64,000 nt of DNA from Geothrix limicola (GTDB lineage: Bacteria > Acidobacteriota > Holophagae > Holophagales > Holophagaceae), in NCBI RefSeq assembly GCF_030268085.1, contig NZ_BSDE01000003.1:496001-560000 (forward strand), read 5' to 3'. The position numbers and the translations under genes were made by a program. Positions 1 to 64,000 of this stretch are shown here, piece after piece. The first letter of the stretch is position 1, and the number at the start of each line of letters is the position of its first letter. The notes beneath the pieces were generated by a model. It made no database searches. It saw nothing but the letters and a program-made list of their open reading frames with translations, and had not been told where the DNA came from.

Positions 1-1974
1 GTGCTGCCGGCCACCGTGGGCATCCTCCGCCACGATTTCTGGATGAGCCATTTCCACGGGGATCCCGGCGCGCTGGGACGCACCGTGGTGCTGGACGGCA
101 AGGCCGTGCAGGTGGTCGGCGTGCTGCCTGCAGGATTCCGGTTCCATGAGCGCATCCAGGATTCCAAGATCTTCACGCCTGAAGCCACGCCCTTCGCGGG
201 GCGGAACAACCGCGGCATGGGCACCTTCCTGGCCATCGGCCGCCTGCGTGCGGACGTGCCGTTCCAGCAGGCGCAGACGGAAGCCCACGTGGCCGCGGGG
301 CGCATCGGCGCCTCCGTGGGCAACCCCCGCTTCGACCTCCGGGTGTCGAGCCTGCTCGAGCAGGCCGCCGCCGAATTCAAACAGGTGCTGCTGACTTTCC
401 AGGGCGCCGTGGCCGTCGTGCTCCTCATCACCTGCTTCAACGTCGCGGGACTGCAGCTGGTGCGCGACATGGCCCGGCGCCGGGAACTGGCCATCCGCCA
501 GGCCCTCGGTGCGGGGCAGGGCCAGTTGGGCCGGCTCTTCCTCGCCGAAAGCCTGGTCCTCGCGGGGCTGGGCGGCGGCCTGGGCATCGGGCTCAGCTAC
601 TACCTGCAGCAGGCCCTCGGCTGGCTGATGAAGGACATCTCCCCCATTCCCGTGGAGGCCCAGCTCTACCCGGCCCTGGTGGTCGCGGCATTGGCGCTGA
701 GCCTGCTCACGGGCCTCGGCCTGGCCTTCCTCTCCTGGTTCATGGCCCGGCGTTCGCACCTGATGGAAGCGCTGCGCGCCGGATCCCGCGGAGGCCACGC
801 CCGCGGCCACTGGCGCATGCTCAAGGGCCTGGTGGTGGCCGAGGTGGCCCTGTCGGTGATGCTGCTGATGGGCGCCGGGCTGCTCATCCACACCCTGCTG
901 AATCTGCGGAACACGAACCCCGGTTTCGAGGCCGAGCACGTCCTGACCGTGAACGTGCCCCTGCCGCCGCAGAAGTACACGCAGGATCTCCAGAAGATCT
1001 TCCTCGAGCAGCTGGAGCTCAGCCTGAAGGCCATCCCCGGCGTGCAGGAGGTGGGCGTCAACGACACGCTGCCCTTCGTGAAGGCCGTCAACGCGGGCTA
1101 TGCCCGGCTTGTTCCGCCCGGGCCCGACGGCTCGAGCACCGACGGCGCCATCCACAGCCGCGCCCACGTGGTGTCGCCGGGCTATTTTCAGGCCATGGGC
1201 ATTCCCATCCTCACGGGCCGGACCTTCCAGCCGGCCGAGCCCCGGGGCTGCATCCTCAGCCGCAGCCTGGCCGCGAAGCTCTGGCCCGGTGCGGATCCCA
1301 TCGGGCGGCCGGTCTACTTCGGCCCTCCCGAACCCTTCACCGTCTCGGCCGTGGTGGGTGATACGGCGGAGCACGATGTGAGCAAGAAGGAGGATCCTCA
1401 GTTCTACCTCTCCGCCGGAGTCCAAAGGCTCTTCGAGGGGCCCGTGGTGGTGGTGAAGGTGGCGGGGGCGCCCATCCGCTACGCCGCCCAGGTGAAGGCG
1501 GCCATCCGCGCCCTGGACCTGGATCTGGCCCTGCCGGAACCGCGGCCCCTGAAGGACATCCTGCGTGAAAACCTGGCCACCCAGGCCATGGCCAGCGTCC
1601 TGTTCTTCGCCTTCGGCGTGCTGGCCCTGCTCCTGTCGGCCGTCGGGCTCTACGGCGTGCTGGCCCAGATCGCCCTGCAGCGTCGCCGCGATATCGGCAT
1701 CCGCATGTCCCTGGGGGCGACCCGCGTCCAGGTGGTGGCGGAGATCCTCGCCGGCGCCGGCGGCATGGTGGGGCTCGGTCTGATCCTGGGCTCGGTCTTC
1801 GGATGGGGCATGGGCCGCGCCCTGGCCCAGTGGCTCTACGGCCTCAGCCAGGCCGGGCCGCTCATCTACCTCGGCGTCCTCGCCCTGCTGGTGCCCGCCG
1901 CCCTCCTCGCCTGCCTCATGCCCGCCTTGCGCGCCGCCCGCGTGAACCCCGCCGAAGTCCTGCGATCGGAATGA
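1..1974 (+). CDS. ABC transporter permease, MacB/FtsX type (5' end cut off by the window)
   Basis: This is an inner-membrane permease of the MacB_PCD/FtsX class, which pairs with a separate ATPase in efflux or lipoprotein-type exporters. The visible 657 codons begin inside the periplasmic domain. A core FtsX segment lies at about residues 130-250 and includes the ARRRELAIRQALGAG signature. A second MacB_PCD unit starts near residue 280, and the last FtsX domain near residue 520 carries QRRRDIGIRMSLGATR. The protein ends in the family hallmark ARVNPAEVLRSE. The N-terminal transmembrane helix is missing because the reading frame is open at base 1, so the real start is probably upstream. The stop overlaps the ATG of the next permease. 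Confidence 0.88.
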   Translation: MLPATVGILRHDFWMSHFHGDPGALGRTVVLDGKAVQVVGVLPAGFRFHERIQDSKIFTPEATPFAGRNNRGMGTFLAIGRLRADVPFQQAQTEAHVAAGRIGASVGNPRFDLRVSSLLEQAAAEFKQVLLTFQGAVAVVLLITCFNVAGLQLVRDMARRRELAIRQALGAGQGQLGRLFLAESLVLAGLGGGLGIGLSYYLQQALGWLMKDISPIPVEAQLYPALVVAALALSLLTGLGLAFLSWFMARRSHLMEALRAGSRGGHARGHWRMLKGLVVAEVALSVMLLMGAGLLIHTLLNLRNTNPGFEAEHVLTVNVPLPPQKYTQDLQKIFLEQLELSLKAIPGVQEVGVNDTLPFVKAVNAGYARLVPPGPDGSSTDGAIHSRAHVVSPGYFQAMGIPILTGRTFQPAEPRGCILSRSLAAKLWPGADPIGRPVYFGPPEPFTVSAVVGDTAEHDVSKKEDPQFYLSAGVQRLFEGPVVVVKVAGAPIRYAAQVKAAIRALDLDLALPEPRPLKDILRENLATQAMASVLFFAFGVLALLLSAVGLYGVLAQIALQRRRDIGIRMSLGATRVQVVAEILAGAGGMVGLGLILGSVFGWGMGRALAQWLYGLSQAGPLIYLGVLALLVPAALLACLMPALRAARVNPAEVLRSE

Positions 1975-4364
1975 CCATGTCCAACCTGCTGCTCGACCTG
2001 CGCCAGACCCTGCGCGCCCTCCTCCGCTCGCCCGGTTTCACCCTGCCCATCGTGCTCGTGCTGGGCCTCGGCCTGGGCGCCAACGTCGCGCTGCACGCCA
2101 TCCTGCAGACCGTGCTCCTGCGCCCGCTGCCCGTGGCGGAGCGAGAGAACCTCTTGCTGATCAAGGTCCAGCCCAAGGGCGAGAAAGGACTGTGGAACGC
2201 TTCCCATCCGCAGTTCGAGGATCTGAAGGGTTTCCCGGGGCCCTTCACGGCCATGACCGAATCCATCCACGAGTCCGAAACCCGGCTGCGCCTGGGCGAT
2301 CGGCTGGTGAGCGTCACGTGTCCCATGGTGGGCGAAGGCTGGTTCCGCACGCTGGGACTCCGACCGAGCCTGGGCCGGACCTTCACGGCCGACGAGGAGG
2401 CCACGGGCGCCCCGGTGGCCGTCCTCAGTCACCGGCTGTGGCGCGCGGCCTTCCAGGGCGATCCCTCCATCCTCGGGCGCACGGTGAGCACCGAACGGGG
2501 ACTGGTTCCGTTCACGGTGGTGGGCGTGGGGCCGGCAGGGTTCGAGGGCCTGGAGCTGGGCCAGCGGGAGGACCTCTGGATGCCCATGAAGTCCCTGATG
2601 CGCGTGAGTTCCGCCCTGCCACCGGGCTTCTTCACGAACCGCGAGATCCCCGCCTTCCACATCACCGCCCGCCTGAAAGCGGGGGCCACGCGGGCGGAAG
2701 GCCAGGCGGCGCTGGATGTGGCCAGTGCGGCCCTGGCGAAGGCGCATCCGGAAAGCGATTCGGGACGCGCCTTCGTGCTGGAGGGCCTGGAGGCCAGTGA
2801 GCAGACCCTGCTCAACCGCGTGCTCCCCCAGCGCACGCTGCTGTTCGCCGCGTCGGGCCTGGCCCTGCTTCTCGGCGTGGTGAGCGCCTCGGGCCTCTTC
2901 GCGGCCCGCATCCGCCGGCGCGAAAAGGAATTCGCCATGCGCTATGCCCTCGGCGCCAGTGGCGGCGCGCTGGCCCGCAGACTGCTGCTGGAAGCGTTGC
3001 TGCTCGCGCTGATGGCCGCTCCCGTGGCCCTGGCCAGCGGCCTGGCCCTGGCCCGGCGGCTCATGCTGAATCCGGGCCAGGCGGCTTCCGACGCCTCCAC
3101 CCTCCCCACCCTGGATGGCGGCATCCTGGCCCTGGGCCTCGGCCTCAGCCTGGCCGCGCTGCTCCTGGCGGCCCTGATCCCGATGCTCCGCACCCGCCGC
3201 CAGGACCCGGCGCAGATCCTGGCTTCGCGGGGCGGCCGCACCGCCACGTCGGCAGGCGGAGGCCTCTTCGTGGCCACCCAGGTGGCTCTTTCCCTCTCCC
3301 TCCTGGCGGCCTCCAGCGTGGCGCTCGGCGCCTTCCGGAGCGCGGCGCAGATGGGCTATCCCACCGCCCACCGCGCCTTCATGCAGGTGAGCGCTCCTCA
3401 GGATCCGGGCCTGGCCGAGCGGGTGCTGGCCCGCCTCCGGGCCCATCCCGAGGTGGCCTTCGCGGCCCGGAGCGCCGCGGCGCCCCTGGGGGGCCTGCGG
3501 GTGATGTTCGGTCTGCGCGGGGGGGATCGCACCGAGATGGAGCACCTTCCGGCGGCCATGGTGGGCGCGGGCTGGTTCCACGCCCTGGGCGTACCCCTCG
3601 TGGAGGGGCGGGATTTCACGGACCGGGACGGGAAGGACAAGGTCATCCTGAACGAAACCCTCGCGCGGTCCTTCTTTCCCGACGGGTCCGCCGTGGGCCG
3701 TCCCATCGACATGGGCGGAGGCCAGCGCCTGGAGGTGGTGGGCGTGGTGGCGGATCACCGCATGCGCTTCGATCCGGATTTCCACCTGCCCATGATCTGG
3801 CTGACCCATGAATGGCTTCAAATGGACAGTTGCTGTCTGCTGGTGGCGGGCCGCGGCAATGCCCGCGCCCTCCGCGGCCTGATGAAGGATGCCCTGGCTC
3901 AGGAGAAGCCCGGCGCCGAGCCGGACCAGCTGATCACGCTGGAGGACCACGTGGCCGCGACCCTGCACCAGGAGCACCAGAACCTGCGCCTGCTCGGCCT
4001 GCTGGGCATGGGATCGCTGGTGCTGGCCTGCTTCGGCCTCTGGGCGGCGCTCAACCTGCACGTGGCCCTGCGCCGCCGCGACATGGGCATCCGCGCCGCC
4101 CTCGGCGCCACCGCGCAGCACCTGCTCGCCAGCGTCATGGGTCTGGGCCTGCGCCTGCTGGCCCTGGGCCTCGGCATCGGCGTGGCCGGTGTCTGGGCGC
4201 TCATGCGCCTCGTCCAGTGGCGCTGGCCGGGCCTGCCCCAGATCGGCGCGCTGGACCTGGCTTTCAGCGCAGGCACCCTGCTTCTCGCGGGGCTGCTCGC
4301 CTGCCTCCTCCCCGCCCTGCGCGCCGCCCGCGTAAATCCGGCGGACGTGCTGCGAAGCGAGTGA
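1971..4364 (+). CDS. ABC transporter permease, MacB/FtsX type
   Basis: A second full-length permease of the same family (797 aa) begins at the ATG that overlaps the preceding stop (ATGA at 1971). An ATG two codons later is an alternative. It has an N-terminal helix (residues ~20-40), a MacB_PCD periplasmic domain, FtsX four-helix units near residues 290-430 and 680-790, and the terminal signature ARVNPADVLRSE. The motifs RRREKEFAMRYALGAS and RRRDMGIRAALGAT mark the cytoplasmic loops that contact the ATPase. No ATPase or membrane-fusion gene is visible, so they are presumably upstream of the window. The substrate cannot be inferred from the sequence. Confidence 0.9.
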   Translation: MTMSNLLLDLRQTLRALLRSPGFTLPIVLVLGLGLGANVALHAILQTVLLRPLPVAERENLLLIKVQPKGEKGLWNASHPQFEDLKGFPGPFTAMTESIHESETRLRLGDRLVSVTCPMVGEGWFRTLGLRPSLGRTFTADEEATGAPVAVLSHRLWRAAFQGDPSILGRTVSTERGLVPFTVVGVGPAGFEGLELGQREDLWMPMKSLMRVSSALPPGFFTNREIPAFHITARLKAGATRAEGQAALDVASAALAKAHPESDSGRAFVLEGLEASEQTLLNRVLPQRTLLFAASGLALLLGVVSASGLFAARIRRREKEFAMRYALGASGGALARRLLLEALLLALMAAPVALASGLALARRLMLNPGQAASDASTLPTLDGGILALGLGLSLAALLLAALIPMLRTRRQDPAQILASRGGRTATSAGGGLFVATQVALSLSLLAASSVALGAFRSAAQMGYPTAHRAFMQVSAPQDPGLAERVLARLRAHPEVAFAARSAAAPLGGLRVMFGLRGGDRTEMEHLPAAMVGAGWFHALGVPLVEGRDFTDRDGKDKVILNETLARSFFPDGSAVGRPIDMGGGQRLEVVGVVADHRMRFDPDFHLPMIWLTHEWLQMDSCCLLVAGRGNARALRGLMKDALAQEKPGAEPDQLITLEDHVAATLHQEHQNLRLLGLLGMGSLVLACFGLWAALNLHVALRRRDMGIRAALGATAQHLLASVMGLGLRLLALGLGIGVAGVWALMRLVQWRWPGLPQIGALDLAFSAGTLLLAGLLACLLPALRAARVNPADVLRSE

Positions 4365-4399
4365 TAAGCGGGTGATACGCCAAAGCGAAGCGAGTGATA
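4352..4399 (+). repeat. 15-bp direct repeat at the permease stop codon
   Basis: GCGAAGCGAGTGATA occurs at 4352-4366, spanning the permease stop, and again exactly at 4385-4399, 33 bp later and just before the response-regulator start at 4407. It looks like a short local duplication of the gene end. No function can be assigned. Confidence 0.6.
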
Positions 4400-4406
4400 C
4401 TAGCTC

Positions 4407-5755
<1,349 letters not shown>

Positions 5756-5759
<4 letters not shown>

Positions 5760-7051
5760 ACCACGCCCGCTCGCTCCAGCGCGCGGCCCTCCTGGCCCTG
5801 CTGCCGGTGCTGCTGGCGGCGGGATTGTGCCTGGCCCCCGTGCCACGCTGGCTGATGGGCGCCGCGCTAGGCGCCGCGCTGCTGCTCGCGGTGGAGCGCC
5901 TGCGCGCGCTTGGACGTTTGGCGGAGCGCCCCCTCCAGACCCTTTCCAATCTGCTGGCGGCCATCCGCGAAGGCGACTACAGCTTCCGTGCGCGCACGCC
6001 CACCTCTGCCGACGCGCTGGGCGACGTGTTCCGCGAGCTGAACACGCTTTCGGAGCTGCTGCAGCAGCAGCGCACCAAGGCCATGGAGGCCACGGCCCTG
6101 CTGCGTTCCGTGATGGAAGAGATCGATGTGGCGGTCTTCGCCTTCGACGAGGAGGGCCGCCTGCAGCTCGTGAACCGCGCGGGCGAAGCCTTCCTGGGGC
6201 AGCGCCAGGCTCACCTGCTGGGGCGCCCCGCCGCGGAGCTGGGTCTGGCGGAAGCCCTGGCGGAGGAGGGGCCGGGCCTGCTGGACCTCGCGCTGCCGGG
6301 CCGCGTGGGCCGCTTCGAACGACGCCGCGGGGCCTTCCGGCAGGCGGGCCGGCCCCATCAGCTGCTGGTGCTATCGGACCTCACGCGGCCCCTGCGCGAG
6401 GAGGAACGCCAGGCCTGGCAACGCCTCATCCGTGTGCTGGGCCACGAGATCAACAACTCGCTGGCGCCCATCCAGTCGCTGTCGGGCAGCATCGCCACCC
6501 TGCTGGAACGTCAGGGGCCCGAGTGGCAGGAGGACGCCGCCCAGGGCCTCGCCATCATCGGATCGCGCGCCCAGGCCCTGGGCCGCTTCATGGAATCCTA
6601 CACGCGGCTGGCCCGTCTGCCGGAACCGCAGCTCCGCGAGGTGGACGCCGGCGCGCTGGCCCACAAGCTGGCGGCCCTGGAGCAGCGCCTGCCGGTGGCG
6701 GTGGAGGAGGGGCCCGCCATGGGTTTCCCTGGCGACGCGGATCAGCTGGAACAGGCCCTCATCAACCTCCTGCGCAACGCCGTGGATTCGGCCCTGACCT
6801 GCGGTGGCGGCGTGCGCATCGGCTGGCGGCGGGCCGGGAGCTGGATCGAATTCCTCATCGAGGACGAGGGCACGGGCCTGCCCCCCAGCGGCAACCTCTT
6901 CGTGCCCTTCTTCACCACCAAGCCCGGCGGCAGCGGCATCGGCCTCGTGCTGGCCCGGCAGGTCGCCGAGGGCCACCGGGGCTCCCTGCACCTCGCCAAC
7001 CGCGAACCGCGGGGTGCGCGGGCGGTGTTGCGTCTGCCGTTGAAGGGCTAG
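5756..7051 (+). CDS. Sensor histidine kinase, NtrY-like
   Basis: The 431-aa membrane kinase is translated from an ATG overlapping the regulator stop. Two transmembrane helices lie at residues ~8-25 and 31-47, followed by a HAMP-like linker, a PAS domain (~113-205), the phospho-acceptor region VLGHEINNS with His230, and an HATPase_c domain whose N box reads NLLRNAVDS and whose G boxes read DEGTGLP and GGSGIGL. There is almost no periplasmic loop between the helices, so the signal is probably membrane-borne or cytoplasmic. It is the cognate partner of the sigma-54 regulator. Confidence 0.93.
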
Positions 7052-7074
7052 ACTGATGCCGCCCAGGAGGTCCC

Positions 7075-7677
7075 ATGGCCGAAGCCCTCGACACGATCCA
7101 GGATGAGGTTCAGGAGCACGCGGCGGAAAGCCGCTTCAACGGGTTCATCGCGCTCTTCGTGGCCGTGGTGGCCACCTTCATGGCGCTGTGCAACGTGAAG
7201 GACGGCAACGTCGTCCAGGCTATGCAGCAGGCCCAAGCCAAGGCCATCGATCAGTGGGCCTACTACCAGAGCAAGGGCACCAAGCAGCACATCGCCGAGA
7301 ACTCCGCCGACATGCTGAAGACCCAGCTGGAGATGAATCCCGGGCTGAAGCCCGAGGTGCGCGCCAAGGTGGAAGCCAAGGTCGCAGGCCTGGAGGCCGC
7401 GGCGAAGAAGTACGAAAAGGAGAAGGAGCAGATCAAGACCGAGGCCGAGCAGGCGGCCAAGGATTACGACACGATGAACATCCACGACGATCAGTTCGAC
7501 CTCGCCGAGGCCTGCCTGAGCGTGGCCGTAGCGCTGGCGGGCGTGACGGCCCTGACGAAGAAGCGCTGGCTCTTCGGCGTGGCCTGCGCCTTCGCGGGCT
7601 TCGGCTTCCTCTTCGGCCTGGCGGGCTTCCTCCACTGGAACCTGCATTCGGATGTCATGGCGAAGGTGCTCGGATGA
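7075..7677 (+). CDS. DUF4337 family membrane protein
   Basis: The 200-aa protein starts at an ATG preceded by GGAGGT. It has a transmembrane helix at residues ~23-41, a long charged and partly coiled-coil central region (~55-140) rich in Lys, Glu and Ala, and two further helices at about 148-163 and 170-187. This layout, with the short motif NVKDGNVVQAM after the first helix, fits DUF4337, a family of unknown function. It stands alone between the two-component system and the DUF155 gene. Confidence 0.8.
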   Translation: MAEALDTIQDEVQEHAAESRFNGFIALFVAVVATFMALCNVKDGNVVQAMQQAQAKAIDQWAYYQSKGTKQHIAENSADMLKTQLEMNPGLKPEVRAKVEAKVAGLEAAAKKYEKEKEQIKTEAEQAAKDYDTMNIHDDQFDLAEACLSVAVALAGVTALTKKRWLFGVACAFAGFGFLFGLAGFLHWNLHSDVMAKVLG

Positions 7678-7727
7678 GCGTGCCCCGGCACTGAACCCTG
7701 AACCTCCATGGGCCCCCTGGAGATGAC

Positions 7728-8576
7728 ATGGTCCCCACCCTCCGATCCCATCCGATGCTCCTGGAGGGCGAGGCGAGGGCCTTCGCGCTCCAGGCGGACT
7801 ATGTGGATGGCCAGATCGATCTGAAGGCCTTCTGCGCGGCGCATCCGCACCATCCCATCCTCGGCGCCAACCCCCTCGTGCTGGAGCCCCAGAAGGGCAG
7901 CTACGTCTTCCTGTCCCGCTTCGGCGGCGTGGTGTTCTGGGATTGCCCGGAGCCGCTGATCCGCCAGATCCACGAGGAGCTGAAGGCGCTGCCCGGGATG
8001 AACCGCCTGGAGGAGCAGGCGCGGGACTTCCTCGCGGTGAAGGTGGGGGCCCCCGAGGACGCGGTGGGGTTCAGCGAGGTGCGGCTGCAGGAACTCAGTC
8101 TGGAGAAGCTGCGGATCATCAGCCTCACCCTGGCCCAGAGCGTGGCGCTGGATCATTTCGAGGGGGCCGTGAGCCAGGCCATGGGGCGCTTCCAGCCCGT
8201 GGTGGAAGCCCTCAGCCACGCGGGCAAGCTGCTGCTCCCCCATCGGGAAGTCCTCCGGCTCGTGGGGTTCGCCATGGAAGTCCGCGCCGCCGTGCTGGAC
8301 AACCTCACCCTCTTCGATGATCCACCGGAAACCTGGGAGAGCGAATCCCTCGCCCACCTCGACAGTGCGCTGTACGACCAGTTCGACCTGGATGAACGGG
8401 TGAGTGCCATCCGGGAGAAGCTGGCCTACCTCCACGACGCGGGGATGACCCTGCTCGGCCTGCAGGACACACGGAAGAACCAGCGCCTGGAATGGGTGAT
8501 CATCCTGCTCATCCTGGCGGAAATCCTGTTGGCCTTCGGAAAGCCCCTGCTGGCGCGCCTGGGGCTGTGGTCCTGA
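7728..8576 (+). CDS. RMD1/YagE family (DUF155) protein
   Basis: The 282-aa protein belongs to DUF155, the family of yeast Rmd1/Sif2, whose bacterial members have no established function. Family features visible here are YVFLSRFGGVVFWD in the N-terminal half, a central helical region, and a C-terminal hydrophobic helix (residues ~258-275) preceded by the charged KNQRLEWVI. The ATG has a GGAG five bases upstream. The C-terminal helix suggests a membrane-tethered cytoplasmic domain. Confidence 0.85.
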   Translation: MVPTLRSHPMLLEGEARAFALQADYVDGQIDLKAFCAAHPHHPILGANPLVLEPQKGSYVFLSRFGGVVFWDCPEPLIRQIHEELKALPGMNRLEEQARDFLAVKVGAPEDAVGFSEVRLQELSLEKLRIISLTLAQSVALDHFEGAVSQAMGRFQPVVEALSHAGKLLLPHREVLRLVGFAMEVRAAVLDNLTLFDDPPETWESESLAHLDSALYDQFDLDERVSAIREKLAYLHDAGMTLLGLQDTRKNQRLEWVIILLILAEILLAFGKPLLARLGLWS

Positions 8577-8589
8577 GGGAGGTCCCGCT

Positions 8590-8736
8590 TCAGACGGCCC
8601 GGGCCCTTTTCCCCAAGCGGACCCGATCCCCCAGGTGCGCCTTCAGAAGGGCGATCCATTCGCGGGTGCCCCAGAGGACGGCGGCGCCGAGGGCCAGGCT
8701 GGAGAGGAGGGTGGCTCGGGCGGAGGGGGATCGCAT
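8590..8736 (-). CDS. Small hypothetical membrane-anchored peptide (48 aa)
   Basis: This reverse-strand ORF starts at an ATG with GGGAG eight bases upstream and encodes 48 residues. A hydrophobic stretch (residues ~8-22, rich in Ala and Leu) is followed by a basic tail (RVRLGKRARAV), which fits a single-pass small membrane protein. It fills most of the gap between the DUF155 and carboxypeptidase genes. A TATAGT hexamer at 8782-8777 could be its -10 element. I recognise no family, and without comparative data it could be spurious. Confidence 0.45.
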   Translation of the reverse strand: MRSPSARATLLSSLALGAAVLWGTREWIALLKAHLGDRVRLGKRARAV

Positions 8737-8799
8737 GGTGGGGTCTCCCGGAGGGTCCACATCGACGGACCTGGCGACTATAGGCGCCGCGTCCCGGAG

Positions 8800-8827
8800 G
8801 CTTGTGTCCGCGCTGTGAAGCTTGTGT
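8800..8827. repeat. Direct repeat GCTTGTGT, period 20 bp
   Basis: GCTTGTGT occurs at 8800-8807 and 8820-8827, two helical turns apart, between the reverse small ORF and the M14 peptidase gene. The first copy overlaps the -35 position expected for the small ORF. It may be an activator or repressor site, but no regulator is linked to it. Confidence 0.3.
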
Positions 8828-8903
8828 AACCGGGTGAAATCGCCGGGCGCGGAAGGAGCGTTCCGGGCTAGGCTTCAGAGCCATCCCCCACCTGATCGGG
8901 ACC

Positions 8904-9953
8904 ATGCCGCGCCTGCCGCTTCTTGAGGATCTTGAACGCACCATCGAGGCCGGCGGCGCCCGATTCGAGGCGCGTCGCGTGTGCGAGGTGGAATGCCGCG
9001 GCGACCGGATGCCGGTCTACGTGGTGCTGGTGGGCAACCCCGATCCCCAGGCGCCGGCAGTGGGCTTCTTCGGCGGCGTGCATGGTCTGGAGCGCATCGG
9101 CGCCGAAGTCGTGCTGGCCTACCTGCAGAACCTGGCGGGCCGCCTGCGCTGGGACGACACCGTCGAGGCGCTGCTGGCCTCGGTGCGCATGGTGTTCATG
9201 CCCCTCGTGAATCCGGGCGGCACCTGGCTGGGCACCCGGGCCAACCCCAGCGGCGTGGACCTCATGCGCAACGCGCCGGTGGAGTCGAAGGAGCGCGTGC
9301 CCTGGCTCATCGGCGGACAGCGGTTCAGCCCGCGCATGCCCTGGTTCCGCGGGGCGCTGGACCAGCCCATGGAGGCGGAAAGCCGGGCCCTGTGCGAGGT
9401 GGTATCCCGCGAGCTGCTGAGCCGCCGCTGCTGCGTGGCGGTGGATTGCCACTCGGGCTTCGGCATGGCCGACCGCATCTGGTTTCCCTACGCGCACACC
9501 CGCGCGCCCATCCCGCACCTGCCCGAGATGCACGCCCTCAGGGACCTTCTGCAGGAGACGCTCTGCAACTACCGCTACATCTTCGAGCCCCAAAGCCTGC
9601 AGTACCTCACCCACGGCGATCTCTGGGACCACCTCTACCTGCAGTCGCTCGAAGAACCCAGCCGTGTGTTCCTGCCGCTGACGCTGGAGATGGGCTCCTG
9701 GAGCTGGGTGAAGAAGAATCCGCGGCAGTTCTTCACCCTGCTGGGCAACTTCAATCCGCTCATCGAGCATCGCCAGCAGCGCGTGCTGAGGCGCCACGTG
9801 CCCCTGCTGGAGTTCTTCGCGCGGGCCGCCGCCAGCCACCGGCGCTGGCTGCCCACGGGCGCGGAACGCGAGCAGCACCGGGCCCGGGCCATGGACCACT
9901 GGTATCCCGGCTTCCCCTGGGATCTGCAGGCATCTCCGGAGGTGCGGCCTTGA
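8904..9953 (+). CDS. M14-family zinc carboxypeptidase-like protein
   Basis: The 349-aa protein has the metallocarboxypeptidase M14 active-site set. The zinc ligands are H60 and E63 (motif HGLE) and H183 (motif DCHSGFG). The substrate-binding pair is R122-N123 after the conserved NPGG...SGVDL segment, and the catalytic glutamate is E262 in LTLEMGS. No signal peptide is visible, so it probably acts in the cytoplasm on small peptides or amidated substrates. The stop overlaps the TTG start of the downstream hydrolase, so the two are translationally coupled. Confidence 0.83.
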   Translation: MPRLPLLEDLERTIEAGGARFEARRVCEVECRGDRMPVYVVLVGNPDPQAPAVGFFGGVHGLERIGAEVVLAYLQNLAGRLRWDDTVEALLASVRMVFMPLVNPGGTWLGTRANPSGVDLMRNAPVESKERVPWLIGGQRFSPRMPWFRGALDQPMEAESRALCEVVSRELLSRRCCVAVDCHSGFGMADRIWFPYAHTRAPIPHLPEMHALRDLLQETLCNYRYIFEPQSLQYLTHGDLWDHLYLQSLEEPSRVFLPLTLEMGSWSWVKKNPRQFFTLLGNFNPLIEHRQQRVLRRHVPLLEFFARAAASHRRWLPTGAEREQHRARAMDHWYPGFPWDLQASPEVRP

Positions 9954-10723
9954 GCACGTGGATCCTGCTGCGTGGATGGATGCGCGAACGGGGGCACTGG
10001 GGGGCTTTCCCCGGGGCGCTCGAAGAGGCCCTGCCCGGCGCCCGCGCCGTTGCGCTGGACCTGCCGGGGAACGGCGTCCATCACGACCGGCCCAGCCCCA
10101 CGCGCCCGGCTGACCTGGTCGCGCACCTCCGCGCCGAACTCGCGGACCTCGGCCTGCAGCCGCCCTATCAGGTGCTGGCCCTTTCGCTGGGGGGCATGGT
10201 CGCGGCGGCCTGGGCCGAGGCCCATCCCGAAGAAATGGCGGGCTGCGTCTTCGTCAACACGAGCTTCGGGAATGTCAGCGCACCGCACCGGCGGATGCGG
10301 CCCCGGGCCTGGCCCCTGGCCGCGCGCTTCCTGTTCGTCCGGAAGCCCGGGGAGCGGGAGGAACTCATCTTCCGCCTCACGAGCCGGCTCGGCACACCGC
10401 CGCCGGGCTTGATCGAGACTTGGACCGCCATCCGGCAGTCCCGGCCCGTGCGCCTCTCCAACGCGTGGCGCCAGCTGCTCGCGGCGGCCCGGCTCCGCGC
10501 GCCCTCAGTGCTGTCGGTGCCCACACTGCTGCTGGCGAGCGCGGGGGACGGATTGGTGGACCCGCGCTGCTCCGAGGCCCTCGCGCGCCGCTGGGGCTGT
10601 CCGCTGGCGGTGCACCCCTGGGCGGGCCATGACCTGCCCCTGGACGATGGCGCCTGGGTCCTCGAAAGGATTCGCCAGTGGATGGAGGCGACGGATCCCT
10701 GGGCGCCTCCGTTCCTCGGATGA
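9950..10723 (+). CDS. Alpha/beta-fold hydrolase
   Basis: Translation most likely starts at TTG 9950, which overlaps the previous stop (TTGA) and has GGAGG seven bases upstream, giving 257 aa. The fold is shown by the nucleophile elbow ALSLGGM with Ser79, a late acidic segment SAGDGLVDPR for the catalytic Asp, and WAGHDLPLDD for the catalytic His. The N terminus reads as a beta strand plus the oxyanion region LRGWMRERGHW. The substrate is unknown. Coupling to the M14 peptidase suggests a shared, perhaps peptide- or ester-processing, role. Confidence 0.82.
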   Translation: MSTWILLRGWMRERGHWGAFPGALEEALPGARAVALDLPGNGVHHDRPSPTRPADLVAHLRAELADLGLQPPYQVLALSLGGMVAAAWAEAHPEEMAGCVFVNTSFGNVSAPHRRMRPRAWPLAARFLFVRKPGEREELIFRLTSRLGTPPPGLIETWTAIRQSRPVRLSNAWRQLLAAARLRAPSVLSVPTLLLASAGDGLVDPRCSEALARRWGCPLAVHPWAGHDLPLDDGAWVLERIRQWMEATDPWAPPFLG

Positions 10724-10790
10724 GGTCTGGGGGGCGTCTTTCGTTCCGTGCGCCCCGCGGATTCTGGAAAGATGAAGGAGGGAGCGCTCC

Positions 10791-11270
10791 GTGAAACACC
10801 AAAAGGCCATCGCCCTCGTCGCCCACGACAACCGCAAGCGGGACATGATCGAATGGGTCTCCTGGAATCATGCGATTCTCGCCGAGCACCGGCTCATCTG
10901 CACGGGCACGACGGGCCGCCTCGTGGAGGAGGCGCTGGCGCGGAACGCCGCGGAAGCCCTCGGCACGGCGCCCGTGCCGCCCATCCAGAAACTCAAGTCG
11001 GGCCCCCTGGGCGGGGATCAGCAGCTCGGTGCGCTGATCGCCGAAGGGAAGATCGACATGATGATCTTCCTGTGGGATCCCATGGAGCCCCAGCCCCACG
11101 ATGTCGACGTGAAGGCGCTACTGCGCATCGCCGTGCTCTACAACCTCCCCATGGCCTGCACGCGCAGCACCGCGGACTTCCTCATCTCGTCGCCCCTCAT
11201 GAAGAAGGCCTACGCGCCGGCGCTCACGGACTACAGCGGGTACATCAAGCGCAAGGTGGACGGGGACTGA
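10791..11270 (+). CDS. mgsA: Methylglyoxal synthase
   Basis: The enzyme converts dihydroxyacetone phosphate to methylglyoxal and phosphate, bypassing lower glycolysis. The 159-aa length is typical. The phosphate-binding TGTTG lies near residue 40, the catalytic Asp76 is in GPLGGDQQLG, and the conserved WDP and PHD motifs (residues ~95-104) carry the other active-site residues. It starts at GTG with AAGGAGG about nine bases upstream. In enterobacteria methylglyoxal formation is tied to potassium efflux gating, which may be relevant because a K+ channel gene follows. Confidence 0.95.
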   Translation: MKHQKAIALVAHDNRKRDMIEWVSWNHAILAEHRLICTGTTGRLVEEALARNAAEALGTAPVPPIQKLKSGPLGGDQQLGALIAEGKIDMMIFLWDPMEPQPHDVDVKALLRIAVLYNLPMACTRSTADFLISSPLMKKAYAPALTDYSGYIKRKVDGD

Positions 11271-11355
11271 CCTCCCCGCGGCTTCGGTCTGGATGGCTCC
11301 CGTGAGATCTTAGGCCATTCCGCCGGGCGGTTCCGGCGGCTCCCTTCAAGGCGCC

Positions 11356-12309
11356 ATGGCATCCCTGATCTCCCCCGGCAAACCGATTCCGAACGATGAC
11401 CTCGGCCTGGGTCTGCGCACGGGCCCCGCGCGAGGCGTGAACAAGGATGGCAGCTTCAACGTGCGGCGCGCGGGCCGGCCCCTCTTCCGCGGCTACGAGC
11501 TCTACCACAGCCTCATCACCATGGGCGGCTTCCAGTTCCTGGCCCTGCTCTTCCTCGGCTTTCTCGTCACCAACGCCCTGTTCGCGGCCGTCTACCTGGG
11601 CCTGGGCATGGAGCACTTCATCCGCACCGGGGGCTCGACCCGCCTGGACCAGATGCTGGACGCCTTCTTCTTCAGCGCCCAGACGCTCACGACGGTGGGC
11701 TACGGCCACATCAGCCCCAACAGCCACCTGGTGAGCGCCGTGGCGGCCCTGGAATCCCTGCTGGGCCTGCTCAGCTTCGCGCTGGCGACGGGCCTGCTCT
11801 ACGGGCGCTTCTCCCGTCCCCACGCCCAGATGTGCTTCAGCCACCACGCGCTGGTGGCGCCCTACCGCGGCATCACGGGCTTCATGTTCCGCTTCGCCAA
11901 CCGCCGCAGCAACCAGCTCATCGAGGTCGAGGCGACGGTGTCGATGTCCTTCCTCGATGGGGACAACCAGACCCGGCGCTACGTCGCCCTGGAGCTGGAA
12001 CGCAGCAAGATCAACCTCTTCCCCACCAGCTGGACCGTGGTGCACCCCATCGATGAATCGAGTCCCTTGCACGGCATGACCGAGGCCGATCTGCGCCGCT
12101 CCCAGGCCGAGTTCATCGTGCTCATCAAGGCCTTCGACGACACCTTCGCCCAGACCATCTACCAGCGCACCTCGTACGTCGCCGACGAGGTGCTGTGGGG
12201 CTTCAGGTTCAAGCCCATGGCGAGCCTCGGGCCCGATGGCAGCACGGAATTCCGCCTTCGCGACGTGGGAGCCGTGGAGGCGGCGGAGGGCGCTCAGTCC
12301 AGGATGTAG
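11356..12309 (+). CDS. Inward-rectifier potassium channel, KirBac type
   Basis: The 317-aa protein has the prokaryotic Kir layout: a slide helix region, outer helix (residues ~55-78), pore helix and selectivity filter TVGYGHI near residue 115, inner helix (~130-152), then a C-terminal immunoglobulin-like cytoplasmic domain containing FRFANRRSNQLIEVEA and the HPIDESSPL segment typical of Kir channels. It conducts K+ across the inner membrane. It converges with and overlaps the GntR gene by 16 bp. It lies at the edge of a cluster of potassium genes. Confidence 0.93.
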   Translation: MASLISPGKPIPNDDLGLGLRTGPARGVNKDGSFNVRRAGRPLFRGYELYHSLITMGGFQFLALLFLGFLVTNALFAAVYLGLGMEHFIRTGGSTRLDQMLDAFFFSAQTLTTVGYGHISPNSHLVSAVAALESLLGLLSFALATGLLYGRFSRPHAQMCFSHHALVAPYRGITGFMFRFANRRSNQLIEVEATVSMSFLDGDNQTRRYVALELERSKINLFPTSWTVVHPIDESSPLHGMTEADLRRSQAEFIVLIKAFDDTFAQTIYQRTSYVADEVLWGFRFKPMASLGPDGSTEFRLRDVGAVEAAEGAQSRM

Positions 12310-13001
12310 TAGTCGCGGATGAAGGGTTCCTGGACCTCGAAGGACCAGTGCACGTCGCGGAGGTAGGCCGCGGCCGCCTCGATCTCGCCGGCCTCCAGGA
12401 GGCGGAGCAGTTCGAAGTGCTCCTCCACGGATTTCTGCTCCCACTCGTTGTGGAAGATATGCCGCAGGGGCAGGTCGTTCAGGCGGTCCTTCGGCGTCCT
12501 CAGGAGGGCCTCGATCTGGGGGTTGGCGCAGCCATCCAGGAAGACCCGGTGGATGGCCACGTTCTGGGCGAGGTAGGTGTCGAGATCCTTGCGCTTGAGG
12601 GCCTTGAGCATGCCCTCGTGGGCGGTGCGCAGGCCCTGCAGGTCCTTCTTTCCGAGCTTGGGGGCGGTGATGCTGAGGGCCATGGATTCGAGGAACCCGA
12701 TGACCTGGTAGTAGTGGCGGATGTCGTCCAGCGTGAGCGGCTTCACCCGGAATCCGCGCCTGGGGAGGATTTCCACGTAGCCGACGGCCTCCAGCTGGAG
12801 CAGGGCGTCCCTCAGGGGCGTGCGGCTCACGCCAAGGGGCTGGGCCAGGGCATTGAGGTCGAGGAAGGAACCCGGCTGAAGCTGTCCGGCGCGCATCTCG
12901 GCGCGGAGGTAATCGTGCACCTGCTCGCGCAGGGAGCGCGTCTGGAGGATGGGCGGTTCCGGAACGTCAAGCCCGCCGGCATTGGATTTGGACGGTTTCA
13001 T
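12294..13001 (-). CDS. GntR-family transcriptional regulator, FCD (FadR) subfamily
   Basis: The 235-aa regulator has an N-terminal winged helix (residues ~20-90, with LAQPLGVSRTPLRDALLQLEAVG as the recognition region, given here only as a landmark) and a helical FCD effector domain (~95-230). Metal-binding histidines typical of FCD are visible in NVAIHRVFL and EEHFELL. Family members sense small carboxylic or sugar acids. The ligand here is unknown, and no obvious catabolic operon is adjacent. The 153-bp upstream gap is AT-rich and holds a repeated motif at 13085-13107. Confidence 0.9.
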   Translation of the reverse strand: MKPSKSNAGGLDVPEPPILQTRSLREQVHDYLRAEMRAGQLQPGSFLDLNALAQPLGVSRTPLRDALLQLEAVGYVEILPRRGFRVKPLTLDDIRHYYQVIGFLESMALSITAPKLGKKDLQGLRTAHEGMLKALKRKDLDTYLAQNVAIHRVFLDGCANPQIEALLRTPKDRLNDLPLRHIFHNEWEQKSVEEHFELLRLLEAGEIEAAAAYLRDVHWSFEVQEPFIRDYYILD

Positions 13002-13084
13002 GGATGCACCGACATCAGGGGGAAAGCCACGGGAAGTCGGCTGCGCGTTTCCCGCGAGCGGCCAGACCTGAAACCACCATACAA

Positions 13085-13107
13085 CAGAAATATCAGGTCA
13101 GAAATAT
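13085..13107. promoter_or_regulatory. Direct repeat CAGAAATAT upstream of the GntR gene
   Basis: CAGAAATAT occurs at 13085-13093 and 13099-13107 (period 14 bp) in the AT-rich gntR upstream region. On the reverse strand TTGTATGG, resembling a GntR half-operator, lies just downstream. It is a candidate autoregulatory operator, supported only by position and repetition. Confidence 0.35.
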
Positions 13108-13154
13108 TGAGTGCGCGTTTAAACAGCGATCCCCGGATGCGAGGAATCCCCTGC

Positions 13155-13850
13155 CTAGTCTTCGAGGAAGAGACGGTAGCCGACACCGGGTTCGGTCTTG
13201 AGGTAGCGAGGGCGCGAGGGCTCTTCTTCGAGCTTGTGGCGCAGCTGGGTCATGTAGACGCGGAGGTAGAGCGGCTGGGCGCCGGCGGCGCCGCCCCAGA
13301 CCTCCTTCAGCAGCTGGCGGTGGGTGACGACCTTGCCCGCGTGGCGGATGAGGGTGGTGAAGAGGCTGTATTCGAGGGGCGTGAGGTGCACCTCCTGGTC
13401 TTCGACGAACACCTGGCGTTTGGCCAGGTCCACGCGCCAGCGCCCCAGCGTGAAGACCGGCTGTTCTCCGGCCTCGGGATTGGCGTGGCGCAGGGCCACG
13501 CGCACGCGGGCCAACAGTTCGCGGGTGCCGAAGGGCTTGGTGAGGTAGTCGTTGGCGCCCGCGTCGAGGGCGTCGACCTTGTCGCTCTCCTGGCCCCGGG
13601 CCGAGATCACGATGACTGGGATCTGGCTCCATTCGCGCAGACGCGAGACGACTTCCAGGCCGTCCATGTCGGGCAGGCCCAGGTCCAGCAGGAGGACGTC
13701 GGGGCGGTGCTGGGCCGCGAGGCTGAGGCCCTCCTGCCCTGTGGCGGCTTCGAGATAACGGTAGCCGCTGCCCTCCAGGGACACGCGGAGGAAGCGGCGC
13801 ATCTGCGGTTCGTCCTCCACGAGGAGAATGAGGGCACCGGGGCCGCTCAT
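13155..13850 (-). CDS. kdpE: Response regulator KdpE
   Basis: The 231-aa OmpR/PhoB-type regulator has a receiver domain with acidic residues E12-D13, phospho-acceptor D56 in LLLDLGLPDMDG and the conserved Lys in LTKPFGTREL, then a C-terminal winged helix (residues ~130-228) with YLRVYMTQLRHKLE and the final PGVGYRL. It overlaps the kdpD stop by ATGA and so forms the KdpDE two-component system, which switches on high-affinity K+ uptake during K+ limitation or osmotic stress. Candidate binding sites are listed at 16591, 18669 and 24207. Confidence 0.95.
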   Translation of the reverse strand: MSGPGALILLVEDEPQMRRFLRVSLEGSGYRYLEAATGQEGLSLAAQHRPDVLLLDLGLPDMDGLEVVSRLREWSQIPVIVISARGQESDKVDALDAGANDYLTKPFGTRELLARVRVALRHANPEAGEQPVFTLGRWRVDLAKRQVFVEDQEVHLTPLEYSLFTTLIRHAGKVVTHRQLLKEVWGGAAGAQPLYLRVYMTQLRHKLEEEPSRPRYLKTEPGVGYRLFLED

Positions 13851-16534
13851 AGGGCCTCCTCAGGCAGGGAAGGCGGCGTGCCGAGGGGCAGCATGACGAG
13901 GAACTGCGCGCCGCCCTGAGGATGGTTGACGGCCTGGATGTGTCCGCCGTGCGCCATGGCGATGCCCTTGCAGATGGCCAGTCCCAGGCCGGCGCCGGGG
14001 CGGTTGGAGGCGACCTGCCCGCGCGCGAGCTTTTCGAAGATGCGTGCCTCCTCGCCGGGGGGGATGCCCGGCCCCCGGTCAGAGACGGAGAGGGTGAGCG
14101 ACTTGCCGGCGGCCCAGGCCTTGATATCCACGGGGGATCCGGGCGGCGAGTACTTCAGGGCGTTGTCGAGCAGGTTCAGCAGCAGCTGCTCCATGAGCAC
14201 GCCGTCCATGGCCACGAGCGGCAGGTCCTCGGGCAGGGAGACGCGCACACGGTGGGCCTCGGCGGCCATCTCGCGGCGGTTGAGGGCCGAGCCCACCACC
14301 TCCTCCAGGGGCATCCATTCCGTGTGGAGGTCCAGGGCCCCCGATTCCAGGCGGGTGATGTCGAGCAGGTTGCTCACGAGGCGGTGCAGGCGCTGGGCCT
14401 CTTCCTGGGCGGACTGGAGCAGTTCCCGGCGGGCGGGCTCGGCGAGATCCGGCGTCTCCAGGGCCGTGCTCACGGCGCCGGTGATGACGCCCAGCGGCGT
14501 GCGCAGGTCGTGCGAGACGGAACTGAGGAGGGCGTTGCGCAGCCGCTCCTCATCGGCCCGCTGCCGGTCGAAGGCGCTCTGTTCGGCCAGCAGCGCGCGT
14601 TCCAGAGCCAGGGCGGTCTGGTTGGCGAAGGCTTCCAGCAGTTGCCGCTGATCGGGCTCGGCCCAGCGCGGCGCGCCTTCGGGCAGCACGCCCATGACGC
14701 CGATGGCGCCGCGGGCCCCCTTGAGGGGCAGGTAGGTGGCGCGGGCGCCGGGCAACGTGAGCGTGCCCAGGCCTGCGGGTTCGGCATGGTCGAAGACCCA
14801 CTGGGCGACACCCAGTTCCTGCTCGTTGAGGGGGAAGGCCAGAGGGTGCTCGGGCCGTTGGAGGCGGCCATGTTCATCGGGCTGCAGGACGACGCCCTGG
14901 CTCTGGAACTGGGTCGCCACGTTCTGGATGGCCGAGGCCACCAGGGCGGCGGAACCCGCGCTGCGGGCCAGCTCCTGGCCCAGTCGGTAGAGGGCGTGGG
15001 TGCGCTGCTCGCGGCCCCGGGCGAGCCGCGCCTGGGCGCGGATGCGCTCGGTGAGGTTGCCGATGACGAGGCCCAGCAGCAGCATCACGGCGAAGGTGCC
15101 CACGTGGCGGAAGTCCGTGACGGCGAAGGTGAGGTAGGGCGGAACGAAGAGGAAATCCACCGCCGCCACGCTGAGGATGGAGGCCAGCAGGGAAGGGCCG
15201 CGGCCGAAGCGCGTGGCCACGATCAGGATGCCGAGGAGGTAGACCATGATGATGTCGGCCAGCTCGTTGCGGCGGAAGATGAGGCCCGCGGCGCCGCTGG
15301 CCAGGCCCACGACGAGGGCGGCCAGCAGGTAGTTGCGCGCGGGACTCGTGATGCCGCGCCTCAACAAGGGGGCGGCGGGCTCGCGGCCGGGTTCCCCGCT
15401 GATGACGTAGACATCGATGGTGCCGCTGTCGCGGATGAGGTCGTCCACCGTCGAGCCCCTCAACAGCTCCACCCAGCGGGGCCGCGAGGGCTTGCCCACG
15501 ACGATCTTGGTGATGTTGCGATCCTGCGCGAAGGTGAGGATGTCTTCGACCAGGGTGCCGGCGCCTTCGATGACCGCCGTCTCGCCGCCGAGTTTCTCCG
15601 CGAGGCGCAGGCTGCTTTCGATGCGCGCGCGCTCTTCTTCCGTGAAACGCAGATGATGGCGCGACTCCACGTAGAGGGCCATCCAGGGCGCGCCCAGGGC
15701 GCCGGCCATGCGCCGTGTGCCACGGATGAGCCGTTCGGAAAGCTCGCCTGGGCTCACGCAGACCAGCAGCCGGTCGCCCGCGGCCCAGGTCTTGCGGATG
15801 CCTTCGGAGGCCATGTAGCGGCGCATCTGCGCGTCGACGCTTTCGGCCGTGTGGCGCAGGGCCAGCTCGCGCAGGGCCAGGAGGTTGCCCTTGCGGAAGA
15901 AGTGATCCTGCGCGTGGCGGGCCTGGTCGGGAAGGTAGACCTTGCCTTCCTTGAGGCGCACCAGCAGGTCGTCCGGGGGCAGGTCCACCAGCTCGACCTC
16001 GTCGGCGCGTTCGAGCACCGTGTCCGGCACGTTCTCGCGCACGATGACGCCCGTGATCTGGGCCACCACGTCGCGCAGGCTCTCTAGGTGCTGGACGTTC
16101 ATGGTCGTGTAGACGTCGATGCCCGCGTCCAGGAGCTCCATCACGTCCTGCCAGCGCTTGACGTGGCGCGATCCCATCACGTTCGAGTGGGCCAGCTCAT
16201 CCATGAGGATCAGCGAGGGCCGGCGCTTCAGGGCCGCATCCAGGTCGAATTCGGGAAGGAACTGCCCCGCGTAGGCCAGCTCCTGGCGCGGCAGGACCTC
16301 CAGCCCTTCGAGGAGGGCCGCGGTCTCGGATCGGCCGTGGGTCTCCACGACGCCGACGAGCACGTCGAACCCTTCCTTCCTTCGCTCCTGCGCCTCGGAG
16401 AGCATGGCGTAGGTCTTGCCGACGCCGGGCGCGGCGCCGAAGAAGACCTTCAGCTTGGCCCGCAGGGCCCGGGCCTCCTCCTCCTGCACCCGACGGAGCA
16501 GGGGTTCAGGATCGGGCCGTCCTGGTTCGCGCAC
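13847..16534 (-). CDS. kdpD: Potassium sensor histidine kinase KdpD
   Basis: The 895-aa protein is full-length KdpD. The N-terminal KdpD domain carries Walker A GAAPGVGKT (33-41) and DELAHSN. A universal-stress-protein-like domain follows (residues ~250-380), then four closely spaced membrane helices (~400-495), a GAF-like region (~515-650), HisKA with the phospho-acceptor His675 in SVSHDLRTP, and a complete HATPase_c. It starts at GTG 16534 and is divergent from the KimA-like gene. It controls KdpE phosphorylation in response to K+ and ionic strength. Confidence 0.96.
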   Translation of the reverse strand: MREPGRPDPEPLLRRVQEEEARALRAKLKVFFGAAPGVGKTYAMLSEAQERRKEGFDVLVGVVETHGRSETAALLEGLEVLPRQELAYAGQFLPEFDLDAALKRRPSLILMDELAHSNVMGSRHVKRWQDVMELLDAGIDVYTTMNVQHLESLRDVVAQITGVIVRENVPDTVLERADEVELVDLPPDDLLVRLKEGKVYLPDQARHAQDHFFRKGNLLALRELALRHTAESVDAQMRRYMASEGIRKTWAAGDRLLVCVSPGELSERLIRGTRRMAGALGAPWMALYVESRHHLRFTEEERARIESSLRLAEKLGGETAVIEGAGTLVEDILTFAQDRNITKIVVGKPSRPRWVELLRGSTVDDLIRDSGTIDVYVISGEPGREPAAPLLRRGITSPARNYLLAALVVGLASGAAGLIFRRNELADIIMVYLLGILIVATRFGRGPSLLASILSVAAVDFLFVPPYLTFAVTDFRHVGTFAVMLLLGLVIGNLTERIRAQARLARGREQRTHALYRLGQELARSAGSAALVASAIQNVATQFQSQGVVLQPDEHGRLQRPEHPLAFPLNEQELGVAQWVFDHAEPAGLGTLTLPGARATYLPLKGARGAIGVMGVLPEGAPRWAEPDQRQLLEAFANQTALALERALLAEQSAFDRQRADEERLRNALLSSVSHDLRTPLGVITGAVSTALETPDLAEPARRELLQSAQEEAQRLHRLVSNLLDITRLESGALDLHTEWMPLEEVVGSALNRREMAAEAHRVRVSLPEDLPLVAMDGVLMEQLLLNLLDNALKYSPPGSPVDIKAWAAGKSLTLSVSDRGPGIPPGEEARIFEKLARGQVASNRPGAGLGLAICKGIAMAHGGHIQAVNHPQGGAQFLVMLPLGTPPSLPEEAL

Positions 16535-16590
16535 CCGCCCAGCCTAGCGCAGGTCGGGCTCTCCGGCAGGTCCAGGGCGGGATTCTCCTT

Positions 16591-16625
16591 CCTAACACTT
16601 TCTTAACGCGCCTTCGGGCCATTCT
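16591..16625 (+). promoter_or_regulatory. Candidate KdpE box and -10 element for the KimA-like gene
   Basis: CCTAAC (16591-16596), N5, CTTAACG (16602-16608) form two half-sites with an 11-bp period, the geometry used by OmpR/PhoB-type regulators. Eleven bases later comes CATTCT (16620-16625), a plausible -10. The same arrangement recurs at 18669 and 24207, but the extra upstream CTTAACG found at those sites is absent here. Confidence 0.6.
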
Positions 16626-16720
16626 CTAGGGTTGGCTGCTCTTGGGAATGCGAGAACCGAGTGGGCCTTGATCGCACAGTCCTCTCACCCGACGGCCACC
16701 CTCCCGGAACCCTAGCCACC

Positions 16721-18613
16721 ATGCCCAATGTCCGATCATTTCTCCTGGGGCGGCGACTCTCGACGGAAGAGAGCCACGAAACCAAGATCAGCAATCCCAT
16801 CGCCCTGGCGGTGTTCAGTTCGGACGCGCTGTCCTCGGTGGCCTACGGCACCCAGGAAATCATGGCGCCCCTCACGGCGGCCATCGCCATCTTCGGCGCG
16901 GGCGTGCTGGGCTGGTCCTGGTGGGTGGCCCTTGGCATCGTGGGCCTGCTGCTCATCCTCAACGTGAGCTACCGCCAGACCATCCACGCCTACCCCAGCG
17001 GGGGCGGCGCCTACCTGGTGGCCAAGGACAACCTCGGCGAAGCCGCGGCCCAGACGGCGGGCGCCTCCCTCCTGATCGACTACATCCTGACGGTGGCGGT
17101 GTCCGTATCCGCGGGCGTCTCGGCCATCATCTCGGCCTTCCCGGGGCTAGAGGCCCACCGCATCTTCCTGGCCGAGGGCATCATCGCCTTCATCGCCCTG
17201 ATGAACCTGCGGGGCGTGAAGGAAAGCGGGCTGGTCTTCTCGCTGCCGACCTACGGGTTCGTCGTCTGCATCGTGGGGCTGCTGCTCAAGGGCTTCTGGA
17301 ACGTGGCAACCGGCCACGAAGTCATCACCGCCCATGCCGCCGTCGCCCACGTGGAGGGCACCTCCAAGCTGGCGGCCCTGTGGCTGCTGGCGCGGGCCTA
17401 CAGCGCGGGCTGCACGGCGCTCACGGGAGTCGAAGCCATCAGCAATGGCGTGACGGCGTTCAAGGATCCGGTCTCGCGTAACGCGTCGAAGACGATGACC
17501 TGGATGGTCGTGATCCTCGGGACGATGTTCCTGGGCATCACCTACCTGACGAACCACTACGGGCTGACCTACCATCCGGACTCGCCGGAGACCCTGCTGT
17601 CCCAGCTCACCCGCATCATCCTGGGCGGCGCGGAGCACGGCTTCCCCAGGCTCGTCTACCTCGTCACCACGGGCTTCACCATGGCGATCCTGGCCCTGGC
17701 GGCCAACACGGCCTACGCGGATTTCCCGCGCCTGGCTGCGCTTCACGCCCGGGACGGCTTCCTGCCGCGCCAGTTCACGAGCCAGGGGGACCGCCTCGTC
17801 TTTTCCAATGGCATCTTCATCCTGTCCCTGGCCGCCGGGGTGCTGGTCCTGCTCTTCGGCGGGAAGGAAGACCACCTGCTGCCCCTCTACGCCGTGGGCG
17901 TGTTCCTGGGCTTCACCATCAGCCAGACCGGCATGGTGCGCCGCTGGTTCCGCCTCAAGGGCAAGGCCTGGCAGCTGAAGGCGCTCATCAACGGCGTGGG
18001 CGCCGTGACGACGTGCATCGTGATGCTGGTGATCGCCGTGACGCGATTTGCCCACGGGGCCTGGATCGTCATCGTCCTGGTGCCCCTGATGGTGATGACC
18101 TTCTTCAACATCCACCGCCATTACATCCGCATCAAGTCGATCCTCGCCGCGAGCCGTGTGGACTTCGTCGGTCCGCGCCGGAACCGAGTTGTGGTGCTGG
18201 TTTCGGGCATCCACGCGGGCGTGGTGCAGGCCCTCAACTACGCGAAGGTCATCGCGGACCGCGGCGAAGTCGAGGCGCTCACCGTGGACTTCCCCGATGA
18301 GCGCGGCCGCGACAGCGCGGCGCTGGACAAGCTGCAGTCTGACTGGCCGAGGTACTGCGAAGGCATTCCCCTGCGGGCCCTGCGCAGCCCCTACCGCAAG
18401 GTGGTCGAGCCCATCGTGCAGGAACTGGAGCGCATGCGGAAGGTGGAACCGGAATACACCATCACCGTGATCCTGCCTGAATTCATAACCGGCCATTGGT
18501 GGGCGAACCTGCTGCACAACCAAACCGCCTGGCGCATCAAGGGCACCCTTCTGCTCATGCCCAAGATCATCGTGATTTCGATTCCCTACCATGTGGAGCC
18601 GGTGATCGAGTAG
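16721..18613 (+). CDS. KimA-like potassium importer (APC superfamily)
   Basis: From ATG 16721 the protein has 630 aa; a GTG at 16661 would add 20 residues that look unconserved. The N-terminal two thirds is a 12-helix APC-type transporter beginning KISNPIALAVFSSDALSSVAYG, a segment characteristic of the KimA/YdaO group of K+/H+ symporters. The last ~150 residues form a soluble cytoplasmic domain starting near VVVLVSGIHAGVVQAL. Location between kdpD and the kdp operon, and a shared promoter box, support a K+ uptake role over amino-acid transport. KimA of Bacillus is controlled by c-di-AMP; no such riboswitch is recognisable here. Confidence 0.8.
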   Translation: MPNVRSFLLGRRLSTEESHETKISNPIALAVFSSDALSSVAYGTQEIMAPLTAAIAIFGAGVLGWSWWVALGIVGLLLILNVSYRQTIHAYPSGGGAYLVAKDNLGEAAAQTAGASLLIDYILTVAVSVSAGVSAIISAFPGLEAHRIFLAEGIIAFIALMNLRGVKESGLVFSLPTYGFVVCIVGLLLKGFWNVATGHEVITAHAAVAHVEGTSKLAALWLLARAYSAGCTALTGVEAISNGVTAFKDPVSRNASKTMTWMVVILGTMFLGITYLTNHYGLTYHPDSPETLLSQLTRIILGGAEHGFPRLVYLVTTGFTMAILALAANTAYADFPRLAALHARDGFLPRQFTSQGDRLVFSNGIFILSLAAGVLVLLFGGKEDHLLPLYAVGVFLGFTISQTGMVRRWFRLKGKAWQLKALINGVGAVTTCIVMLVIAVTRFAHGAWIVIVLVPLMVMTFFNIHRHYIRIKSILAASRVDFVGPRRNRVVVLVSGIHAGVVQALNYAKVIADRGEVEALTVDFPDERGRDSAALDKLQSDWPRYCEGIPLRALRSPYRKVVEPIVQELERMRKVEPEYTITVILPEFITGHWWANLLHNQTAWRIKGTLLLMPKIIVISIPYHVEPVIE

Positions 18614-18668
18614 GCCGGGCCTTTTGCTGGCTCGCGGCATGGGGCGACAAAGATCTTCCGAATGTTTT

Positions 18669-18724
18669 CTTAACGCAAGCGGACCCTCTATTAGCGCCGT
18701 CTTAACGGGCGCCACGGCGATCCT
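18669..18724 (+). promoter_or_regulatory. Candidate triple KdpE box and -10 element
   Basis: CTTAACG (18669-18675), N14, ATTAGC (18690-18695), N5, CTTAACG (18701-18707), N11, GATCCT (18719-18724). The order and every spacing equal those upstream of kdpFABC on the other strand (24245-24190). It would drive the truncated secreted-protein ORF that starts at 18763. Confidence 0.65.
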
Positions 18725-18762
18725 GTCTGGCTGGCAATCTGCGCCGGATCTTTGGAGTCGTG

Positions 18763-19032
18763 ATGAATTCGCCCCTCATGCTTCTCGTGCTGGTCGGCCT
18801 TCCAGTGCTGGCCCAAGCCCCGGCTCCCGCCAAATCCGCCGAGCCCTTCGCCGAGTTCCGCCTCGGGCGAGAGGTGGGACATCAGTTCCGCGGCATCGGC
18901 GGGGTGCACCTCCCGGAAGCGGTGCCCAAGGGTGAGCCATTGCTGAGCTTCGATGAGCTCGGCCATCCGCGCGGGCGTGAGGGGGGCCTGGGTTTCCATC
19001 ATCCGATCCTCCGCTTGGGAACCTCATCGTGA
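18763..19032 (+). pseudogene. Truncated gene for a secreted or outer-membrane protein
   Basis: The ATG has GGAG five bases upstream and follows a KdpE-type promoter. The first ~19 residues are a clear signal peptide (hydrophobic MLLVLVGLPVLAQA followed by PAPAKSAEPF). After roughly codon 32 the reading frame runs antisense to an mgtE-like fragment and looks like noise until a stop at 19032. I interpret it as the 5' end of a K+-limitation-induced exported protein, possibly a porin, whose remainder has been deleted. The original product cannot be identified. Confidence 0.6.
18855..19002 (-). pseudogene. 5' fragment of an mgtE-like magnesium transporter gene
   Basis: On the reverse strand, an ORF starting at 19002 (ATG ATG) encodes MAELIEAQQWL...REVHPADAAELMSHLSPEA, which matches the start of the MgtE_N domain (the HPAD-AELL-LSPE repeat). 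After about 48 residues the similarity stops and the frame runs into the oppositely oriented secreted-protein gene. No CBS or membrane domains are present. It is a broken gene remnant, and the breakpoint is near 18855-18868. Confidence 0.65.
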
Positions 19033-19079
19033 CTGGGATGGCGCGCTTTTGGGGCGGGGGAGTGTGGCAAGGACGGAAA

Positions 19080-19106
19080 GGGGACGCACGGATTCCGTGC
19101 GTCCCC
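19080..19106 (-). terminator. Hairpin downstream of kdpC, probable operon terminator
   Basis: Arms GGGGACGCACGGA (19080-19092) and its exact complement (19094-19106) enclose a single base. On the reverse strand the stem is followed by TTT and lies 46 bp beyond the kdpC stop. It also shares TGCGTCCCCCCG with the palindrome inside kdpB. Confidence 0.6.
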
Positions 19107-19152
19107 CCGTGGGATCGGTGGGATCAGATGGGCCTTTGAACCGCCTGAGGCC

Positions 19153-19746
19153 TTATTTCGAGGCGAGCGTTTCCAGGGCCAGGTTCAGCTTCAGCACGTT
19201 CACGCGGGCATCGCCCAGCACGCCGATCTGGGGCGGTTCCGTGTGGGCGGCCACGAGGTCGCGCACCTTGGCTTCGTCGAGGCCTCGGGCCTTGGCCACG
19301 CGGTGCACCTGGTAGGCGGCGGCGGCGGGGCTGATGTGGGGGTCGAGGCCGCTGGCCGAGCTCGTCACGAGGTCCACGGGCACGGGGCCCGTCGCTTCGG
19401 GATCCGCCGCGCGGAGGGCGGCGATGCGCTCTTCCACGGCCTTCTTCAGATCGGGGTTGCTGGGGGCCAGGTTGGAGCCGCCGCTGTTGGCGCCGTTGTA
19501 GGGCAGGGGCTTGCCGTTGGCGTCGACGGTGGCGGAGGGGCGGCTCCAGAAATCCCGCGGCGATGTGAAGGCTTGGCCGATGAGTTCGGAACCGATCACC
19601 TGGCCATCCTTGTGGATGAGGCTACCCGCGGCCTGCCTGGGGAAGATGAGTTTGGCGAGGCCCGTGGTGAGGGCGGGGTAGGCGAGGCCCGTGAGGACGC
19701 TGAGGGCGATGAAGGAGACGAGGGCGGGACGGAGTTGCAGGTTCAT
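19153..19746 (-). CDS. kdpC: K+-transporting ATPase subunit C
   Basis: The 197-aa protein is the single-span KdpC subunit that stabilises the KdpFABC complex. It has one N-terminal transmembrane helix (residues ~8-28) and the conserved periplasmic features [20 protein letters not shown] and [16 protein letters not shown], then the terminal region [10 protein letters not shown]. It is the last gene of the operon and is separated from kdpB by 102 bp that contain two hairpins. Confidence 0.96.
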
Positions 19747-19758
19747 GGGAGCTCCAAG

Positions 19759-19793
19759 GCAGTGGGGTGCGGACTTGTTCCGAGCCCCACTGC
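19759..19793. repeat. Hairpin in the kdpB-kdpC gap
   Basis: GCAGTGGGG (19759-19767) and CCCCACTGC (19785-19793) form a 9-bp perfect stem with a 17-base loop. It lies next to the palindrome at 19801-19841, and both sit between kdpB and kdpC. It may affect mRNA stability or subunit ratio. Confidence 0.5.
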
Positions 19794-19800
19794 GGGGGAT

Positions 19801-19841
19801 CGGGGGGACATCGCGAGCATGGCGAGCAGGCGGTCCCCCCG
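19801..19841. repeat. REP-like palindrome, copy in the kdpB-kdpC gap
   Basis: CGGGGGGAC (19801-19809) and GTCCCCCCG (19833-19841) form 9-bp perfect arms. Read on the reverse strand, the core GGGGGGACCGCC...GTCCCCCC matches the palindrome inside kdpB at 20591-20632, so the two look like copies of one dispersed element in opposite orientation. Confidence 0.55.
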
Positions 19842-19848
19842 AGGAGGG

Positions 19849-22077
19849 TTAGGCCGCGAAGTGGAGGGCGACGAGCAGCCAGTCGATGAGCTTGATGCCG
19901 ATGAAGGGCACCACCAGGCCGCCGGCGCCGTAGATCAGCAGATTCCGCTGCAGCAGCTGGGCGGCACCCACGGGCCGGTACTTCACGCCGCGCAGGGACA
20001 GCGGGATCAGCACGACGATGATCAGCGCGTTGAAGATCACCGCCGAGAGGATGGCGCTTTCGGGGCTGTGCAGGCCCATGATGTTGAGGGCGCCCAGGGC
20101 CGGATAGGTGGCCACGAAGGCCGCCGGCAGGATGGCGAAGTACTTGGCCACGTCGTTGGCGATGCTGAAGGTGGTGAGCGACCCGCGCGTCATGAGCATC
20201 TGCTTGCCGATCTCCACGATCTCGATGAGTTTGGTGGGATTGGAATCCAGGTCCACCATGTTGCCGGCCTCTTTCGCCGCCTGGGTGCCGCTGTTCATGG
20301 CCACGGCCACGTCCGCCTGGGCGAGGGCGGGGGCGTCATTGGTGCCGTCGCCCGTCATGGCCACGAGGCGGCCCCCGGCCTGGTACTCGCGGATGAGTTT
20401 GAGCTTGGCTTCAGGCGTGGCCTGGGCGAGGAAGTCGTCCACGCCCGCTTCGGCGGCGATGGCGGCGGCGGTGAGCGGGTTGTCGCCGGTGATCATGACG
20501 GTCTTGATTCCCATGCCCCGCAGTTCGGAGAAGCGCTCCTTGATGCCGCCCTTCACGATGTCCTTGAGCTGGATGACGCCCAATGCTCTCGCGGGGGGAC
20601 CGCCCGGCCCGCGGGCCTCTGCGTCCCCCCGCGCTCCCCCATTGGTTCGGTCGGCGGAGCCGCCCGCACCGATCAGGCCCGGGCAATATTCGGCCACCAC
20701 GAGGGGCGTGCCGCCGGCCATGGAGATCTGATCCACCGTGCGGCGCAGGTCGTCGGGGAACTTGCCGCCATTGGACTGGACGTAATCCTCGATGGCCGAG
20801 GCCGCGCCCTTGCGGATCTGGCGCTGGCCCCCTTCCGTGGTGAGGTTCACCCCGCTCATGCGGGTCTGGGCGGTGAAGGGCACGAAGTGGGCGTCGAGGG
20901 CGTGCAGGTCCCGTTCGCGCAGGCCGTACTGCTCCTTGGCCAGCACGACGATGCTGCGGCCCTCGGGGGTTTCATCGGAAAGCGAAGAGAGCTGGGCCGC
21001 ATCGGCCAGTTGCTTGATGTCCACGCCTTCGGCAGGCAGGAAGGCGACCGCCTGCCGGTTGCCCAGGGTGATGGTACCGGTCTTGTCCAGCAGCAGCACG
21101 TCCACGTCGCCGGCAGCTTCCACGGCGCGGCCCGAGGTGGCGATGACATTGGCCTGGATCATGCGATCCATGCCCGCGATGCCGATGGCGCTGAGCAGGC
21201 CGCCGATGGTGGTGGGGATGAGGCAGACCAGCAGGGAGACGAGCACCGTGAGGCTCACGGGGCTGCCCTGGCCCGCGGCCTTCACGCTGAAGATGGAGAA
21301 GGGCAGGAGGGTGGCGGTGGCCAGGAGGAAGACGATGGTGAGGCCCGCCAGCAGGATATCGAGCGCGATCTCGTTGGGCGTCTTCTGGCGCTTGGCGCCT
21401 TCCACCATGGCGATCATGCGGTCGAGGAAGCTTTCGCCGGGGTTCGAGGAGATGCGGATCACCAGCCAATCCGAGAGCACCAGGGTGCCGCCGGTGACGG
21501 CGGAGCGGTCGCCGCCGCTTTCACGGATGACGGGCGCGCTTTCGCCGGTGATGGCGCTTTCGTTGACGGAAGCGACGCCTTCCACCACTTCGCCATCGCC
21601 GGGGATGGTCTCGCCGGCTTCCACCAGCACCATGTCGTTGATGCGCAGTTCCGGCGCATCAACCACCTTGTGGGGGCCCTGGCGATCGGTGCCGACGAGG
21701 CGTTTGGCCTTCACGTCGCGCTTGGATTTGCGCAGGGAATCCGCCTGGGCCTTGCCGCGGCCCTCGGCCATGGCTTCGGCGAAGTTGGCGAAGAGCAGGG
21801 TGAACCAGAGCCAGAGGGAGATGGCGAGGATGAAGCCGGGACGGCCTTCGCCGTGGCCCGCCAGGGCCTGGACCCAGAGCCCCGTGGTGAAGGCGCTGCA
21901 GATCCACACGGTGAACATCACGGGGTTGCGGAGCTGGTGCAGGGGGTTCAGCTTCCGAAGCGCATCGATGACCGCGCGGCGCACGATGCTGGGCTCGAAG
22001 AGGGGGCGGGCTTGCCCATAGGTCCCACCTCGCGCATGTGCGAGGTGGGGAAGGTCCTGCCGGGAATGGGGAACCAT
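19849..22077 (-). CDS. kdpB: K+-transporting P-type ATPase subunit B
   Basis: The 742-aa catalytic subunit hydrolyses ATP to energise K+ uptake through KdpA. Visible landmarks are the actuator motif TGES (177-180), phosphorylated Asp331 in DKTGT, the nucleotide-domain KGA segment (423-425), and the hinge [12 protein letters not shown]. It starts at an ATG with GGAG six bases upstream. Two parts look inserted: residues ~3-24, which contain a DNA palindrome, and residues ~464-497 (Gly/Ala/Arg-rich, YCPGLIG to GGPPAR), which break the usual VVAE-(D/N)GR-xLGVIQLKD continuity. The second insert lies in a surface loop of the nucleotide domain and keeps the frame. Confidence 0.94.
20591..20632. repeat. 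REP-like palindrome inserted in frame within kdpB
   Basis: GCGGGGGGAC (20591-20600) and GTCCCCCCGC (20623-20632) are perfect 10-bp arms around a GC-rich loop. The element falls exactly within the extra Gly/Arg-rich segment of KdpB and resembles the palindrome at 19801-19841. Confidence 0.6.
22024..22049. repeat. Palindrome in the kdpB 5' coding region
   Basis: CCCACCTCGC (22024-22033) and GCGAGGTGGG (22040-22049) form a perfect 10-bp stem with a 6-base loop. It encodes part of the atypical N-terminal extension of KdpB, close to the start codon, and could influence translation initiation. Confidence 0.5.
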
Positions 22078-22092
22078 GATCGTCTCCGGGAA

Positions 22093-23790
22093 TCAGCGAA
22101 GCGAAAGCTGCTCGGCGATGGGGCCGAGGGCCAGGGCGGGCAGGTAGGTGAGGGCGCCCACCAGCAGGACCACGCCCACCAGCACGGCCACGAAGAGCGG
22201 GGTGTGCGTCGGCAGGGTGCCCAGACCCTCGGGCGTGACCTTCTTGCGGCCGAGGGAACCGGCGACGGCCAGCACGGGGAAGATGACGCCGAAGCGGCCC
22301 ACGAGCATGGCCAGGGCCAGGCCGTAGTTGTAGAAGGGGATGTTGCCGTTGAGGCCGCCGAAGGCGCTGCCGTTGTTCTGGGCGCAGCTGCTGAAGGCGT
22401 AGAGCACCTGTGTGAAGCCATGGGGCCCGGGGTTCGAAATGGAGGCCGTGGCCGCGGTCGAGAGCACGGCCGCCGCGGTGCCGATGAGGATGGCCGCCGA
22501 GGGCAGGAGGATGGCGATGGAGGCCATCTTCATTTCGAAGGCCTCGATCTTCTTGCCCAGGTATTCCGGCGTGCGGCCCACCATGAGGCCGCCGATGAAG
22601 ACGCCCACCAGCGCGAAGAGGAGCATGCCGTAGAGACCCGAACCCACACCGCCGAAGACCACTTCGCCCAGTTCCATCAGCCAGAGGGGCACGAGGCCGC
22701 CCAGGGGGTTGAAGGAGTCGTGCCAGCCGTTGATGGCCCCGCAGGAGGCAGACGTGGTGATGGTGGCGAAGAGGCTGGTGGCGCCGCTGCCGAAGCGGAC
22801 TTCCTTGCCCTCCATGTTGCCGCCGCCCTGGTGCACGGAGACGACCTGGTCGACGGGGAGCTGCTTCAGGCCGGCATTGCCCTTGGATTCGGCCCAGGTG
22901 GTGACGGAAAGGGCCAGCACGAAGATGACCGACATGGCGGCCAGCACGGCCCAGCCCTGGCGGCGGTCCTTCACCATCCGGCCGAAGGTGAGGCAGAGCG
23001 CCGCGGGGATGACGAAGATCGCCAGCATCTGGATGAGGTTGCTGAGGGCGTTCGGGTTTTCGAAGGGATGGGCGGAATTCGCGTTGAAGAATCCGCCGCC
23101 GTTGGTGCCGAGCATCTTGATGGCCACCTGGGAGGCCACGGGGCCCATGGCGATGACCTGGCCGGAGGCGGTGTGCACGTAGGCCGCAAGGTTCTGGATG
23201 ACGCCCTGGGAGACGAGCAGGAGGGCCATGACCAGGCTGAGGGGCAGCAGCACGTAGAGGGTGCTGCGGACCAGGTCGGCCCACGCGTTGCCGATGCCGT
23301 TCGAGGTGCGCCGCACCAGGCCGCGGATGAGGGCCACGAGTACGGCCATGGCCGTGGCGGCGGAGAGGAAGTTCTGCACCGTGAGGCCCAGCATCTGGGT
23401 GAGGTAGCTCATGGTGCTTTCACCACCGTAGTTCTGCCAGTTGGTGTTGGTGACGAAGCTGACGGCGGTGTTCAAGGCGAGGTCCGTGGGCAGCTTGCCC
23501 ATGGCTTCGGGGTTCAGGGGAAGGGCGGCCTGGGCATTCTGCAGCGCGAAGACGGCGGCGATGCCCAGCAGGTTGATGAAGGCGATGGCCCAGGCGTAGG
23601 TCTTCCAGCCCATGTCCTCTTCGCCGGAGATGCCCATGAGCCGGTAGATGCCCCGTTCCACAGGCCCCAGCACGGGGTGGAGGAAGGTGCGTTCCCCTTC
23701 CATCACTTTGGCGATGAAGGGGCCGAGGGGCACGGCGAGGGCGAGGAGGAGGCCGAGGAACAGGAGGTTCTGGATCCAGGCGTGGCTCAT
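22093..23790 (-). CDS. kdpA: K+-transporting ATPase subunit A
   Basis: The 565-aa membrane subunit forms the K+ pathway of KdpFABC and belongs to the superfamily of K+ transporters with four pore-loop repeats. It has about ten helices and the conserved segments [30 protein letters not shown] and [17 protein letters not shown], which contain the selectivity-filter glycines. The ATG overlaps the kdpF stop (ATGA at 23787-23790), and 15 bp separate it from kdpB. Confidence 0.97.
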
Positions 23791-23879
23791 TGGAACTTCT
23801 CCGGCTTCAGCAGGGCGAAGGTGAGGTAGCCCAGCAGGCCCAGGGCCAGGAGGGAGGCGACGAGGAGGGTCGTGCTCAT
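23787..23879 (-). CDS. kdpF: K+-transporting ATPase small subunit KdpF
   Basis: This 30-aa single-helix protein has a hydrophobic core ([20 protein letters not shown]) followed by KPEKF, the typical KdpF ending. KdpF stabilises the KdpABC complex in the membrane. Its ATG overlaps the stop of the upstream small ORF, and its stop overlaps the kdpA start. Confidence 0.9.
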
Positions 23880-24067
23880 GAGGGGCTCCCGAATCGAGAC
23901 AAGAGGATGGCGAGGCCCCAGACCAGCAGGGGGGCCCAGCACACGGTCAACATGAGCGCGATGTCGGCCTTGGTGCCCTTGGAGCGGCGGATGTGCCGGG
24001 CCGCGCGCGTGCCGAGCCAGCCGAGGGTCAGGGCGGTCGGCAGGAAGAGGTAGGGATTCAGGGACAC
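23876..24067 (-). CDS. Small two-helix membrane protein at the head of the kdp operon
   Basis: The most likely start is GTG 24067, giving 63 aa (a GTG at 24142 would give 88). There are two predicted helices, around [13 protein letters not shown] and [21 protein letters not shown], joined by a basic loop ([15 protein letters not shown]). The stop overlaps the kdpF ATG, and the gene lies downstream of the candidate KdpE promoter, so it should be co-transcribed with kdpFABC. I do not recognise a family. It may be an extra accessory subunit or regulator of the Kdp pump. Confidence 0.6.
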
Positions 24068-24153
24068 GGGGACACCCCCGGGCCGAGGGCAACCGGCACC
24101 CGCGCCAGGAAGGGGGCTGAGGCCCTCATCTGCAACGAACACGCGCGTCCCAT
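24058..24153 (-). CDS. Possible 31-aa leader peptide of the kdp transcript
   Basis: An ATG at 24153 has a near-perfect AGGAGG four bases upstream and is the first start codon after the proposed promoter. The 31-codon frame ends at 24058, overlapping the GTG of the 63-aa ORF by 10 bases in another frame. It has no recognisable domain, so a role in translational coupling is more likely than a functional product. Confidence 0.35.
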   Translation of the reverse strand: MGRACSLQMRASAPFLARVPVALGPGVSPCP

Positions 24154-24189
24154 GGCGCCTCCTGCGAGCCGGTCAGAGGCCGGCATGAA

Positions 24190-24245
24190 AGGATGGCCAC
24201 GACGAACGTTAAGGCGCCGTTAGGAGACGGCGCCGGCCCGTTAAG
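24190..24245 (-). promoter_or_regulatory. Candidate triple KdpE box and -10 element of the kdp operon
   Basis: On the reverse strand: CTTAACG (24245-24239), N14, CCTAAC (24224-24219), N5, CTTAACG (24213-24207), N11, CATCCT (24195-24190). Half-sites are 11, 21 and 32 bp apart, matching the array at 18669. It is placed 37 bp upstream of the first start codon of the kdp transcript (24153). Confidence 0.7.
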
Positions 24246-24263
24246 AGATCGTTGGGATGGCCC

Positions 24264-24743
24264 TCAGCGGGGCTTTCCGCCCCCGGTTTCGGGCTGAGGC
24301 TGGATGGGCTTGCCGGGCTCGGCCTTCAGGAGGACCTCCCGGACCATGAGTGTCGAATCCTCCTCGCTGAGCTGGTCCTTCCAGGCGGGCATGGACAGGC
24401 CGAAGAAGAGCCCCTTCTGGATGGCGTGCACCATGGCGCGGATCTCCCGGTCGGCCGCGGGGCCGTTGAGGGCGCTGAAGTCCCGGGCGGCCTTCGTGAA
24501 ATCCAGGCCCGAGAGCTTCTTGCCTTCGGCGTTGTGGGCGGAGCCGTCCGCGCCGTGGCAGCGGATGCAGTTCTGCTGGAAGAAGGCCTTCAGCTGGTTG
24601 ACGCTCTTGGGACTGGGACCGGGACTAGGGCTGGGGCTCTGCGCGGAGGCCGCCAGTGCCAGGCCGGCGACCAGCACGCCGAGCGCGCGGGGCAGGGCCC
24701 GGCGGAAAGCAGGGATGTGGACGGATTCCTGGGTGGGCTTCAT
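24264..24743 (-). CDS. Exported monohaem cytochrome c
   Basis: From ATG 24743 (AGGAG six bases upstream) the protein has 159 aa. A signal peptide covers residues ~1-35 (ALGVLVAGLALAASAQS), then comes a Ser/Pro-rich linker and one class I cytochrome c fold with haem motif CIRCH (C59, C62, H63) and a probable axial Met118 in GLSMPAW. It should carry electrons in the periplasm. A paired ATCCGGTTT repeat lies upstream at 24809-24840, linking it to the neighbouring MocR-like gene. Confidence 0.88.
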   Translation of the reverse strand: MKPTQESVHIPAFRRALPRALGVLVAGLALAASAQSPSPSPGPSPKSVNQLKAFFQQNCIRCHGADGSAHNAEGKKLSGLDFTKAARDFSALNGPAADREIRAMVHAIQKGLFFGLSMPAWKDQLSEEDSTLMVREVLLKAEPGKPIQPQPETGGGKPR

Positions 24744-24808
24744 GTCCGCTCCTTGGGGCGCAGAAGGGCTTGATGTCAGAGGATGGGCCGTGGCGGCGCG
24801 CGCGCCAG

Positions 24809-24840
24809 ATCCGGTTTGTGCGCGGAGCTGGATCCGGTTC
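24809..24840. promoter_or_regulatory. Direct repeat ATCCGGTT(T/C), candidate MocR-type operator (copy 1)
   Basis: ATCCGGTTT at 24809-24817 and ATCCGGTTC at 24832-24840 are spaced by exactly 23 bp, upstream of the cytochrome gene. The same pair with the same period occurs at 26431-26462 upstream of the MocR-like gene. Confidence 0.5.
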
Positions 24841-26320
24841 ATCCGGGGCGCCGGGCGCGGGCTTCCTTCAGGGCCAGGGCCATGCGCGAACAGGCCTCGT
24901 TCTGCTCGTCGAGGTTGTGCGCGGCGAAGCCCAGGCAGATGAAGGGCAGGTTCTGGCGGTGGAGGTCGTAGAGGCCGCCGGGATAGAAGACGACGCCGTG
25001 GGCGAGGCAGCGCTCGGTCCAGGCCTCGAGTGGCACGTCCTCGGCCACGCGGACCCAGAGGGAAAGCCCTTCGCGGGGGTTCTCGACGCTGATGGCCGGG
25101 TGCAGGTGCAGCAGGAGGCGGTCCACCATCGTGTCGCGGCGCTCGTCGGTGACCTTGCGGATGCGGCGGAGATGCCGGACGATTTCGCCGTCGCGCAGGG
25201 TCTCCTCGATGGTGGCCTCCTGCACCAGGTTGCCGGGCCAGTCCACCAGCTGCCGCTGCTGGGCCAGGGCCTTGATGAGGCCCGCCTCGCCGGCGAGGAA
25301 GCCCACCTGCAGGCCCGGCGCGAGGATCTGTTCGAAGCTGCTGAAGTAGAGCACGCGGCCATGCAGGTCATCGCTGGCGAGGGGCAGGGTGGGGTTCTTC
25401 TCGCGGTGGAATCCGAGCCCGGGATCGCCTTCGAGGATGCGGAAGCCGTGGGCCCGCGACAGCTCCAGCAGGCGCTTGCGGCGCGCGGGATCGAGGCGCA
25501 CCTGGGTGGGATGCTGGGGGCTGGCGCTGAGGTAGAGCAGGCGGATGGGCTCCTGGATGAGGAGGGCTTCGAGGGCTTCCACGTTCAGGCCCTGGGCATC
25601 GACGGGCACGGGGAAGAGCCGCGCGCCCGCGGCCTTGAAGGCCTCGGCCACGCGGAACCAGCCGGGGTTCTCCACGGCGACGGCGTCCCCCGGCGCGAAG
25701 AGCACGCGCGATACCAGGTTGAGGGTGCTCATCAGGCCCCGGGTGAGCAGCAGGTTGCCCGCCTCGACGGAGAGACCGCGCATGTCGCGCAGCATCTTGC
25801 AGAGCGAATTGCGCAGATCCAGCAGGCCGCGCGGATCCCAGCCCGGCTGGAGGAGCCGCTCGGGATGCAGCTTGAGCACGCGGCCGTAGGCGCGGTGGAT
25901 GGCGTCCGTGGGCGCGAGGCGCAGGTCAGGCGTGTCCGGGATGAGCTGGAAGGATTCGACGCCCGGCGCGCCGGGCTGGAAGAAGGGCTCGCTGCGCGGT
26001 GTGGCGCGTTTCCACGAGGCCGAGTCCTGGGCCGCGATGCCCTCGGGCACCTCCACGACGATGGGCAGCCGGCGGGCGACGAAGGTGCCCCGGTCCGCGG
26101 CCACCTCGATCCAGCCCTCGGCCTCGAGCTCCTTGTAGGCCGCCAGGGTGGTGTTGCGGTTGACGCCCAGGAGATCGGCCAGCGCGCGGGTGCCCGGAAG
26201 GGCGTCGCCGGGCTTGAAGCGGCCGTGGCGGATGCCCTCCTCCAGGGCCTTCACGAGCTGAAGGTACAGGGGCTCCGCCTGGGATCGATCCAGTGCGATG
26301 GCGAGGTCCCATTGAGCCAA
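24839..26320 (-). CDS. MocR/PdxR-type regulator with degenerate aminotransferase domain
   Basis: A TTG start at 26320 fits best: GGAG five bases upstream and a sigma-70-like promoter just before it. The 493-aa protein has a GntR winged helix (residues ~14-85, GTRALADLLGVNRNT) and a fold-type I aminotransferase domain with ENPGW and SASPQHPTQV in the expected places. The PLP lysine motif, usually (G/S)SFSKxLxP(G/S)LR, reads SSFEQILAPGLQ, with Gln331 instead of Lys. The EDDYD segment reads EGDPG. Schiff-base formation is therefore unlikely, and it may bind another ligand or non-covalent PLP. Confidence 0.85.
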   Translation of the reverse strand: MAQWDLAIALDRSQAEPLYLQLVKALEEGIRHGRFKPGDALPGTRALADLLGVNRNTTLAAYKELEAEGWIEVAADRGTFVARRLPIVVEVPEGIAAQDSASWKRATPRSEPFFQPGAPGVESFQLIPDTPDLRLAPTDAIHRAYGRVLKLHPERLLQPGWDPRGLLDLRNSLCKMLRDMRGLSVEAGNLLLTRGLMSTLNLVSRVLFAPGDAVAVENPGWFRVAEAFKAAGARLFPVPVDAQGLNVEALEALLIQEPIRLLYLSASPQHPTQVRLDPARRKRLLELSRAHGFRILEGDPGLGFHREKNPTLPLASDDLHGRVLYFSSFEQILAPGLQVGFLAGEAGLIKALAQQRQLVDWPGNLVQEATIEETLRDGEIVRHLRRIRKVTDERRDTMVDRLLLHLHPAISVENPREGLSLWVRVAEDVPLEAWTERCLAHGVVFYPGGLYDLHRQNLPFICLGFAAHNLDEQNEACSRMALALKEARARRPG

Positions 26321-26348
26321 GGGCGCTCCGTCGGTCGGGGGTCGGATC

Positions 26349-26377
26349 AGAATTGGGTTGGGAGGGGCCCCCGTCAA
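26349..26377 (-). promoter_or_regulatory. Sigma-70-like promoter of the MocR-like gene
   Basis: TTGACG (26377-26372), a 17-bp spacer and AATTCT (26354-26349) on the reverse strand resemble -35/-10 elements. The expected transcript start, near 26342, is about 22 bases ahead of the TTG start codon. Confidence 0.5.
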
Positions 26378-26430
26378 GGGAAGCGCCGGGTGAGAGCCAC
26401 CAGGGTCCCGCGGCACGGGGCTTTGGACAG

Positions 26431-26462
26431 ATCCGGTTTGAAAGGAGCGACCCATCCGGTGG
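26431..26462. promoter_or_regulatory. Direct repeat ATCCGGT, candidate MocR-type operator (copy 2)
   Basis: ATCCGGTTT at 26431-26439 and ATCCGGTGG at 26454-26462, period 23 bp, lie in the divergent gap between the MocR-like gene and the outer-membrane gene at 26539. The pair repeats the arrangement at 24809-24840. Confidence 0.5.
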
Positions 26463-26538
26463 GTTCGCTTCACCGGGTCATCCTTCACCGGGCTCGGACA
26501 CTGGGCTATCCTCCACGGATCGCCCCGGGCGGAGGATG

Positions 26539-27597
26539 ATGCCGATTCGCCGATGGACCCTTGGTTTGGCTGCCGTCATCGCCTTCGGCCAGGAGGCCGC
26601 GCCCTTCCAGCCCGAGGTCGCCGATCCCCGGAAACCCGCCTGGGAGCTGACGCTGCGCGGCGACCGGCTGGACAATCCGGTCGACGCGGGCGACAGCTTC
26701 CGCCGTACCGCACTGCAGTTGCGCCTGCGCTGGTCCTGGGATCTGGACGCGCTCCATCTGGAGGCGGGTACGCGATCCGCGATGGGCTCGGACGGGAACC
26801 GTTTCAACGCGCCCCGTTGGGATCAGCAGCCCTCCAACGGCACCCAGGTGGACGTGGCCCACGGGGATCTGTCCTGGGCCAGCGCGCGCAGCTTCGGCAC
26901 CCTCAGTCTGGGTTTCCAGGAGAACGGCCTGCTCAGTTCCCAGGCCCTCTGGGACCGCAACCTCCGCTTCCTGGGCGCGGGGGGACGGGTGGGCCTGCGC
27001 GACAGCGAGGGCCTGGTCCAGGAGGCGGGTCTCCGCGCCTCCGTGGGTCGGGTGCGCAACGTCCTCGGCGGAGACATGGATCTGGCGGCGGGGCAGGCGG
27101 TGCTGAAGCTGGACACGGGGCCCTGGTCCTGGACCGCCCATGCGGGGCGCTGGAATCTGTCCTGGAACCCGGGCGCCGAGCGGCTGCGCGCGCTGCCGGG
27201 CGCCGATCCCCTCGCGCGGCAGAAGCTGGTGCTGGACGCGGTCGGTGCCTCGGCCCGGTGGAACTGCCGCTTTCCGCTGGAAGCGCGCTGGTTCGAGGCG
27301 AAGAACCGGAGGACCGGCGAAAACAGCGAAGAGGTGCAGGCCACGGCCGGCAGCCGGGAGCGGCTCTACTGGCCCCAGCTTTCGATCACCTGGCAGCGCC
27401 TCTCGTCCACGGGCACGCTCTACCCCGTGAACGGCGACGAGTGGTGGTTCTACCGCCGCGCCAAGGGGCACCGGGCGGACCTCTCCCTCCCCCTGCCCGG
27501 GCACTGGCTCGCAACCCTCGTCTACCTCCGGCAGCGCGCCGACGGCGAGGACTACGACGTCACGCGGAAGCAGATCGTCCTCGTGAAACGGTTCTGA
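26539..27597 (+). CDS. Hypothetical outer-membrane beta-barrel protein
   Basis: The 352-aa protein starts at one of two adjacent ATGs (26536 or 26539) after GGAGG. A short signal peptide (MPIRRWTLGLAAVIAFGQEA) precedes a run of alternating aromatic/hydrophobic and polar strands, for example LQLRLRWSWDL, WSWTAHAGRWNLSW and HWLATLVYLRQR, and it ends in Arg-Phe, as outer-membrane barrels do. No family is recognised. It is divergent from the MocR-like gene and shares its putative operator region. Confidence 0.65.
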   Translation: MPIRRWTLGLAAVIAFGQEAAPFQPEVADPRKPAWELTLRGDRLDNPVDAGDSFRRTALQLRLRWSWDLDALHLEAGTRSAMGSDGNRFNAPRWDQQPSNGTQVDVAHGDLSWASARSFGTLSLGFQENGLLSSQALWDRNLRFLGAGGRVGLRDSEGLVQEAGLRASVGRVRNVLGGDMDLAAGQAVLKLDTGPWSWTAHAGRWNLSWNPGAERLRALPGADPLARQKLVLDAVGASARWNCRFPLEARWFEAKNRRTGENSEEVQATAGSRERLYWPQLSITWQRLSSTGTLYPVNGDEWWFYRRAKGHRADLSLPLPGHWLATLVYLRQRADGEDYDVTRKQIVLVKRF

Positions 27598-27615
27598 GGC
27601 GGCCGAGGTCCGGGC

Positions 27616-28302
27616 CTAGTAGTTCCGGTCGTCCGCGGGCGGGGCGTAGTCGCGGCCGAACTTGTTCTTGTGCGGCTCCAGCGGCGGCCGGGAGGCGTCC
27701 AGATCCCAGGCGCCCTGCGTGAGGCCGCTGCCGATCTTGACGGTCCAGGTCTTCTCGCCGGATTCGGGATGCCAGAGTCGCAGCCGGTACGTGCCTGGCG
27801 GCACCTGGTCGAAGGCGAGTCCCGTGCGGCCGTCCAGAAGCTGGGCGAAGGGTGTGGTCACCACCCATAAGAAGGCGTTCATCTGGTGGTGCACGTTGCA
27901 GTAGAGCTTCACCAGCCCCGGGTTCACCACGCGCACCTTGGGCGCGTCGCCGGGCTTGTAGTGGCCGGTGTCGAAGCGGTTGCCCTGGGTCACGCTGAAG
28001 ACGTTGTGCAGGATGTGGTCGAGGTTGGGGAAGGCCACTTCGGTGCCCGGCGTGGCGAGGGCGACGCGCGGGATGAACTGCTTTCCCACCGTGCGGATGG
28101 TCACGGGTTTGGATGGCCCCGCCGCGGGCACGGCGGCTTCCAGGGGCTCCAGCATGGCCACGCAGTCCTTCAGGCTGGGCCGCAGCCGGCCGTCCTTTTC
28201 GCGCAGCCGCACGGGGCCCTGGAGGCTTCCCGCGGAGAGTGGCGCGATGAGCGGCGCGGCCAGGGTCGCGAGGCACAGGCCGGTTGCAAACGCTCGAATC
28301 AT
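27616..28302 (-). CDS. Exported cupredoxin-like (blue copper) protein
   Basis: From ATG 28302 the product has 228 aa. A signal peptide covers residues ~1-23. The cupredoxin-like domain (residues ~65-150) carries a candidate type 1 copper site: His96/His99 in LDHILHN and Cys135, His138/139, Met141 in YCNVHHQM. The C-terminal part, PGTYRLRLWHPESGEKTW, is a carboxypeptidase-regulatory-like strand segment. Similar proteins are often annotated as methylamine-utilisation plastocyanin-like proteins. It probably acts in the periplasm, with the divergent receptor kinase only 58 bp away. Confidence 0.78.
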   Translation of the reverse strand: MIRAFATGLCLATLAAPLIAPLSAGSLQGPVRLREKDGRLRPSLKDCVAMLEPLEAAVPAAGPSKPVTIRTVGKQFIPRVALATPGTEVAFPNLDHILHNVFSVTQGNRFDTGHYKPGDAPKVRVVNPGLVKLYCNVHHQMNAFLWVVTTPFAQLLDGRTGLAFDQVPPGTYRLRLWHPESGEKTWTVKIGSGLTQGAWDLDASRPPLEPHKNKFGRDYAPPADDRNY

Positions 28303-28360
28303 GTTGGACATCCAGGGTAGATTCGAGGCCAGTATAGCGATCGCGTCCCCGGGGTATTCC

Positions 28361-30511
28361 ATGCAGCCGACCATGAGGTGGTACCAGACGCTGGCCTGGA
28401 CCTTCTTCATCCGGCAGGCGGCGGCCATCCTGGGCCTGCTGTCGATCATCCTGTGGGTGGCCTACAGCGAGGCGGAGCGGGGCGCGCGCAGCACGGCAAG
28501 CGCCAGCCTCTCGGCGGGCGGCTACGTGGTGGACCGGGCCTTCGAACAGCAGGGCCGTTCCATGGATGCGGGGCTCGAGGTCTTCACGCAGTACTCGGGC
28601 AACGTGGCCCTCATCGAGCGTTCCCTCGAATCCGGCGCGCCCAGCAGCCTCATCGATACCCTCGTGGAAAACCTCCCGCGCCTGAGCGCGACCATCGCCC
28701 TCGTGGTGCGGCCCGATGGTTCGGTGCTGGCGAGCACCGCCAAGGGCGGGCGCCAGAGCCTGCCCGACAGCGGGATCCTGCAGATGGCCCTGGCGCCTGA
28801 AGAAGCCAAGACCGTGGGCCAGGCGGGGCCCTTCTACCGGGGCTTCCTCCGCGTGGACTGGGGCGATCATCCGGGCCTCTACCACGCCGTCGCGCGGCCC
28901 CTGAGTTCGCCGGGCGGAAGGCCTCTGGGCGCCATGCTGGTGGGCGTGCCGGTGGATGACCGCGCCGCCGAGGATCTGCGACGCCTGGCCATCGCGGGGC
29001 CCCAGAAGGGCGACCCTTCCGCCCACCTGGCGCTGCTCAGCCAGTTCAAGACCCTGGGTGCCACCTTTCCCGGCGCCGAAGGCCTGGATAGGCTCCTGGC
29101 CCGCGATCCCGCCTGCCTGGCGGTGCGCTCCCAGGTGCTGGACGGCCAGCGTTCCAGCGTGCTGCCCTTCCGGGTGGACGGGCGGAACTACCTGGGGATG
29201 ATCTCGCCGCTGCGCGGCGTGAACGCCCTCGATCTGGAGATGGCCGAGGTGCTGCTGATGCCCGTGGATCCGCTGCTGGCGCCCTTCCGCAACCTGCAGC
29301 GGGCCATCCTGGTGGTGGGGGCGCTGGGCCTGCTGGGGGCCCTGGGCCTGAGCCTGCGCTCGGCCCGCAAGGTCACGGCCCCGCTCAAGGCGCTGGCCGA
29401 GGCCGCCGGCACCCTGGCCCAGGGCGAGCATCCCGACACGCTGGCCCTCGTGCCCACGGAGAACGAGGTGGGTGTGCTCACGCGCACCTTCAAATCCATG
29501 CTGGCGGAACTGCGGGCCAAGGAGGATCTGCTGGCCCTCCTGGAAACGACCCGGAAGGGGCTCGGCGCGCCCGGGGCCGCCCCGGCGGACCAGGGGCCCG
29601 CCCTCGCCGATACGCGGCGGCTGACCCGCAACCATGCGCTGGTGGAAGGCGCAGAGGCCCTCCCTCTCTCCTTCGAGGCGGGCGAGATCTTCGCCTCGCG
29701 ATACCGCGTCGAGAGCGTGCTGGGCCGCGGCGGCATGGGCGTGGTGCTCAAGGTGCGCGACCTGCAGCTGGATGAGGACGTGGCGCTCAAGGTGGTACGC
29801 GCAGGCCTGGCCTCGAACCCGGCCTTCCTCGACATGCTCAAGCAGGAGATCCGCCTCGCGCGCAAGATCACGCACCGCTACGTGCTTCGCACCCACGATT
29901 TCGGCGAGTTCGAAGGCGTCCCCTTCGTGACGATGGAGTATCTGAAGGGCATCACGCTGCGCAGCCTGCTGGATGGGCGGGGCCGCCTGCCCCTGCAGCT
30001 GGTGCTGCGCATCGCGCGGCAGGTGGCCGAGGGGCTGGAGGCCGCCCACGCCGTGGGCGTGGTGCACCGGGACATCAAGCCGGCGAACGTGCTGTTCGAC
30101 GTGCGGGGCGACGCCAAGATCATGGATTTCGGCCTGGCCGCGCCCGTCGCCGCCACGATGGGCAAGGAGGCCGGCGATCTCATCGGGTCGCCCCGCTACA
30201 TGTCGCCCGAGCAGATCCTGGGCGATGCGGTGGACGCGCGCACGGACCTCTACGCCCTGGGGATCATGCTCTTCGAACTCTGCTCGGGCCTGGCGCCCTA
30301 CGACAGCCCGCGCATCAACGACCTGTTGAGGCTGCACCTGGAGGCGCCCGTGCCCTCGCTCGGAGAGGCCATGCCGGAGCTTCCCTTCGAGCTCAGCGCC
30401 CTCGTGGGACGCCTCATGGCGAAACAGCGCGGCGACCGTCCCCAGTCCGCGGCGGAAGTGGTCGAGATCCTGAAGCTGGTGGCCGCCGGCGGCGCCACCT
30501 CCCTGGCCTGA
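28361..30511 (+). CDS. Transmembrane receptor Ser/Thr protein kinase
   Basis: The 716-aa protein is a sensor built like a chemoreceptor or histidine kinase but with a Hanks-type kinase output. Helix 1 spans residues ~15-34, an extracytoplasmic Cache-like domain ~38-310, helix 2 ~313-332, a HAMP-like linker ~333-390 and the kinase ~447-705. Kinase motifs are the G loop GRGGMG, Lys477, HRDIKPAN with Asp571, DFG at 589-591 and SPRYMSPEQ. It starts at ATG 28361 (28373 also possible). Its genomic partners are a cupredoxin-like protein and an outer-membrane barrel. Confidence 0.9.
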   Translation: MQPTMRWYQTLAWTFFIRQAAAILGLLSIILWVAYSEAERGARSTASASLSAGGYVVDRAFEQQGRSMDAGLEVFTQYSGNVALIERSLESGAPSSLIDTLVENLPRLSATIALVVRPDGSVLASTAKGGRQSLPDSGILQMALAPEEAKTVGQAGPFYRGFLRVDWGDHPGLYHAVARPLSSPGGRPLGAMLVGVPVDDRAAEDLRRLAIAGPQKGDPSAHLALLSQFKTLGATFPGAEGLDRLLARDPACLAVRSQVLDGQRSSVLPFRVDGRNYLGMISPLRGVNALDLEMAEVLLMPVDPLLAPFRNLQRAILVVGALGLLGALGLSLRSARKVTAPLKALAEAAGTLAQGEHPDTLALVPTENEVGVLTRTFKSMLAELRAKEDLLALLETTRKGLGAPGAAPADQGPALADTRRLTRNHALVEGAEALPLSFEAGEIFASRYRVESVLGRGGMGVVLKVRDLQLDEDVALKVVRAGLASNPAFLDMLKQEIRLARKITHRYVLRTHDFGEFEGVPFVTMEYLKGITLRSLLDGRGRLPLQLVLRIARQVAEGLEAAHAVGVVHRDIKPANVLFDVRGDAKIMDFGLAAPVAATMGKEAGDLIGSPRYMSPEQILGDAVDARTDLYALGIMLFELCSGLAPYDSPRINDLLRLHLEAPVPSLGEAMPELPFELSALVGRLMAKQRGDRPQSAAEVVEILKLVAAGGATSLA

Positions 30512-30590
30512 GCGGCTCGCCCCAAAACCAGCCCGGGCGCGCCCTCCTGCCTTCAGGCAAAATGGAGCTTTGCGTCGAAGGAACACCCGC

Positions 30591-31541
30591 ATGCAGTACC
30601 GGCTCGGCTCCGCCCTTCTCCTCTGCTTACTCGCGGCCCCGGTCGCGCGGGCCTGCGGCGCCTGCGGGTGCACCCTGAATTCGGATTGGGCCAGCCAGGG
30701 CTACGCGCTGAGACCGGGATTCCGTGCCGACCTCCGCTTCGACTATTTCAACCAGGATCAGCTCCGCACGGGCACGCGCACCGTGGATGGGAGCGCCTTC
30801 GCCCTGCCCAGCGAGCAGGAGATCCAGCGGGAAACCCTCAACCGCAACCTGACGCTGACGCTGGACTACAGCCCCAGCGCGGACTGGGGCCTGTCCGTGG
30901 CGCTACCCACCTACCACCGAAGCCACGGGACCGTCGCCGAGGGCGACGTGGATCCCTCCTATTCAGATGGTCGCGGGCTGGGGGATGTGCGCCTCCTGGG
31001 TCGCTACCAGGGCTTTTCCGAGGATCACGCCTTCGGTCTGCAGGCCGGCTTGAAGCTGGCGACGGGTGGTACGACGCAGGCCTTCAGCGGCGGTCCCCAG
31101 GCGGGCCAACCCCTGGATCGCGGGCTGCAGCTCGGTTCGGGCACCACGGACCTGCTGCTGGGCGCCTATGCGTTCGGCGACCTCGCCCAGGATTGGGGCT
31201 GCTTCGCCCAGGTGCTCTTCCAGAAGCCGCTGGCCGAAAAGGACGGGTTCAAGCCCGGGGACGGCGTGAACGCGAACGCGGGCCTGCGCTACACGGGATG
31301 GCGGGGCCTCACGCCGCATCTGCAGTTGAACCTGCGGGCCGAGGGCCGGGAATCGGGCCCCAACGCCGATGTTGAGAACAGCGGGGCCACCCTCCTTTAC
31401 CTGAGTCCCGGCCTGACGGTGGATGTGAACCGGGCCTTCCAGGTCTACGCTTTCGCCCAGGTGCCCCTGGCTCAGCGCGTGACGGGCCTGCAGATCGAGC
31501 CGCGGTGGAGCTTGTCCCTCGGCCTGCACTGGACCTTCTAA
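30591..31541 (+). CDS. Outer-membrane beta-barrel protein with Cys-rich N terminus
   Basis: The 316-aa protein has a signal peptide (residues ~1-21), then the unusual start of the mature chain CGACGCTLNSDW, and about a dozen amphipathic strands typical of an outer-membrane transporter-like barrel (LTLTLDYSPSADWGLSVALP, LGLHWTF at the end). The CGACGC cluster could bind a metal such as copper. It follows the receptor kinase by 79 bp in the same direction, so co-expression is likely. The precise family is uncertain. Confidence 0.7.
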   Translation: MQYRLGSALLLCLLAAPVARACGACGCTLNSDWASQGYALRPGFRADLRFDYFNQDQLRTGTRTVDGSAFALPSEQEIQRETLNRNLTLTLDYSPSADWGLSVALPTYHRSHGTVAEGDVDPSYSDGRGLGDVRLLGRYQGFSEDHAFGLQAGLKLATGGTTQAFSGGPQAGQPLDRGLQLGSGTTDLLLGAYAFGDLAQDWGCFAQVLFQKPLAEKDGFKPGDGVNANAGLRYTGWRGLTPHLQLNLRAEGRESGPNADVENSGATLLYLSPGLTVDVNRAFQVYAFAQVPLAQRVTGLQIEPRWSLSLGLHWTF

Positions 31542-31555
31542 AGCCTTAGCCCCGG

Positions 31556-34057
31556 CTAGCCCCGCGATCCGAAGAGCGGGAAGAACTCCTTGTCGGCCTT
31601 GAGCATGTGCTGGGCGATCACGTCATGCGCCACGAACTGGAAGAGGCTGTCGACGGGAAGGGCGCCGGACCGATAGGCCTGTTCCAGCTCAAGGCCCTTG
31701 GCCAGTAGGTTGGCGTGCTTTTCCGCGTGAGCCGGCAGCCCGGAGAAGGCGGTCTCCTTGAGGATCGCTTCCTCATCCTGGAAATGCTGGGCCACCTCGG
31801 AAAGCAGGCTCCGGGCGAAGGCCTGCACCTCGGCCGCAGGAGCGCCCGCGAGGATGAGGTCCAGCAGGCCGTTGGCGGTGCGAAACAGGTGTTCGTGCTC
31901 CGCGTCGATGCGGGCCTGGCCGGAGTGGTAGGTGTCGGACCAGACCAGCTTCAGGAAGACGCCCCCTGAAGGCGTGGAGACGGGCGCGCTGCGGCTGCGG
32001 GCCGGGTCGGCTTCGACACGGTTGCGTCCCTTGCGCTTGGCCTGGTACATGGCCTGGTCGGCCCGTTCCAGCCAGGTCTCCAGCGGCGCGAAGGGCAGGT
32101 ACTCGGCCACGCCCAGGCTGGCCGTGACGGTCCCGATCCCCTCGAAGTGGTGCCCGGCGATGCCTTCGCGGATGCGTTCGGCCAACACCATGGCGCTGGC
32201 CGGATCGGTTTCGGGCATGAGCACGATGAATTCCTCGCCGCCCCAGCGCGTCAGGGAATCCGACTGGCGGATGGCCGCCCGGATGCAGTCCGCGACCTGG
32301 CGGAGCACGCGATCCCCCTCTGGATGGCCGTAGGTGTCGTTGACGCGCTTGAAGTGGTCGATGTCGAGCAGCAGCAGGGACAGGGCGTGACCATGCCGGC
32401 GGGCGCGGTGCATCTCGGCTTCCACCGCCTCTTCGAAATGACGGCGGTTCCAGGCGCCGGTCAAAAGATCCGTGCTCGCGAGCTGCTCCAGGGAGTGCCA
32501 TGCCCGCTGGCGTTGCGCCTCGATGCGCCTCCGGGCCGTGATGTCGCGGGTGACGCCGAGCACCGCCAGGGGCCGGCCCTCCGCATCGCCGTGGAAGGTG
32601 GTCACCACCTCGGTGGGCACCAGGTGGCCGTCCTTGTGGGGCTGATCCACCTCGGTCACCTGGGGCAGGCCCTGCTGACTGGGATCCCACTGGGCGAGGG
32701 TTTCGATCATGGCGGCCTGCACACGGGCCGCTGATTCGGGCGTCAGGGAGGCGGCGGCGGGCTGGGCCATCACTTCTTCAGGCGTGAAGCCCCGCAGCTG
32801 GAGGACCGAGGGGCTGACGTAGGTGAAGCGCTGGGTGGCCACATCCATCATCCAGATGACGTCGGCGGAATGCTCGGCGATGAAGCGGAATTTGCGCTCG
32901 CTGTCCTGGATGGCGGCGGCCAGCTCGGCCTGGGCGGCCAGGGTCCGCTTCTGGCGCCGGTTCGCGTGCAGCACGAGCAGGGCGGCGACGGCGAACAGCC
33001 CGCTGATCGGCAGGACGAGGGCCAGCACCGTCCGTGTGCGCTCGTGGGCACGGCGTTCTTCGGCGCCGGGATCGTAGAGGAATCCCTCCATGGAGAAGCC
33101 GGCCGGCAGCAGGCCGAGCTTCTGGTAGATCTCGGCGATGTGCTGCCAGCGGCCCGGGTACATGTAGCCCATCTCGACCAGCTGGGGCTGGAGGAGGGGG
33201 ACCATCTGATGGGCTTCGAAGAGGAGGTGGTTCCGGTCGAGGTGCCGGCCGTACTTGGCCCGGATGAGGTCGGCGGTGGCCTCGGGATGCTGCATGGCGT
33301 ATTTCCAGCCCCGCAGGCAGGCCTCCCGGAAGGCCCGGACCCGGGCCGGGTGGTTCCGAATCTCACCATCCGTCGTGAACAGGTTGTCGCCGTAGAAGTC
33401 GATGCCGCCCATGCGGGGCGTGAAGGTGAGATAGGGGATGCCGGCCTGGTCGAGGCGGTAGGGATCGTCCGTGCTGAAGGCGCTGCTGGCATCGACGCGG
33501 CCGCGGTCCAGATCCAGGGGGTCGAAGGGACGGTTCTGCACCTGAAGCGACTGGAGCGGCACGCCCTCCTCGGCGAGGTAGGCCAGGAGTTCTTCGGAAT
33601 GGGGCTCCAGCATCACGCGGTGCCCCACCAGGTCGTGGATGGACGTGATGCCCGAATCCGCCCGGGCGATGAGCAGGAAGGGCGAGTGCTGGAAGATGGC
33701 CGCCAGGGTGACCACGGGCTGGCCCGCTTGCCGGGCCAACAGCAGGCTGCTGTTGCCGACGCCATATTGGGCATGCCCCTCGACCACTTCGCGGATGGCG
33801 TCCAGGTTCGGATCCGCATCCCGGATCTCCACTTCCAGCCCCGCCTCACGGAAATAGCCCTGGGCCTCGGCCGCGTAGTAGCCCGCGAACTGGAACTGGT
33901 GCCGCCAGTTCAGCTGCAGGGTGACCTTGTCGGGCGGTGCCGCGGCCAGGCCTGCCGCCAGGCTGAAGACGCACAGGCAGGTCCGGAGCCGGCGCAGCGG
34001 GACCGGGTGCGTCTCCGGTGAGAGGGGGCAGGGGATCGTCGGGGGCCGAGGCTGCAC
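31556..34057 (-). CDS. Diguanylate cyclase with NMT1-like, PAS, GGDEF and hemerythrin domains
   Basis: The start is uncertain: no ATG precedes the signal-like segment CLCVFSLAAGLAAA, and I chose GTG 34057 (833 aa). An NMT1/THI5-type periplasmic binding domain (residues ~43-330) is followed by a transmembrane helix (~343-365), a PAS domain (~385-510), a GGDEF domain with an intact GGEEF at 606-610, and a C-terminal bacteriohemerythrin (~700-830) with H721, H758-E762, H777, H781, H817 and D822 as di-iron ligands. It should make c-di-GMP in response to a periplasmic ligand and oxygen. Confidence 0.85.
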   Translation of the reverse strand: MQPRPPTIPCPLSPETHPVPLRRLRTCLCVFSLAAGLAAAPPDKVTLQLNWRHQFQFAGYYAAEAQGYFREAGLEVEIRDADPNLDAIREVVEGHAQYGVGNSSLLLARQAGQPVVTLAAIFQHSPFLLIARADSGITSIHDLVGHRVMLEPHSEELLAYLAEEGVPLQSLQVQNRPFDPLDLDRGRVDASSAFSTDDPYRLDQAGIPYLTFTPRMGGIDFYGDNLFTTDGEIRNHPARVRAFREACLRGWKYAMQHPEATADLIRAKYGRHLDRNHLLFEAHQMVPLLQPQLVEMGYMYPGRWQHIAEIYQKLGLLPAGFSMEGFLYDPGAEERRAHERTRTVLALVLPISGLFAVAALLVLHANRRQKRTLAAQAELAAAIQDSERKFRFIAEHSADVIWMMDVATQRFTYVSPSVLQLRGFTPEEVMAQPAAASLTPESAARVQAAMIETLAQWDPSQQGLPQVTEVDQPHKDGHLVPTEVVTTFHGDAEGRPLAVLGVTRDITARRRIEAQRQRAWHSLEQLASTDLLTGAWNRRHFEEAVEAEMHRARRHGHALSLLLLDIDHFKRVNDTYGHPEGDRVLRQVADCIRAAIRQSDSLTRWGGEEFIVLMPETDPASAMVLAERIREGIAGHHFEGIGTVTASLGVAEYLPFAPLETWLERADQAMYQAKRKGRNRVEADPARSRSAPVSTPSGGVFLKLVWSDTYHSGQARIDAEHEHLFRTANGLLDLILAGAPAAEVQAFARSLLSEVAQHFQDEEAILKETAFSGLPAHAEKHANLLAKGLELEQAYRSGALPVDSLFQFVAHDVIAQHMLKADKEFFPLFGSRG

Positions 34058-34190
34058 GGGGAGGCTCGCGTGGGTGGAGTTGCCTTTGGATCGGCCGCGG
34101 CGGGCCTTTCTGCGAATTTCGGCCGGTTCCCGGGGCCGATCCGAGCCCGGTCCAGGGGCCCGCGGGCTGGAGATGGGCGGGTTTCCTTGT

Positions 34191-34196
34191 AGAATC
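34191..34196 (+). promoter_or_regulatory. Probable -10 element of leuS
   Basis: TAGAAT lies 24 bp upstream of the leuS ATG and is followed by a small inverted repeat (TAGAA...TTCTA). The same hexamer occurs at 37621 ahead of the cysteine-synthase gene. No convincing -35 is visible. The rest of the 34058-34219 gap shows nothing else recognisable. Confidence 0.35.
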
Positions 34197-34219
34197 AAGG
34201 GTTCTACCGGAGTATCGCC

Positions 34220-36667
34220 ATGCCGTTCCAGCCCCTGACCCAGGAACCCGAGATCCAGCGCCGCTGGCTCGAGTCCGGCGCTTTCCGCGCCAAGCGGTCC
34301 GGGGAACTGCTGCCGGGTTCCAAGACCTTCTACATGCTCGTCATGCTGCCCTATCCCAGCGGCCGCATCCACATGGGCCACGTGCGCAACTACACCCTGG
34401 GCGACGTGACCGCCCGCTTCCGGCGCATGAAGGGCTACGAAGTGATGCACCCCCTCGGCTGGGACAGCTTCGGCCTGCCGGCGGAAAACGCCGCCATCAA
34501 GCATGGCATCCACCCCGCCATCTGGACCCGCAAGAACATCGAGGAGATGAAGGGCCAGATCCAGAAGATGGGCATCAGCTACGACTGGGACCGCGAGATC
34601 GCCAGCTTCCAGGACGACTACTACCGGTGGAACCAGTGGCTCTTCCTCCAGATGTGGGAGCAGGGCGATGTCTTCCGCGCCAACCGCACCGTGAACTGGT
34701 GCGAGGAGCTGGGCACCGTGCTCGCCAACGAGCAGGTGGTGGACGGCAAGGACGAGCGCACGGGATTTCCCGTCGTGCAGAAGCCCCTGGAGCAGTATTT
34801 CTTCAAGACGACCAAGTATGCCGATGAGCTGCTGGCCTGCCTCGACGGCCTGGACTGGCCCGAGAACGTGAAGACCATGCAGCGCAACTGGATCGGGAAG
34901 TCCGAAGGCGCGCGCCTCGCGTTCGACCTTGAGATCGGCGGTCAGATCCCAGCGGGCATCCGCCAAGTGGAGGTCTTCACCACGCGCCTCGACACGCTCT
35001 TCGGTGTGACCTTCATGGCGCTCAGCACCGAGCATCCCGTCATCGAAAAGGCCGCCGAAAGCGACGCGGCGCTGAAGGCCTTCTGCGACCAGGTGGCCGC
35101 CGTGAGCCGCGAAGAGCGCATGACCAGCGACGTGAAGCTGGGACACCGCACGGCGCTCTCGGTGATCCACCCTTTCACGGGCGAGAAGGTGCCCGTGTTC
35201 GCCGCCAACTACGTGCTCATGGACTACGGCACGGGCGCCGTCATGGGCGTGCCCGCGCACGACGAGCGCGACAACGAGTTCGCCAAGAAGTACGGCCTGC
35301 CCATTCCCCAGGTGATCGTTTCCGACAGCGAGTGGGATCTCGGGACGCTGATCAACAGCGGCGAATTCACGGGCCTGAAGAGCGAGGATGCCGTCACGGC
35401 CATGATCGCCAAGCTCGGCGCCCGCGCCGAGAAGACGACCACCTACAAGCTGAAGGACTGGGGCCTGAGCCGCCAGCGCTACTGGGGCACGCCCATCCCG
35501 ACCGTGCACTGCGAGAGCTGCGGCGTCGTGCCCGAAAAGGCCGAGAACCTGCCCGTGCGCCTGCCCGAGGACGTGGCCTTCACGGGCGTCGGACCCTCGC
35601 CCCTCACCACGTCGCGCTCCTTCCTCGACTGCGCCTGCCCGGCCTGCGGCAAGCCCGCGCGCCGCGAGACGGACACCATGGACACCTTCGTGGACAGCAG
35701 CTGGTACTGGCTGCGCTACCTGGATCCCAAGAACACCGAGTTGCCCTTCGCCAAGGCCGAGAGCGATGCCTGGATGCCCGTGGACCTCTACGTGGGCGGC
35801 ATCGAGCACGCCACCATGCACCTCATCTACGCCCGCTTCTTCTACAAGGTGCTGCGCGACCTGGGCCTGGCCAGTGGCCCCGAGCCCTTCCAGAAGCTCA
35901 TCTGCCAGGGCATGGTGCTGAAGGACGGCTCGAAGATGAGCAAGTCCAAGGGCAACATCGTGGACCCCGACGAGGTGATCTCGAAGTACGGGGCGGATGC
36001 GCTGCGGCTCTTCATGATCTTCGCCGCGCCCATCGAGAAGGAGATCGACTGGACGGGCTTCGAGGGCATCGAAGGCGCCAGCCGCTTCCTCAAACGCATC
36101 ACGCGCATGGTCGAGGATCACGGAAACACCGCCGAGCCGCTGCCCGCCAAGGATCAGCTTGCGCCTGAGGAAAAGGCGCTCCTCATCAAGCTCAACCGGA
36201 CCATCCAGCGCCTCACGGACGATCTGGAGCGCCGCTACCAGTTCAACACCGTCGTCTCCGGTCTCATGGAGCTGTCCAACGCGCTCTCCGACCTGCCCGC
36301 CGGCGCGCCCCACCGCGGCGCCGTGCTGCAGCACGCGCTGGACGCCTTCGTGCGCATGATGTCGCCCGTGGCGCCGCATCTCGCCGAGCAGCTCTGGAGC
36401 CAGCTCGGCAAGGCGGGTCTCTGCATGCAGGCCGCCTGGCCCGAGGCCGACGCCCAGTACCTGGAGGCCGACGAGGTGCTCGTGGTGGTGCAGGTGAACG
36501 GCAAGGTGCGCGGTCGCATCACCGTGCCCGCCGGCGCCAGCGAGGATCAGCGTCGCGCCGCCGCCCTGGCCTGCCCCGAGGCCCAGTCCCACCTGGACGG
36601 CAAGGAGATCGTCAAGGTGGTGCTGCCCCCCGGCGGCAAGCTGGTGAGCATCGTGGTGAAGGGCTGA
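34220..36667 (+). CDS. leuS: Leucyl-tRNA synthetase
   Basis: The 815-aa enzyme charges tRNA-Leu with leucine. Class I signatures are HMGH at 51-54 and KMSKS at 572-576. The editing domain (residues ~220-420) includes TTRLDTLFG-like and GTGAVMGVPAHDERD segments, and the C-terminal anticodon-binding and LeuS-specific regions end in QVNGKVRGRITVPAGA. Length and order match bacterial LeuRS. It begins 17 bp upstream of a same-strand gene of unrelated function. Confidence 0.97.
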   Translation: MPFQPLTQEPEIQRRWLESGAFRAKRSGELLPGSKTFYMLVMLPYPSGRIHMGHVRNYTLGDVTARFRRMKGYEVMHPLGWDSFGLPAENAAIKHGIHPAIWTRKNIEEMKGQIQKMGISYDWDREIASFQDDYYRWNQWLFLQMWEQGDVFRANRTVNWCEELGTVLANEQVVDGKDERTGFPVVQKPLEQYFFKTTKYADELLACLDGLDWPENVKTMQRNWIGKSEGARLAFDLEIGGQIPAGIRQVEVFTTRLDTLFGVTFMALSTEHPVIEKAAESDAALKAFCDQVAAVSREERMTSDVKLGHRTALSVIHPFTGEKVPVFAANYVLMDYGTGAVMGVPAHDERDNEFAKKYGLPIPQVIVSDSEWDLGTLINSGEFTGLKSEDAVTAMIAKLGARAEKTTTYKLKDWGLSRQRYWGTPIPTVHCESCGVVPEKAENLPVRLPEDVAFTGVGPSPLTTSRSFLDCACPACGKPARRETDTMDTFVDSSWYWLRYLDPKNTELPFAKAESDAWMPVDLYVGGIEHATMHLIYARFFYKVLRDLGLASGPEPFQKLICQGMVLKDGSKMSKSKGNIVDPDEVISKYGADALRLFMIFAAPIEKEIDWTGFEGIEGASRFLKRITRMVEDHGNTAEPLPAKDQLAPEEKALLIKLNRTIQRLTDDLERRYQFNTVVSGLMELSNALSDLPAGAPHRGAVLQHALDAFVRMMSPVAPHLAEQLWSQLGKAGLCMQAAWPEADAQYLEADEVLVVVQVNGKVRGRITVPAGASEDQRRAAALACPEAQSHLDGKEIVKVVLPPGGKLVSIVVKG

Positions 36668-36684
36668 GCGCGGAACCGTCAAGG

Positions 36685-37623
36685 ATGAAGAGGCTGCATC
36701 CCGCCCTGACCGTTTCGGATCCGCGCCTGCGGGGCACGGATCCGGATCGCCTGGGCGGGCGCGTGCGGGATCTTGCCGAGGCCGAATATCTCGGGCCCGG
36801 CGATGTCGTGCTGCTGGGCCTCTGCAACGACCAGGGCGTCGTCGCCAACGGCGGGCGAGCCGGCGCGGCAGAGGGGCCGGCGGGATTCCGGAAGGCCTTC
36901 TTCCGCCTGGATGCGGCCTGCCTCGGCCCACGCCGGCTCTGGGACGCGGGCGACGTGCCCGCGGGCGTGGCCTACGAGGACTACCTCGACGCAGCCCGCG
37001 CCGTGGTGGCCACCTGTGTGAAGCGCGGTGCGCGACCCATCGTCATCGGCGGCGGCCACGACTGCAGCTACGGGAACTACCTCGGCCTCTGCGACGCGTT
37101 GGGGGAGCCGCCGGCCGTGATCGTCGTGGATGCCCACCTGGACCTGCGGCCCACCCACGCACCCTCCAGCGGCAACCCCTTCTTCCGCATGCTGGAGCAC
37201 GGCCTGCCCGGCGAGCGGCTCGTGGAGGTGGGCCTGATCCCCTGGGTGAACGCCACGGCCCACCGCCAGTACGCCGAGGCCAAGGGGGCCTGCCTGCACT
37301 TCCTGGCGCCCGGGCAGGATGACTCCCTGGCGCGTGTGCGCGAGGCCCTGGAGGCCTTCCAGGCGCAGGGAAGGCGGGTCCTCGCCACCTTCGATCTGGA
37401 TGCCTTCACGGCCACCCACGCGCCGGGGGTTTCGGCGGTGAACCCCTGGGGCCTGTCGGCGGATGCGGGGCTGGCCCTGGCCCAGGCCTTCGGGGCGAGC
37501 CCCGGGGTGGCCTGCCTCGACCTCATGGAACTGGCCCCGCCCCTCGATCCGGACGGACGCACGTCCAAGCTGGCGGCTTTCCTCGCCGCGGCCTTCCTGG
37601 AGGCATCCCTTCGGAGGCAGTAG
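36685..37623 (+). CDS. Arginase/agmatinase/formimidoylglutamase family hydrolase
   Basis: The 312-aa protein has the ureohydrolase dimanganese motifs: GGGHD (residues ~127-131), DAHLDLR, and DLDAFTATHAPGVS. The last segment, with the extended N-terminal region, is closest to formimidoylglutamases (HutG), which release formamide from N-formimidoyl-glutamate in histidine degradation. No other hut genes are in the window, so arginase or agmatinase activity cannot be excluded. Confidence 0.82.
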   Translation: MKRLHPALTVSDPRLRGTDPDRLGGRVRDLAEAEYLGPGDVVLLGLCNDQGVVANGGRAGAAEGPAGFRKAFFRLDAACLGPRRLWDAGDVPAGVAYEDYLDAARAVVATCVKRGARPIVIGGGHDCSYGNYLGLCDALGEPPAVIVVDAHLDLRPTHAPSSGNPFFRMLEHGLPGERLVEVGLIPWVNATAHRQYAEAKGACLHFLAPGQDDSLARVREALEAFQAQGRRVLATFDLDAFTATHAPGVSAVNPWGLSADAGLALAQAFGASPGVACLDLMELAPPLDPDGRTSKLAAFLAAAFLEASLRRQ

Positions 37624-37644
37624 AATCGGGAACCTGGAGTTCCC

Positions 37645-38592
37645 ATGCCCACTGCCTCGAAAGCCCTGCCCTCGGTCGTCGATTCCGTCCTGGATCTGGT
37701 GGGGAACACGCCCCTGTTGCGCCTCACGCGGTTCGCGCCCGGTCTGCAGGTGTTCTCCAAGCTGGAGTACCTCAACCCCGGCGGCAGCGTGAAGGACCGC
37801 ATCGGCGTGGGCATGATCCAGGCGGCCGAGGCCCTGGGCCAGATCAAGCCCGGCCTCAGCACCATCATCGAACCCACGGCGGGCAACACGGGCGTGGGCC
37901 TCGCCATCGCCGCGAAGGCTCTGGGCTACCGCTGCATCCTTTGTGTCCCCACCAAGTACAGCCGCGAAAAGATGATGCTCATGAAGGCCCTGGGCGCTGA
38001 GCTGGTGCTGATCCCCAAGGAACTCGGCATGAAGGGCGCCATCGAGAAATGCGCCGAGCTGGCCGCCAGCATCCCCCACGCCTTCGTACCCCAGCAGTTC
38101 GCCAACCCCAGCAACCCCGACAGCCACTTCGCCACCACGGGCCCCGAGATCTGGGAGCAGATGGAGGGCCGCGTGGATGCGGTGGTGCTGGGCGCGGGCA
38201 GCGGCGGCACCTTCACGGGCATCGCCCGTTTCCTCAAGGCGAAGAATCCCGCCATCCACGCCGTGGTGGTGCAGCCCGTGGGATCCATCTACGGCGGTGC
38301 GCCGCTGAAGGAGTGGGTGGTGGAAGGCGTGGGCAACAGCTTCATCCCGGACAGCCTCGACCTCTCCCTCGCCGACCGCATCATGGATGTCTCGGACGCG
38401 GACAGCCTGGCGACGGCCCGTGAACTCATCGCCACCGAAGGCTGCCTGGTGGGCGCCTCCAGCGGCGCCAACGCCTGGGCCGCCCGGGAGCTGGCCAAGT
38501 CGATGCCCGCGGGTTCCCGCGTCGTGACCCTGTTCCCCGACGGCGCCGAGCGCTACATGTCCAAGCAGCCCGTCGCCGACCTGGACCTGTGA
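37645..38592 (+). CDS. Cysteine synthase / cystathionine beta-synthase family PLP enzyme
   Basis: The 315-aa fold-type II PLP enzyme has Schiff-base Lys50 in PGGSVKDRIG, the phosphate loop GAGSGGTFTG, the substrate loop EPTAGNTG, and the EGVGNSFIP segment. It should use O-acetylserine (cysteine synthase) or serine plus homocysteine (cystathionine synthase). The presence of a cystathionine gamma-synthase-type gene at 63616 allows either. There is no CBS regulatory domain. GGAG lies five bases before the ATG, and a TAGAAT hexamer overlaps the preceding stop. Confidence 0.88.
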   Translation: MPTASKALPSVVDSVLDLVGNTPLLRLTRFAPGLQVFSKLEYLNPGGSVKDRIGVGMIQAAEALGQIKPGLSTIIEPTAGNTGVGLAIAAKALGYRCILCVPTKYSREKMMLMKALGAELVLIPKELGMKGAIEKCAELAASIPHAFVPQQFANPSNPDSHFATTGPEIWEQMEGRVDAVVLGAGSGGTFTGIARFLKAKNPAIHAVVVQPVGSIYGGAPLKEWVVEGVGNSFIPDSLDLSLADRIMDVSDADSLATARELIATEGCLVGASSGANAWAARELAKSMPAGSRVVTLFPDGAERYMSKQPVADLDL

Positions 38593-38640
38593 TCGGCCGA
38601 CTTGAAATTTCTTTGATGCGCTCGTTCGCAGGAGTACGTG

Positions 38641-39282
38641 ATGCCCTTGTCTCCCCGTGATCTCGCCGGTTGCCTGCTGCAGGTGGGCGCCGTGCGCCTG
38701 CAGCCCCTGGATCCCTTCACCTGGGCCAGTGGGCTGAAGTCCCCGATCTACTGCGACAACCGGCAGCTCCTGGGCTTTCCCGAGGTGCGCGACCAGATCG
38801 TCGAGGCGCTGGCGGCCAGCGCGGCGGCGCTGAAACCCACGCTCGTCACCGGCGCCGCCACGGCAGGCGTGCCTTGGGCCGCCATGGTGGCGGACCGCCT
38901 GAAGCTGCCCATGGCCTATGTGCGCCCCACGCCCAAGAACCACGGCATGGGACGCCAGGTGGAGGGTCCCCTGGCCAAGGGACACCGCGCCGTGCTCATC
39001 GAGGATCTGATCTCGACGGGCATGTCGAGCCTGAAGTGTGCCGACGCGCTCCGCGCCGAAGGCGCCGAGGTGCCCGCGGTGCTGGCGCTCTTCAGCTACG
39101 GCCTGCCCCAGGCCGAAGCGGCCTTCGGCTCCGCCGGCATCGACCTGGCCGTGCTGAGCTCCTTCGAGGCGCTGTCGGCCGAAGCCGAGGCCCGCGGCAT
39201 CCTGGATGGTGCCGGATCGTCGGCCCTGAAGGCCTGGCGCTCGGATACCGTGGCCTGGAGCCAGGCCCACGGCGGCGCTTAA
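38641..39282 (+). CDS. pyrE: Orotate phosphoribosyltransferase
   Basis: The enzyme joins orotate to PRPP in pyrimidine synthesis. The 213-aa product from ATG 38641 (GGAG six bases upstream; a GTG one codon earlier is less well spaced) has TWASGLKSPIYCDNR at the N terminus, RPTPKNHGMGRQVEG in the flexible loop, and the PRPP-binding motif VLIEDLISTG. Pyrimidine salvage is represented by the phosphorylase at 46764. Confidence 0.95.
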   Translation: MPLSPRDLAGCLLQVGAVRLQPLDPFTWASGLKSPIYCDNRQLLGFPEVRDQIVEALAASAAALKPTLVTGAATAGVPWAAMVADRLKLPMAYVRPTPKNHGMGRQVEGPLAKGHRAVLIEDLISTGMSSLKCADALRAEGAEVPAVLALFSYGLPQAEAAFGSAGIDLAVLSSFEALSAEAEARGILDGAGSSALKAWRSDTVAWSQAHGGA

Positions 39283-39284
39283 AG

Positions 39285-39424
39285 TTCACCGCGGACACAC
39301 GGAGATCCCAGCGTTTCAAACACGGAGAAAAGCAGAGACAGGTAGGATCCTCGGCATGGTTCTCAGCGATTCGAAGCGCGCTTCTCTCTGTGTTCCTCCG
39401 TGTTCTCCGTGACTCCGTGGTGAA
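39285..39424. repeat. Intergenic inverted-repeat element of the CACGGAG type
   Basis: The whole pyrE-adenosyltransferase gap is a 140-bp imperfect palindrome. Terminal arms TTCACCGCGGACACACGGAG (39285-39304) and the complement of 39405-39424 agree at 17 of 20 bases, and inner CACGGAGAAAAGC / CTCTCTGTGTTCCTCCGTG segments also pair. Repeats built from CACGGAG units are common in intergenic DNA of diverse bacteria. It looks like a MITE- or REP-like element. Confidence 0.65.
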
Positions 39425-39444
39425 TCTTTTTCGGGAGGCCGACC

Positions 39445-40002
39445 ATGAAGCTCTACACGCGCACCGGTGACGATGGTTCCTCGGGCCTCTTCGGCGGCGA
39501 CCGGGTCAGCAAGTCGCACCTGCGGCTGGTGGCCTTCGGCACGCTGGACGAGCTGAACAGCATCATGGGCCTCGTGCGCCTGCACGCGACGCCCGCCTGC
39601 GCGGACGCGGCCACGCTCCAGCGGGTGCAGCACGACCTCTTCGTGCTGGGCGCCATCCTCGCCACGCCCGCGTCGCGCCAGGAGCTGCTGGGGGCCCACA
39701 TGAACCGGCCCACCTGGGAACTGGCGGACATGGAGGCCGACATCGACCGCCTCACGGCCCTGGCGCCGCCCATGACGGCCTTCGTGCTGCCGGGGGGCAC
39801 GCCCGCCTCCGCGCACGCACACCTGGCCCGCACGGTCTGCCGCCGCGCCGAGCGCGAAGTCGTGGCCCTCACCCACGAAGAACCCATGAACCCCGCCGTG
39901 CTGACCTACTTGAACCGGCTCAGCGACTGGCTCTTCGCCCTCGCCCGCGCCGAGAACGCTACGGCGGGGGTGGCCGACATCGTCTGGGTGGCGAAGAGCT
40001 AA
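39445..40002 (+). CDS. PduO-type ATP:cob(I)alamin adenosyltransferase
   Basis: The 185-aa enzyme transfers the adenosyl group of ATP to cob(I)alamin to make coenzyme B12. Family signatures are the N-terminal ATP loop TRTGDDGSSGLFGGDRV, the helix FGTLDELNS, the CRRAEREV segment, and the terminal YLNRLSDWLFALAR. It starts at ATG 39445 after GGGAGG. It serves B12-dependent mutases or salvage elsewhere in the genome; no such enzyme is adjacent. Confidence 0.94.
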   Translation: MKLYTRTGDDGSSGLFGGDRVSKSHLRLVAFGTLDELNSIMGLVRLHATPACADAATLQRVQHDLFVLGAILATPASRQELLGAHMNRPTWELADMEADIDRLTALAPPMTAFVLPGGTPASAHAHLARTVCRRAEREVVALTHEEPMNPAVLTYLNRLSDWLFALARAENATAGVADIVWVAKS

Positions 40003-40020
40003 CCTCGCGATCCGGGCATG

Positions 40021-40044
40021 AAAAGGCGCCTCCGAAGAGGCGCC
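40021..40044 (-). terminator. Rho-independent terminator of the first TonB receptor gene
   Basis: GGCGCCTC (40025-40032), loop CGAA, GAGGCGCC (40037-40044) form a perfect stem. On the reverse strand it is followed by TTTT (40024-40021), 30 bp beyond the receptor stop. It may also act on the forward adenosyltransferase transcript. Confidence 0.8.
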
Positions 40045-40073
40045 CCCTCCTGAATCCCCCCCCCGGGGGCTCC

Positions 40074-42920
40074 TCAGAACTTGATGCCCGCAGATACCTG
40101 CACGGCGCGGGCGGTGATGTAGTCGTTTGACGTGCGGGCCAGGCCGTAGTTGGCGCCGGGCCTCCACACGTTGCCTGCGGCCACCGAGGCCGAGGTGTTC
40201 CAGCTCGCCTGCAGCTGGTGGTTGGGGAAGTTGACCAGGTTTACCTGAGTGAAGAAGGTGGCCTTCCTCCAGACGGGCACCTCGTAGGCGATCTGCAGGT
40301 CCATGCGGTAGGTGTCCGGGAAGCGGAAGGCGCCGCGCGGGGCGAAGTACTCGGTGTAGGTCCCGCCGAAGGTGGAGAGGCCGGCCGGCGTCGGGGCCGA
40401 GGCGGTCTTGTTGTAAACCCCACCCGAGGTGTAGGCGAGGATGGCGCCGAAGTTCAGCTTGCCGGGCCCGAGGTGCACCAGGTAGTTGGATGTGATGCGG
40501 GCTCGCACGGGCACGTCCGCAAGGAGGTACCCCTCCGGCGACATCTGGGCGCGGGTCAGGGCGCCGGGAAGGGCCCCGGGCTCACCGGCCAAAGGGCCAT
40601 AATTGTGGAGCTGCTCCTGGGTGCCGACCTGGCCGCCCTCGTAGTTGCCTTTCAGCTCGCTGAAGGTGACGTTGCCGCCCCAGCTGAAGGCCTCTGTGAC
40701 CTGGGATTGGAACTGCAGTTCGAGGCTCTGGTACGTGCGCCAGAGGCTGGGATCGTTCTTGACGGTGGTCTGGGTCAGATCGTTCGCGTCCACCGGATTG
40801 GTCTGGAGGTCGACGAAGTCATCGACGAAGTTCTTCCAGCGGCGCCGGCTGTAGGCCAGGCTCCAGAAGCCGTTCTGTCCATCGGCGTGCTTGAGGCTGT
40901 AGGAGACCTCCTGCATGGTCGGCATCTTCAGGTTCGAATCGATGATGTTGGAATGCCGGTAGAGGGCGGGATCGTAGACCTTGAAGGGCGTCGTGGAGAA
41001 GCTCGAGCGCTGGAGCGGATCGCCCCCCAGGTAGACATAGTCGTACTCGGCGGGGTTGCCCACGACGGAGGCGCCGTCCGTGGCGCCCTGAAGCACCTGG
41101 CCGGCGTATTCGCCGAAGGAGAGCTGGCTGATCCAGGCCCCGTCGCCCCTGAGGTCCCAGATGGCCGCCAGGCGCGGCGTGATCGTGGTCAGGTTGAAGT
41201 TGTTGGTGCCCAGGTCGTTCGTGGACTTGAAGTTGTCGGCGCGCACGCCAACGTTGAAGCTCCAGTTGGCGTTCAGCTTCCACTTGTCGTTCGCGTAGGC
41301 GGCCTGGATGGTGTTCTTGGCCTTGGCGCCGAGGACGGGCACCCAGACCTGCAGGGAGGTCGTGCCGGGACTGTTCACGTCGAACACGCGGTTGGAGATG
41401 GCCGTGCTGCCACCGCTGTTGGGATCGACGGTGAACCCGTTGAAGAAGATGAAGGTGTTGGTGGGGCTCTGGGAATTGGCCGCCGAATGGGACGACTCGT
41501 ACCAGTCGAGGCCCACCTTGAGTTCGTGTTCGCCCGCCCCGTTGAGGAAGGTCAGGAGGCTGAGGGATCCGTTCTGGATGGGCCGGGCATCGCCATCCTC
41601 GCCGAAGAAGCCGTTATCGAAGATGTTGCCGGTCTGGTTGTCCACCATCATGGGGACAGGGCCCCCCTGACCGCCGCCGCCGGGGCCGCCGAGGGTCTCC
41701 TTCTTGTAACCGTAGTGGGCCGAGAGGAGCATGCTCGATGTGAGCTGCCCCTGGTAGCCCAGGGTGTAGTAGGAGAAGGTGTTGGGTTGGTTGCTGAGGG
41801 TGGCCAGCGACGTGCTGCCACCCCCCAGGAAGAACCCGTAGTCGCGGCCCTTCTGATCGATCTGCGTCTTGTTGTACTGCCAGAAGACGCGATGATCGGC
41901 CGTGATCTGCCAATCGATCTTGATGTCCTTGCGGTCGTCCGTTTGAGACAGGTAGTAAGGCTGCCCGCCGCCATAGACCGGGTCGGCCGTGGTCTGGTTG
42001 GCGGTCAGGCGCGCGAAGGGGGCCTGGGCGCGGTACCCCACGATGAAGAACAGGGTGTCCCGGATGATCGGACCCGACACCACGAAGTTCTGCTGGATGC
42101 TGTGGGTGTCCTTGTAGGTGGTGGTGCCAGCGAGGCCGCGGTTCAGCGGATTGTAGGCGTTCCAGGCGGGGTCCGTCGCCGTGAGGCGGAGGATGCCCGT
42201 GAAATCGTTGGTGCCGGACTTGGTCACCGTGTTTACGACGCCGCCCGTGAAGCGGCCGTACTCCGCGGACACGCCGCCGCTCAGCACCTGCACGTCGGAA
42301 AGCATGTCCTCGTTCAGCTGGGCGGAGAATCCGCCCGTGACGGGGTCGGCGACATCGGCGCCATCCACGAGGTAGAGCACCTGGGTGCTCTGGCCGCCCC
42401 GGATGGTGAGGCCGTTGGCGTCCGTGCTCACGCCCGGGGCCAGGCTGGCGATGTTGGCGACTGTGCGGTTGTTCACGGGCAGATCACTGATGTTTTCCAG
42501 CGTGAAGTTCTGTCCGGCCTTGGCGTCGGTCTTGTCGACGATGTTGGCGGAGGCGAGCACCACGACGGTGGTTTGGGCCTCGCTGACAGGCTTGAGGGGG
42601 AAATCCGTGATGTTGGTGTCGCCGACGAGGACGCGGGAATTGAGCGAGGCGCCGAGGAAACCCTCGGCATTGACCTTGACGGTGACTGGGCCGGGGATGA
42701 GGAGCGCGAACCGGAAGGCACCCTGTGCATTGGTGGTGGTGACGCGATCGCCCTGCTGGGTGGTCAGCACCACGCGGGCGCCGGCGATGGGCTTGTTCGT
42801 ACCGGTCTCCTTGACGGTGCCGGCGATGTTGCCGGTCTGGGTGCCCTGTGCATGAAGCACGGCGCCGCCCAGGATGAGGAAGGCCGTGAGACGGCCGAGA
42901 CGGGGGTTCGAGAGATGCAT
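40074..42920 (-). CDS. TonB-dependent receptor, Oar-like, with carboxypeptidase-regulatory-like domain
   Basis: The 948-aa outer-membrane receptor has a signal peptide (residues ~1-25), an Ig-like carboxypeptidase-regulatory domain (~30-110, GNIAGTVKETGTNKPIAGARV), a plug domain (~125-240, with LTIRGGQSTQVLYLVDG) and a large beta barrel ending in VSAGIKF. Acidobacteria carry many such Oar-type receptors; the substrate is unknown, though oligosaccharides or peptides are possible. It starts at ATG 42920 with GGAGG five bases upstream. It is not in an obvious operon with transport genes. Confidence 0.9.
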   Translation of the reverse strand: MHLSNPRLGRLTAFLILGGAVLHAQGTQTGNIAGTVKETGTNKPIAGARVVLTTQQGDRVTTTNAQGAFRFALLIPGPVTVKVNAEGFLGASLNSRVLVGDTNITDFPLKPVSEAQTTVVVLASANIVDKTDAKAGQNFTLENISDLPVNNRTVANIASLAPGVSTDANGLTIRGGQSTQVLYLVDGADVADPVTGGFSAQLNEDMLSDVQVLSGGVSAEYGRFTGGVVNTVTKSGTNDFTGILRLTATDPAWNAYNPLNRGLAGTTTYKDTHSIQQNFVVSGPIIRDTLFFIVGYRAQAPFARLTANQTTADPVYGGGQPYYLSQTDDRKDIKIDWQITADHRVFWQYNKTQIDQKGRDYGFFLGGGSTSLATLSNQPNTFSYYTLGYQGQLTSSMLLSAHYGYKKETLGGPGGGGQGGPVPMMVDNQTGNIFDNGFFGEDGDARPIQNGSLSLLTFLNGAGEHELKVGLDWYESSHSAANSQSPTNTFIFFNGFTVDPNSGGSTAISNRVFDVNSPGTTSLQVWVPVLGAKAKNTIQAAYANDKWKLNANWSFNVGVRADNFKSTNDLGTNNFNLTTITPRLAAIWDLRGDGAWISQLSFGEYAGQVLQGATDGASVVGNPAEYDYVYLGGDPLQRSSFSTTPFKVYDPALYRHSNIIDSNLKMPTMQEVSYSLKHADGQNGFWSLAYSRRRWKNFVDDFVDLQTNPVDANDLTQTTVKNDPSLWRTYQSLELQFQSQVTEAFSWGGNVTFSELKGNYEGGQVGTQEQLHNYGPLAGEPGALPGALTRAQMSPEGYLLADVPVRARITSNYLVHLGPGKLNFGAILAYTSGGVYNKTASAPTPAGLSTFGGTYTEYFAPRGAFRFPDTYRMDLQIAYEVPVWRKATFFTQVNLVNFPNHQLQASWNTSASVAAGNVWRPGANYGLARTSNDYITARAVQVSAGIKF

Positions 42921-43222
42921 GGCATCCTCCAGTGGGCCCGGGACATCGGGGGTGTCCCGAGGGGGAAGGGAAGCCTTCAGTCCGCAGCCTTCCCAACCCC
43001 CTGAATCGAAGGGTTGGTGTGGGCGGCGCCGGGGCTGGGGTGGGGCAAAGATCGGGGAGATCGGGTGGCTTTAGCGGGGCCAGGCGCAAGCAGCCCACCT
43101 AGGGCCAGCGCTGGACGAATCACAGCGCGGGCCTCGGGTGGGCAGAGAATGAAATTCAATCGCTTGGCAATGGTGCATGGACCCACTTTGGCCAAGTGGG
43201 TGTCGTGGACCACCGTTGTGGG

Positions 43223-43256
43223 GCAAACGGTTCCTATCCAGGGGTGAACCGTTTGC
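43223..43256. promoter_or_regulatory. Perfect 11-bp inverted repeat, candidate operator
   Basis: GCAAACGGTTC (43223-43233) and GAACCGTTTGC (43246-43256) are exact complements with a 12-base loop, about 300 bp upstream of the first receptor gene. There is no T-run, so an operator is more likely than a terminator. The regulator is unknown. Confidence 0.45.
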
Positions 43257-43390
43257 CTGCATCCCTCGGTCGGCTTTGAGGCTGACTTGTTCCCCGCTTC
43301 AATCCGACGCCCCTCAGCGGTGCCCGTCGAACCGCTGTCTCGCTGAGATCGATGACATGGGAAGCTGATTCGGATCGCAACGGACGTACA

Positions 43391-43421
43391 AAAAAAGGGA
43401 GGCCAAACGGCCTCCCTTTTT
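43391..43421 (-). terminator. Rho-independent terminator of the second TonB receptor gene
   Basis: GGGAGGCC, loop AAAC, GGCCTCCC with flanking A- and T-runs forms a symmetrical hairpin 18 bp beyond the receptor stop at 43439. The T-runs on both strands make it potentially bidirectional. Confidence 0.85.
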
Positions 43422-43438
43422 GGGGTAAAGCGTGAAAC

Positions 43439-46400
43439 CTAGAACTGGTACTTCACGCCCAGGCGGACCCGGCGGGCCGTCTGGTAGCCACTGATGTTCA
43501 TGAAGTTCACGTTGATGGTGTCCACGGAACGCTCGTAATTCTGATCGTAGGCCGTGACCTTGCTTGCGTTGAAGAGGTTGAACACGTCCATCTTGAAGTT
43601 CAGGGACTGGGTGCCCTTGATCTTCCAGGTGTAGGAACCGGTCCAGTCGAAGTTCATGGTGGAGGGAGTACGGCCCATGGCGCCGCGGCCACCGGCCGCC
43701 AGTTCGCCGGCGTTGTCGTAGTCGATCAGGCCGTAGAACTTGTTGAGGGGCGAGCCGGTCTGGATCTTGACGACGAAGCCAGTGGCGAAGCCGTTGTCCC
43801 AGTTGTAGGACATGCCGGCATTCATGATGACGGCGCGGTCATTGGGCAGGGGGCCGGAAGCGAAGGCTTCCTCACCCGTCAAGCCGCGGGGGTGGCTGAT
43901 GAGGGCACCGGGGTCGCCATCGTTCGTGTAGCTCGGGAAACGAGCGGTCGCCGAGGCGGTCTCGTAGTTCTTCATGTATTCGAGGGAGAAGTCGTAGAGC
44001 GAGGTGATGTTCGGATCGCTCTGGCCGTTGTCGTTGCGGAACAGGCCCTCGTAGTTGCCTTCGAGGCGGGAGAGGCGCAGGTTGAAGAAGCCGGCCCAGT
44101 GGGCGCTGTTATAGTTGGCTTCGAATTCCCACGCCCAGTAGTCGCGCACGGGCTTGGGCCAGGTGGCGGTCTGGCCGCTGCCCATCAGGTTGGGGCTGGC
44201 CACGCCATAGCCGTCCGGAGCAGGAGCGGCTTCCAGAGCGAGGGCCGCCTGGGCGATCCTCCAGGAGTTTTCGCCGGGGTTGGCGATGAAGTAGGGCAGG
44301 TAGTTGCCGCCGTCGATGCCCATGTCCTCGAGGACGCGGCCGATGGTGCGATGGACGAGGCGGTTGCTTACGCGAACCTTCTCGCTCAGCTGGGAATCCC
44401 AGCCCAACACGTACTCGTTGGTGTAGGGGAGCTTGGTGCCCTCCATGACGGGGGTCAGGAAGCCTGAACTGCCCGTGTAGTGGGTGGTGGTGGCGGAGCC
44501 GACCTTGAGGGTGGTGGGGTTCGCATCCGTGATCGAAACGCCACTCTGGATCGGGTTGGAGAGGGTGGTTCCGGCGGCATCGAGGTTATACCAGTCGGAA
44601 CGGCTGGTGCCCACTTCGTGGCTGAGGGAGCGCACGGCCAGATCCAGGGGCACCTTCTCGAAGTACTTGCCATAGAAGGCGTAGATCTTGTTCTTGCCGT
44701 TGCCATCCGGATCCCAGGTGATGGAGATGCGGGGCGCCATGGAATCGGCGGCCTTGAACTTGTAGGTCTCGTTGCGGCCCTGCATGTCCTCTTCTTCCCA
44801 GCGGAAGCCGGCCTTGATGAAGAGGCGGTTGTTCAGGGAGTACTTGGCCTGGATGAAGTAGGCATCCCAGGGGGTATCCACCGCGATGGCAGGAGGAGTG
44901 AAGCGGGCGCGGGTCACGCGGTAGTAGGGGGCGATGTTGGCAGCCGTGGTGAACTTGTTGCCGCTGGCATCCGTCGTGTAGGCGTTGGGATCGATCATGT
45001 AGTAGCGCTGGTTGATGAGGGCGCCGGTGCTGTAGGCCTGTCCGCCGGCCGCGGCATGGGTATCCACCTGGCCGTGGGGGCCCTGGTAGTACGTGCCGCT
45101 CTCATAGTGCAGCTTCTCGGAGGTGTAGCCGGCCTTCAGTTCGAGGTCGCCGAAGGTCTTGGTGATCTTGATGTCGTACTGACGGTTCTTCTCGTCCTTG
45201 TTCTCGTAGAAGCCGGGGCCGCCGTGACCGTTGATGGGGGCGCCGGTGTTGACATCCGTCACGCGGAAGGCATTGTTCACGGCCGGATCCAGACCCTGGT
45301 GGAACTTGTTCTTGGTCTGGGCGACGTGGGCCTCAACCAGCAGGTCGTTGAAGAAGACGCCGTTGTACTTCAGGTTCCAGTTGCTGGAACCGTATTCCAG
45401 GGAAGACCACTTGTCATTGGAGAGGTAGGACATGGCGGAGTTGAGGGCCTGGTAGGGATCCTTGCCGGGATCGCCGAAGATGCTGAATTCCAGGTTCTGG
45501 GTGGCGGTGAGCACCCAGTTCAACTTGCCGTAGTAGGTGTCAGTCTGCTGCTTGCGGGTGAATTGCGTGCCGTAGTTGAGCCGGCGGCTGTCCACCTGGG
45601 TGTACTTCTGGGAGTTGCGGATGGGGTTGTAGCCCACGAAGTAGAACAGCTTGTCCTTGATGATGGGACCGGACACGGTGAAGCCGAATTCCTGGCGGTC
45701 CGAGTTGTCGAAGCGGTTCGGAATGGGCAGGGTCGGATCCAGATTCGCGGGGACCTTATTCCGGGCCTGGAGGGAGTCGATGTCGAGGTAGGCAAAGACC
45801 TGGCCGCGGAAGGTGTTGTCACCGGACTTGGTGACGGCGTTCACCATGCCGCCGGTGGTGCCGCCGAACTCGGCGTCAAGACCGAAGCTCTTGATCTGGA
45901 CTTCGGAGATGAAGTCCGTGTTAATGCCGGTGCCACGCGAACCCCAGGTGATGGAGTAGGCGCCGGCGGCGCCGTAGCCGGTGCCGGTGGTGTTCACGCC
46001 GTCGATGACGTAGGCATTCTCGAGGCCCGAGGAGCCGCTGACGGAGGGGTTGTTGTTATCCACGCCAGAGGAGGCGACGCCGGGGGCCATGTTCACAACG
46101 GAGGAGAAGGAACGGCCGAGGGGCAGGCTGGAGACGGTCTCGGAGGTGAAGGTCGCGCCCGAGGTCTGGGTCGTGGTGTCGACGGCCTGGGAGGTGGCGA
46201 GCACTTCGACGACCGCGCCGGCAGCCTTCGTCATCGTCACGCGGACGGGCGTGAGGATGTTGATGGAGGCCTGGGCGGTGAGCTTGGTGGCGGTCTCGAA
46301 ACCGGAAGCCGTCACGGTGATCTGGTATACACCGGGGATTAGCGCAGAAGCCTTGAAGGTGCCGTTGGCATCGGTGACGCGAACCACCTGGCCGCGACCA

Positions 46401-46561
46401 CCGTCGAGAATGACCTTGGCACCAGCGACAACCGCACCGTTCGGGCCGGTGACCACGCCGGAGATGGCTCCGGTCGTGGAGTCCTGCGCGTGAGCGACGA
46501 TGCCGCTCCCAGCGACGAGGGCGGCGGCGGTAAAGCCGAGCCGGGTGAAGATTCGATTCAT
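43439..46561 (-). CDS. TonB-dependent receptor, Oar-like, with carboxypeptidase-regulatory-like domain
   Basis: The 1040-aa receptor is a paralogue in architecture of the preceding one. It has a signal peptide (residues ~1-26), a carboxypeptidase-regulatory-like domain (~28-115, TGAISGVVTGPNGAVVAGAKV), a plug (~130-250) and a barrel ending RRVRLGVKYQF. The start is ATG 46561, with AGGAG six bases upstream; a longer frame further upstream is not supported. Codon use is slightly less GC-rich than in the neighbours, as expected for a highly expressed surface protein. The ligand is unknown. Confidence 0.9.
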   Translation of the reverse strand: MNRIFTRLGFTAAALVAGSGIVAHAQDSTTGAISGVVTGPNGAVVAGAKVILDGGRGQVVRVTDANGTFKASALIPGVYQITVTASGFETATKLTAQASINILTPVRVTMTKAAGAVVEVLATSQAVDTTTQTSGATFTSETVSSLPLGRSFSSVVNMAPGVASSGVDNNNPSVSGSSGLENAYVIDGVNTTGTGYGAAGAYSITWGSRGTGINTDFISEVQIKSFGLDAEFGGTTGGMVNAVTKSGDNTFRGQVFAYLDIDSLQARNKVPANLDPTLPIPNRFDNSDRQEFGFTVSGPIIKDKLFYFVGYNPIRNSQKYTQVDSRRLNYGTQFTRKQQTDTYYGKLNWVLTATQNLEFSIFGDPGKDPYQALNSAMSYLSNDKWSSLEYGSSNWNLKYNGVFFNDLLVEAHVAQTKNKFHQGLDPAVNNAFRVTDVNTGAPINGHGGPGFYENKDEKNRQYDIKITKTFGDLELKAGYTSEKLHYESGTYYQGPHGQVDTHAAAGGQAYSTGALINQRYYMIDPNAYTTDASGNKFTTAANIAPYYRVTRARFTPPAIAVDTPWDAYFIQAKYSLNNRLFIKAGFRWEEEDMQGRNETYKFKAADSMAPRISITWDPDGNGKNKIYAFYGKYFEKVPLDLAVRSLSHEVGTSRSDWYNLDAAGTTLSNPIQSGVSITDANPTTLKVGSATTTHYTGSSGFLTPVMEGTKLPYTNEYVLGWDSQLSEKVRVSNRLVHRTIGRVLEDMGIDGGNYLPYFIANPGENSWRIAQAALALEAAPAPDGYGVASPNLMGSGQTATWPKPVRDYWAWEFEANYNSAHWAGFFNLRLSRLEGNYEGLFRNDNGQSDPNITSLYDFSLEYMKNYETASATARFPSYTNDGDPGALISHPRGLTGEEAFASGPLPNDRAVIMNAGMSYNWDNGFATGFVVKIQTGSPLNKFYGLIDYDNAGELAAGGRGAMGRTPSTMNFDWTGSYTWKIKGTQSLNFKMDVFNLFNASKVTAYDQNYERSVDTINVNFMNISGYQTARRVRLGVKYQF

Positions 46562-46763
46562 AAGCACTCCTGTGGAGAACGCGGCAAAGCCGCTGGGGGG
46601 GAGAACGAGCGTCCGTTCGTGGGCCTTTAGGAAAATGGCCTCTCGCCGCTCGGTTGGAGCGACGCAGTGAATAGGGACCAAGCTGACCAAAGAACCGGGG
46701 AGGGGGCGTGCGTCTACAGTAAGACAGGTTCCCGACTTTTCGATGATTTTTTTAAATGCCCTT

Positions 46764-48074
46764 CTAAGGTCTGCAACCAATGGCGTCTAGGAGCCAAGGG
46801 ACCTCGGGGGCTGGTACATTGATGACTTCAATGGTCTTAAGGTATGGGCTTGATGCTACCAGGGTTTCGCGCTTGGCATAGACCGTAAATAAAAGATCGT
46901 TTTTTTCAATTTTCGAGCCAACGGTGGCGTGCACCCGGATGCCGACGCCGAGATCCAGGATGTCGTTCCGGTCCCGCCGGCCCGCGCCGAGGTCCATGGC
47001 CAGGATGCCCAGGGCCCTTCCGTCGATGGCGGCGAGGGTGCCGGCCTGCTCGGCCCGGATCTCCACCACCTGGCCGGCCTGGGGCAATCGGGTGAAATCG
47101 TCGAGGGCCCGGGCATCGCCGCCGTTGAGCGTGACGAAGCGCCGCAGCGTTTCCAGGGCGGACCCGTCCTGGATGCAGGCCTGGACCTTGGCCTGGGCCT
47201 CGGTCAGGGTCTTCGCCGCACCGCCCATGATCAGCATTTCGGCGGCAAGGCGGAAACTCATCTGGGCCAACTCGGAATCGCCGTGTTCGCCGCGGAGGAT
47301 CTCGACGGACTCCATCACCTCGAGGGCATTGCCGATGGCCCAGCCGAGGGGCGCGTCCATGCGGGTGATGAGGGCGCGGATCTGCATGCCGTGGGCGGTG
47401 CCCACGTCCACCATGCTCTGGGCCAGGGCCCGGGCATCTTCCAGGGTCTTCATGAAGGCCGTGGGCCCACATTTCACGTCGAGCACGAGCGCATCGGCTC
47501 CGCCCGCCAGCTTCTTGGACATGATGCTGGCGGTGATGAGGGGGATGCTTTCCACCGTGGCGGTGACGTCGCGAAGGGCGTAGAGCTTCTTGTCCGCCGG
47601 GGCGATGTCGGCCGTCTGCGCGGAATTGGCGAAGCGGGTCTCGGCGAGGCTTCGTACGAATTCGGCCTCGCTGAGTTCGACCTTCAGGCCCGGAATGGCC
47701 GCGAACTTGTCCACGGTGCCGCCGGTATGCCCCAGGCCGCGTCCGCTGAACATGGGGCAGGGCACGCCACAGGCCGCGACGATGGGGCCGAGGATGAGGG
47801 TGGTCTTGTCGCCCACGCCACCGGTGCTGTGCTTGTCGACCTTGAGGCCGGGCACGGACGAGAGGTCGAGCCGCTTACCCGAATCCCGCATGGCCAGGGT
47901 GAGGGCGAGGGTCTCCTCGGTGCTCATGCCGCGCCAGCAGATGGCCATGAGGAGGGAGGCGCTCTGCTCGTCGGGGATGCTGCCGTCGGCGGCTCCCTTC
48001 ACCCAGAAGGCGATCTGTTCCGGGGACAGGGCCCCGCCCAGTTTCTTGGTGTAGATCAGGTCGTACATCCGCAT
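46764..48074 (-). CDS. Pyrimidine-nucleoside (thymidine) phosphorylase
   Basis: The 436-aa enzyme splits thymidine or uridine with phosphate for pyrimidine salvage. It shows the family signature SGRGLGHTGGTVDKFAAIPG, the phosphate-binding KHSTGGVGDK, and VDVGTAHGMQIRALITRMD. It starts at ATG 48074 after AGGAGG. The last ~52 residues (384-436) are encoded by distinctly AT-rich codons, and the sequence just downstream is also AT-rich, unlike the rest of the gene. Since pdp, deoA and udp cannot be told apart with confidence, no symbol is given. Confidence 0.92.
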   Translation of the reverse strand: MRMYDLIYTKKLGGALSPEQIAFWVKGAADGSIPDEQSASLLMAICWRGMSTEETLALTLAMRDSGKRLDLSSVPGLKVDKHSTGGVGDKTTLILGPIVAACGVPCPMFSGRGLGHTGGTVDKFAAIPGLKVELSEAEFVRSLAETRFANSAQTADIAPADKKLYALRDVTATVESIPLITASIMSKKLAGGADALVLDVKCGPTAFMKTLEDARALAQSMVDVGTAHGMQIRALITRMDAPLGWAIGNALEVMESVEILRGEHGDSELAQMSFRLAAEMLIMGGAAKTLTEAQAKVQACIQDGSALETLRRFVTLNGGDARALDDFTRLPQAGQVVEIRAEQAGTLAAIDGRALGILAMDLGAGRRDRNDILDLGVGIRVHATVGSKIEKNDLLFTVYAKRETLVASSPYLKTIEVINVPAPEVPWLLDAIGCRP

Positions 48075-48099
48075 GGGATGCCTCCTCGCACTGAGGGGC

Positions 48100-48780
48100 C
48101 TAGATGCTCCGGATGAGGTTTTCCATCGCGGAAGCGTCGCCCCGGCCCTTGAAGCGGGCCTTGTAGTCCGCCAGGTCCTTCAGGGCCTGGGTACGGTCGC
48201 CGGCCAGCCGGTCGGCGTCCATCTGGCTGGCCCAGAAGGCCTCGGCCCAGGCTTCACCGGGCGTGGCCTTGGCGCGCAGGGGATCGAGCTGGACGCGGGC
48301 CTCCTGGATCTGGCCCAGGGCCAGGGCCCGCTGGGCCAGCCGAATCTGGCCCCAGGCATCCTCGGCCTTGGCGGGGCTTGGGCCCTTCCCGTCGAGGGTG
48401 AGGCGCCAGGTGTTCAGCAGGCCGAGGGTGGCGGCCTTCCGGGATGACGGCGCCGCGGCGACGAGACCTTCGAGACGGCCGAGGCGCTCGCGCATCCGCT
48501 TCTCGATTTCCGGTGCGGGCAGCGGGGTCACGCCATCGCCTTCCACCTCCATCTGAAGCGCCGCAAGGGCGGCTTCGTGCTTTTCAGCGACCGAGGTCTG
48601 CCAGGCGGACCAGCCGCCGTACAGGAGGCCCAGCGCCAGCAGCGAAACGACGCCGATCAGGATGGGCTTCAGAAGCCCGGCGTCTTCTTCCTGACCCTGG
48701 CCCAGCTTGGTCTGGAAATGGGCAAGGCTTTGGGCGGGCTTCTGGACTTGGATTTCGCGGGCTTTGGTCGGGCGGGCCAT
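48100..48780 (-). CDS. Single-pass membrane protein with TPR-like C-terminal domain
   Basis: From ATG 48780 (AGAGG six bases upstream) the product has 226 aa: a short basic cytoplasmic N terminus, one transmembrane helix (residues ~42-60), then an alpha-helical periplasmic part with repeated Ala/Leu/Gln patterns (AQRALALGQIQEARVQLDPLRAKA) resembling tetratricopeptide repeats, as in YfgM-like ancillary proteins. It is upstream of and probably co-transcribed with the phosphorylase gene. Its function is not established. Confidence 0.65.
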   Translation of the reverse strand: MARPTKAREIQVQKPAQSLAHFQTKLGQGQEEDAGLLKPILIGVVSLLALGLLYGGWSAWQTSVAEKHEAALAALQMEVEGDGVTPLPAPEIEKRMRERLGRLEGLVAAAPSSRKAATLGLLNTWRLTLDGKGPSPAKAEDAWGQIRLAQRALALGQIQEARVQLDPLRAKATPGEAWAEAFWASQMDADRLAGDRTQALKDLADYKARFKGRGDASAMENLIRSI

Positions 48781-48847
48781 GCAGAACCTCTTCGGGGAAA
48801 CGACAATCGAATCATTGAGGATGCACCAATCCCCTCTCCTCCTGCAC

Positions 48848-48875
48848 TTGAAAATGCGGCTCCGCCTGCTATCCT
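48848..48875 (+). promoter_or_regulatory. Promoter of the tRNA-Phe gene
   Basis: TTGAAA (48848-48853), a 16-bp spacer and TATCCT (48870-48875) lie 10 bp upstream of the mature tRNA 5' end. Confidence 0.6.
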
Positions 48876-48885
48876 GGTCATTCCT

Positions 48886-48961
48886 GCCTGGGTAGCTCAG
48901 TTGGTAGAGCAATGGATTGAAAATCCATGTGTCGGCGGTTCGATTCCGTCTCCAGGCACCA
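48886..48961 (+). tRNA. tRNA-Phe (anticodon GAA)
   Basis: The 76-nt cloverleaf has acceptor pairing GCCTGGG with TCCAGGC, a D arm GCTC...GAGC, an anticodon stem TGGAT/ATCCA with loop TTGAAAA giving anticodon GAA, a T arm GGCGGTTCGATTCCGTC, and an encoded CCA end. A terminator hairpin follows immediately. Confidence 0.97.
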
Positions 48962-48962
48962 A

Positions 48963-48990
48963 GCAAAGGCCCCCGCACGGGGGCCTTTGC
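48963..48990 (+). terminator. Terminator hairpin after tRNA-Phe
   Basis: GCAAAGGCCCCC (48963-48974), loop GCAC, and the exact complement (48979-48990) form a 12-bp stem directly behind the tRNA. There is no long T-run, but the same AAGGCCCCCG stem type ends another transcript at 50385. Confidence 0.75.
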
Positions 48991-49063
48991 CATTGGATGT
49001 CACTCGGATAAACGTCGGCCGCAGGCCTGCGTAGAGATTGACAACACGTCGATGGAGGTTCCC

Positions 49064-49663
49064 ATGTGGAAGTCCCTGGTTCTTCTGGCCAGCCTGGTGG
49101 GCGCGCCGCTGGCGGCGCAGGCTCGGGTGGACATCCACGGGATGAACCGGACCTGGACGGACCTGGGTCAGCCCGTGGGGAACACGTTGTACCTCGATCT
49201 GGAAGCCGCGGGCGTGAGCATCCTGCCCAGCGAGGATGGCCATGTGCGGACGCGCTTCGTGGGCACCAAGGACATCGACCTTTCGCGGCTGCGCGTGCGC
49301 TTCGATCCCGCGGGCAATCCTGCGGAACTGCGCGTGAGCCACACCCCGCACAACAATTTCGAATTCGAAATCCAGGTGCCGCGGAGCATCGATCTCACCC
49401 TGCGGATGAGCGCCGGCGAAGTGAAGATCCAGGGCGTGGAAGGCAACAAGGACTTGCGGCTGCATGCGGGCGAAGTGCGCGTGCAGGTGGGCGATGCCCG
49501 CGCCTACGGCCCCGTCTCAGCCTCGGTCTGGGCCGGCGAGATCAAGCCGGGACCCTTCGGAGAAGGGAAGGAGGGCCTGTTCCGCAGCTTCCATCGCGAG
49601 GGCCCGGGCCGCTACAGCCTCCAGGTGAGTCTGAAGGCGGGCGAGATCACCTTCCAGAACTGA
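49064..49663 (+). CDS. Exported hypothetical protein with repetitive beta-strand domain
   Basis: The 199-aa protein starts at an ATG with GGAGG five bases upstream and has a signal peptide (MWKSLVLLASLVGAPLAAQA). The mature part consists of repeated short beta segments containing AGE/GEV turns (MSAGEVKIQ, LHAGEVRVQ, VWAGEIKPG, LKAGEITFQ). This pattern resembles the DUF4097-type beta-solenoid adhesin-like proteins. The function is unknown, with location in the periplasm or at the surface. Confidence 0.65.
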   Translation: MWKSLVLLASLVGAPLAAQARVDIHGMNRTWTDLGQPVGNTLYLDLEAAGVSILPSEDGHVRTRFVGTKDIDLSRLRVRFDPAGNPAELRVSHTPHNNFEFEIQVPRSIDLTLRMSAGEVKIQGVEGNKDLRLHAGEVRVQVGDARAYGPVSASVWAGEIKPGPFGEGKEGLFRSFHREGPGRYSLQVSLKAGEITFQN

Positions 49664-49778
49664 AGCCAACGAACGAACTGGGGCCGCCGGGATTGGGATC
49701 CTGATCACAGGCCGGCCCGCTTGCCGTCAGGGCGGGGGGCTGGGGCGCTAAGCTGATGCTTTGCGCTCAGGAGTTCCC

Positions 49779-50366
49779 ATGCCGCTCTGGTTGCTTGTTC
49801 CCGCCGCCCTCGTCGCCCAGACACCGGCGATGCCCCAGGGGCTGGATCAGGTCCAGGTCCTGGTCACCGCCATTCCCGAGGCCTTGATCGAGGGGAAGCG
49901 CGGCGCGATGACGGGCCTCGTGGCGAAGGCGAAGGCCGGATGGGACGCGGCGAAACCCGGGCTGCTGAAGACCGTGCCCGAACCCGATGCCACCTTCATC
50001 GATAAACAGCTGAAGGCCATGCTGAAGATGAAGCCGCGGGAGCAGGCCATCGGGGCCCTGGGCATCTCCGCCACCCTGAGCCGTTTCCAGGGCCGTTCGC
50101 GCAAGCAGGACCTGCTGCAAGCGAGCCGCGTGTCGATGATGGCCTGGTGCGGGGTCGACGCAGCGCTGTGGGCCCCCATGCCCAACGTCGACGTGGCCTT
50201 CAAGCCCCTGATCGAACAGGACAACGGCGCGCATGCGGTGGCGATCGTCGGCGTGCAGGACGCGCTGAAGCGCTTCCAGGAGAGCGCGGCCAAGCGCCAG
50301 GCGCAGCCCGCCAAGAAGGCCCTGAAGGACCTCATGAACCTCGCGCAGGTGCTGGCCAAGGGCTGA
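49779..50366 (+). CDS. Exported hypothetical protein
   Basis: The 195-aa protein has AGGAG five bases before its ATG and a short signal peptide (MPLWLLVPAALVAQTPA). The mature chain is largely alpha-helical and rich in Lys, Ala and Leu, with no recognised domain. The helix LKRFQESAAKRQAQPAKKALKDLMNLAQVLAK closes the protein. It is probably periplasmic. The gene is followed by a bidirectional terminator. Confidence 0.6.
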   Translation: MPLWLLVPAALVAQTPAMPQGLDQVQVLVTAIPEALIEGKRGAMTGLVAKAKAGWDAAKPGLLKTVPEPDATFIDKQLKAMLKMKPREQAIGALGISATLSRFQGRSRKQDLLQASRVSMMAWCGVDAALWAPMPNVDVAFKPLIEQDNGAHAVAIVGVQDALKRFQESAAKRQAQPAKKALKDLMNLAQVLAKG

Positions 50367-50384
50367 GGGGTGGGCCGTTGAAGG

Positions 50385-50420
50385 CATGAAGAAGGCCCCC
50401 GGACGGGGGCCTTCTTCATG
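50385..50420. terminator. Bidirectional terminator between convergent genes
   Basis: CATGAAGAAGGCCCCC (50385-50400), loop GGAC, and the exact 16-base complement (50405-50420) form a very stable hairpin between the stops of the forward gene (50366) and the reverse gene (50440). Confidence 0.8.
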
Positions 50421-50439
50421 CGAGTGGAAAGCCTGAGTG

Positions 50440-51036
50440 CTACTCGCTCGCGGGGCGGTAGTCGTCCGCGAGGGTGACGGGCACCTTGGCCTTGATCTCC
50501 TTCTGGATGTCCTGGCTGATGGCCGCCATGCGCTGCTGCTTGTAGCCCTGGGCCACCTGGGCCTTGACCGTTTCGAAGGGGGGGACCGCGGTGCCGCCCT
50601 GGGCCTTCATGCGCTCGACCTGCTCCTTGTAGAAGGCCAGCAGCTGCTCGTCGGTGGGTTCGGCGGTGGGCATGCGCTTCTTCGCCAGGGCCTGGAAGTA
50701 GACGTTGGCCTGCTGCTGCTCCAGCTGGCGCTTCACGCTGGGCTCCTGATCCAGGCCCGTCTGCTTGGCGTAGGCGGAAATGGCGCGGGACATGGCGATG
50801 CGGTTGGCCAGCTGGGCGCGATCCTCGCGGGCGGCGGGGTCGTTGAGGAAGGTCTGGGCCTCCTTGGGATCCGGGGACAGGGTGGTCACCACTTCCCGGA
50901 ATTCGGCCTCGGTGATCTTCTCGCCGCCGACGTTGGCGATCACGCGGCTGGTGTCGGCCTTGTTGGCCTTGCAGGCCATGGACAGCAGGAGGGCGGATCC
51001 GGCGAGAAGGGTGGTGACATGGACCATCTTGGACAT
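50440..51036 (-). CDS. SurA/PrsA-type chaperone-like lipoprotein
   Basis: From ATG 51036 (GGAG six bases upstream) the 198-aa protein has a lipoprotein signal (LLAGSALLLSMAC, Cys at about residue 22) and a helical domain starting VIANVGGEKITEAEFREVV, typical of the N-terminal region of SurA/PpiD-like periplasmic folding factors. A parvulin isomerase domain is not present. It is probably a periplasmic holdase. The promoter region lies between it and the divergent glutaredoxin gene, 55 bp apart. Confidence 0.7.
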   Translation of the reverse strand: MSKMVHVTTLLAGSALLLSMACKANKADTSRVIANVGGEKITEAEFREVVTTLSPDPKEAQTFLNDPAAREDRAQLANRIAMSRAISAYAKQTGLDQEPSVKRQLEQQQANVYFQALAKKRMPTAEPTDEQLLAFYKEQVERMKAQGGTAVPPFETVKAQVAQGYKQQRMAAISQDIQKEIKAKVPVTLADDYRPASE

Positions 51037-51091
51037 GGAATCTCCACGAAGAGCATCAAAGGATCCAGAATGACAGGTCCCGGAGGATCCC

Positions 51092-51385
51092 ATGAGCCGA
51101 ATTGAAGACCTGGCGAGCCTGGATCTGGCCGTCTACAGCGCCACCTGGTGCCCGGACTGCCGGCGCCTGGAGGGCTGGTTGGCGGAACACGGCATCGCCC
51201 ACACCAAGGTCGACATCGAAACCGTGCCCGGGGCCGCCGAGAAACTCGAGGCCGAGACCGGGAAGCGGGCCATCCCCTTCGTGCTGGTGGGTGGAAAGCG
51301 CTGGGTCCGGGGCTACCACAAGGAATTACCCCAGCGTCTGGACGGCGATCTGCTGGTGGAGGAGCTCCTGGCCGCGGGCAAGTAA
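51092..51385 (+). CDS. Glutaredoxin-family protein
   Basis: The 97-aa thioredoxin-fold protein has the active site WCPDC (Cys20, Cys23) after the first strand, the cis-Pro region AIPFVLV and a GGKRWVRGY segment. It probably reduces disulfides or mixed disulfides in the cytoplasm. Its last 26 codons are repeated 177 bp downstream. Confidence 0.85.
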   Translation: MSRIEDLASLDLAVYSATWCPDCRRLEGWLAEHGIAHTKVDIETVPGAAEKLEAETGKRAIPFVLVGGKRWVRGYHKELPQRLDGDLLVEELLAAGK

Positions 51386-51481
51386 CCCGCCCCGGACACG
51401 CGCTGGATGCTCGCCGGTGCGGGGGCCCCGCTCGGTGCAGCCCACCGGGCTGCCCGCTCGCGACCCGCATCCGGTTCGCGG

Positions 51482-51562
51482 GTCCGGGGCTACCACAAGG
51501 AATTACCCCAGCGCCTGGATGGTGACCTGCTGGTGGAGGAGCTGCTGGCCGCGGGGGTCTGA
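51482..51562 (+). pseudogene. 3' remnant of a second glutaredoxin gene
   Basis: Codons 51482-51562 encode VRGYHKELPQ...EELLAAG followed by Val and TGA, matching the end of the intact glutaredoxin gene at 51305-51385. The copies differ at five positions before the last two codons, all synonymous third-base changes, so this looks like the tail of a formerly functional tandem paralogue and not a recent duplicate. No 5' part or start signal remains in the intervening 95 bp. Confidence 0.65.
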
Positions 51563-51647
51563 TTTAGCCTCTTGGAGCCCGCTTCGGCCTTGCTGTGGCC
51601 CGGGGGGTCGGTTCATGGCACCCTAAGAGGTTCTCCGGGAGTCCTCT

Positions 51648-52691
51648 GTGGCCAGTATTTTTTCCAGCCAGTTCTGGTCCAACTTGTTCAATTCAGACCT
51701 GGCCATCGACCTTGGCACGGCCTCGACCCTGATCCACACCAAGCAGGCCGGGCGCATTGTCATCTACGAACCCTCCATCGTCGCCGTGAACACCCTCACC
51801 CACGAGGTGGAGGCCGTGGGCGATGAAGCCAAGCAGCTGCTGGGTCGCGCCCCCCAGGGCGTGCGCACCATCCGCCCCATGAAGGACGGCATGATCTTCG
51901 AGGTGGACGCGGCAGAGAAGATGCTCGCCTCCTTCATCCAGAAGGCCCGTCCCAACCGCGGCATCGCGCGCACCCGCATCGTCGTCAGCGTGCCGCCTCG
52001 CGCCCACCAGGTGGCCCGCCGCGCCGTGAAGCAGGTCTGCTACGACGCCAAGGCCGGCGAAGTCTTCCTCGTGGACCAGACCATGGTGGCCGCCATCGGC
52101 GCCGGTCTCGCCATCAACGAGAAGCGCGGCTGCATGATCGTCGACATCGGCGGCGGCACGACGGATGTGGCCGTCATCAGCTACAACGGCAAGGTGTTTT
52201 CCGATTCCATCCTCATCGCCGGCGACGAGATGGACGAGGCCGTGATCAAGTACATCCGCGAGAAGTACAACGTGCTGATCTCCGAGGCCTCGGCGGAAGA
52301 AGTGAAGTGGACCCTCGGTTCCGCCTCGCCTTCGGAACTGACGCGCACCATGGAAGTGAGTGGCCGCGACCAGTTCGAAGGCCTGCCCAAGACGCTCACG
52401 CTCAACGATGCCGAAATTCGGGAAGCCCTGGCCGAGCCCATCAACGCCATCATCGACCTGGTCCGCAAGGCCCTCAACGAAACGCCGCCCCAGCTGGCTG
52501 CGGACCTCATCGACCGCGGCATCTGCCTGACGGGCGGCGGGTCGCTCATTCAGGGCCTGGACGAGCGCCTGCGCAAGGAGACCCACCTGCCGGTCTTCCG
52601 CGCGGAGGATCCCCAGACTGCGGTGGTGCGCGGCACCGCGCTGCTGCTGGAGAACATCCCGCTCCTGCGCCGCATCCAGATCCTCGACTAG
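51648..52691 (+). CDS. mreB: Rod shape-determining protein MreB
   Basis: The 347-aa bacterial actin organises lateral wall synthesis under the inner membrane. It starts at GTG with GGGAG six bases upstream. Visible motifs are the phosphate-1 loop AIDLGTASTLIHTK, the phosphate-2 region IVDIGGGTTDVAVIS, and the adenosine loop GICLTGGGSLIQGLDERL. The N terminus (SSQFWSNLF) is the membrane-binding amphipathic helix region. It heads the mreBCD-pbp2-rodA-ligA operon. Confidence 0.97.
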   Translation: MASIFSSQFWSNLFNSDLAIDLGTASTLIHTKQAGRIVIYEPSIVAVNTLTHEVEAVGDEAKQLLGRAPQGVRTIRPMKDGMIFEVDAAEKMLASFIQKARPNRGIARTRIVVSVPPRAHQVARRAVKQVCYDAKAGEVFLVDQTMVAAIGAGLAINEKRGCMIVDIGGGTTDVAVISYNGKVFSDSILIAGDEMDEAVIKYIREKYNVLISEASAEEVKWTLGSASPSELTRTMEVSGRDQFEGLPKTLTLNDAEIREALAEPINAIIDLVRKALNETPPQLAADLIDRGICLTGGGSLIQGLDERLRKETHLPVFRAEDPQTAVVRGTALLLENIPLLRRIQILD

Positions 52692-52703
52692 AGGAGCGCT
52701 TCC

Positions 52704-53591
52704 ATGGCCCTCCGGGCAGCCAGGTGGGGTTGGAGCCGCGCGGGGTGGCAGCGCTTGGCGTTGGTCCTCCTCTGGCTTGGCCACGGGGCCTGGGTGATCC
52801 TGGGTTCCAAGCCCGGCCGGCACTGGACGAACGTGGCCGATGTCGTCTCGCGGCCCTCCCAGGGCCTCGCCTCCCGCTGGGCGGCCTGGCGCACCGCGCG
52901 CCGCGATGCCGGCCGCACCCTCGCCGAGACCCGCGCTGAAAACGTCAGACTTTCCGCGGAGTTGGCCCAGCTGAAGACCCAGGCCGCGCAGGAGGCGCCC
53001 CGGCTCGCCGAGGCCGACGAAGCCGTCCGTCTGCTGGGCCTCAAGCGGCAGATCCCCCTGGAGCTCAAATCCGCGCGGGTGATCTTCAGCACGCGGCCCG
53101 CGACCTTCGGCGGCCTCATCCTGGATCGGGGCCTGGACCTGGGCCTGCTACCCGATCAGGGCGTGATCGTGCCCGAGGGCATCGTGGGCCGGCTGTGGTC
53201 CGTCAATGCCACCCAGTCCAAGGTGCTGCCCGCGGACGCGCCCAACGCCTCCGTCGGCGTCATGCTCATGCGCAGCCGCGCCACAGGCGTGCTCCAGGGC
53301 CTGGGCTCGGGCCGCGCCCTCATCCGCTACGTGAGTAACCAGGAAGTCGTGCAGGTGGGCGAGGCCGTCCTCACCAGCGGGCTGGACCGCGTCTTCTCGC
53401 GCGGGCTGCTCGTGGGCTACGTGGCCGAAGTGGCCCAGGGCGACCTCGAGCTGCGCGTCATCGTCAACCTGGCGGCGCCTCTGGATCGCGTGAACACCGT
53501 GCTTCTGCTGCCGCCCCAGCCGCCCCTGGAAGTGCAGCCCCCCTTCGTGCCGGTGGATCAGAAACCGCAGAAGAAGAAGGGGACGCCATGA
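52704..53591 (+). CDS. mreC: Rod shape-determining protein MreC
   Basis: The 295-aa protein has one N-terminal transmembrane helix (residues ~18-35), a coiled coil (~60-105) and the periplasmic beta-barrel MreC domain with YVSNQEVVQVGEAVLTSGLDRVFSRGLLVGYV. It links MreB to PBP2. It follows mreB by 12 bp with GGAG ahead of the ATG and overlaps mreD by ATGA. Confidence 0.95.
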   Translation: MALRAARWGWSRAGWQRLALVLLWLGHGAWVILGSKPGRHWTNVADVVSRPSQGLASRWAAWRTARRDAGRTLAETRAENVRLSAELAQLKTQAAQEAPRLAEADEAVRLLGLKRQIPLELKSARVIFSTRPATFGGLILDRGLDLGLLPDQGVIVPEGIVGRLWSVNATQSKVLPADAPNASVGVMLMRSRATGVLQGLGSGRALIRYVSNQEVVQVGEAVLTSGLDRVFSRGLLVGYVAEVAQGDLELRVIVNLAAPLDRVNTVLLLPPQPPLEVQPPFVPVDQKPQKKKGTP

Positions 53592-54076
53592 GGATCGCCC
53601 CGCCCACCCTCACCCGCCAGAACCTCGTCTGCGCGGTCGCGCTCGGCCTGATCTTCCTCAGCGCGCCCTTCCCGCGGCTGCAGCTCGTCCTGCACGCCAT
53701 GCTGGTGATTGCGCTGGCGCCGCGGGCCGGCGTGCCGCTGATGGGCGCCCTCTGGGCCCTGGCGGCGGGCTGGACGATGGAAGGTTCCCTCCGCCTCTAT
53801 CCCCATCTGGGAGGCACGCCCTGGGCGGACATGAGCCTCGCCCTGCTGGCGGGATGGATGGCCGGACGCTGGCCCCTTGAAGGCCTGAAGGGCTGGCTGG
53901 CGCGGCTCGCGGCCCTCAGCCTGCTGCATGCGATCCTCGTGCATCTCGCCGTCCGCCTGGCCACCGCACCGCATCCCTGGGGTTGGGGCTGGTTCTGGGT
54001 CCTGCTGACGACGCCGCTCTGGGGCTGGGCGGCCTGGCGGCTGCTCCACCCGGGCGCGGGATCCGGGCGGCGCTGA
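53588..54076 (+). CDS. mreD: Rod shape-determining protein MreD
   Basis: The 162-aa integral membrane protein has about five helices and sits in the conserved mreC-mreD-pbp2 order. Sequence motifs in MreD are weak, so identification rests on hydrophobicity, length and position. It overlaps mreC by ATGA and lies 3 bp from pbp2. Confidence 0.85.
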   Translation: MRIAPPTLTRQNLVCAVALGLIFLSAPFPRLQLVLHAMLVIALAPRAGVPLMGALWALAAGWTMEGSLRLYPHLGGTPWADMSLALLAGWMAGRWPLEGLKGWLARLAALSLLHAILVHLAVRLATAPHPWGWGWFWVLLTTPLWGWAAWRLLHPGAGSGRR

Positions 54077-54079
54077 GCC

Positions 54080-55977
54080 ATGGATCCGCGGCAGCGTCCC
54101 CTGCTTCGCCGAAGGCTCGAGGTCCTCAGGGTGATGACCTGGAGCCTGGTGGGCCTCCTCGTGCTCATCTACGCCCGCCTGCAGCTGGTGCGCCACGGCG
54201 AGCTGAGCGAGCAGGCCCTGCAGCAGGCCGTGAAGGTGCGCCCCATCCCGGCGCCTCGTGGGCTGGTGCTGGACCGCAACGGGAATCGCCTCGTGGACAA
54301 CCGGCGGGCCCTGCACCTCGTCATCCAGCGCGAGGACCTGCCCACCAAGCCCGAGGTCGTGGCCTCCCTCGCCGCGGCCCTGGAGCTGGATCCGGCGGCC
54401 CTCACGCGCAAGATCCAGAGCTACTGGCAGGCGGGCAAGGGGCGGCCTCTCGTGCTGAAGGAGAACCTCGACGAGGTGGGCATCGCCCTCGCCGAGCGCA
54501 TTCGCGCGCGCTTCCCCTTCCTCAGCGTGGAAGTGGCGCCGCGGCGCGTCTACCTGGGCGACGAGCTGGCGGGCCACGTGCTCGGCTACGTCGGTGAGGT
54601 CGACGAGCAGATGATGAAGGAGAAGCACGACGTCTTCCGGCTGGGCGAGACCATCGGCAAGGAGGGCTTCGAGGCCAGCGGCAACGACAAGCTGAAGGGG
54701 GTGGACGGCCAGAAGCGCATCCTCGTGGATCAGCTCGGCACCGAGGTCGCCAACTTCGGTCAGGCCGACGCCCAGACGGGCCGCAGCCTCTTCCTCACAC
54801 TCGACGCGGGACTGCAGAAGGTGGCCGAGGACGCCATGGGGCAGGAGGCCGGGGCCGTGGTGGTGCTGGATCTCCGGGATGGCGGCGTGCTGGCCATGTA
54901 CTCCAGCCCCTCGTACGATCCGAACCTCTTCCTCAACCGGCTGAGCCAGGACATGGTGGATCGCTACCTGGCCAACAACGTCACGCGGCCCATGGTGAAC
55001 CGGGCCATCCAGGGCATCTATGCGCCGGGATCCACCTTCAAGCTGCTCATCGCCATCGCGGCGCTGGAGAAGGGCGTCATCACGCCGCAGACGCCCATTT
55101 TCTGCGGCGGACGGAAGAATTTCTACGGCCGCGATTTCCGCTGCGACAAGCCCACCGGCCACGGCAGCCTGAACATGGTGCAGGCCATCGCGCAGAGCTG
55201 CGACGTCTACTTCTACGAGCTGGCCTCGCGCATGGACATCGACGATATCTACGCCACGGCGGAGAAGTACGGCCTCACCGAGCGCACGGGCATCGACCTG
55301 CCCCAGGAGAAGCGCACCCGCATTCCCAGCCGGGAGTGGAAGCGGAAGGCCGTGCCCCGCGATCCCAAATGGTACGCCGGCGAAACCATCAGCGTGGGCA
55401 TCGGGCAGGGGGCCGTGGGCGTCACACCCCTCGGCCTGGCCCGCTTCTACGCCCTGCTCGCCACCAGGGGCAAGATGCTCACGCCGCACCTGTTCTACGG
55501 CTTCCGCGACGACCAGACCAACGCGCTGGAACCCGCGGCCGTGCCCGCCTTCAAGGATACGCCCCTCGATCCGAAGATCTGGTCGGTGCTGGCCGAGGGA
55601 CTTCACGAAGTGGTGCAGAGCGGGACAGCGGCGGCCAATCCGTTCATTCGCGAGATCGCCAAGGAGATTCCCTTCGCGGGCAAGACCGGCACGGCCCAGG
55701 TGGCCACCTTCGTGGACAAGGCCCACTACGCCCGCCAGGCCAAGAAGCTCAAGGACCATGCCCTCTTCGCGGGTTACGCGCCGGTCGATCATCCCCAGAT
55801 CGCCTTCGCCGTGGTGGTGGAGAACGCGGGTTTCGGCTCCACCGCCGCCGCGCCCGTTGCGGCCAAGCTGGTGAAGTACTGGTGCGTGGACCGCCTCACC
55901 AACCCGCTGCCTCCGCCCCGCGGCAGGATGGTGGATCCCTTCGCGCCCCAGCAGCCCCAGGAACCGGAGGCCTCGGA

Positions 55978-55981
<4 letters not shown>
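54080..55981 (+). CDS. mrdA: Penicillin-binding protein 2 (elongasome transpeptidase)
   Basis: The 633-aa class B PBP cross-links peptidoglycan during elongation. It has an N-terminal transmembrane helix (residues ~15-33), a pedestal/dimerisation domain beginning RPIPAPRGLVLDRNG, and a transpeptidase domain with catalytic S318-T-F-K321, the SxN-type triad S373-C-D375 (Asp in place of Asn) and K535-T-G537. The stop overlaps the rodA ATG, matching the usual PBP2-RodA pairing. Confidence 0.96.
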
Positions 55982-60050
<4,069 letters not shown>

Positions 60051-60136
60051 GATTGCGCGGGACCAGCAGGCAAGAAAGGCCTGGACGGGGCTTCGGCCCC
60101 AGTGGATGATCTGACATTCAACGTCCGGAAACCTCC

Positions 60137-61549
60137 GTGCTGACGCGACTTGGCAAGTTCGAAATCATCCGACTGCTCGCCCAGGGAAGCATGGGCGAAG
60201 TCTACGTGGGCCGGGATCCGATCCTGGGGCGCGAGGTGGCCATCAAGGTCATCCACACGGCCACCAACATGGGCCCCAAGGCCCGGGAGCGCTTCGCCAC
60301 CGAGGCCCGCGCCGCCGCCGTGCTCAACCATCCGAACATCGTCACCGTGCACGAACTGGGCGAGGAAGACGGCGTGCTCTATCTGGCCATGGAGCTGGTG
60401 AAGGGCGAGGACCTCGGCACCCTGATCCGCGCCGGGACGCTGTCGCCCCGCGACACGCTGGAGGTGCTGGCGCAGGTCTGCGACGGCCTGGCCGTGGCCC
60501 ACCGCCACCAGGTGCTGCACCGCGACATCAAGCCCTCGAACATCCGCGTGGTGTGGGACGGGAAGCTCCTCCAGGCCAAGATCCTGGATTTCGGCGTGGC
60601 CAAGATCATCAATTCCGACACGACGGACGAGGGCACGGTGTTCGGCACCGTGAACTACATGGCGCCGGAGTATCTGCAAAGCGGCCGCCCGGATTCCCGC
60701 AGCGACCTCTTCGCCGTGGGCGTGATCCTCTACGAGGCGCTGGCGGGCATTCCGCCCTTCGACGGGCCGAGCCCGGGCTCCGTGATCTACCGCCTGCTGC
60801 ATGAAACGCCCGGGCCGCTTCCGCCGACGGTCTTCCAGGGCATCAGCCGCGACGTGCAGGGCATCCTGCAGCACGCCCTCGCCAAGGATCCCGCCAACCG
60901 GTTCCAGACGGCCGAGGAGCTGGCCCGCGTGCTGCGCGCCGCCAAGGACACCTCCTGGCGCTGGGAGCAGGAGCGGCCCACCACGGCCACCAAGATTCCC
61001 CTCGCCCCGGCGGAGCGCCTTCCGCTGAAAGCGGCGCCGACGCCCCCGCGCGGTTTCATGGCGGCTTCGTCCGTGCCCGCGCCAGCCTCGCCGGCTTCGC
61101 TTCCGCTGATCCCAGCGCCGCCACTAAGGCCGGCACCCAACCGGGCCGCGCCCCTGCGGACCATGGGGACGGGATCGGGTTCGATCCCTCGGCCCATCCC
61201 GCTGCCCGCGCCAAGCCTTCGGGGCGCGGCGATCGGTTCGGGCGCGGGCGCCAGCGGCCGGACCGAGGTGCGCAAGGACGTGCTGGAGACCACGCGCCGG
61301 CAATTGCTTCAGGCCCTGGAGATCGATCCGACCAACGGCAAGACCTACGGCATGCTCATCGTGACGCACTACCGGCTGGGGTGGATGGATGCCGTGATGC
61401 AGACGCTGCGCCACGCCCGTGAGCGCGGCATCCCGTCTTCGGAACTGCGGGCCGTGATCCGCTGCAAACAGGTCGTGACCGAAGAGATGCAGAACTGTCG
61501 CCTGCCGCTGGACCTCCACAACGAGTTTATGGAATACCTGGGGCTCTGA
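60137..61549 (+). CDS. Cytoplasmic Ser/Thr protein kinase with TPR-like tail
   Basis: The 470-aa Hanks-type kinase starts at GTG 60137. It has a G loop AQGSMGEV, Lys37, catalytic Asp130 in HRDIKPSN, DFG at 151-153, and GTVNYMAPEY in the activation segment. A Pro/Ala-rich linker (residues ~285-375) without a transmembrane helix leads to a helical C-terminal region (LLQALEIDPTNGKTYGMLI) that resembles TPR repeats. It is a paralogue of the next kinase. Confidence 0.92.
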   Translation: MLTRLGKFEIIRLLAQGSMGEVYVGRDPILGREVAIKVIHTATNMGPKARERFATEARAAAVLNHPNIVTVHELGEEDGVLYLAMELVKGEDLGTLIRAGTLSPRDTLEVLAQVCDGLAVAHRHQVLHRDIKPSNIRVVWDGKLLQAKILDFGVAKIINSDTTDEGTVFGTVNYMAPEYLQSGRPDSRSDLFAVGVILYEALAGIPPFDGPSPGSVIYRLLHETPGPLPPTVFQGISRDVQGILQHALAKDPANRFQTAEELARVLRAAKDTSWRWEQERPTTATKIPLAPAERLPLKAAPTPPRGFMAASSVPAPASPASLPLIPAPPLRPAPNRAAPLRTMGTGSGSIPRPIPLPAPSLRGAAIGSGAGASGRTEVRKDVLETTRRQLLQALEIDPTNGKTYGMLIVTHYRLGWMDAVMQTLRHARERGIPSSELRAVIRCKQVVTEEMQNCRLPLDLHNEFMEYLGL

Positions 61550-61608
61550 AGCTTTTTCCCCCTTCAACCGAGAAGGATGGTTTCGGTTCCAAGGTTGCAG
61601 GTGACGAC

Positions 61609-63171
61609 ATGCTCCATACGCTGGGCCGGTTCAACATCCTGAAGCGCCTCGGCCAGGGCGCCATGGGCGAGGTGTTCCTGGGCCAGGATCCCGCCATCGG
61701 GCGGGAGGTGGCGCTCAAAACCATCCACCGCGAGGCCGCCCAGGGCGCCGAGGCGCGGGACCGCTTCGCCCGGGAGGCCCGCGCCGCGGGCACCCTGAAC
61801 CATCCGAACCTGGTGACCATCCATGAATTCGGCGAAGCCGACGGCGTGCTCTACCTGGCCATGGAGTACGTGCCCGGCGCGGATCTGGAGGCGATGCTCC
61901 GGGATCGCGTGCTGGCCCCGGTGGAGGCCCTCGACATCCTGGCCCAGGTCTGCGACGGCCTGGCCTACGCCCACCAGAAGGGCGTGCTGCATCGCGACAT
62001 CAAGCCCAGCAACATCCGCGTGCGCCGCGACGGCGAGCGCCTGCACGCCAAGGTGATGGACTTCGGCATCGCGCGGGTGGCGGGCTCGGACATGACGGGC
62101 ACCGGCACCCTGCTGGGCACCTTCGGCTACATGGCGCCCGAGTACCTCCAGACCGGCCGCCCGGATCCGCGCAGCGACCTCTTCGCCGTGGGCGTGATCC
62201 TCTACGAGGCCCTGGCGGGCCACCGCCCCTTCGACGGTGACACGACGGCCACCGTGCTCTACAAGCTCGTGAACGAAGAGCCCGCGCCCCTGCCGCCTTC
62301 GGATTTCCGCGGCATCAGCCCCCAGGCGGGCCTGCTCCTGGCGAAGGCCCTGGCGAAGGATCCCGCCCAGCGCTTCCAGTCCGCCGAAGCCATGGCGAAG
62401 GCCCTGCGCGACGCGATGGATCCCGCCTGGGCGGGTCTGGCCGGCACCCCGCCGACGAAGGTTCTGGCGCGACCCACGGTTCCGTCCGGAAGCCAGGCCA
62501 CACCCCGCCGCAAGGTCTGGCCCTGGGCTGCGGCTCTGGTGCTTCTCGGTGCGGGTGGTGCGGGCGCCTGGGCCTGGGCGCACCGGCCCGCGCCCGTGCG
62601 GGTGATCTCGCTGCCGGAGCCCGAACCCGCCGCGCCCTCCACCTCTGTTTCGTCCCCTGTCGTTCCGTCAGCCACGGCCCCGGCGCCTGCGGAAAGTCGC
62701 ACCAGTCCGAAAACCGAGCGGGTCGAACCGACCTCGCCCAAGCCTGCACCGAAACCGGGGCCGGCACCCAAGGCGCCGCCCCGTATGACCGAGGAGGAGG
62801 CCGCGGAGCTGCTCAACGAGGCCGGCCGGGGCCTGGTGGACCAGCCCCAGGGCAGCCTGGCCCTCTGCGACCGCGTGCTTCGCGACCATCCCATGAACCC
62901 GCGGGCCTACGCGCTGAAGGTCACGGCGCTGTACGGCCTGGGGCGCTACCAGGAGATGCCGGGCGTGCTGGACGCGGGCAAGGAGCACGGCGTGAAGCCG
63001 GTCCAGTACCTGGCCTTCGGCCACTTCACGGCCATGCTGCGGGAGGAGCGCCGCGAGCGACGCCTGCCACCCGACGTGCGGGAGTCCATCCTGGCGGAGC
63101 TGCCCGTGGGCACCTTGCGCCCGGGGGCGCGGGCCCTGCAGCCCCGGTTTCAGCGCCCGTCGAGGGACTGA
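61609..63171 (+). CDS. Membrane Ser/Thr protein kinase
   Basis: The 520-aa kinase is very similar to its upstream neighbour over the catalytic domain: GQGAMGEV, Lys37, HRDIKPSN, DFGIARV, GTFGYMAPEY. It differs after the kinase by having a transmembrane helix (VWPWAAALVLLGAGGAGAWAWA, about residues 304-325), a Pro/Ser-rich stretch and a helical TPR-like extracytoplasmic domain. It was probably produced by tandem duplication of the preceding gene. Its 3' end overlaps the convergent lipoprotein gene by 22 bp. Confidence 0.92.
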   Translation: MLHTLGRFNILKRLGQGAMGEVFLGQDPAIGREVALKTIHREAAQGAEARDRFAREARAAGTLNHPNLVTIHEFGEADGVLYLAMEYVPGADLEAMLRDRVLAPVEALDILAQVCDGLAYAHQKGVLHRDIKPSNIRVRRDGERLHAKVMDFGIARVAGSDMTGTGTLLGTFGYMAPEYLQTGRPDPRSDLFAVGVILYEALAGHRPFDGDTTATVLYKLVNEEPAPLPPSDFRGISPQAGLLLAKALAKDPAQRFQSAEAMAKALRDAMDPAWAGLAGTPPTKVLARPTVPSGSQATPRRKVWPWAAALVLLGAGGAGAWAWAHRPAPVRVISLPEPEPAAPSTSVSSPVVPSATAPAPAESRTSPKTERVEPTSPKPAPKPGPAPKAPPRMTEEEAAELLNEAGRGLVDQPQGSLALCDRVLRDHPMNPRAYALKVTALYGLGRYQEMPGVLDAGKEHGVKPVQYLAFGHFTAMLREERRERRLPPDVRESILAELPVGTLRPGARALQPRFQRPSRD

Positions 63172-63572
63172 GCCTCCAGCAGCCGCCAGTCCTTCCCGGT
63201 CTTCCGCCAGCGCAGGCGGAAGCTGCGGTGCGAGGCGTCCTGCGGTAGTAGACCGCCGCCGCGGCTCGTGAGGATCAGATCGACCTCCTGGAAGGCTTCG
63301 TTGCCGCGCACGGCGACCTCGTTGCGCACGACGGTCACGCCGACCTTTTCCTGCCGGAAGGTGCCCATGAGGAAGAGGCGCAGCGAGGCCTTGTCCAGGC
63401 CCTCGGGCCCCTGGAAGGCGGGATCGAGGGGGGCCGTGGCCCCGGCGGCGTCGCCGGCCTCCACGGCCGCGCGGCAGGTCTCGAAGGTCGCGCGCACCTG
63501 GTCCTCGGGCTTGTCGGATCGGCAAGCCACCAGGGCAAAGATCACGCAAACGCAGGCAATCCTTTTCCTCAT
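63150..63572 (-). CDS. Hypothetical lipoprotein, NTF2-like
   Basis: The 140-aa protein has a lipobox FALVAC (Cys17), so it is probably anchored in a membrane facing the periplasm. The mature part, with EDQVRATFETCRAAVEAGDAAGATAPLDPAFQG and a later strand-rich region (FRLRWRKTGKDWRLLEAQSL), fits the NTF2-like/DUF4440-type fold. It converges with the kinase gene, and the final 22 bp are shared. The ligand or function is unknown. Confidence 0.65.
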   Translation of the reverse strand: MRKRIACVCVIFALVACRSDKPEDQVRATFETCRAAVEAGDAAGATAPLDPAFQGPEGLDKASLRLFLMGTFRQEKVGVTVVRNEVAVRGNEAFQEVDLILTSRGGGLLPQDASHRSFRLRWRKTGKDWRLLEAQSLDGR

Positions 63573-63615
63573 GGCGGCACCTCATCACACTGTGGAATCA
63601 CGGAAGGATAGCGCC

Positions 63616-64000
63616 ATGAATCATGAAGCCCGTTTCGACACCCTCTGCATCCATGCCGGGCAGTCGCCGGACCCCACCAACGGCGCGCTCATGACGCCGG
63701 TCTACTTCACCAGCACCTACCTTCAGGACGGGCTGGGGCAGAACCGCGGCTTCGACTACGCCCGTGTGCGCAACCCCACCCGCGACGCCGTGGAGGCCAA
63801 CCTGGCGGCTCTGGAGGGCGGGGCTCACGGCATGGCCTTCGGCTCAGGGATGGCGGCGGTGCAGGCCATCTTCGAGCAGCTCTCCAGCGGCGATCACGTG
63901 GTGCTGGGCGACAACGTCTACGGCGGCACCTTCCGCCTGCTGGACAAGGTGATGACCCGCTTCGGCCTCACCTACACCCAGGTGGACACGGGCGATCTGG
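63616..64000 (+). CDS. Cys/Met-metabolism PLP enzyme, cystathionine gamma-synthase type (3' end cut off)
   Basis: The first 128 codons of a fold-type I PLP enzyme are visible, starting at an ATG after GGAAGGA. FDTLCIHAGQSPDPTNGALMTPVYFTST, YARVRNPTRDAVE and the cofactor-binding GMAFGSGMAAV are characteristic of cystathionine gamma-synthase, gamma-lyase and O-acetylhomoserine sulfhydrylase. The PLP lysine lies beyond the window. Together with the cysteine-synthase family gene at 37645 it would support trans-sulfuration. Confidence 0.88.
   Translation, partial: MNHEARFDTLCIHAGQSPDPTNGALMTPVYFTSTYLQDGLGQNRGFDYARVRNPTRDAVEANLAALEGGAHGMAFGSGMAAVQAIFEQLSSGDHVVLGDNVYGGTFRLLDKVMTRFGLTYTQVDTGDL

Follow-up and report, generated by a model that had tools for sequence, protein, structure and literature searches.

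We analyzed a 64-kb window on contig C3 of a 4.23 Mb assembly (20 contigs, ~97% complete). The host, a soil bacterium, is Geothrix-like (Holophagaceae), judging from KimA homologues in named Geothrix species and Holophagaceae MAGs. The locus described here lies in the gene order kdpE(−) kdpD(−) / kimA(+) kdpC(−) kdpB(−) kdpA(−), with an interval of 540 bp between kimA and kdpC. The genes around this interval are the following.

13155..13850, minus strand: kdpE-type response regulator, with receiver and Trans_reg_C domains
13847..16534, minus strand: kdpD, sensor kinase, from a domain and family profile match
16721..18613, plus strand: kimA, KimA-type K+ transporter and left syntenic anchor, from a match to PDB 6s3k (E 6.6e-138) and synteny
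19153..19746, minus strand: kdpC, right syntenic anchor, from a domain and family profile match
19849..22077, minus strand: kdpB, named from its place in the gene order and its conservation next to kdpC in relatives
22093..23790, minus strand: kdpA, from gene order and conservation in relatives

Two more kimA-type genes are located in tandem on the same contig (C3:202183-206016), with 87% and 61% identity to the window KimA. Between the two anchors, we identified eight features, two of which are open frames crossing the same junction from opposite sides.

18691..18707, plus strand: operator-like site TTAGCGCCGTCTTAACG of the dead porin gene, a putative KdpE site
18691..19002, minus strand: chimeric open frame of 103 aa from the ORF list, running from the MgtE N-terminus into the antisense of the porin remnant
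18754..18757, plus strand: Shine-Dalgarno sequence GGAG of the porin remnant, from the sequence, with GGAG similarly placed in homologues
18763..18852, plus strand: putative 5' remnant of a BBP2 (PF07642) outer-membrane porin gene, ~30 of ~458 codons (signal peptide, linker, and AEPFA motif), from comparison with intact porin genes
18763..19032, plus strand: chimeric open frame of 89 aa from the ORF list, a signal peptide fused to the antisense of mgtE
18850..18867, no strand: junction interval between the end of porin homology and the start of antisense mgtE homology, from homology limits and codon preference
18856..19002, minus strand: putative 5' remnant of an mgtE gene, its first ~46-49 codons, with GGAGGA at 19007-19012, from comparison with MgtE N-termini and codon preference
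19080..19106, no strand: GC-rich inverted repeat GGGGACGCACGGATTCCGTGCGTCCCC between the mgtE start and the kdpC stop, from the sequence and an opposite-strand self-match in DNA searches

The forward ORF begins with an ATG at 18763, has a signal-peptide-like N-terminus MNSPLMLLVLVGLPVLAQA and stops at 19032. The reverse ORF begins with an ATG at 19002, preceded by GGAGGA, and from 19002 back to ~18860 reads MMETQAPLTPARMAELIEAQQWLTLGHRFREVHPADAAELMSHLSPE. Pfam and NCBIfam searches of the short forward ORF yielded no match, including none to the PF07642 beta-barrel domain, and a Pfam search of the reverse ORF, a short fragment below Pfam detection from which the membrane domain PF01769 is absent, was equally silent. 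Thus, the identities of both halves rest on comparative work. Scans for sigma-70 promoters and terminators returned no matches, and the inverted repeat at 19080..19106 is a possible terminator of kdpABC.

The forward part agrees with the first 30 codons and the promoter of BBP2 porin genes, a type present at 13 loci in 12 of the 47 genus genomes and, in most carriers with readable flanks, adjoining kdp genes. The aligned 5' ends of these genes follow a common design, namely, an operator-like site YTARCRCNNYYYTAAYR, a spacing of 50-82 nt, GGAG, the start codon, a signal peptide, a linker, and the motif EPF(A/T)FADF. The window sequence follows this design through AEPFA (18852) and then diverges, and the match bears out the proposal, made in an earlier note on this DNA, that a gene for a secreted protein starts here. 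In a close relative (G032), a complete forward gene encoding 458 aa lies between kimA and kdpC, and its product is a BBP2 porin (PF07642, E 3.1e-40); the operator, spacing (56 versus 55 nt), Shine-Dalgarno sequence, and N-terminus match those of the window remnant. A tblastn comparison of the relic with an intact porin N-terminus gave an E-value of 7e-7. The kdp genes closest to those of the window genome belong to G032 and a second relative (G041), and the window genome clusters with these two in a tree of concatenated KdpB, KdpC, and KdpD (93/93). Given the shared 5' design and the grouping with G032 in the Kdp tree, the segment 18763-18852, which has the position, operator, spacing, start, and AEPFA motif of a porin 5' end, can be assigned, as its 5' end, to an orthologue of the G032 porin that has been truncated. 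It shares the operator, ribosome site, signal peptide, and AEPFA of the Geothrix members of the BBP2 family (PF07642, putative beta-barrel porin-2, OmpL-like) but lacks the whole barrel (residues 31-458), and is a remnant, not a member of the family. No other BBP2 porin of this type was found in the window genome. The signal peptide survives in outline only, codon 2 being Asn in the window and Lys or Arg in all 13 intact homologues; the earlier statement that the forward gene keeps its promoter, ribosome site, and signal peptide accordingly holds for the operator and GGAG and only in part for the signal peptide.

For the reverse part, a profile of four MgtE N-termini, three of which had themselves been found with the reverse fragment so that the profile is partly query-selected, gave a score of 35.5 bits over positions 1-46, aligned start-to-start, versus 8.6 for the best of 5000 shuffles. 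A comparison with a single protein is free of such selection: the sole Holophagaceae MgtE found, which was retrieved via PF01769 and independently of the reverse fragment, scored 80 in a Smith-Waterman alignment, ungapped and with M1 on M1, versus 52 for the best of 5000 shuffles. A phylum-wide search with the fragment retrieved three further proteins that Pfam confirmed as full MgtE, plus some unrelated matches, and a PDB search returned only MgtE, without significance (E 1.8). From these alignments, we identify 19002 to ~18860 on the minus strand as an MgtE N-terminus, as the earlier note had done for a fragment starting at 19002. Full MgtE Mg2+ transporters (PF03448 + CBS + PF01769) match it over its first 46 residues, with the two starts aligned, but the CBS domains and the membrane domain are lost, as is most of the N domain.

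Scanning GTDB with the reverse fragment detected no relative, and no source closer than one resembling the Holophagaceae MgtE was found. The MgtE membrane domain occurs in none of the 47 genus genomes, the window genome included, and within the family an MgtE transporter is encoded in a single other Holophagaceae genome. MgtE_N proteins without the MgtE membrane domain (L098-L106) are present in nine of the 47 Geothrix genomes, none of which encodes an MgtE transporter. These proteins were rejected as donors, MgtE_N being internal in those that we read. The weak matches of the 49-aa reverse query in the 47 genomes were, where inspected, unrelated or antisense frames.

Codon preference, with five window genes as the reference, is best for a plus frame in 18763-18852 (+0.26 bits per codon) and for a minus frame in 18860-19002 (+0.41 bits per codon), which places a switch of coding strand at the junction. 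Our estimate of 18850-18867 largely coincides with the junction near 18855-18868 that had been proposed. The forward frame remains open across this point for 89 codons behind a kept start and operator, and its first 30 codons have host-like codon usage, as could be expected if the chimera now functioned as a small secreted protein that is induced at low K+. However, the part after the junction scores below the antisense mgtE frame (−0.03 versus +0.41), the basic residue that all 13 intact homologues have in the signal peptide is lost, and no homologue exists in 30 relatives, where conservation of the compact ORF had been named in the earlier note as an observation that would count against a scar. 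A DNA search of the region in the same number of relatives gave, outside the window genome itself, only short, chance-like matches. We consider a functional chimera very improbable, and the fused forward ORF is probably a pseudogene.

The interval between kimA and kdpC varies among relatives: it spans 25-41 bp in three of them (G044, G013, and G014), contains a TorF-type porin in G041, and extends over 2.5 kb with two genes in G032, whose KimA is 94% identical to the window KimA. On this comparison, we regard the kimA/kdpC region as a site of repeated gene gain and loss, and the present analysis marks it as such. Within it, 18763-19002 is likely to consist of two pseudogenes, the 5' ends of a porin gene and an mgtE gene, brought together by one deletion of at least ~2.5 kb (the missing coding sequence amounts to ~2.5 kb if the porin is taken to have 458 codons and MgtE 462). 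Under this model, the ancestor would have carried a BBP2 porin gene after kimA, in forward orientation and driven from a Kdp-type operator, and an mgtE gene after kdpC on the other strand, converging with the porin gene. One deletion would have eliminated the 3' portion of each gene and fused the two 5' ends head-on near 18850-18867, leaving behind a promoter, probably still regulated, and a start from which only a short, badly targeted peptide with no selected function could be produced. A deletion of this size is the simplest explanation, not a demonstrated event; we infer the former coexistence of two intact genes at this site, their loss in a single event, and an inert product.

A single deletion between two convergent genes was also the earlier proposal, with the expectation that relatives would carry a full gene for an exported protein and a full mgtE between kimA and kdpC. 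The first of these is found in G032, at the syntenic place, and the missing parts of both genes are absent from the rest of the assembly, which is ~97% complete, so that the 3' halves could in principle lie in its gaps. The second is not found: no relative has a full mgtE converging at the kimA-kdpC locus, and the lack of a nearby mgtE in relatives, which the earlier note had set against its own reading, extends to all 47 genomes of the genus. It is because of this absence that the ancestral mgtE has the status of a reconstruction. The absence weakens the deletion model without excluding it, and the ancestral state may be unsampled.

The main rival to a single deletion is a replacement, in which a foreign piece bearing only the 5' end of mgtE took the place of the porin gene's 3' part, and a full mgtE never resided here. 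The missing MgtE transporters of the genus (47 of 47 genomes), their presence in only one other member of the family, and the differing content of the kimA-kdpC interval all fit this scenario, which, however, requires an insertion with two breakpoints, one within the porin gene and one within mgtE. Moreover, mgtE retains its start, its ribosome site, and the spacer upstream of them, as a resident gene would, and the codon usage of the remnant fits the host kdp and kimA genes. Overall, replacement appears improbable. An inversion (or translocation) was rejected: neither 3' half is present in the genome and the junction DNA has no second copy there, so loss fits better. A wrong joining of two contig pieces could be envisaged for a 20-contig assembly, but both flanks are neighbors in the same order in relatives, which makes a mis-joined contig unlikely; in addition, the genome has no second copy of either side, and none of the other contigs was found to contain the missing halves. 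We consider such an artefact hardly credible.

The favored deletion resembles other deletion-derived gene remnants among bacterial pseudogenes in its 5' remnants, lost 3' parts, syntenic flanks, and short orphan ORFs. It differs in that two opposite-strand genes would have been lost together, with their 5' ends now head-on, and in that the pre-deletion arrangement is not observed. A deletion scar is an ordinary phenomenon, and we consider this reading well supported; the short ORFs at 18691-19032 should not be annotated as genes.

The operator of the porin remnant has two counterparts in the window, both found by pattern search.

16592..16608, plus strand: the same operator, in the kdpD/kimA intergenic region
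24207..24223, minus strand: copy of the operator with one mismatch, upstream of the kdp structural genes (before kdpA)

With at most one mismatch allowed, the 64-kb window thus has three occurrences of the pattern (before kdpD/kimA, the remnant, and kdpA) versus 0.05 expected, and the only two exact matches in the 4.2 Mb genome lie before the remnant and before kimA/kdpD; because these sites and the porin alignment served to define the pattern, its presence in them is by construction, and the evidence lies in its rarity and in its conservation 50-82 nt before the start of 13 of 13 intact porin genes. A reversed control pattern has no exact match in the whole genome. The operator common to the kdp promoters, which we used as the mark of the KdpDE regulon, is present at the porin remnant and shared only with the kimA/kdpD and kdpA promoters, in line with the earlier description of the forward gene as K+-regulated. 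KdpE is predicted to bind this operator, and the promoter of the remnant may still respond to K+.

On balance, we lean toward the view that the Kdp (low-K+) regulon of Geothrix includes, as a dedicated member, a BBP2-family outer-membrane porin encoded beside the kdp genes under its own KdpE-type operator and serving K+ entry across the outer membrane, with the window genome as a natural loss-of-function case. If true, this would give BBP2 porins a physiological role, and the conserved porin-kdp link exposed by the analysis is of more interest than the scar itself. A literature search found no description linking Geothrix with kdp, or a BBP2 porin with kdp, a result that carries little weight as subscription journals were largely outside the search.

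Several further observations concern the surroundings of kdp genes in relatives. An exported-looking protein of ~240 aa is encoded divergently from the kdp-linked BBP2 porin in G032 (L078 9932-10663) and in G055 (L199, upstream of the porin); the G032 copy had no Pfam or NCBIfam match. The interval between porin and kdpC in G055 (L199 9296-10250) contains a cut kdpE-like receiver in forward orientation, 67% to KdpE residues 8-115, followed by the opposite-strand start of a membrane-protein-like frame, and might be a second scar of similar layout. In G049 (L081 3900-4480), a kdpF-like start, KdpA residues 137-182, and KdpC residues 125-194 are fused in one open frame from which kdpB is missing, pointing to a collapse either of the kdp operon, in what is a metagenome bin, or of the assembly.
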